Positions 1 through 22,746 of a DNA stretch of 22,746 bases are shown in pieces. Numbering within the stretch: position 1 is the stretch's first letter; each line of letters opens with the position of its first letter. Position numbers and translations under genes: made by a program. The notes below the pieces were generated by a model. It made no database searches. It worked only from the letters and a program-made list of their open reading frames with translations, and was not told where the DNA came from. Origin of the DNA: Polyrhizophydium stewartii (Eukaryota > Chytridiomycota > Chytridiomycetes > Rhizophydiales); contig JADGIZ010000081.1 in assembly GCA_027604665.1 (NCBI GenBank), forward strand, positions 1 through 22,746, given 5' to 3'.

Positions 1-27
1 CACACACACACACACACACACACACAC
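1..27. repeat. (CA)n microsatellite at window edge
   Basis: An uninterrupted CA dinucleotide run starts at the first base, so its true length is unknown. It lies about 130 bp downstream of the cyclin C stop codon. The following stretch (28-154) holds the 3' flank of that gene; I see nothing else in it. Confidence 0.97.
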
Positions 28-154
28 TGCCACGTTTTCCAGAGCGCCAGAGGCCCCTCTTCCCATACTGTCGCTCAGAATGAACAGCCGTTTGCGAGTC
101 CATGGATTTAGAGAGCCGTTTATCAAACCCCACCCAAGTGTCGCAGAAGCTGAT

Positions 155-1637
155 CTACTTCCAATTGCGCTGCGATCCCTGCTGAGTGCCGGCACTGCTG
201 CGAGGCTGTGTTGTCTGACTCCATGAAGTCTGACCTGGGCGGTACGTAGGCCCTTGATGCAGGTGGCCCGTCTGATGTGATTGCTGGACCTGACCGGAAC
301 GCTGCTGCGGCGCCACGGAGTGCGATTGCAGAATGGGCAGCTTTTGCTTGGTTGGCCCAGCGCTTTGACGCGGAAACCGTGCAAGGATATAGGGTATGGC
401 GCTCTCGATGTAGCCTTGCCAGATGTGGTACGAATCAAGTAGGTGCTGTGTGATGCAAAGAATATCGCGTATGTCGATGTTGAGCTCCGAGAAAAAGGTT
501 GTCACCACGGCGACCACGGAAGGCTGCTCGTCGCCCACGGCTGGCAGCATGGCCTGCGGCTGGTTGTTGCTGTCCACAATTGCTGCCACAACAAAGATGG
601 CCGAAAGTGCGATCAGATGCGGCGGGTACATGAGCGGAATGTCGGTCTTGTACGTGTCGTTGACAATATACCAGGCAGTTTGAAGACATGGCTTTGTCAA
701 ATTCAACCGTGCCAGAAGCCTTGTGCACAAATCAGCACTCGAGAAGCGCGGCGGGCAGCGCTCGCATTCGAGACGACTTACTGCTGTAGCGGACGATAGG
801 GATGGAACACAATGAGCGAGAACTCGAGCTCCTCGAGAAAGTAGAACTCAAAGTCGGCGATTGTCGCTGCGTCGTATGGGAAAAGGTCGGCTAGTCACCA
901 AGAAATGGGTCAGACTCGGCACAGACACGGCGCTCCGAGGCAAGAGTGCACACCGCCAAGGCAGTTGCGAGACTCGTTGACAACGTTGCGGATGTGGTGC
1001 GGGCATTCCTCGATTTTGCAGGCGACGTAGATGGCGGTGCCTCCCACGAGAAGCGGGTCGATATCGAAATACGCATTCCTGAGGCGCCGAGGGTCACCAT
1101 GCCGCCACCGTCGCCGGGGCCGCAGGAGGCGGTACAGGCAAGGCAGCTGCGTACGCACTTTGCAAAGAAACGCTTCCAGTAAACCAGGGCCGTTCCAATC
1201 ACTTGCTGCCGCACCTGCAGCCGCCGGCATATCTTCTGGATGGCTGCTCGTCGTCGGTCAGCAAGCCGCCGGCGTTGCGCCAACCCCCACCCACCGGCCA
1301 AGGCGCGGCGGCGGACCGTTGGAGTAGTAGAGCGAGACATAGACAGCGTCTTTGCTGGATACAAAGTCCAGCTCACGCTCTCGCGCAGCGGCCAGCACCG
1401 AGCTGTCGAGGATCCACTGGTTCCTGGTGCGCGAGTGCCGGTCGAGCGAGAAAGAGAAGTCGCAGAGGGCGAGCCGCGGCGCTGGTTAGCAGGCTGAGCA
1501 AGGGTCGCGGCGGACTGCTGCGGCCCTCTGCGGCGCTCGGCGGCGCTCGGCGGCGCTCGGCGGCTGTCTGCAGGCCTGCGCGGCCCTCTCGGCGCCAGGA
1601 CGCACACGTGTGTCGAGTCCCAAAAGTTGGACGCCAT
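155..1637 (-). CDS. SSN8: Cyclin C (Mediator CDK8-module cyclin), 6 exons
   Basis: Exons: 1637-1606, 1423-1317, 1243-1159, 1078-954, 890-782, 719-155; 340 residues, all phases consistent. Cyclin C partners CDK8/Ssn3 in the Mediator kinase module in the nucleus. The start MASNFWDSTH, joined to NQWILD, matches the family N-terminus. The cyclin box follows, with LQVRQQVIGTALVYWKRF, then YVACKIEECPHHIRN (residues about 92-106), DFEFYFLEELEF, and NDTYKTDIPLMYPPHLIAL in the second cyclin fold. The tail (about 275-340) is Gln/Ser-rich and probably disordered. The wording is closer to yeast Ssn8 than to animal cyclin C. Its 5' end faces the SOK1/TCP11 gene across 119 bp. The exon border at 1317 (donor GTCCGC) is the least certain; the rest follow conserved residues. 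Identity is secure. Confidence 0.93.
1531..1560. repeat. 10-bp tandem repeat, three copies
   Basis: The unit CGGCGCTCGG occurs three times in a row without mismatch inside cyclin C intron 1 (1424-1605). That makes this intron the longest in the gene (182 bp). No function is apparent. Confidence 0.9.
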
Positions 1638-1756
1638 GCGGCAAACCTCCGGAGGCTGCTTCGGCTGGGTGGCGATGCCGAGCCGCGAGCGGCCTCTCTG
1701 GCGCCCGTCCTCCACGGAGCACGCGAAGCAACCGCAACTTTCACCCCAAGCGCGCG
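1638..1756. promoter_or_regulatory. Bidirectional promoter, cyclin C / SOK1-TCP11
   Basis: Only 119 bp separate the two start codons, which point away from each other, so both promoters and both 5' UTRs must fit here or reach into the flanking first introns. I see no TATA box. Assignment as a promoter is by position only. Confidence 0.6.
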
Positions 1757-4700
1757 ATGCAGCCCGAGCATCCTCAGCGGCAGCAGCAGCCACAGCCATC
1801 GCCGCTGCAGCCTCCATCGCAACAAGCGGCTCATGCCGACGTGCAGCGCATCGACGCGCAGCGCGGTAACCTACAGCAGTCTGGGGCTCCTAACGGTGCG
1901 CCCACGTTTGTGCAACGTGTCAAGGGGTGGCTCGGCCGCCAAGGCTTATGGCGCCGCCTCTACATGGGCAATCGCCTTTGAGATGTGGATACTCGCGACC
2001 TCGCTGCACGATCGCTGACGCGCTTCTCTCTCGCACTGCAGGCGACCCGGTGCAGGTGCACGGGCCGCACTCTTCGCGACTCATCGTCGAGACGGCCGCT
2101 GTGGGGGGCAGAAAGACGGCCGTGGCCGGGATCTACAACCCCGCTCTTCAGCACCACGCTCAGGCCGCAACGCCGTCGCACGGAAGCCTGCGATTGCACG
2201 GATACGCGCAACCCACGGCGCACACAATGGCCGACCCACCGCTCTCGGCCACTTCGTCGACGTCTTCGGCTGGGTCTTCTGGAGCGCCGGGACAAGGCCG
2301 CCCCGCAGCTATTCATTACGCAGCACCAGCGCAGGCTCTCAGTGCCGTGTATGGAGCAACCGCGCCGGCACGCTCGACGGAATCAACCATCTCCAAAGCA
2401 TCAGCCGTGTCGCCTCTCAGACCGGGATCTGGAAGTGAGCTGGACTCAGAGTCGCTCCAGGCGCAGCACGTGAAAAGAATGTCTCCAACTTCGATGGGCT
2501 TTGTCGGCCGAATGATTCTGCGCAAGAAGGGCTCCGTCGCTTTCTTCATTGACCTGCTTAGCCCAGACAGGCCCGCCGCCAAGTCGCCCTCACCAATCCG
2601 CGATCATCTCGAGTCGATGCCGATCGAACCAAAGGACACCAGCCCTCGCAGCATGTGCATGCCGCAAACACCTGCAAGTTCTGCCGCATGCATTGGCAGC
2701 CAGGCCGTCCCGCTGCATGCCGCGCAACATCAGTCTGCAGTACCTGCAGAAAAGGACCAGCCATCAACGCTCGGAATCATCTCGTTCCCGAAAATCCCCC
2801 TTCGCCAGCTCCGTCCGTCACCACAGCAGATCAAGGAGCGCATGACAACTCGTATGATGCGCGCTGCAGCCGCTCGCAGCCAGATCATCCAAGCGCGCAG
2901 AAGCAGGCTGCGACACCACGCCGAGCAGGTCAGCTTCCGCTTGCTCATCCAAAAGCAGCGTGATCGCCTCGACGCGCTCCAGAAACAAGCCAAAACAGAA
3001 TATACCATGACGGCGGCCAACATCAAGAGACAAATGCTGCTTCGTCGCAAGCAGGAGCGTCTTGGTGCTGCCGTAGAGCATGTACACAGCGTCATGCTTA
3101 TGCAAAAGCTGCGAAAGTTTCTCGATCTGCGCAGAGCGTTTTCGGAAAACTTCGCCGACATACTCAAAGATGTCTCTCTGCCGCATGACCCCATCGACAA
3201 CACCAATGAGTCGAAGGATGGTAGCCGTATGGGCGGCTGGCCCGATGGCAACAGCAACAGGCGCAGTGCAGGTGCACACTCTGCGATGAATTCCGGAGCT
3301 GGATATAGCGCGTCAGCGAGATCTCCGCTCATGGCTGGGCTTGCCGTCGATACTTCCGACGAGGTTCACGAGTACACGCAAGACTCGCCCCGCGTCGAGG
3401 GCCCAGGGTCTGGATCGACTGCTGGCCCGCCGTCGACGGTTTCCAGTGGCGCTGAGAAGGACCGCGACTTGGTCCTCTCGCCGGCGCTGATCGAGACCGG
3501 GCTCTCGCCCGTCAAAGCCTCGTCTCGCGGTGAACTGCTTCTTGATGGCGAGGAAAAACGACACCCACCTGGAGCACCGCTGCGCGCAGAATCTGTAGCG
3601 AGCACCATCCGGCGCACAAAATCGATGTCGTCGATGCTTCTCGTTGATGCAGACGACTTTACATACCTGGAGCTTCTGAGCCTCTTGCCCCCAGTGACGC
3701 GCTTCACGCTCCGCGAGCTCGAGCTTGAGGAGATATTGTCCAACACACAGCTTCGGCACGACCTCGTCTTCGACCCCGATCTCCAGTTCAAACCGAACGT
3801 CGAAAACAACCGCGAGGACGAGCGCATTTCCAAAGCGGACGCGTATTGGGATGAAGTCGAGGAGGAGGTGTCGCAAGGCTTCAAGTACCGTATCCCGCTA
3901 CTCCTTGCAGAAGTGCGGGCCATTCTGATTGAGCTTCTTCCAAACGGTCAGGAGATCAAGGAAGAAATCGACGCCAACATTGATATCAAGCTGATTGCGC
4001 AGCAGATTGATCACGGCGTGATGAACCCCCTGGGTTTGATCGAGTACATTGCCGGACTCATGAAAATCAACTGCGCGCCAATACGCGACGAGCTTGTTGA
4101 TTCGATGGTCGCAGCTTGCCGTGACGGGCAGTTTGTCAAGACGCTGCGCATTTGCTTTGATGTGCTCGAGTTGATGAAGTTGGTATGTCGCGCAGCCCGC
4201 AACAACTGGCTGCACTCGCGCACTGGACTGATCGAGCTCTATCGTGCGCGTGGTTTGCAGGACTACGCCAACCATCAGCTGACCCGGCTGCGGCCATACG
4301 TAATCGAGCACGAGGTTGAGCACGAATGGCGCTGGTTCAAGTCGCAGTTTGAGAGTGGCAGCATCACACTGGTCGCAACCAAGGCGTGGCTCAAGCGCGC
4401 GCTCGAGACCAGTGGCCACGGCGGCGTGGCGACGGTCTCGAGAGCAAAAACGCCAGACGCTTCCACCACGGCCGCCGGCTCTGTATCACATGCCACCAAG
4501 CAAGCAGCAACGGCTACGGCGCCGGATCGCGGGTCAGTCGATCTGCTCAGTGACGCATTGCTGCAGCTCATTCTGCAGGCAAACAAATTCGCAAAAGAAG
4601 ACATTGTGCCCGAGACACTGCGCATGGACACAAGCCGGCTGATATCGTACTACAACGACTGGCAGGACATTACAATTCTTGCGTCCCTGCTGGTACTCTT

Positions 4701-5178
4701 CCGACAGGCGGCCGGACCAAGGTGCACTGCCGTGCATCTAGCCGAGGCCAAGAGGAGCCTGTGGGTGCTTCTGAACGACTCGGACACGACCATGTCGCAC
4801 ATTTCGCTTCAGGTAGCCCATACTGCCGGCGAAATCCGCGGAAAGGCCTTCTCGGACCAAGAGAGCAAGATGCTCGAAGCGCTTATGGAGAAGACGCTCG
4901 CGCCTGAGAGCAAGCTCTATGACCTGATCCAAAAGCGTGTTGGCGAAAACCTGCGCGCTGTGATGGAGACGGGCACGGCGGACAAGGACATGCTGGCCAA
5001 GCACGGACTGGCGCAACTGGAGTCTGAGGTTACCGACCTGGCCGCGCGCATCAGCAAGGTCAGCGAGCTCAACCGCGCGGTGTACGGCAAGATGTACGCC
5101 GGGCTCCTTGACGACATCCGCACGGGCGACGATGCATCGTCGCCAAGCGCCGTGTCGGTGATCCGCGACGGGGCATGA
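1757..5178 (+). CDS. T-complex protein 11 / SOK1 family protein, 2 exons
   Basis: Exons 1757-1865 and 2042-5178 give 1081 residues. The intron (1866-2041) has donor GTAACC, a CGCTGAC branch-like site and acceptor TGCAG. The first exon encodes a Gln/Pro-rich start (MQPEHPQRQQQ). Residues about 40-290 are low-complexity and Ser/Pro-rich. Residues about 300-410 are long basic helices rich in Arg, Gln and Leu, likely coiled coil. The TCP11 domain runs from about 630 to 1075; it begins near AYWDEVEEEV and includes LLAEVRAILIELLPNGQEI, MNPLGLIEYIAGLM and CAPIRDELV. Yeast SOK1, the family founder in fungi, suppresses loss of cAMP-dependent protein kinase; the mammalian member acts in sperm. The biochemical activity is unknown. 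An ATG at 1927 would also open a long frame but lies in the intron of this model. Confidence 0.9.
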
Positions 5179-5279
5179 AAGCGGGTCGGATGCAGAGTGC
5201 TCGCGGGCTCCGCTGCGACTCGGACAGAAGACTCTTCGGCAACAAGGGATGCATTTGCGGGAGTGTTGCCGATCGATGT

Positions 5280-5624
5280 TCACTTTTCGTTGGCCTGGCC
5301 GTCGAGGATCTGCTTCCGGAGCTCTGCCTGCGGACGCATGGTCAGCCGGGCAGCCGGTACGGCCAGCGCACCGCAGCATGCGCACCCAGCGTCGTTTGCA
5401 GTCGCGGTAGTCCTGGAACTGCTGCGCACATGCCGTGCGGTACTTGTCCCTGCAGGCGGGCGAGGGCCGTCAACATGAGCGAGCTGGAGGGGCGAGGCTG
5501 CCGCGTTGAAGCCAGAGCCAACGCACCTGTCAAAGTCGTTCTCGTTCATGCAGCGCTTGCTCGCGAGCGCCTGCACCTTGCAGTATGACTCGACGGGCTC
5601 CATCCCAGACTCTGCGTTGCCCAT
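5280..5624 (-). CDS. COX23: COX23/CHCHD7-like twin CX9C protein, 3 exons
   Basis: Exons 5624-5527, 5449-5386 and 5327-5280 give 69 residues. The spliced product has two CX9C motifs: Cys15-Cys25 and Cys40-Cys50. It also has the family signature ASKRCMNENDFDRDKYR, which spans the first intron, then YRDCKRRW. These are hallmarks of COX23/CHCHD7, small intermembrane-space proteins imported by the Mia40 disulfide relay and needed for cytochrome c oxidase assembly. The family is usually 80-150 residues; this copy is short but complete from motif to stop. The ATG at 5624 has a good context (ACCATGG); a second Met is residue 8. The gene faces CFAP141 head-to-head and ends 101 bp from the SOK1/TCP11 stop. 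Confidence 0.9.
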   Translation of the reverse strand: MGNAESGMEPVESYCKVQALASKRCMNENDFDRCVGSGFNAAASPLQLAHVDGPRPPAGTSTARHVRSSSRTTATANDAGCACCGALAVPAARLTMRPQAELRKQILDGQANEK

Positions 5625-5786
5625 GGTGCTCGAACTGGGGTGCGTGGTGGAAGTTGTCCCGTCGCCGTCCTCGCTGCTGTGGTCTGCGATCCATTTCGCC
5701 CGCTGCAAGGCTGCATATGGACGCACATGACGCATGCAGGCCAGGGCGCGAACCCAAGCGGGGCCAGACGCATCTCCCTGCTCGCA
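5625..5786. promoter_or_regulatory. Bidirectional promoter, COX23 / CFAP141
   Basis: The 162 bp between two diverging start codons must serve both genes. I see no TATA box and no recognisable factor site. Inference from position. Confidence 0.55.
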
Positions 5787-6369
5787 ATGGACGCTGCCCA
5801 CGCAGGAATCGCCGCACAGCGCAGATACGCCCATCGCATTCAGGTGCGCCTGGGCACACGCTGCGCGCCGCATGCGGGCTGTCCTTGACGCGCGGCGCGC
5901 ACCAGAGCGAGGAGCGCATGCGTCTGCTGCGCGAGGAGGAGCGCCGGTGAGCGGCCTCGCGCCGACGCGGCATCCTCGCCCCGGCCGGTCGCTGATTGAC
6001 CTGCATCTCGCACACGATGCGCCACGACGCTGCGCAACAATCACGCTCTGGCACCCGCACAATAAGAAACACGGTCGCTGCGTTTGTGTCCGACTGGCAG
6101 AGCAATGCCGCATACGTTGCGTGGAAGAACGATCTCAAGCGCATCAAGGACATGACTGCCGAAGAGGTTGCTCTCGCCAACCACGAGTTTCTGTGCCTGC
6201 GCCGCAAGGAGCTGCGAGAGCTCTTTGCAAGCGACCTCGAAAGGTGGCTTCGCAGGGCCAGCCCCTCCCCGCCCGGGAAACCGGCGAATGCTGACACGTG
6301 CAGAGTTGCCCCAGGTACGGGCAAGAGCTGCACGCCAAGGGACTTGCATTCCATCGCAATCACATCTGA
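5787..6369 (+). CDS. CFAP141: CFAP141-like flagellar microtubule inner protein, 4 exons
   Basis: Exons 5787-5843, 5906-5946, 6067-6243 and 6315-6369 give 109 residues. The third exon carries the core: a tryptophan-containing N-terminal helix (FVSDWQSNAAYVAWKNDL), then EVALANHEFLCLRRKELRE. The last exon adds RYGQELHAKGLAF, which aligns with the C-terminal YQQELNQMGKAF-like end of human CFAP141 (C1orf189). CFAP141 lies inside the doublet microtubules of motile cilia. All three introns keep phase, have GT-AG ends, and the first two carry CTTGAC/CTGATTGAC branch-like sites. The first two exons are short and weakly conserved, so the start is less certain than the core. The product implies the organism builds a motile flagellum. 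Its stop is 27 bp from the ZCCHC9 stop on the other strand. Confidence 0.85.
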
Positions 6370-6396
6370 AGTGGGACTGGTAAACAGTCATGTCAT

Positions 6397-7423
6397 TCAA
6401 AAAAACTTGACCACCCTTCTGGCCTTGGCGGGACGTGGTTGCGCGCTTGTGCTCGTGCCGTCGTCGTCTTGTGGTGCGCGCTTCTTCTCTGGTGCATGCT
6501 GCTCGCGCTCCATCTTGCGGAACGCAACAAACACATCATCGTCATCACCGCCTTGGGAGAGATCCATGGTTCCAAGGGCCGTGATGCCGGCCTCCTGCTG
6601 CGCCGGCTTGCAGTCGCGCGCGAGATGCCGGACAGACCCACAAAACCTGCAGCTTCCGCCGTTTGGGTACAATCCCTTGTCGTTCTCAGGGCATTGGCCC
6701 GCCAGATGCCCTGTCTGCTTGCAGATGAAGCACTTTGCGAACGGGTAGGGATTGCTTGAGTCGTGCTTCTTGCTGCACTGAGCGAGTGCGTGCTCCAAGG
6801 AGCCGCAGCGGTAGCAGATGCCTGCGCCAGGTGTACCCGCATCAGACTCCATCTCGGCAGCCGCTATCACTTGGTTGCGCGGGCAGGTCCTGATCGAATG
6901 CCCGCGCTGCCGGCACAAGAAGCAGTTCTGCGGCCACTCAATCTGCGTCAGCATAGACGCGGTTCGACTTCTTGGCTGCGCGGTCAAGCCTCACCATCTT
7001 GCGCTCCTTCAGCTTCTCGCGGCGAGACCTCCGCTTGAGGGCCTCGCGCTCTGCGGCCTGCGGTCAGCAACCCACAAACATCCGTCGGCGACGACATCGG
7101 CCGAGCTGCGCACCTGTCTTGCTGAGGGAGCGCTCGGAGCTGGCCTGGGCGACAGGCCCCTCTGCGGGCTCACTGCGCCCATCAAACGGCTTTTGTGCGG
7201 CGGTGCCCTCGCATGCGGTGCTGCCTCGGCTAGCGTCGACGCTCGAGCCGGCACCTTCAGCACGCCCGGCATTGTCTCCAGGGGCATCGCCACGAGCGTC
7301 GGCATCCGCCGCAGCCGCGTGTTTGGAGCGATGGCGCATCTTGCGCTGCTTGCTTGTCTTTCTTGCACTGGCGGGCTCCGGCGCAGCAGCAGCAGCGGGC
7401 GCCTCGTCGCTTTGGCTTCCCAT
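6397..7423 (-). CDS. ZCCHC9: ZCCHC9-like zinc-knuckle protein, 3 exons
   Basis: Exons 7423-7114, 7050-6995 and 6942-6397 give 303 residues. Four CCHC knuckles (C-x2-C-x4-H-x4-C) lie at residues 129-142, 165-178, 193-206 and 220-233. Between them are the family blocks GICYRCGSLEH, PFAKCFICKQTGHL, NDKGLYPNGGSCRFCGSVRH. The protein ends in a basic ARRVVKFF tail, like the VVNF end of animal ZCCHC9. The N-terminal half is Ala/Ser/Lys-rich, followed by a basic helix (REALKRRSRREKLKERK). ZCCHC9 is nucleolar/nuclear and thought to act on RNA in ribosome biogenesis. The second intron is only 52 bp (GTGAGG to ACGCAG); retaining it would bring an in-frame stop. Confidence 0.93.
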
Positions 7424-7707
7424 GCCGTCCCGTCACAACGAAGTTCTTTGAAGAAGGTCAAAGGAGGTTTTTTTTTTTTGAGGGGGGGTATTTCGCATCA
7501 CATCTGGCCCACCCCACCGCCAATCCCCAACCGCACGGACATGAGGATAGTGTTGCGTCCGGCTTAGGAGGCACTGGGTCTAGACGGCCCGTGACTTTGA
7601 CACCAGATGCGTCGCGAAGCTGGTCTGTGGCCAAGGCGCCCAGCCTGGATGTCCAGCTGCTCGTCGATGCGATTAGAATTTTCCCGTTGGTCGACAGAGC
7701 CGCAGAC
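7424..7707. promoter_or_regulatory. Bidirectional promoter ZCCHC9 / LUC7 with poly(dT) tract
   Basis: A gap of 284 bp separates diverging start codons. It contains a run of 12 T (7468-7479) followed after GA by 7 G (7482-7488). Long poly(dA:dT) tracts exclude nucleosomes in fungal promoters, so this is the likely open region (inference). It also contains a nine-codon upstream ORF for LUC7, listed separately. Confidence 0.55.
7541..7567 (+). other. Upstream ORF in the likely LUC7 leader
   Basis: ATG to TAG encodes eight residues, MRIVLRPA, ending 140 bp before the LUC7 start codon. It matters only if transcription begins upstream of 7541, which the sequence cannot show. Confidence 0.3.
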
Positions 7708-9126
7708 ATGGACTACCAGCGGCAGCTCCTCGAGGAGCTCATGAACCCGCTGCTGCCCACGGCCAAGAAGGACTTCCGGGACCAGGACGTCTGCAAGCAC
7801 TTCCTCGTCGAGTTCTGCCCCAACGACATGTTCCTGAACACAAAGGCCGACCTTGGCCGTTGCTTCAACCTGCACGACGAGAAGCTGCAGCGCGAGTGAG
7901 TCGGCACCAGCCCCTCGGCCCTGGCACAGGCGCGGTCCCTCCTTGGCCAGGCTCGGCGCAGTACAACACGCTGCGGCAGAAGAGCTGCCCGACGGCGGCG
8001 GCCGCCTGTCTCGCCGCGTTGAGCTCCCCCCCCCCTCGCCCTGTTCGGCTGCTGTTCGGCTCTGTTCTCTGTCGCATCCCCAACCCCGTCGGCGTCGTCC
8101 CCAGCCGCCCAGACCGCGGACGCTGTCTCACCAGCCCCCTCTTCCGCCTGCTGATGCCCCTGTGCGCGCCGCCGGCAGGTATCACGAGAGCTCTGCCCGC
8201 GGCAGTCTCGGCTACGAGCAGCGCTTCTATGACTATCTTCAGCAGATCGTCGACAACATCGACCGCACGATCCGCAAGGGGCTCATGCGTGTCGAGGCCA
8301 GAGGTCCAAGCAGCCACGACGTGCGCCGTTTGCGCTTGAGACATACCCGCTGCGAGGGCTTCTCGCTGACACAGCTGCGCGTTGCGACGGTCCGCTCGGC
8401 AGAATGGGCCATCGCCGGGCGAAATCCGGGAGCGCATCATCATTGCCGAGGAGACCATCAAGTCTCGAGTTGGGCAGATCCAGCAACTGGCCGAAGCTGG
8501 TCGCGTCAAAGAGGCATTTGATCTCTCGCACTCTTTGGAGCTGACCATGGCCGAGTTGGAGTCGATGCGCCAAAGCGACTCGTCCACAAGAATGGTGCGC
8601 AGTGGGAACGGAATGGAAGTCTGCGAGATCTGCGGTGCGCTGGTCGCAAACGACTCCACCGGTGCACGTGTCGAGGAGCATCTGAGTGGAAAGCAGCACA
8701 ACGGATTCATTAAGATTCGCGCGTCGCTCGAGGCTCGCAAGGTGCAGCCCCTATATGAATGCGCCGCACATGCGATTCTGCTCACTAACTCTCGTGCACC
8801 CACTTCTCCAGAAAGCAATCGCAGCTGGAACCGCGCCAGACCTTGCGCATGGCGGCGCTGGCGGCGCTGGCGGCGCTGGCGGCGGCGGCGGCGGAGGCAG
8901 CGGCAGCGCCGGAGCTCGTGATTACCGTGGTGGCGCCGCCGGCGATCGGGACCGCGGGGATGGCTATCGCGGTGGTCGTGACTACCGTGGCGGCGACCGC
9001 GACTATCGCGGCGGGGACCGTGACTATCGCGGCGGCGGCGGCGGCGGGTACCGTGGTGGTGGTGCTGGCGGCGGCGGCGGGTATCGCGACAACTACAGAC
9101 GTGACGATGGGCACAGGCGGTACTGA
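7708..9126 (+). CDS. LUC7: LUC7-family U1 snRNP protein with glycine-rich tail, 4 exons
   Basis: Exons 7708-7895, 8179-8320, 8403-8741 and 8812-9126 give 327 residues. LUC7 proteins sit on the U1 snRNP and stabilise U1 pairing with the 5' splice site. The first zinc finger (CCCH) uses Cys29, Cys37, Cys52 and His56, with the DLGRC block. Residues about 65-175 form the coiled-coil middle. The second finger uses Cys184, Cys187, His203 and His209 in EVCEICGALV and HLSGKQHNGF. The C-terminus (224-327) is not the usual RS/RE tail but a Gly/Ala run, then DYRGG/RDYRGG repeats and Tyr/Arg. Intron 1 is 283 bp, with a long C run. The intron 2 borders (8321-8402) are the least conserved. The start fits the family because RQLLEELM follows at once. 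Confidence 0.93.
8848..9075 (+). repeat. GGC-rich and YRGG-coding tandem repeats
   Basis: Within LUC7 exon 4, GGC-type codons encode poly-Gly/Ala. Then a roughly 24-bp unit coding for DYRGGDR repeats three times with silent differences (about 8977-9030). The repeats are in frame, so length changes would not break the protein. Confidence 0.85.
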
Positions 9127-9320
9127 TCCATCTGGTCGTGATCGAACCCCGGAGCAACATTTGCTCTTGGCGATGCAAAAAAAGAAAAGGATGCACCGCA
9201 CCACTCGATCAGTTATTTTATTTTATTTTGCTGATGATGACATGATGGAATTGAAAAAGGCAGGCGCGCGGCGCTGAGATGCGCGTGTATGAAAGGGAGC
9301 CTATGGCCAAGGAACGGCTA
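9127..9320. other. Shared 3' region of LUC7 and the esterase-ABCG gene
   Basis: These 194 bp lie between converging stop codons. The region contains an A/G-rich patch, then a TTATTTTATTTTATTTT stretch that provides poly(A) signals for the minus-strand gene. I see no gene in it. Confidence 0.7.
9217..9227 (-). terminator. Tandem poly(A) signals for the esterase-ABCG gene
   Basis: Read on the minus strand, two overlapping AATAAA hexamers (9227-9222 and 9222-9217) lie about 95 nt downstream of the TGA at 9321-9323. The hexamer is seen directly; its use is inferred. Confidence 0.65.
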
Positions 9321-12300
9321 TCAAACGCCCTTCAACATGACTGGGTCTGGCTTGGTGACGCCGACGGGCGGGATAGAGACCGGCGCGTCCGCCATGACCG
9401 GAATCGTAATAACGGACTCGATCTCGGGTGTATCCGTTTCGGAGTGACGATTTGACGAGGATGTTGGGCCACTCTGCGATGCACGTGCATTTGAAGCCGA
9501 GTTGGGCCTGGTTCCGATCGCGGGAGCTTCTGGCAGGCTGGCCGTGGTCGAGCGCGCTTCCGGGCCGTCGGCGCCGCTCTGCTCGTGCCCGCTGCGGGAA
9601 AAACCACGCTTCACGCTGCGGCCCAGCATGGTGCGTGCAGCAGACAAGTCGCACCAGGGCATGTATGCATCTCGCAGAAGAAAACCGAGTTGCACCGCCC
9701 TTGCGGCGGCGCAGATGACAAAGACTGCAAACACCCCGATGAGCGGGGTGAGATCGTTTGTGCGCGCAACTTCGGCAATCGTGTCGCCGACCCGGGAGAG
9801 GCATGCGCCGTCCCCTCGCATGAGCGTGCACTCGCCCAGTCCAACGAGCGGCAGCCGCAGAGTCACCGACGACGAGACCCAGTAAGTTGGGTTGATATAC
9901 TGCATCCAAGCGATGGCATTGTAGAGCGGTGCGTCACCCTGACGGACCCAGACGCCGCTAGTAAGGATAAAGAGGGCCTGCATGCAGAACGTGGCGCTGC
10001 GTGACTCGGGCCGTGACATCCGCGACGAGTAGATGAGAAGATACATACACACGAATGCGTTGTAGTAGAGCGTCAAAAGTGTGACAATGGTCCCCGTGCG
10101 CTCGAACGAGAGGTCAATGCCTAGCATCAGAATGCCAATCAAACTCGCAAACGCGCCCTCGAGGGTCGCCATGGATGTCTCGTAGACAAAGCGGTGGACG
10201 TAGAAGGCAAGCGGTCGCAGCGTCCCCAATCCCAGATCGTAGTCGTACACGTCGCGATCATCAAAATAGTCGAACGAAATGCTGATGTTCTTGAGCGCGC
10301 TCAGGCCCACACTCGCTTTGCAATGCAACCATCACATGCGAACTTGTCAGTCTCCGCGGCAGCGTTGCTGATATGAAAGGACTCAAAGTCAAGTACTCAC
10401 AGATCAGCAGCCCCTTGACGTGCAGCCCCATACTCGTAAGATCAGATCCCTGACGACGCTCCGCGGCCGTAAGAATCACTGTACCAATGACTGTGATGAG
10501 TGGCATTGTGACCTTGCGCCGCATCGGGCGCTTCTGCCACCAGCGCGCGTTGGCGACAAGAACTTGCATCAGAAAGCTGCGCGTCCGGCCGTATAGGTCC
10601 AAGCGCTGCCAGAGAGACGTGCGCGCTGCTGAGGCGGCGTCAATCTCGCTGTGCTGCTCGTGATGGTCGCCTACGAAGCTTGTGTTGAGGGTTGATGCGC
10701 TCGAGCTGAGCAGCTGGCCGCTGGCCAGCGTGCCGGCGTCCGAGGCTGCGACTGACGCCATGAATCCCGCATCGACGGCACTTGATGCGCCAGCTTCGCT
10801 GCGAAGACGACGAGAGCCGATTGCTAGAGTAGGACCGAAACCCGGTGCCGTGGTGATCGAAGTGCCGCTGACAAACGACGGCGAGGCAAACTGCCGGATG
10901 CTGCGGGTTTTGAGCTGCTCCTTGCGCCACTTGCGTCCGATTGCAGCCGCTTGGCTGACCTCCTCGTCGCTTAGAGCGCCAGCCAGGTCCAGGATAACGT
11001 CCGCCGGATTGTTTTGCACGGCGGAGGATGCGCCAGCAAGGCCGCCGAGCGTCGCCAAGTCGCCAGAAGGCGCACCATGGACCGATGGAAGACTTTCGCT
11101 GGGCGAGGGGGGCGAGAGCACCGATGAAGAGGCGCCCATGTCGACGGTGCTTCCGCTGGCCTTGAGCCTGCTCCCGGAGAGCAATGGCGTGCGCTGCAGC
11201 ATCTCTGCAAACTGAATGCATTCCAGCGGCTCGCCCGTATAGAGGAGACGACCCTTTGCAAGCAGCATAACCTGCGAAAAGAGCGTAAAGATCTCGTAGC
11301 GCGGCTGATGGATCGAGACAAGCACCGTGTAGCCGTGGTCAGAAAGGTGCCCGAGCACCGAAACGAGCTCGAGCGACGCACGCGCGTCAAGCCCCGAGGT
11401 TGGCTCGTCAAGCAAAATCACGCTTGGTTGCTTGAGGATCGCCGTGGCAACCGATAAGCGCTTGAGTTGGCCGCCGGAAAGCGTCTGCTTGTTGAGGAGC
11501 GGATCTTCAATCACAACGTTGGCGCAGCTCTCAAGGTGGAGCAGAGCCAGAATTTCCTTGACACGCTTGGCAATCTCGACCTCGGACGTGCCGGGGGCAA
11601 GCTGCTGCGGGTGTTAGCTGCGCCGCGCGTGACGCCGGTGGTTTACGACATGCTAATGCTCACCACTAAGCGCGCGTGATACATGAGCACCTCGGTTGCC
11701 GTCAAGCCTTGATAGGGCGGGTTGTGCTGGGGCACGTATGCGAGCACCGAGCGCAGGTCTGTGGCGTTGATGCGGAACAGAGGCTTGCCGCCGATATAAA
11801 TGTTCTTTGCGGTCGCGGCATCCTCAAAGCGGCGCGAGATCTGGCAATTGACATGTGAGAAGCACGGTAAACCGGTGGAATCAGTAGACCGCGCCAAGGC
11901 ACATGCGACCTAAGCAAGACGCACCAGCGACATGAGCGTTGTCTTGCCAGCACCGCTGGGCCCGAGAATGGCATTGAGAGACCCAGGCATGCACAAAAAC
12001 GAGATCTTCTTGAGCGTTTGAGTGCCGTTGATTGTGTGGCTGAGGTTGCGGCACTCGATCGACACTGGTGCGGGCTTGCTGGCGTCGTACGCGGGGCCGA
12101 GTATGCTGCGACGCTTGTTCTCCACAGCGGAGAACCCCTTGTCGCCGTCGCTACCTCCAAAGTCGACCTGGTCCGCACTGTTTGCAGGCAATTGCATCGC
12201 ATCAAAGTGCGTCGTGAATCTCCAGTGCATGAGCCGGCCAACCATGAGCAGCAATGCCTGCGACAGCACAATGCCGCCAAGAACAATCCAAACGGTCCAG

Positions 12301-13895
12301 AACACAGCTGGCGGTAGGAAGTACTTGTTCACACCAGGAACGTCGGCGTCCTTGTAGAAGGGCTCAGTCTTGTTGATGACAAAGCAGGAGGCCATGCGTG
12401 GATGCGAGTCGGATAGGATTGGCGAGTAGGGCGACGCTGAAATCGGCGGAAAGCGCATGCTCGGGAGCGGCGACGAAGAAACGCCAATAGCAGGCCACTC
12501 GGGAAGCTTAATCGAGCCATCCGTGGCACCGGATGGCGAGCCTGTGCGGATGAATTGCGAAACAAAGCCACGAAGCGACGATCCTGGCTGCGTACCTGAG
12601 ATGCCGTCGTCGAGCATGAACAAGGAAGCGATGTCGGTTGTGTGGCAAGCGGTACCATCGCACAATTGGCCGTTGGGGTTATCCGCCGGTCCATTCCAGG
12701 GGGCATCCCAGAAGTAGCTGAAAACGCGCGCAGCAGTTTGTGCGGGTGCAGTGGGCGTCGCTGGATTGGCGGCGAGCAGCAGAGCAGGACAGGTAAAGAC
12801 ATAGTCCGACATCAAGTCTACGGTTGCGCCGAACCAGTTGGGAATTGAGCGAGTGGCGTCGCTGCGAGAAAAGATGGCGCGGATATCATCCGGGTTGGCG
12901 GGGAACAGAGAATTGCTGGGCGGGTTGCGTGGCATCAGCAAGTTGGCGGACAAGAGATCCACGAAAACTAGCAGTGGGCTTACACCATGACGTTGTAAAG
13001 GGCCTCGGGGACTGTCAATCCAATGGCATTCTTCACGAGAGCATAAGAATCATTGGACGTGCTTCCAATCATGAGCGAGACGCCCTGCTGCTGAAAAAGA
13101 TTGTTAAGCAAATCGAGTGGATGTGACGGGATGTCGACGCCATCGACTTGATGCACGACGTCAGCATGCACGCGATTGATTGTATCTGGACGCAGCACGT
13201 GCAACTCACTGACTGGAGCCATAGGCTGATCAATCTGCGCCGGGCCAGCTCGCGACCGATGCGCTCGGTCGACAGCACGAAGCAGCTCGGTCGGGGACCT
13301 CGAGCGCATGCAGGAAGAAATTGCGGCAAGCATGTCTTTGGCTGGCAATGAGTCGACGGACGCCTGCGCGCATCCTGCAGCGACCGCAATGTAGGCGATG
13401 TCGTAGACGGCCATTTCAGGAGTACGCAGACTAGAAGAAGGTGCGGACATGATAACTGCCCTCTTGAAGACAGACCTGAAGGCAGGCTTGGTCATGTGCA
13501 AGATAGCCGAAAGTGCTCCAGCCGACTGCCCGAGCAGAGTGATCTTCAAGAAAGGGTCAGTTGAGCTGTTTCTAATGCATACCAAACCTCGGTCTGCAGC
13601 GACACGAACCTGGCTAGGATCTCCGCCAAAAGCCTGGATGTTCTTCAGAGTCCAATTTAGAGCAAGCGCCTGGTCCAGGATGCCCGGATTGGCTGTCCCC
13701 GATCCGGCCAGATCGACTCCGGGGAAGCCAAAGATGGAAAGCCGATAGTTGAAGGTCACGACAAGGGCGTCAATTGCCGGCGCAAGGCTTCGAGCATCAA
13801 AGCCCTCTGCGCCTGATCCGCTCTGTTGTTCCAAGCAGAGCGGTCTTGAGCGTCAGCGGAACGGCGCGGATTCTCAGTTGCGGTGCGAGGCGAGG

Positions 13896-13928
<33 letters not shown>

Positions 13929-14766
13929 GGTGTGACGTTGCGGCGGACAAGTGCCACCATGGATGGACGATCGGACCCATCGCAGACAGGAGAAGCCAAG
14001 AGCAGTTGTGGGATGTGGTCTCGCACCAATCGCCACGAGCCACACACCCCAAACCGTCGAAACCACACGACGGCATGTGGGAGAAGGAGGCTCGACGTGC
14101 ATCCGACAAGCGCTTCAACTCACGAAGCGGAAGCTGCCGCCGTGGATCACCAAGAGCACGGGCTTGAGAGCGGGAGACGAGCCAGTAGGCAAGGTGGCAG
14201 CTTGGAAAGACGAGACGTTGACAAATGGCGTCCAGACGTTGATGTAGAGGCAGTCTTCGGAAACTTTAGGCGGGCACGCCGTTGAAAGTTCGCGGCATGT
14301 CTGTTGGCAGCTACGTATACCGAAGTTTGAGGTCGTGGTGTGGCCGTCAGCGCCGACTCAACGGCTTACCGACGTGGGAAGGTCGAGGTCTGCAATGAGG
14401 CCAACGCCTCGACGAGGGGTCGGCGGCGACGCCAGACAGCGACGCACCTTGGGCGCAGTGCAGACGCATCGAGCGGAGTGGGAAGCGGTGATGCGGCGAC
14501 TGGAGCGGCCCAGCGCGCTGCCGAGGCGTAGGGTATTCCGAGGAAGGCGATGGGCTCGGATGGCGCCGAGCGCTGCGTTGTGATACTGCGGGCGGCGGTC
14601 AGCGCACGGCGTTCAGGCGGCGAGTGCACACGCCTGGGGAGACGCACATGCCGGCGGGTGCCGTGACCGAAATGTTCTGCGCGGCGGCCGGCCCCACGAT
14701 GGCTGCGAGGGCCGCCAGGGCAAGGGCCGCCGCCGTCGTGGTCGCCGCCTTCATCAGGAGCGACAT
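9321..14766 (-). CDS. Carboxylesterase-ABCG transporter fusion, 10 exons
   Basis: Exons: 14766-14648, 14585-14448, 14310-14124, 13822-13610, 13543-13210, 13146-12984, 12915-11925, 11840-11664, 11604-10401, 10315-9321; 1506 residues, all phases consistent. Domains: signal peptide (1-30); type-B carboxylesterase (about 33-560) with FLGIPYA, SEDCLYINVW, oxyanion HGG (142-144), nucleophile Ser226 in GQSAGA, likely acid Asp363 and His476 in CHTTD; one membrane span (about 587-609); ABCG ATPase with Walker A GPSGAGKTT (703-711), Q-loop Gln753, LSGGQ (816-820), Walker B ILLDE (837-841) and H-loop His873; low-complexity linker (about 900-1110); ABC2 membrane domain; Ser/Pro-rich tail. Exon 7 encodes both His476 and Walker A. 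Predicted topology places the esterase outside and the ATPase in the cytosol. Substrate unknown. Adp1-type ABCG proteins also carry a large ectodomain before the ATPase. Exon 1's donor is uncertain. Confidence 0.88.
13897..13927. repeat. (TG)n microsatellite
   Basis: An uninterrupted TG run (CA on the coding strand) inside the 301-bp third intron (13823-14123) of the esterase-ABCG gene. It accounts for part of that intron's extra length and resembles the CA run at the window start. Confidence 0.95.
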
Positions 14767-15132
14767 CCAGAAGAAGCGCGGGCAAGATGCGGCGCTGGTC
14801 TTTGCGGCGACTGCATGGCCGTGGCGACGCCGCAGCGGACGCTTTTGAGCCGGGCAGAGCCGCTGAGTCCAGAACCTGGGCTGCACAAGTTGGTTGCGCA
14901 CAAGCCGCCACCCCTCCCTCCCGCGCCGGCCGCGACGTGCGCGCGGGCGGACGTACGGGCGGCGGCAGCTGCCTCCCGCGAGGCCTCCTGGGCAGCGGCC
15001 GAGCCCGACCTCAAAATGGGACCCGCACCGCAAATTTTCGGTGTTGCCCAGAACGGCCTTGATGGAAGCACTCTTGTCCGTGTCGCTGGTCGTCCGGTGG
15101 TTCATTCGGCCTTCCGTCTCGCACGAGCAGGC
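14767..15132. other. Intergenic: ILK-like 3' flank and esterase-ABCG promoter
   Basis: The 366 bp lie between the stop of the ILK-like gene and the start of the esterase-ABCG gene, both on the minus strand. Open frames here are Arg/Ala-rich, show no homology and look like GC-driven chance frames. I see no TATA box or clear regulatory motif. Confidence 0.6.
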
Positions 15133-17204
15133 CTATACACGCACCGACGCAACAAAGTTGGCCGCCGTCCTCGCCGGCGGGCGTTTGGCTGCATCCGCGT
15201 GCCAGCACTGCTCCATGATTTTGCGCTTCGCACATGTCAGCCATCGCTTCCCGCATCGCACGTTCATACGAAGCCGGTATCACGCACCAGCGCAGGCGGC
15301 ACGTAAGCGGGGATTTCAGGGCGCCGGTTCTCTATGAGCACTTGCATGCCCACAGCCATTGCATTTGTGCTCTCGTATGGATGCTGCCGAGTGACGATTT
15401 CAAAGAGAAGAATCCCAAACGCAAAGATGTCTGCAGGCCGGGCATCCTCGGTGGGCGAGCCTGCCAAAATCTCGGGTGCAATCCACTGCACGTCGAAAAT
15501 TGCGCGCCGAAATACGTTTCGAGCGCAAAACACACAGGCGGTCATGCCATAGTCGACCAGCCTGATGTTGCCATCGGTCGAGAGCTTTAAAGGAACGTGG
15601 GCGTCAAACTTCTCGTGAATATCTGCATCCCAAAGTGGGCGGGCTGAACTGCGCTGCCAAGAGCGGTTGCTTGTCATGTCTTACCAAGATGTTGTGGCTT
15701 TTCAAGTTCCCATGGATCATTGGGGGCTGGAGGTCGTGCAAGAACGCAAGCGCTTTGATAGTGTCAAAGGCGATCTTGAGCGCATGCGCGGGCGTCATTT
15801 CGACAATGGGGTTGTGCAGAAATGCTGACAGGGTTCCTTGCTCGGTAAACTCGGTCAGCAGGCAGACGTCGGGCGGTATGATGCAGGCGGCCAAAATCGG
15901 CGCGAGAACAGGTTGGCTAATTCGCCTAGTTGTATCTTGGTCAGCTAAGCGGCCTGACGCACACGGGCCAGCGGCACCGTTGGCCTTCTCACCGGATTGC
16001 ATTGATCTCTTTGGTGATTGTCCTGATGTCCTCTTCGCCAAGATCGGACATTAAGACTGGCAACTTGACAGCGACCATCTTCCCTTTCCACATGCCGCGA
16101 TACGTGGTGGCGGTGTGGCTCCGCGCGATCGGATCCAGGATCTGAATTGCCGAGGCCTGCGTGTCCCAGTTGATGGGCGCTGTTGCGGATGAGCGCAGGT
16201 CTGTGACTCGGCGCCTGTGCAGACCAAAAGGCTGCCCGCGGTACCATTTGATTGAAAGATATCCATCGTCTCACGCATTGCCTTGACCTTGGACCGCACT
16301 GGTCGAGAGTCGATAGGACTGCATCAACATGCTGCGCAAACTTGCCAACGCGATGTAATTATACCTTGCGCTTTCCTTGTGATATCTTCCTGATCGCTGG
16401 CCATATCTGCATGAATCAGGGCCTCTCAACCGTCAAGCCTCGTCGGGCTCTATTCAAAAGCACCATTGCCTACCTTTTAGCGTTCCTTGGAGGGTTCCGC
16501 CTGTCTTGTCGATTGGCGTCTTGTCATAAATGTTGGCCGTTCTAATATGCGCACCAGCAGCAGAGGCGAGAAAGACTGCCACATCTATATGCCTCCAAAA
16601 TGCGGCGTAATGTAGCGGTGTGTTTCCGTGGTCATTGGCCTTGCTCACTGCACCCGGCGGTCAGGCCCGTCATGAGGTGCAAATCGAGCTCGCGACCTGC
16701 ATACCATCGGCGTTGATCTGAACCAGCTGCGGGTCATCCACCGTTAGATTGTGTTCGTGATGCCACAGCGCGCCGCATGAGCCTGCGCCCTCACCCGCTT
16801 AATCTGACCCAGATCTCCTCGTTTGGCGGCGAGTATCAGCGCCGTGTCGCCTGCAGCGTTGACAGCATTTACATCGACACCGAGCTGAATGGCGTACTCG
16901 AAGAGCGGGCCGAGGCCTGGGTACGCCCAACGTTTGCAAGAATCAGAAGCCGGAGCTGCTCAGCGCCGTTCTCCCGTAGGCGACGCACCGCGGTGGCACG
17001 CGGTGTGAAGGATCGTGTTGGCATGGAGGTCACTGTGCGCCGGTGCGGACGTCGCCGGCGGGCAATCAGCGCAGGCGTATCTGGGCGTCGTGCGAGGCCA
17101 AGAAGCAGGCCGCATGATTACCGCAAGCCCCTCACGTAGTCCTGACTTTTGTCGTTTGCGAGGCGGCGCAGGGCGTCGAGGTCGCCACGCCGCACGGCCT
17201 CCAT
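15133..17204 (-). CDS. ILK-like ankyrin-repeat pseudokinase, about 10 exons
   Basis: Exons: 17204-17122, 17032-16989, 16916-16795, 16726-16705, 16647-16474, 16298-16275 (tentative), 16200-15993, 15925-15685, 15611-15288, 15225-15133; 444 residues (human ILK 452). ILK is the pseudokinase core of the ILK-PINCH-parvin complex at integrin adhesions. The N-terminal half has ankyrin repeats: NTILHTACHRG, GDTALILAAKRGD and NDHGNTPLHYAAFW, the last nearly identical to an ILK repeat. A short linker precedes the kinase-like domain: MVAVK lysine (202), VLAPILAACI, HGNLKSHN (297-304) where active kinases have HRDxKxxN, VDYGM in place of DFG, WIAPEIL, DIFAFGILLFEIVTRQHP, and a C-terminal CWHADAAKRP. The catalytic Asp is absent and the Gly loop lacks its glycines, so catalysis is unlikely. 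The linker exon is uncertain: a longer exon ending near 16245, or an extra exon, also keeps phase. Confidence 0.85.
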
Positions 17205-17359
17205 TGCTCTTGGCTCGGCGCGGCGCGCTGGCCCGCCGTCGCAAAGGCAGCCCACGAAAAGCGTCCTCAGGACGCGGCACAAAACACGCGGCCGCCGAGG
17301 GCGGCTATTTCAGCAAGTCACAGGCCGCCTTTGTGCTCAAACTGCTTTTGACAAACATC
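17205..17359. promoter_or_regulatory. Bidirectional promoter, ILK-like / ribosomal P1
   Basis: The 155 bp between diverging starts must drive a highly expressed ribosomal gene on one side. I see no TATA box and no ribosomal-gene box that I can name with confidence. Confidence 0.55.
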
Positions 17360-18270
17360 ATGTCCCTCTCGACCGCCGAAGCTGCCTGCGTCTACGCCGC
17401 ACTCATCCTCCACGACGAGGGCCTCGAGATCACCGTACGTGCACCCACGGATGCATGCAGCCCCGGGCGGATGCGTGCGTGCGCGGCGCCGTCCGTCGGC
17501 GCATCCGCCCATCCATCCATCCATCCATCCGTCCGCCCACCCCCGTCTCGGCGCATCCGCCCGCCGGCGCCGTGCGCTCGAGCATCATCTTTGAGGCCGG
17601 CGGCGTGCAGGCGCTCTTTGGTCACCTCCACCCTCCCCTCCCCGCCTCTCTCTGCTGCTGGCCGTGCCGCCGGCTACGCACAGAGCCCGGCGGGACCCTG
17701 TGGCGAGGTCGTCTGGCGTCGTCGACGCCGTCTCCCACCTCCACCTCTCTCCTGCTCGCCGTTCCTTGCTGCTGGATGCTGACAGCCGAGCTCGCTCCAT
17801 GCGGCCTCCCTCGCTGGTCGCGGCATGCCGATACTCTCTTCCACGCTCTCGTTTGCGACGTCGGGATCCCGCCGGTCTGCGGCCCATTCCAATTGGCCTG
17901 GCTGTCGTGAACATGTCGGCGCACCTTGACTCTGCTGCCGCATCCGCGTGGACGACATCGCTCTCACGACGCCTGATCCCGCGGACGGCTTCTGCACCAA
18001 CAGGCCGACAAGCTCTCGACCCTGATCGCCGCCGCCGGCGTCGAGGTTGAGCCTATCTGGCCCACCATCTTTGCCAAGGCTCTCGCCGGCAAGGACATTG
18101 GCGCCTTCCTCTTCAACGTTGGCGCCGGTGCTGCCCCTGCTGCCGGCGGTGCCGCCCCCGCTGCGGCCGCTGCTGGTGGTGCCGCCCCCGCCGAGGCCGC
18201 CAAGGAGGAGGCCAAGGAGGAGGCCAAGGAGGAGTCCGACGAGGACATGGGCTTCGGTCTCTTCGACTAA
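17360..18270 (+). CDS. RPP1: 60S acidic ribosomal protein P1, 2 exons
   Basis: Exons 17360-17434 and 18004-18270 give 113 residues. P1 pairs with P2 and docks on P0 to form the ribosomal stalk that recruits elongation factors. The N-terminal helical domain ([20 protein letters not shown]) continues after the intron with [20 protein letters not shown] and [13 protein letters not shown]. Then comes the Ala/Gly hinge, [10 protein letters not shown] repeats and the conserved stalk tail [13 protein letters not shown]1 rather than P2 is judged from the VEVEPIWP block. The splice point after LEIT matches a conserved position. The single intron is 569 bp, far longer than its neighbours. Confidence 0.97.
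17435..18003 (+). other. Unusually long intron of the P1 gene
   Basis: At 569 bp this is several times the typical intron of the window. It starts GTACGT and ends ACCAACAG. It is C-rich and carries an ATCC tetranucleotide repeat (17511-17530) and many CTC/CCT runs. I looked for C/D snoRNA boxes (TGATGA with CTGA) and found none. Open frames within are compositionally biased. Function unknown. Confidence 0.75.
17511..17530. repeat. (ATCC)5 tetranucleotide repeat
   Basis: Five perfect ATCC units with degenerate GTCC/GCCC flanks inside the P1 intron. Confidence 0.95.
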
Positions 18271-18287
18271 GCGTTTGCTCCCTGTTC

Positions 18288-18293
18288 ATTAAA
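18288..18293 (+). terminator. Probable poly(A) signal of P1 (ATTAAA)
   Basis: The common variant hexamer ATTAAA begins 18 nt after the P1 TAA. Such close spacing is usual for compact fungal genes. The segment 18271-18457 otherwise holds only the P1 3' end and the ARS2 promoter, with no visible gene. Confidence 0.5.
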
Positions 18294-18457
18294 CGCCTCT
18301 GAGGGAACCCTGTTTCTGTTTCTATAGTGCCGCCCGCTGCCGCCAGGCCGTCTCGCGCCGAGAAGCTGCATGAGGTTCGTCGGGACGCAGCCAGAAGGCC
18401 CCGAATGCAGTGAGAAGGCCGAGAAATGGCTGTCGGTGATCTTGCCGCCGCGGCCGG

Positions 18458-21193
18458 ATGGACGAGTTTGGGCGCCGCGACAGCTTTGGCCGCGACGACA
18501 GGCGTCGCCCGTCCAAGCGCGACCGCAGCCCCGAGGGTGCGCCGCGCCTTTCCCCTTGCGTCGCCCCTTGTTGTGCGCACCTCGGCGCTGGGCGTTGGCC
18601 CCAGCGCCCCGCGCCCCGCAGCCCTCCTCTGGCGGAATGTGCTGATGTTGCCGTCCCTTGCCCGCCAGATTCTGGGGCTCCAAAGCGCTCGAGGCGCTCG
18701 CAGTCGCCGCCCCGCTCGAGGCCGGACAGCGACCGCCGCTCGGAGCCACGGTGCGTGTGCCCCTCATGGCGGCTCAGCCCCTGCGAGCCTGAGCTGCTTG
18801 TGCTGCGCTCTTGCCCTCGTTGACGCCGAACGAACTCGCTGCTCTGCAGAGTCGATCCACTCAAGCTCGACTACCTCGTCTCACCGCAGCAGTTTGCCGA
18901 CTTCCACCGCGAGTCCGCCTCGCGCAAGGGCCGTGCGGGCGGCGAGTCCAAAGAGGAGCTCGAGCAGCGCTATGAGGCGTATCGCGACTCTTATGTTCGT
19001 CGTCAGTATGAAAAGTTTTACAGGACGCACAAGGACGACGAGTGGTGCGTACATCGGACTGCCCGCCACGCTGTAACGCTTGCTGCGAGGCCATCTGCAG
19101 GCGTCTTCTGACGCACATGTCTGATGGCTCCTCTGCATCCCCAGGTTCAAGGAGAAATACGAGCCGCGAGCCGCCGCTGCCTTCAAAAAAACGCTCGAGC
19201 CCATCCGCACCGACCTTCAGAGTGCCTTTGTCTCGCTGCTCAAGGACGGCAAGCTTGACGGGATCTCCTACGACGAGCAAGCCCAACCATCAGCTTCTTC
19301 GGACGCAGATGAAAAGGTGGATTTGGCCGGTCCACATGAGCAGCAGTCCGAGGCCGAGCTGCGCGAGGACGCCGACTCGGAAGCTGTGGCCGACGTGCCT
19401 GCGAAGCCCGAGGCGCCGAAAGCAGAGGATGGCGATGCGGGCGGCGAGACCTTGGCGAACGTAGTCGCCGGCCCGGCTGCGGCTGCCTTTGCTGCGCTCG
19501 CGACGATCAACAGCCGCTGGCGCTCGCTGTTTATCAAGAACGTGCTGCTTACGACCAAACGCTCCGACCTGATTGAGGTGGGCTTGGCCGTTCCTCGCCG
19601 GTGCGCGAAGCCATTGTCTCGCATCTTTCTGACGCCTTACATATTGCTGGAGCGCAGGTCTGCCAAAAGATTCCCGGGTTCAAGTTTGTTGTCCTCTCGG
19701 ACCCACGTGTCGACAAGAAGATGACTCGCATCGGCTGGATTGTCTTTGACGACACCGTCGACTTGCAGACGGCTCTCGAGCAGCTCGACAACCAGCCCGT
19801 CGGTGAGCAAGTGCTCAACTTGCTGATCCACCAAAAGTCTGCCGATCGCATCATGACTCTGTCGGCGGAGATGTCGCAGCCTTCGCGGCTGCTGCACGAC
19901 TACGAGCAGGCTCGGACGCTGGCCAAGCATCTCGATGCAGAGTTTGGGTTCAGTCCCGACAGCGGCCTTGCTGCCGTTGACGCATATATGGACGAGCGCT
20001 TTGGCATGTTTGAGTCGCCCACAGGGGCTGACGGACCCAAGGCCGACCACATGAGCGCAGGGGCTGGTGTAAACGAGAGCAATGGCAAGTCGGCAGACGA
20101 AAGCAGCGACAAGCCGGCACTCGACGATGCGCAGCTCGAAGCGCTCAAGCGGCGCCTCGATATACTGCTTGCGTACCTGTCCCACGTGCACAGCTACGGA
20201 TACTACAGTGGCATTGAGAGTCCTGCGCCGCAAGACTACGAGCGGCGCGCCAACCCGTTTTTCCGCAAGGCTGTCGCGACGCCCTTGACTGCTCAGCAGC
20301 AGCAGCAGCATGCGCAACAGCAGCAGCAAGCTGCGCTTGCGTCGGCAGCCGCGTGGATCCCGCTCACGGGCAGCCGAGACCCCTTTCCCGTGCGCGTGGA
20401 CCGCCGCGTGCAGCTGCGCATGTCCAGGCCAATGAGCGGCGCGCTGCTCGAGTCGCTGGGTGGAAAGCCCCTGGACGAGATTGTCGAACGGTTTCTGGAG
20501 GAGAACATTTCCAAAGAGTCGGATAGCAAGTTCCGATGCCAGCTCTGCAAAAAGCTGTTCAAGGGGGACGACTATGCTCGCAAGCATATCCGTGGCAAGC
20601 ACCCAGAGCTTGTAGAAGCAATCGAGTCTGAGACTCGGACTCTCAACAACTTTGTTCTCGATCCAAGCAAGCCCGACCCCGTGCGCGGCGCACTCGTCGG
20701 CATGGCCCCTCAGTACGGAGGCAGCGCCTCGCACGCCGCGAATTCAACTGCAGCACACGGCCGTGACCGGGACCGTGATCGAGAGCGGGACTACGATCGC
20801 GAGCGTGCCTACGATCGCGAGCGCAGCTACGACCGGGGCGATCGCGACTATGAACGCGATCGTGAGCGCGACCGCGGCGACCGCGAGCGCGAGCGCGAGC
20901 GTGAACGTGACCGCGAGCGCGATCGTGAACGCGACCGCGAGCGCGACGACAAGAGAGACTACGGCCGTGCTTACGACTATCCCCGCGACGAGTTTGGGCG
21001 GCGCTCGGACTTTGGCCGAGGCTATGGCGACTACGGCCGCGAGCTTGGCCGCAGCTACGGTGGCGGCCGCCGTGACCAGCGAGGCCCGCCGCCCCCGCCG
21101 CCCAGCGGCCGTCGTCCAGACCCCCGTCAGATCCGCAGCTACCATGACCTGGATGCGCCGATTGGAGGTGACATTGAGCTCCGCTATGATTGA
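18458..21193 (+). CDS. SRRT: ARS2/SERRATE (SRRT) homolog, 5 exons
   Basis: Exons 18458-18536, 18669-18750, 18850-19044, 19145-19577 and 19658-21193 give 774 residues. ARS2 binds the nuclear cap-binding complex and steers capped RNAs toward processing, export or decay. The N-terminus is Arg/Ser/Asp-rich (MDEFGRRDSFGR). The conserved N-terminal unit contains QRYEAYRDSYVRRQYEKFY and HKDDEWFKEKYEPR. An acidic Ala-rich stretch follows, then KRSDLIEVCQKIPGFKF and GWIVFDD of the RRM-like part. A zinc finger (about 554-577) has RCQLCKKLFKG and ARKHIRGKHPE. Residues about 631-700 are nearly pure Arg/Asp/Glu dipeptides. The end (RSYHDLDAP) matches the family C-terminus (YRDLDAP). Intron 4 (19578-19657) is supported because splicing creates the LIEVCQKIPGF block. 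Confidence 0.94.
20759..20955 (+). repeat. RD/RE-coding low-complexity tract
   Basis: In ARS2 exon 5, alternating CGC/CGT/CGA and GAC/GAG codons encode Arg-Asp/Arg-Glu dipeptides with periodic Tyr. Codon choice varies along the tract, so selection on the protein rather than recent DNA slippage probably maintains it. RD/RE tracts are known in splicing-linked proteins. Confidence 0.9.
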
Positions 21194-21253
21194 CGTTGGT
21201 CTTGCAATGAAGCGGGTTCTCCAAGCAAACAAACTTGCATGAGACAGCTTCGT

Positions 21254-22193
21254 TTATATTTCGCGGTCAATGACGCCGCGGAGTGCCTTTGGCGGCGCTG
21301 GACTGCGCCGAGGTCCCGTCTTGAGAGTTGCGCGATACAGATAAAGGCTGTCCAGGCGGTACTGCTCGCGATCCGGGTGGTCCATGATCTCGTGAACATC
21401 AAAGTACTTTACGAGACGCAGCCAAAAACGCTTGTCGGCCTTTCGCCGCTTCTTGTAAGATATCCAGATTTCTGTTGATGGCGACGCAAGCTCCCGCAGG
21501 GTTGAAATGAGCGGGTCAAAGAGCGACTCGAGGTACGTACAATCGGCGGCGAGGATCAGATCGAGCGGCAGCAGGCTCTTGACTTTGTCGGAGAGCGGCT
21601 CGCCCCTATGTGTGCAAACGTGTCAGAATTGGGGAGTTGGTTTTGGGGGGAAGGGGGAAGTTGGCTCACCAGCAGCACGCCGTGACAGAAAGCTGCGCTT
21701 TCTCGGATGCAGTGAGGTTGACGTCGGCGTTTAGCTGCATGAGGGGCACGAACAACTCGAGATCCGAGACCGCGACGTGCTGGTCTGCGGGAGGCTCGAC
21801 CGCAGCAACCAGGCCAACGAGGCCGGTGCCGGAGCCGAGCTCAAAGATTCGCGAGTACGGAAACGTGCCGGCGACGCGGCGGTGCGAGATATAGTTGGAC
21901 AGCACCGTGGCCGCCGGCCATGCCTTTCCGCCGCAGCCGCCTTGCGTGTCCTCGTGGATGGTGATGGTGCGGGCAGCCGCCTCGTCGGCTCGTGCATTCG
22001 CCAGCTCGCCAGCGCCGGCACCGGCGCCGAGGCGCACCGCGGCATGGCGCACCGGGTGCTGGTGGAGCGTGCCGACGTGGATGGCCTCCTGCTCGGGGAT
22101 CAGGTCGCCGTCGGCCACATAGCTCTCTGCGTCGCTGAACGAGAGCTCGCTCGAGTCGCTGTCGCGGCGGAAGAAGTCGTCGAGCAGCGGCAT
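21254..22193 (-). CDS. METTL21-like (Methyltransf_16) protein methyltransferase, 2 exons
   Basis: Exons 22193-21670 and 21605-21254 give 291 residues. This is a seven-beta-strand, SAM-dependent methyltransferase of the METTL21/EFM class, which methylates lysines on translation factors or chaperones. Visible motifs: KAWPAATVLSNYI (about 90-102), motif I FELGSGTGLVG (117-127), post-I VSDLE, and TACCWGEPL across the splice junction (family LxWG). The second exon has LDLILAADCTYLESLFDPLI and the late block ISYKKRRKADKRFW typical of the clade. The N-terminal acidic segment (DSDSSELSFSDAES) is not conserved. The exact substrate cannot be read from the sequence. It ends 60 bp from the ARS2 stop, tail-to-tail. 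Confidence 0.9.

Positions 22194-22746
<553 letters not shown>

Follow-up and report, generated by a model that had tools for sequence, protein, structure and literature searches.

A carboxylesterase-ABCG transporter fusion in Polyrhizophydium stewartii and other chytrids

The gene and its encoded domains

We analyzed a 22,746-nucleotide stretch of the Polyrhizophydium stewartii genome (hereafter, the window), in which a gene on the reverse strand encodes a type-B carboxylesterase followed by an ABCG transporter. Its coding span (9321..14766) is divided into ten exons (14766-14648, 14585-14448, 14310-14124, 13822-13610, 13543-13210, 13146-12984, 12915-11925, 11840-11664, 11604-10401 and 10315-9321), and all nine introns are GT-AG. 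The 1506-aa product is identical, letter for letter, to the last 1506 residues of the public model P0001 (HK105_200295, Polyrhizophydium stewartii). An earlier note on this DNA, made from the letters alone, had placed the start at 14766, the end at 9321 and an exon at 12915-11925, and the ten-exon model bears out all three. We set aside a variant of exon 2 that retains additional sequence (1560 letters including the stop), as it is absent from P0001 and from a paralog in the same genome. A draft nine-exon model of 1533 aa, in which some intron 1 sequence is left in place and exon 5 still includes a 63-base intron, was used for the Pfam bits quoted for it, the motif alignment, the comparison with acetylcholinesterase, both trees, the identity correlation and hydropathy. 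Relative to the 1506-aa model, its residue numbers are shifted by +6 after residue 39 and by +27 after residue 336 (S232, D390 and H503 are S226, D363 and H476 here); we keep the conclusions drawn from the 1533-aa alignments because they concern parts outside the corrected segments.

All features below lie on the reverse strand. The protein begins with a signal-peptide-like hydrophobic run (codons 1-29, 14680..14766; hydropathy), followed over several exons by the COesterase domain (PF00135, residues 50-529, 12483..14557), which scores 239.1 bits in the 1533-aa model (cut-off 27) and 252.2 bits on P0001 525-1004. A membrane span at about residues 586-612 (12234..12314; hydropathy) separates the esterase from the ATPase. 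ABC_tran (PF00005, residues 686-844, 11395..12014, spanning introns; 89.2 bits in the 1533-aa model, 88.8 bits in P0001) contains a Walker A motif at residues 703-710 (11963-11940) and precedes ABC2_membrane (PF01061, residues 1144-1326, 9864..10497, with an intron inside; 38 and 37.5 bits, respectively), which is the ABCG order. Each of the three domains exceeds its curated Pfam cut-off in the 1533-aa model. Pfam and hydropathy thus agree with the order of parts read earlier from the letters, and hydropathy together with domain order supports the proposed topology, with the esterase outside.

The span has the highest value (2.35) in the family-averaged hydropathy profile, and the last cysteine column of the esterase lies 25-35 residues from this peak in 20 rows, so the esterase is held close to the membrane. 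A clear signal-like start is seen by hydropathy in 9 of the 20 rows, the remainder being mostly records that begin late. A typical ABCG protein has six transmembrane helices, the last of them preceded by a loop with cysteines; here, hydropathy peaks and the helices of a structure model of moderate confidence (mean pLDDT 69.8, pTM 0.47) are compatible with six spans, and two loop cysteines are kept in 20/20 rows. The front half of the predicted structure matches pNB esterase. Its rear half has a predicted ABCG fold and matches ABCG25, ABCG2 and ABCG1, but the ABC part superposes no better than rmsd 17-19.

The join exon and its relatives in chytrids

The fusion hinges on exon 7 (codons 385-715, 11925..12915), a single open frame that holds the esterase motif CHTTD (475-479), the membrane span and Walker A; the claim that the join is in the DNA itself is therefore upheld. 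The same genome carries a full-length paralog of the same architecture on a second contig (C440), where the join falls inside a single exon (1500-2628), and five introns share position and phase between the two genes, including both that flank the join exon. Pfam finds ABC_tran and ABC2_membrane in all 20 aligned relatives and COesterase in 19 of them. Because the join exon and flanking introns of the paralog match and the relatives share the architecture, the join exon is not a product of chance or misassembly, and the fusion is almost certainly real. That two adjacent genes were merged by assembly or gene prediction is very improbable: merged models do occur here (P0001 is headed by an ankyrin-kinase part, and P0200 includes a ubiquitin domain), but the join sits in one open frame, and an assembly join at exon 12915-11925, which the earlier note gave as a ground for refutation, is contradicted by the paralog, which carries the same join exon, and by independent genomes with identical architecture.

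Protein database searches, whose matches were read for COesterase together with ABC_tran and ABC2_membrane as the earlier note had suggested, recovered the architecture in at least 13 chytrid genera among the matches listed. By our reading of their Pfam columns, 19 of 306 listed proteins combine COesterase with ABC_tran (P0001-P0005, P0087-P0096, P0200-P0202 and P0223); 18 of them carry chytrid names, P0003 through its JGI code, and P0087 carries no name. The fusion spans several orders of chytrids, and Polyrhizophydium and Quaeritorhiza have two copies each. Members from 13 genera (listed matches) are already in databases, so we are dealing with a protein family rather than a peculiarity of one gene. 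A restriction to chytrids is suggestive only, given that each protein search scored about 8000 candidates with lengths of 0.55-1.75 times the query; the two protein listings hold the best 120 of 157 and the best 120 of 730. Two further contigs were rejected as sources of fusion-type genes: C253 reads as another alpha/beta hydrolase on a contig without an ABC match, and C680 carries a stand-alone esterase, with only the 3' part on the contig and no ABC match there.

Both halves of the fusions form one clade each in unrooted trees, where "clade" supposes a root outside the fusions. The ABC parts group together (18 rows, 98/94) in a tree of 60 rows hand-picked from the ATPase-domain matches (422 listed, before two spliced proteins were added). 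The esterase parts group together (15 rows, SH-aLRT 99) in a tree of 76 rows that leaves out P0001, P0002, P0005, P0006, P0089, P0093, P0198, P0199 and P0202; its 60 other rows are the best-scoring long ones, and ordinary-sized stand-alone esterases are largely missing owing to the length window and candidate number of the searches. One clade for each half fits a single old fusion event. Pairwise identities of the two halves correlate at r 0.91 (136 pairs, 17 of the 20 rows, uncorrected for relatedness). In the ABC tree, Gaertneriomyces, a relative of Spizellomyces, branches apart from every other fusion, and in the esterase tree it sits at a base that is not resolved; this placement does not fit simple vertical descent and may reflect an ancient duplication or long-branch effects. 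The ATPase clades are separate in the tree from both the genome's one Adp1-like protein and the YOL075C group, but neither grouping of the ABC half is rejected (p-AU 0.18 with the Adp1-like protein, 0.19 with the YOL075C group).

Catalytic and ATPase residues

In alignment, the serine, acid, histidine and oxyanion sites of the esterase coincide with the catalytic sites of acetylcholinesterase. Ser226 (GQSAG; codon 13523..13525) is serine in 17/17 rows covering the site, His476 (CHTTD; codon 12642..12644) is histidine in 19/19, and the oxyanion Gly-Gly is present in 17/17. The catalytic acid is Glu in 17 of 18 covered rows, the sole exception being the window copy, which has Asp363 (codon 13049..13051) at the position of the acetylcholinesterase acid, as do the public records of the gene. 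All residues expected of PF00135 (Ser, acid, His, GxSxG and oxyanion Gly-Gly) are thus found, the acid of the window copy being Asp. In the ATPase, Walker A and DEPTSG are each kept in 19/19 rows and the H-loop His in 20/20. Both Quaeritorhiza copies depart from the usual motifs, with SAGQ in place of SGGQ and no Gln in the Q-loop; in the esterase part of Gaertneriomyces, the oxyanion-loop His is missing (PGGTF). The motif alignment leaves out P0001, P0002, P0005 and P0006, which are duplicate or alternative models. Judging from these residues, the esterase is very probably active in the fusion family.

Proposed function and its alternatives

No published description of an esterase-ABCG architecture was found in the literature searched. 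The earlier note's statement that no protein of this architecture has been characterized holds for that literature, although members are already in databases, unnamed or generically named. Enzyme-ABC fusions as such are already known. In Dictyostelium, TagA, TagB and TagC likewise join a hydrolase to an ABC transporter, and the latter two are reported to process secreted peptide precursors, but those proteins pair a serine protease with an ABCB transporter (PMC4334915) instead of a carboxylesterase with ABCG; neither a peptidase family nor the ABC_membrane family appears among the 13 Pfam rows of the 1533-aa model. Comatose also ties ester-type hydrolysis to the ABC cycle, through an intrinsic thioesterase activity that requires a working ATPase; as described in PMC6642094, it is a plant peroxisomal full-length transporter with no separate hydrolase domain. 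Acetylcholinesterase, pNB esterase and bile-salt-activated lipase share the fold, GxSxG and catalytic residues of the esterase half, whereas the chytrid esterase is fused to a transporter and forms its own clade among the 76 rows.

Adp1 (fungal ABC-G Group VII), named earlier as a precedent, is a half-size ABC-G protein with ectodomain, span, single ABC ATPase and membrane domain in this order (PMC2848647). The precedent holds for the order of parts. The Adp1 ectodomain, however, has EGF repeats (same source) where the fusion has COesterase, and none of the 13 Pfam rows of the 1533-aa model (E up to 0.1) belongs to an EGF family. The tree sets the fusion apart from Adp1 without rejecting a grouping of the two. 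YOL075C-like ABC-G proteins (Group VI) share the ABC-G ATPase and membrane domain (PMC2848647); unlike the fusion, they are mostly full-size in these matches and without an ectodomain. By our reading, the commonest non-fused matches of the ABC part, among those listed, resemble the YOL075C type.

Our preferred reading, to which we give about an even chance on sequence evidence, is an active ecto-esterase on a working ABCG pump, with export as the favored direction. The esterase would sit on the outer membrane face, tethered via one span to a half-size transporter that would dimerize and thereby place a pair of esterase domains over the exit. A hydrophobic ester (a lipid, sterol ester or secondary metabolite) may be pumped outward and cut by the esterase once it arrives; cleavage would free or activate the product and keep it from going back. 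This order, export and then hydrolysis, we propose tentatively, at somewhat less than an even chance. The conserved catalytic residues and mostly intact ATPase residues make plausible the coupling of hydrolysis to transport that the earlier note proposed.

The main rival is hydrolysis before uptake, in which the ecto-esterase would cleave esters from outside, such as sterol or fatty esters, for import of the freed product by the ABCG part. Most characterized eukaryotic ABCG proteins export, and no sequence feature indicates uptake; we rate this scavenging at perhaps half the likelihood of our preferred reading. In its favor, cholesterol esterase and bile-salt-activated lipase are among the relatives of the esterase with solved structures, and yeast needs two of its ABC-G proteins, Pdr11 and Aus1, to take up sterols (PMC2848647). 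Less likely still, the transporter half may only anchor and sort the esterase to the membrane, the two activities being uncoupled. The ATPase motif variation of the Quaeritorhiza copies would suit such a tether, but the motifs are conserved in nearly all rows and the loop cysteines in every one, and conservation of a whole transporter where a lone span would suffice as an anchor suggests that the transporter works. We doubt strongly that the esterase part is a non-catalytic binding module like neuroligin, or that the window copy alone is one: neuroligin and thyroglobulin are precedents for such use of the COesterase fold and Asp363 might hint at it, but Ser, His and Glu are conserved across the family at the counts given above, and Asp can in principle serve as the catalytic acid.

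Beyond export by an active pump, it is conceivable, though less likely than not, that these proteins constitute a chytrid transporter class in which transport and ester hydrolysis outside the cell are mechanically coupled, each substrate being passed to the ecto-esterases by the ATP cycle. If true, a lipid or signal ester would be secreted and activated in one vectorial step. Being a single polypeptide, the fusion opens hydrolysis-transport coupling to separate mutations. In an enzyme-transporter fusion, the gene itself declares the reaction and the transport to be linked, and the family offers an approach to the substrates of ABCG proteins in early-diverging fungi.

Gene model and the esterase–ABCG join

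The fusion gene (14766-9321, minus strand) has 10 exons and nine GT-AG introns, and its spliced product of 1506 residues is identical to the end of the public model HK105_200295 (P0001) from Polyrhizophydium stewartii, which belongs to the chytrid order Rhizophydiales. By this match the window comes from that species or a very close relative. A signal-peptide-like hydrophobic run at the start of the product is followed by COesterase (residues 50-529), a membrane span (residues ~586-612, the top hydropathy peak in the family average), ABC_tran (686-844) and ABC2_membrane (1144-1326), with the limits of the three domains transferred from P0001. A CA/TG dinucleotide repeat lies at about 13897-13927, inside intron 3 (14123-13823). 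P0001 carries an extra ankyrin-kinase part (residues 1-475) ahead of the fusion. In the window, an ankyrin-repeat protein kinase gene lies upstream on the same minus strand, and its frame stops at 15133, shortly past the last conserved kinase motif. Because of this stop, and because the signal-like start would otherwise become internal, HK105_200295 looks like two genes merged in one record. Elsewhere in the window, Pfam identifies Tcp11 (1894-5178, +), a zinc knuckle (6397-6990, -), LUC7 (7234-7899, +), an acidic ribosomal protein (17977-18270, +), ARS2 (19577-21193, +) and a lysine methyltransferase (21666-22394, -).

The earlier note had described exon 12915-11925 as a single open frame containing the esterase motif CHTTD, the membrane span and Walker A, and we see the exon just so. 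The assembly holding the window contig (C81) comprises 12.86 Mb in 690 contigs. A second full-length fusion in the same genome (L031, G000:C440, 177-5312; 1540 aa, Glu at the acid position) is 40% identical to the window copy. Of this second protein, the public record P0006 covers just the last 1165 residues. Five introns share position and phase between the two copies, including those on either side of the join exon; a sixth differs by one alignment column. With these matching flanking introns in the paralog, and with the fusion present in other chytrid genomes, the join is, on sequence grounds, real and not a product of assembly.

Spread and origin of the family

Searches of public protein databases gave, among the matches listed, fusions in at least 13 genera including Polyrhizophydium. 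A taxonomy look-up puts five of these genera in Chytridiomycota, where the remaining ones are also classified. The records come from Homolaphlyctis (genus taken from the JGI code Hompol1), Batrachochytrium salamandrivorans, two Boothiomyces and Gorgonomyces; from Spizellomyces, Powellomyces, two Geranomyces species, Thoreauomyces and Gaertneriomyces; and from Rhizophlyctis, Blyttiomyces (its record starts part-way through the esterase), Quaeritorhiza (two genes) and one further record. Across the 20 aligned relatives (A3), Pfam reports ABC_tran and ABC2_membrane in 20/20 and COesterase in 19/20; the Fimicolochytrium record, an ABC part with just an esterase tail, is the sole row in which the esterase motif positions are empty. 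Two loop cysteines are present in all 20 rows. The Quaeritorhiza haematococci genes (P0094, HK102_009774; P0095, HK102_009773) are probably neighbours, since their gene numbers are consecutive and both contigs are sized 18922.

P0200 (Boothiomyces sp. JEL0866), with a ubiquitin-family domain (PF00240) beside the fusion domains, is probably another merged gene model. P0183 (1377 aa; jgi and ena) joins COesterase to PF03176 (MMPL transporter family) and is perhaps another esterase-transporter fusion. In P0243 (Mortierella claussenii, 2329 aa), ABCG domains occur together with a subtilisin-type peptidase (PF00082, PF01483), so that it is either a fusion of protease and ABCG transporter or a model merging two genes.

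An unrooted tree of 60 ATPase domains unites the 18 fusion rows in a single clade (98/94), within which Gaertneriomyces branches outside all other fusions. This clade excludes both the genome's own Adp1-like protein (L034, G000:C145, 2734-5418) and YOL075C-like proteins, labels that were assigned from sequence and length; the genome also holds a full-size YOL075C-like gene (L035, G000:C652, 5064-1366). Grouping the fusions with Adp1 (p-AU 0.18) or with the YOL075C group (p-AU 0.19) was not rejected. The esterase tree (76 rows, ordinary-sized stand-alone esterases largely missing) likewise groups its 15 fusion rows in a single clade (SH-aLRT 99). Both trees fit a single origin of the family. 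On its own ATPase profile, complete fusion domains score at least 298 bits and all other proteins examined at most 214, with the incomplete P0096 and P0093 at 222 and 204.

We found no description of this architecture among 5.39 million open-access papers (titles, abstracts and selected passages). The main text of a fungal ABC survey covering Spizellomyces punctatus and B. dendrobatidis does not contain "esterase", and the survey puts B. dendrobatidis ABC-G proteins in the Adp1 and YOL075C groups (PMC2848647). The Dictyostelium Tag proteins are already known as hydrolase-ABC fusions (PMC4334915), so the novelty of the chytrid fusion is that of a variant within that kind.

Catalytic and ATPase residues

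Counting rows with residues at a given site among the 20, the catalytic Ser (17/17), His (19/19) and oxyanion Gly-Gly (17/17) are fully conserved, and the Ser, the His and both glycines are among the 38 invariant esterase columns of 440 with at least 15 residues. The acid is Glu in 17/18 and Asp in the window copy; both public records of the same gene share this Asp, so a mistake confined to the present assembly would not explain it. Aligned through a profile built from four of the esterase parts, the Ser, acid and His fall on the catalytic positions of acetylcholinesterase. Walker A and DEPTSG are intact in 19/19 and the H-loop His in 20/20. SGGQ is found in 17/19, with SAGQ in both Quaeritorhiza copies, which also lack the Q-loop Gln (18/20).

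Predicted topology and mechanism

A signal-like start with one span would, if the usual rules apply, leave the esterase on the outer face of the membrane and the ATPase in the cytosol. Only 25-35 residues separate the last esterase cysteine column (a gap in Gorgonomyces) from the span hydropathy peak across the 20 rows, which would keep the esterase near the membrane. That the protein is an active ecto-esterase carried by a functional pump, export being the direction we prefer, is in our view about as likely as not.

As for how the two parts might cooperate, hydrolysis first, followed by uptake, ranks second and is unlikely; an esterase merely tethered, with no coupling to transport, ranks third and is more doubtful still. 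Export followed by hydrolysis is tentatively favoured over both: the ABCG part would export a substrate, which the ecto-esterase would then hydrolyse. Half-size ABCG transporters have to pair, so two esterase domains, one per half-transporter, would be placed at the exit.
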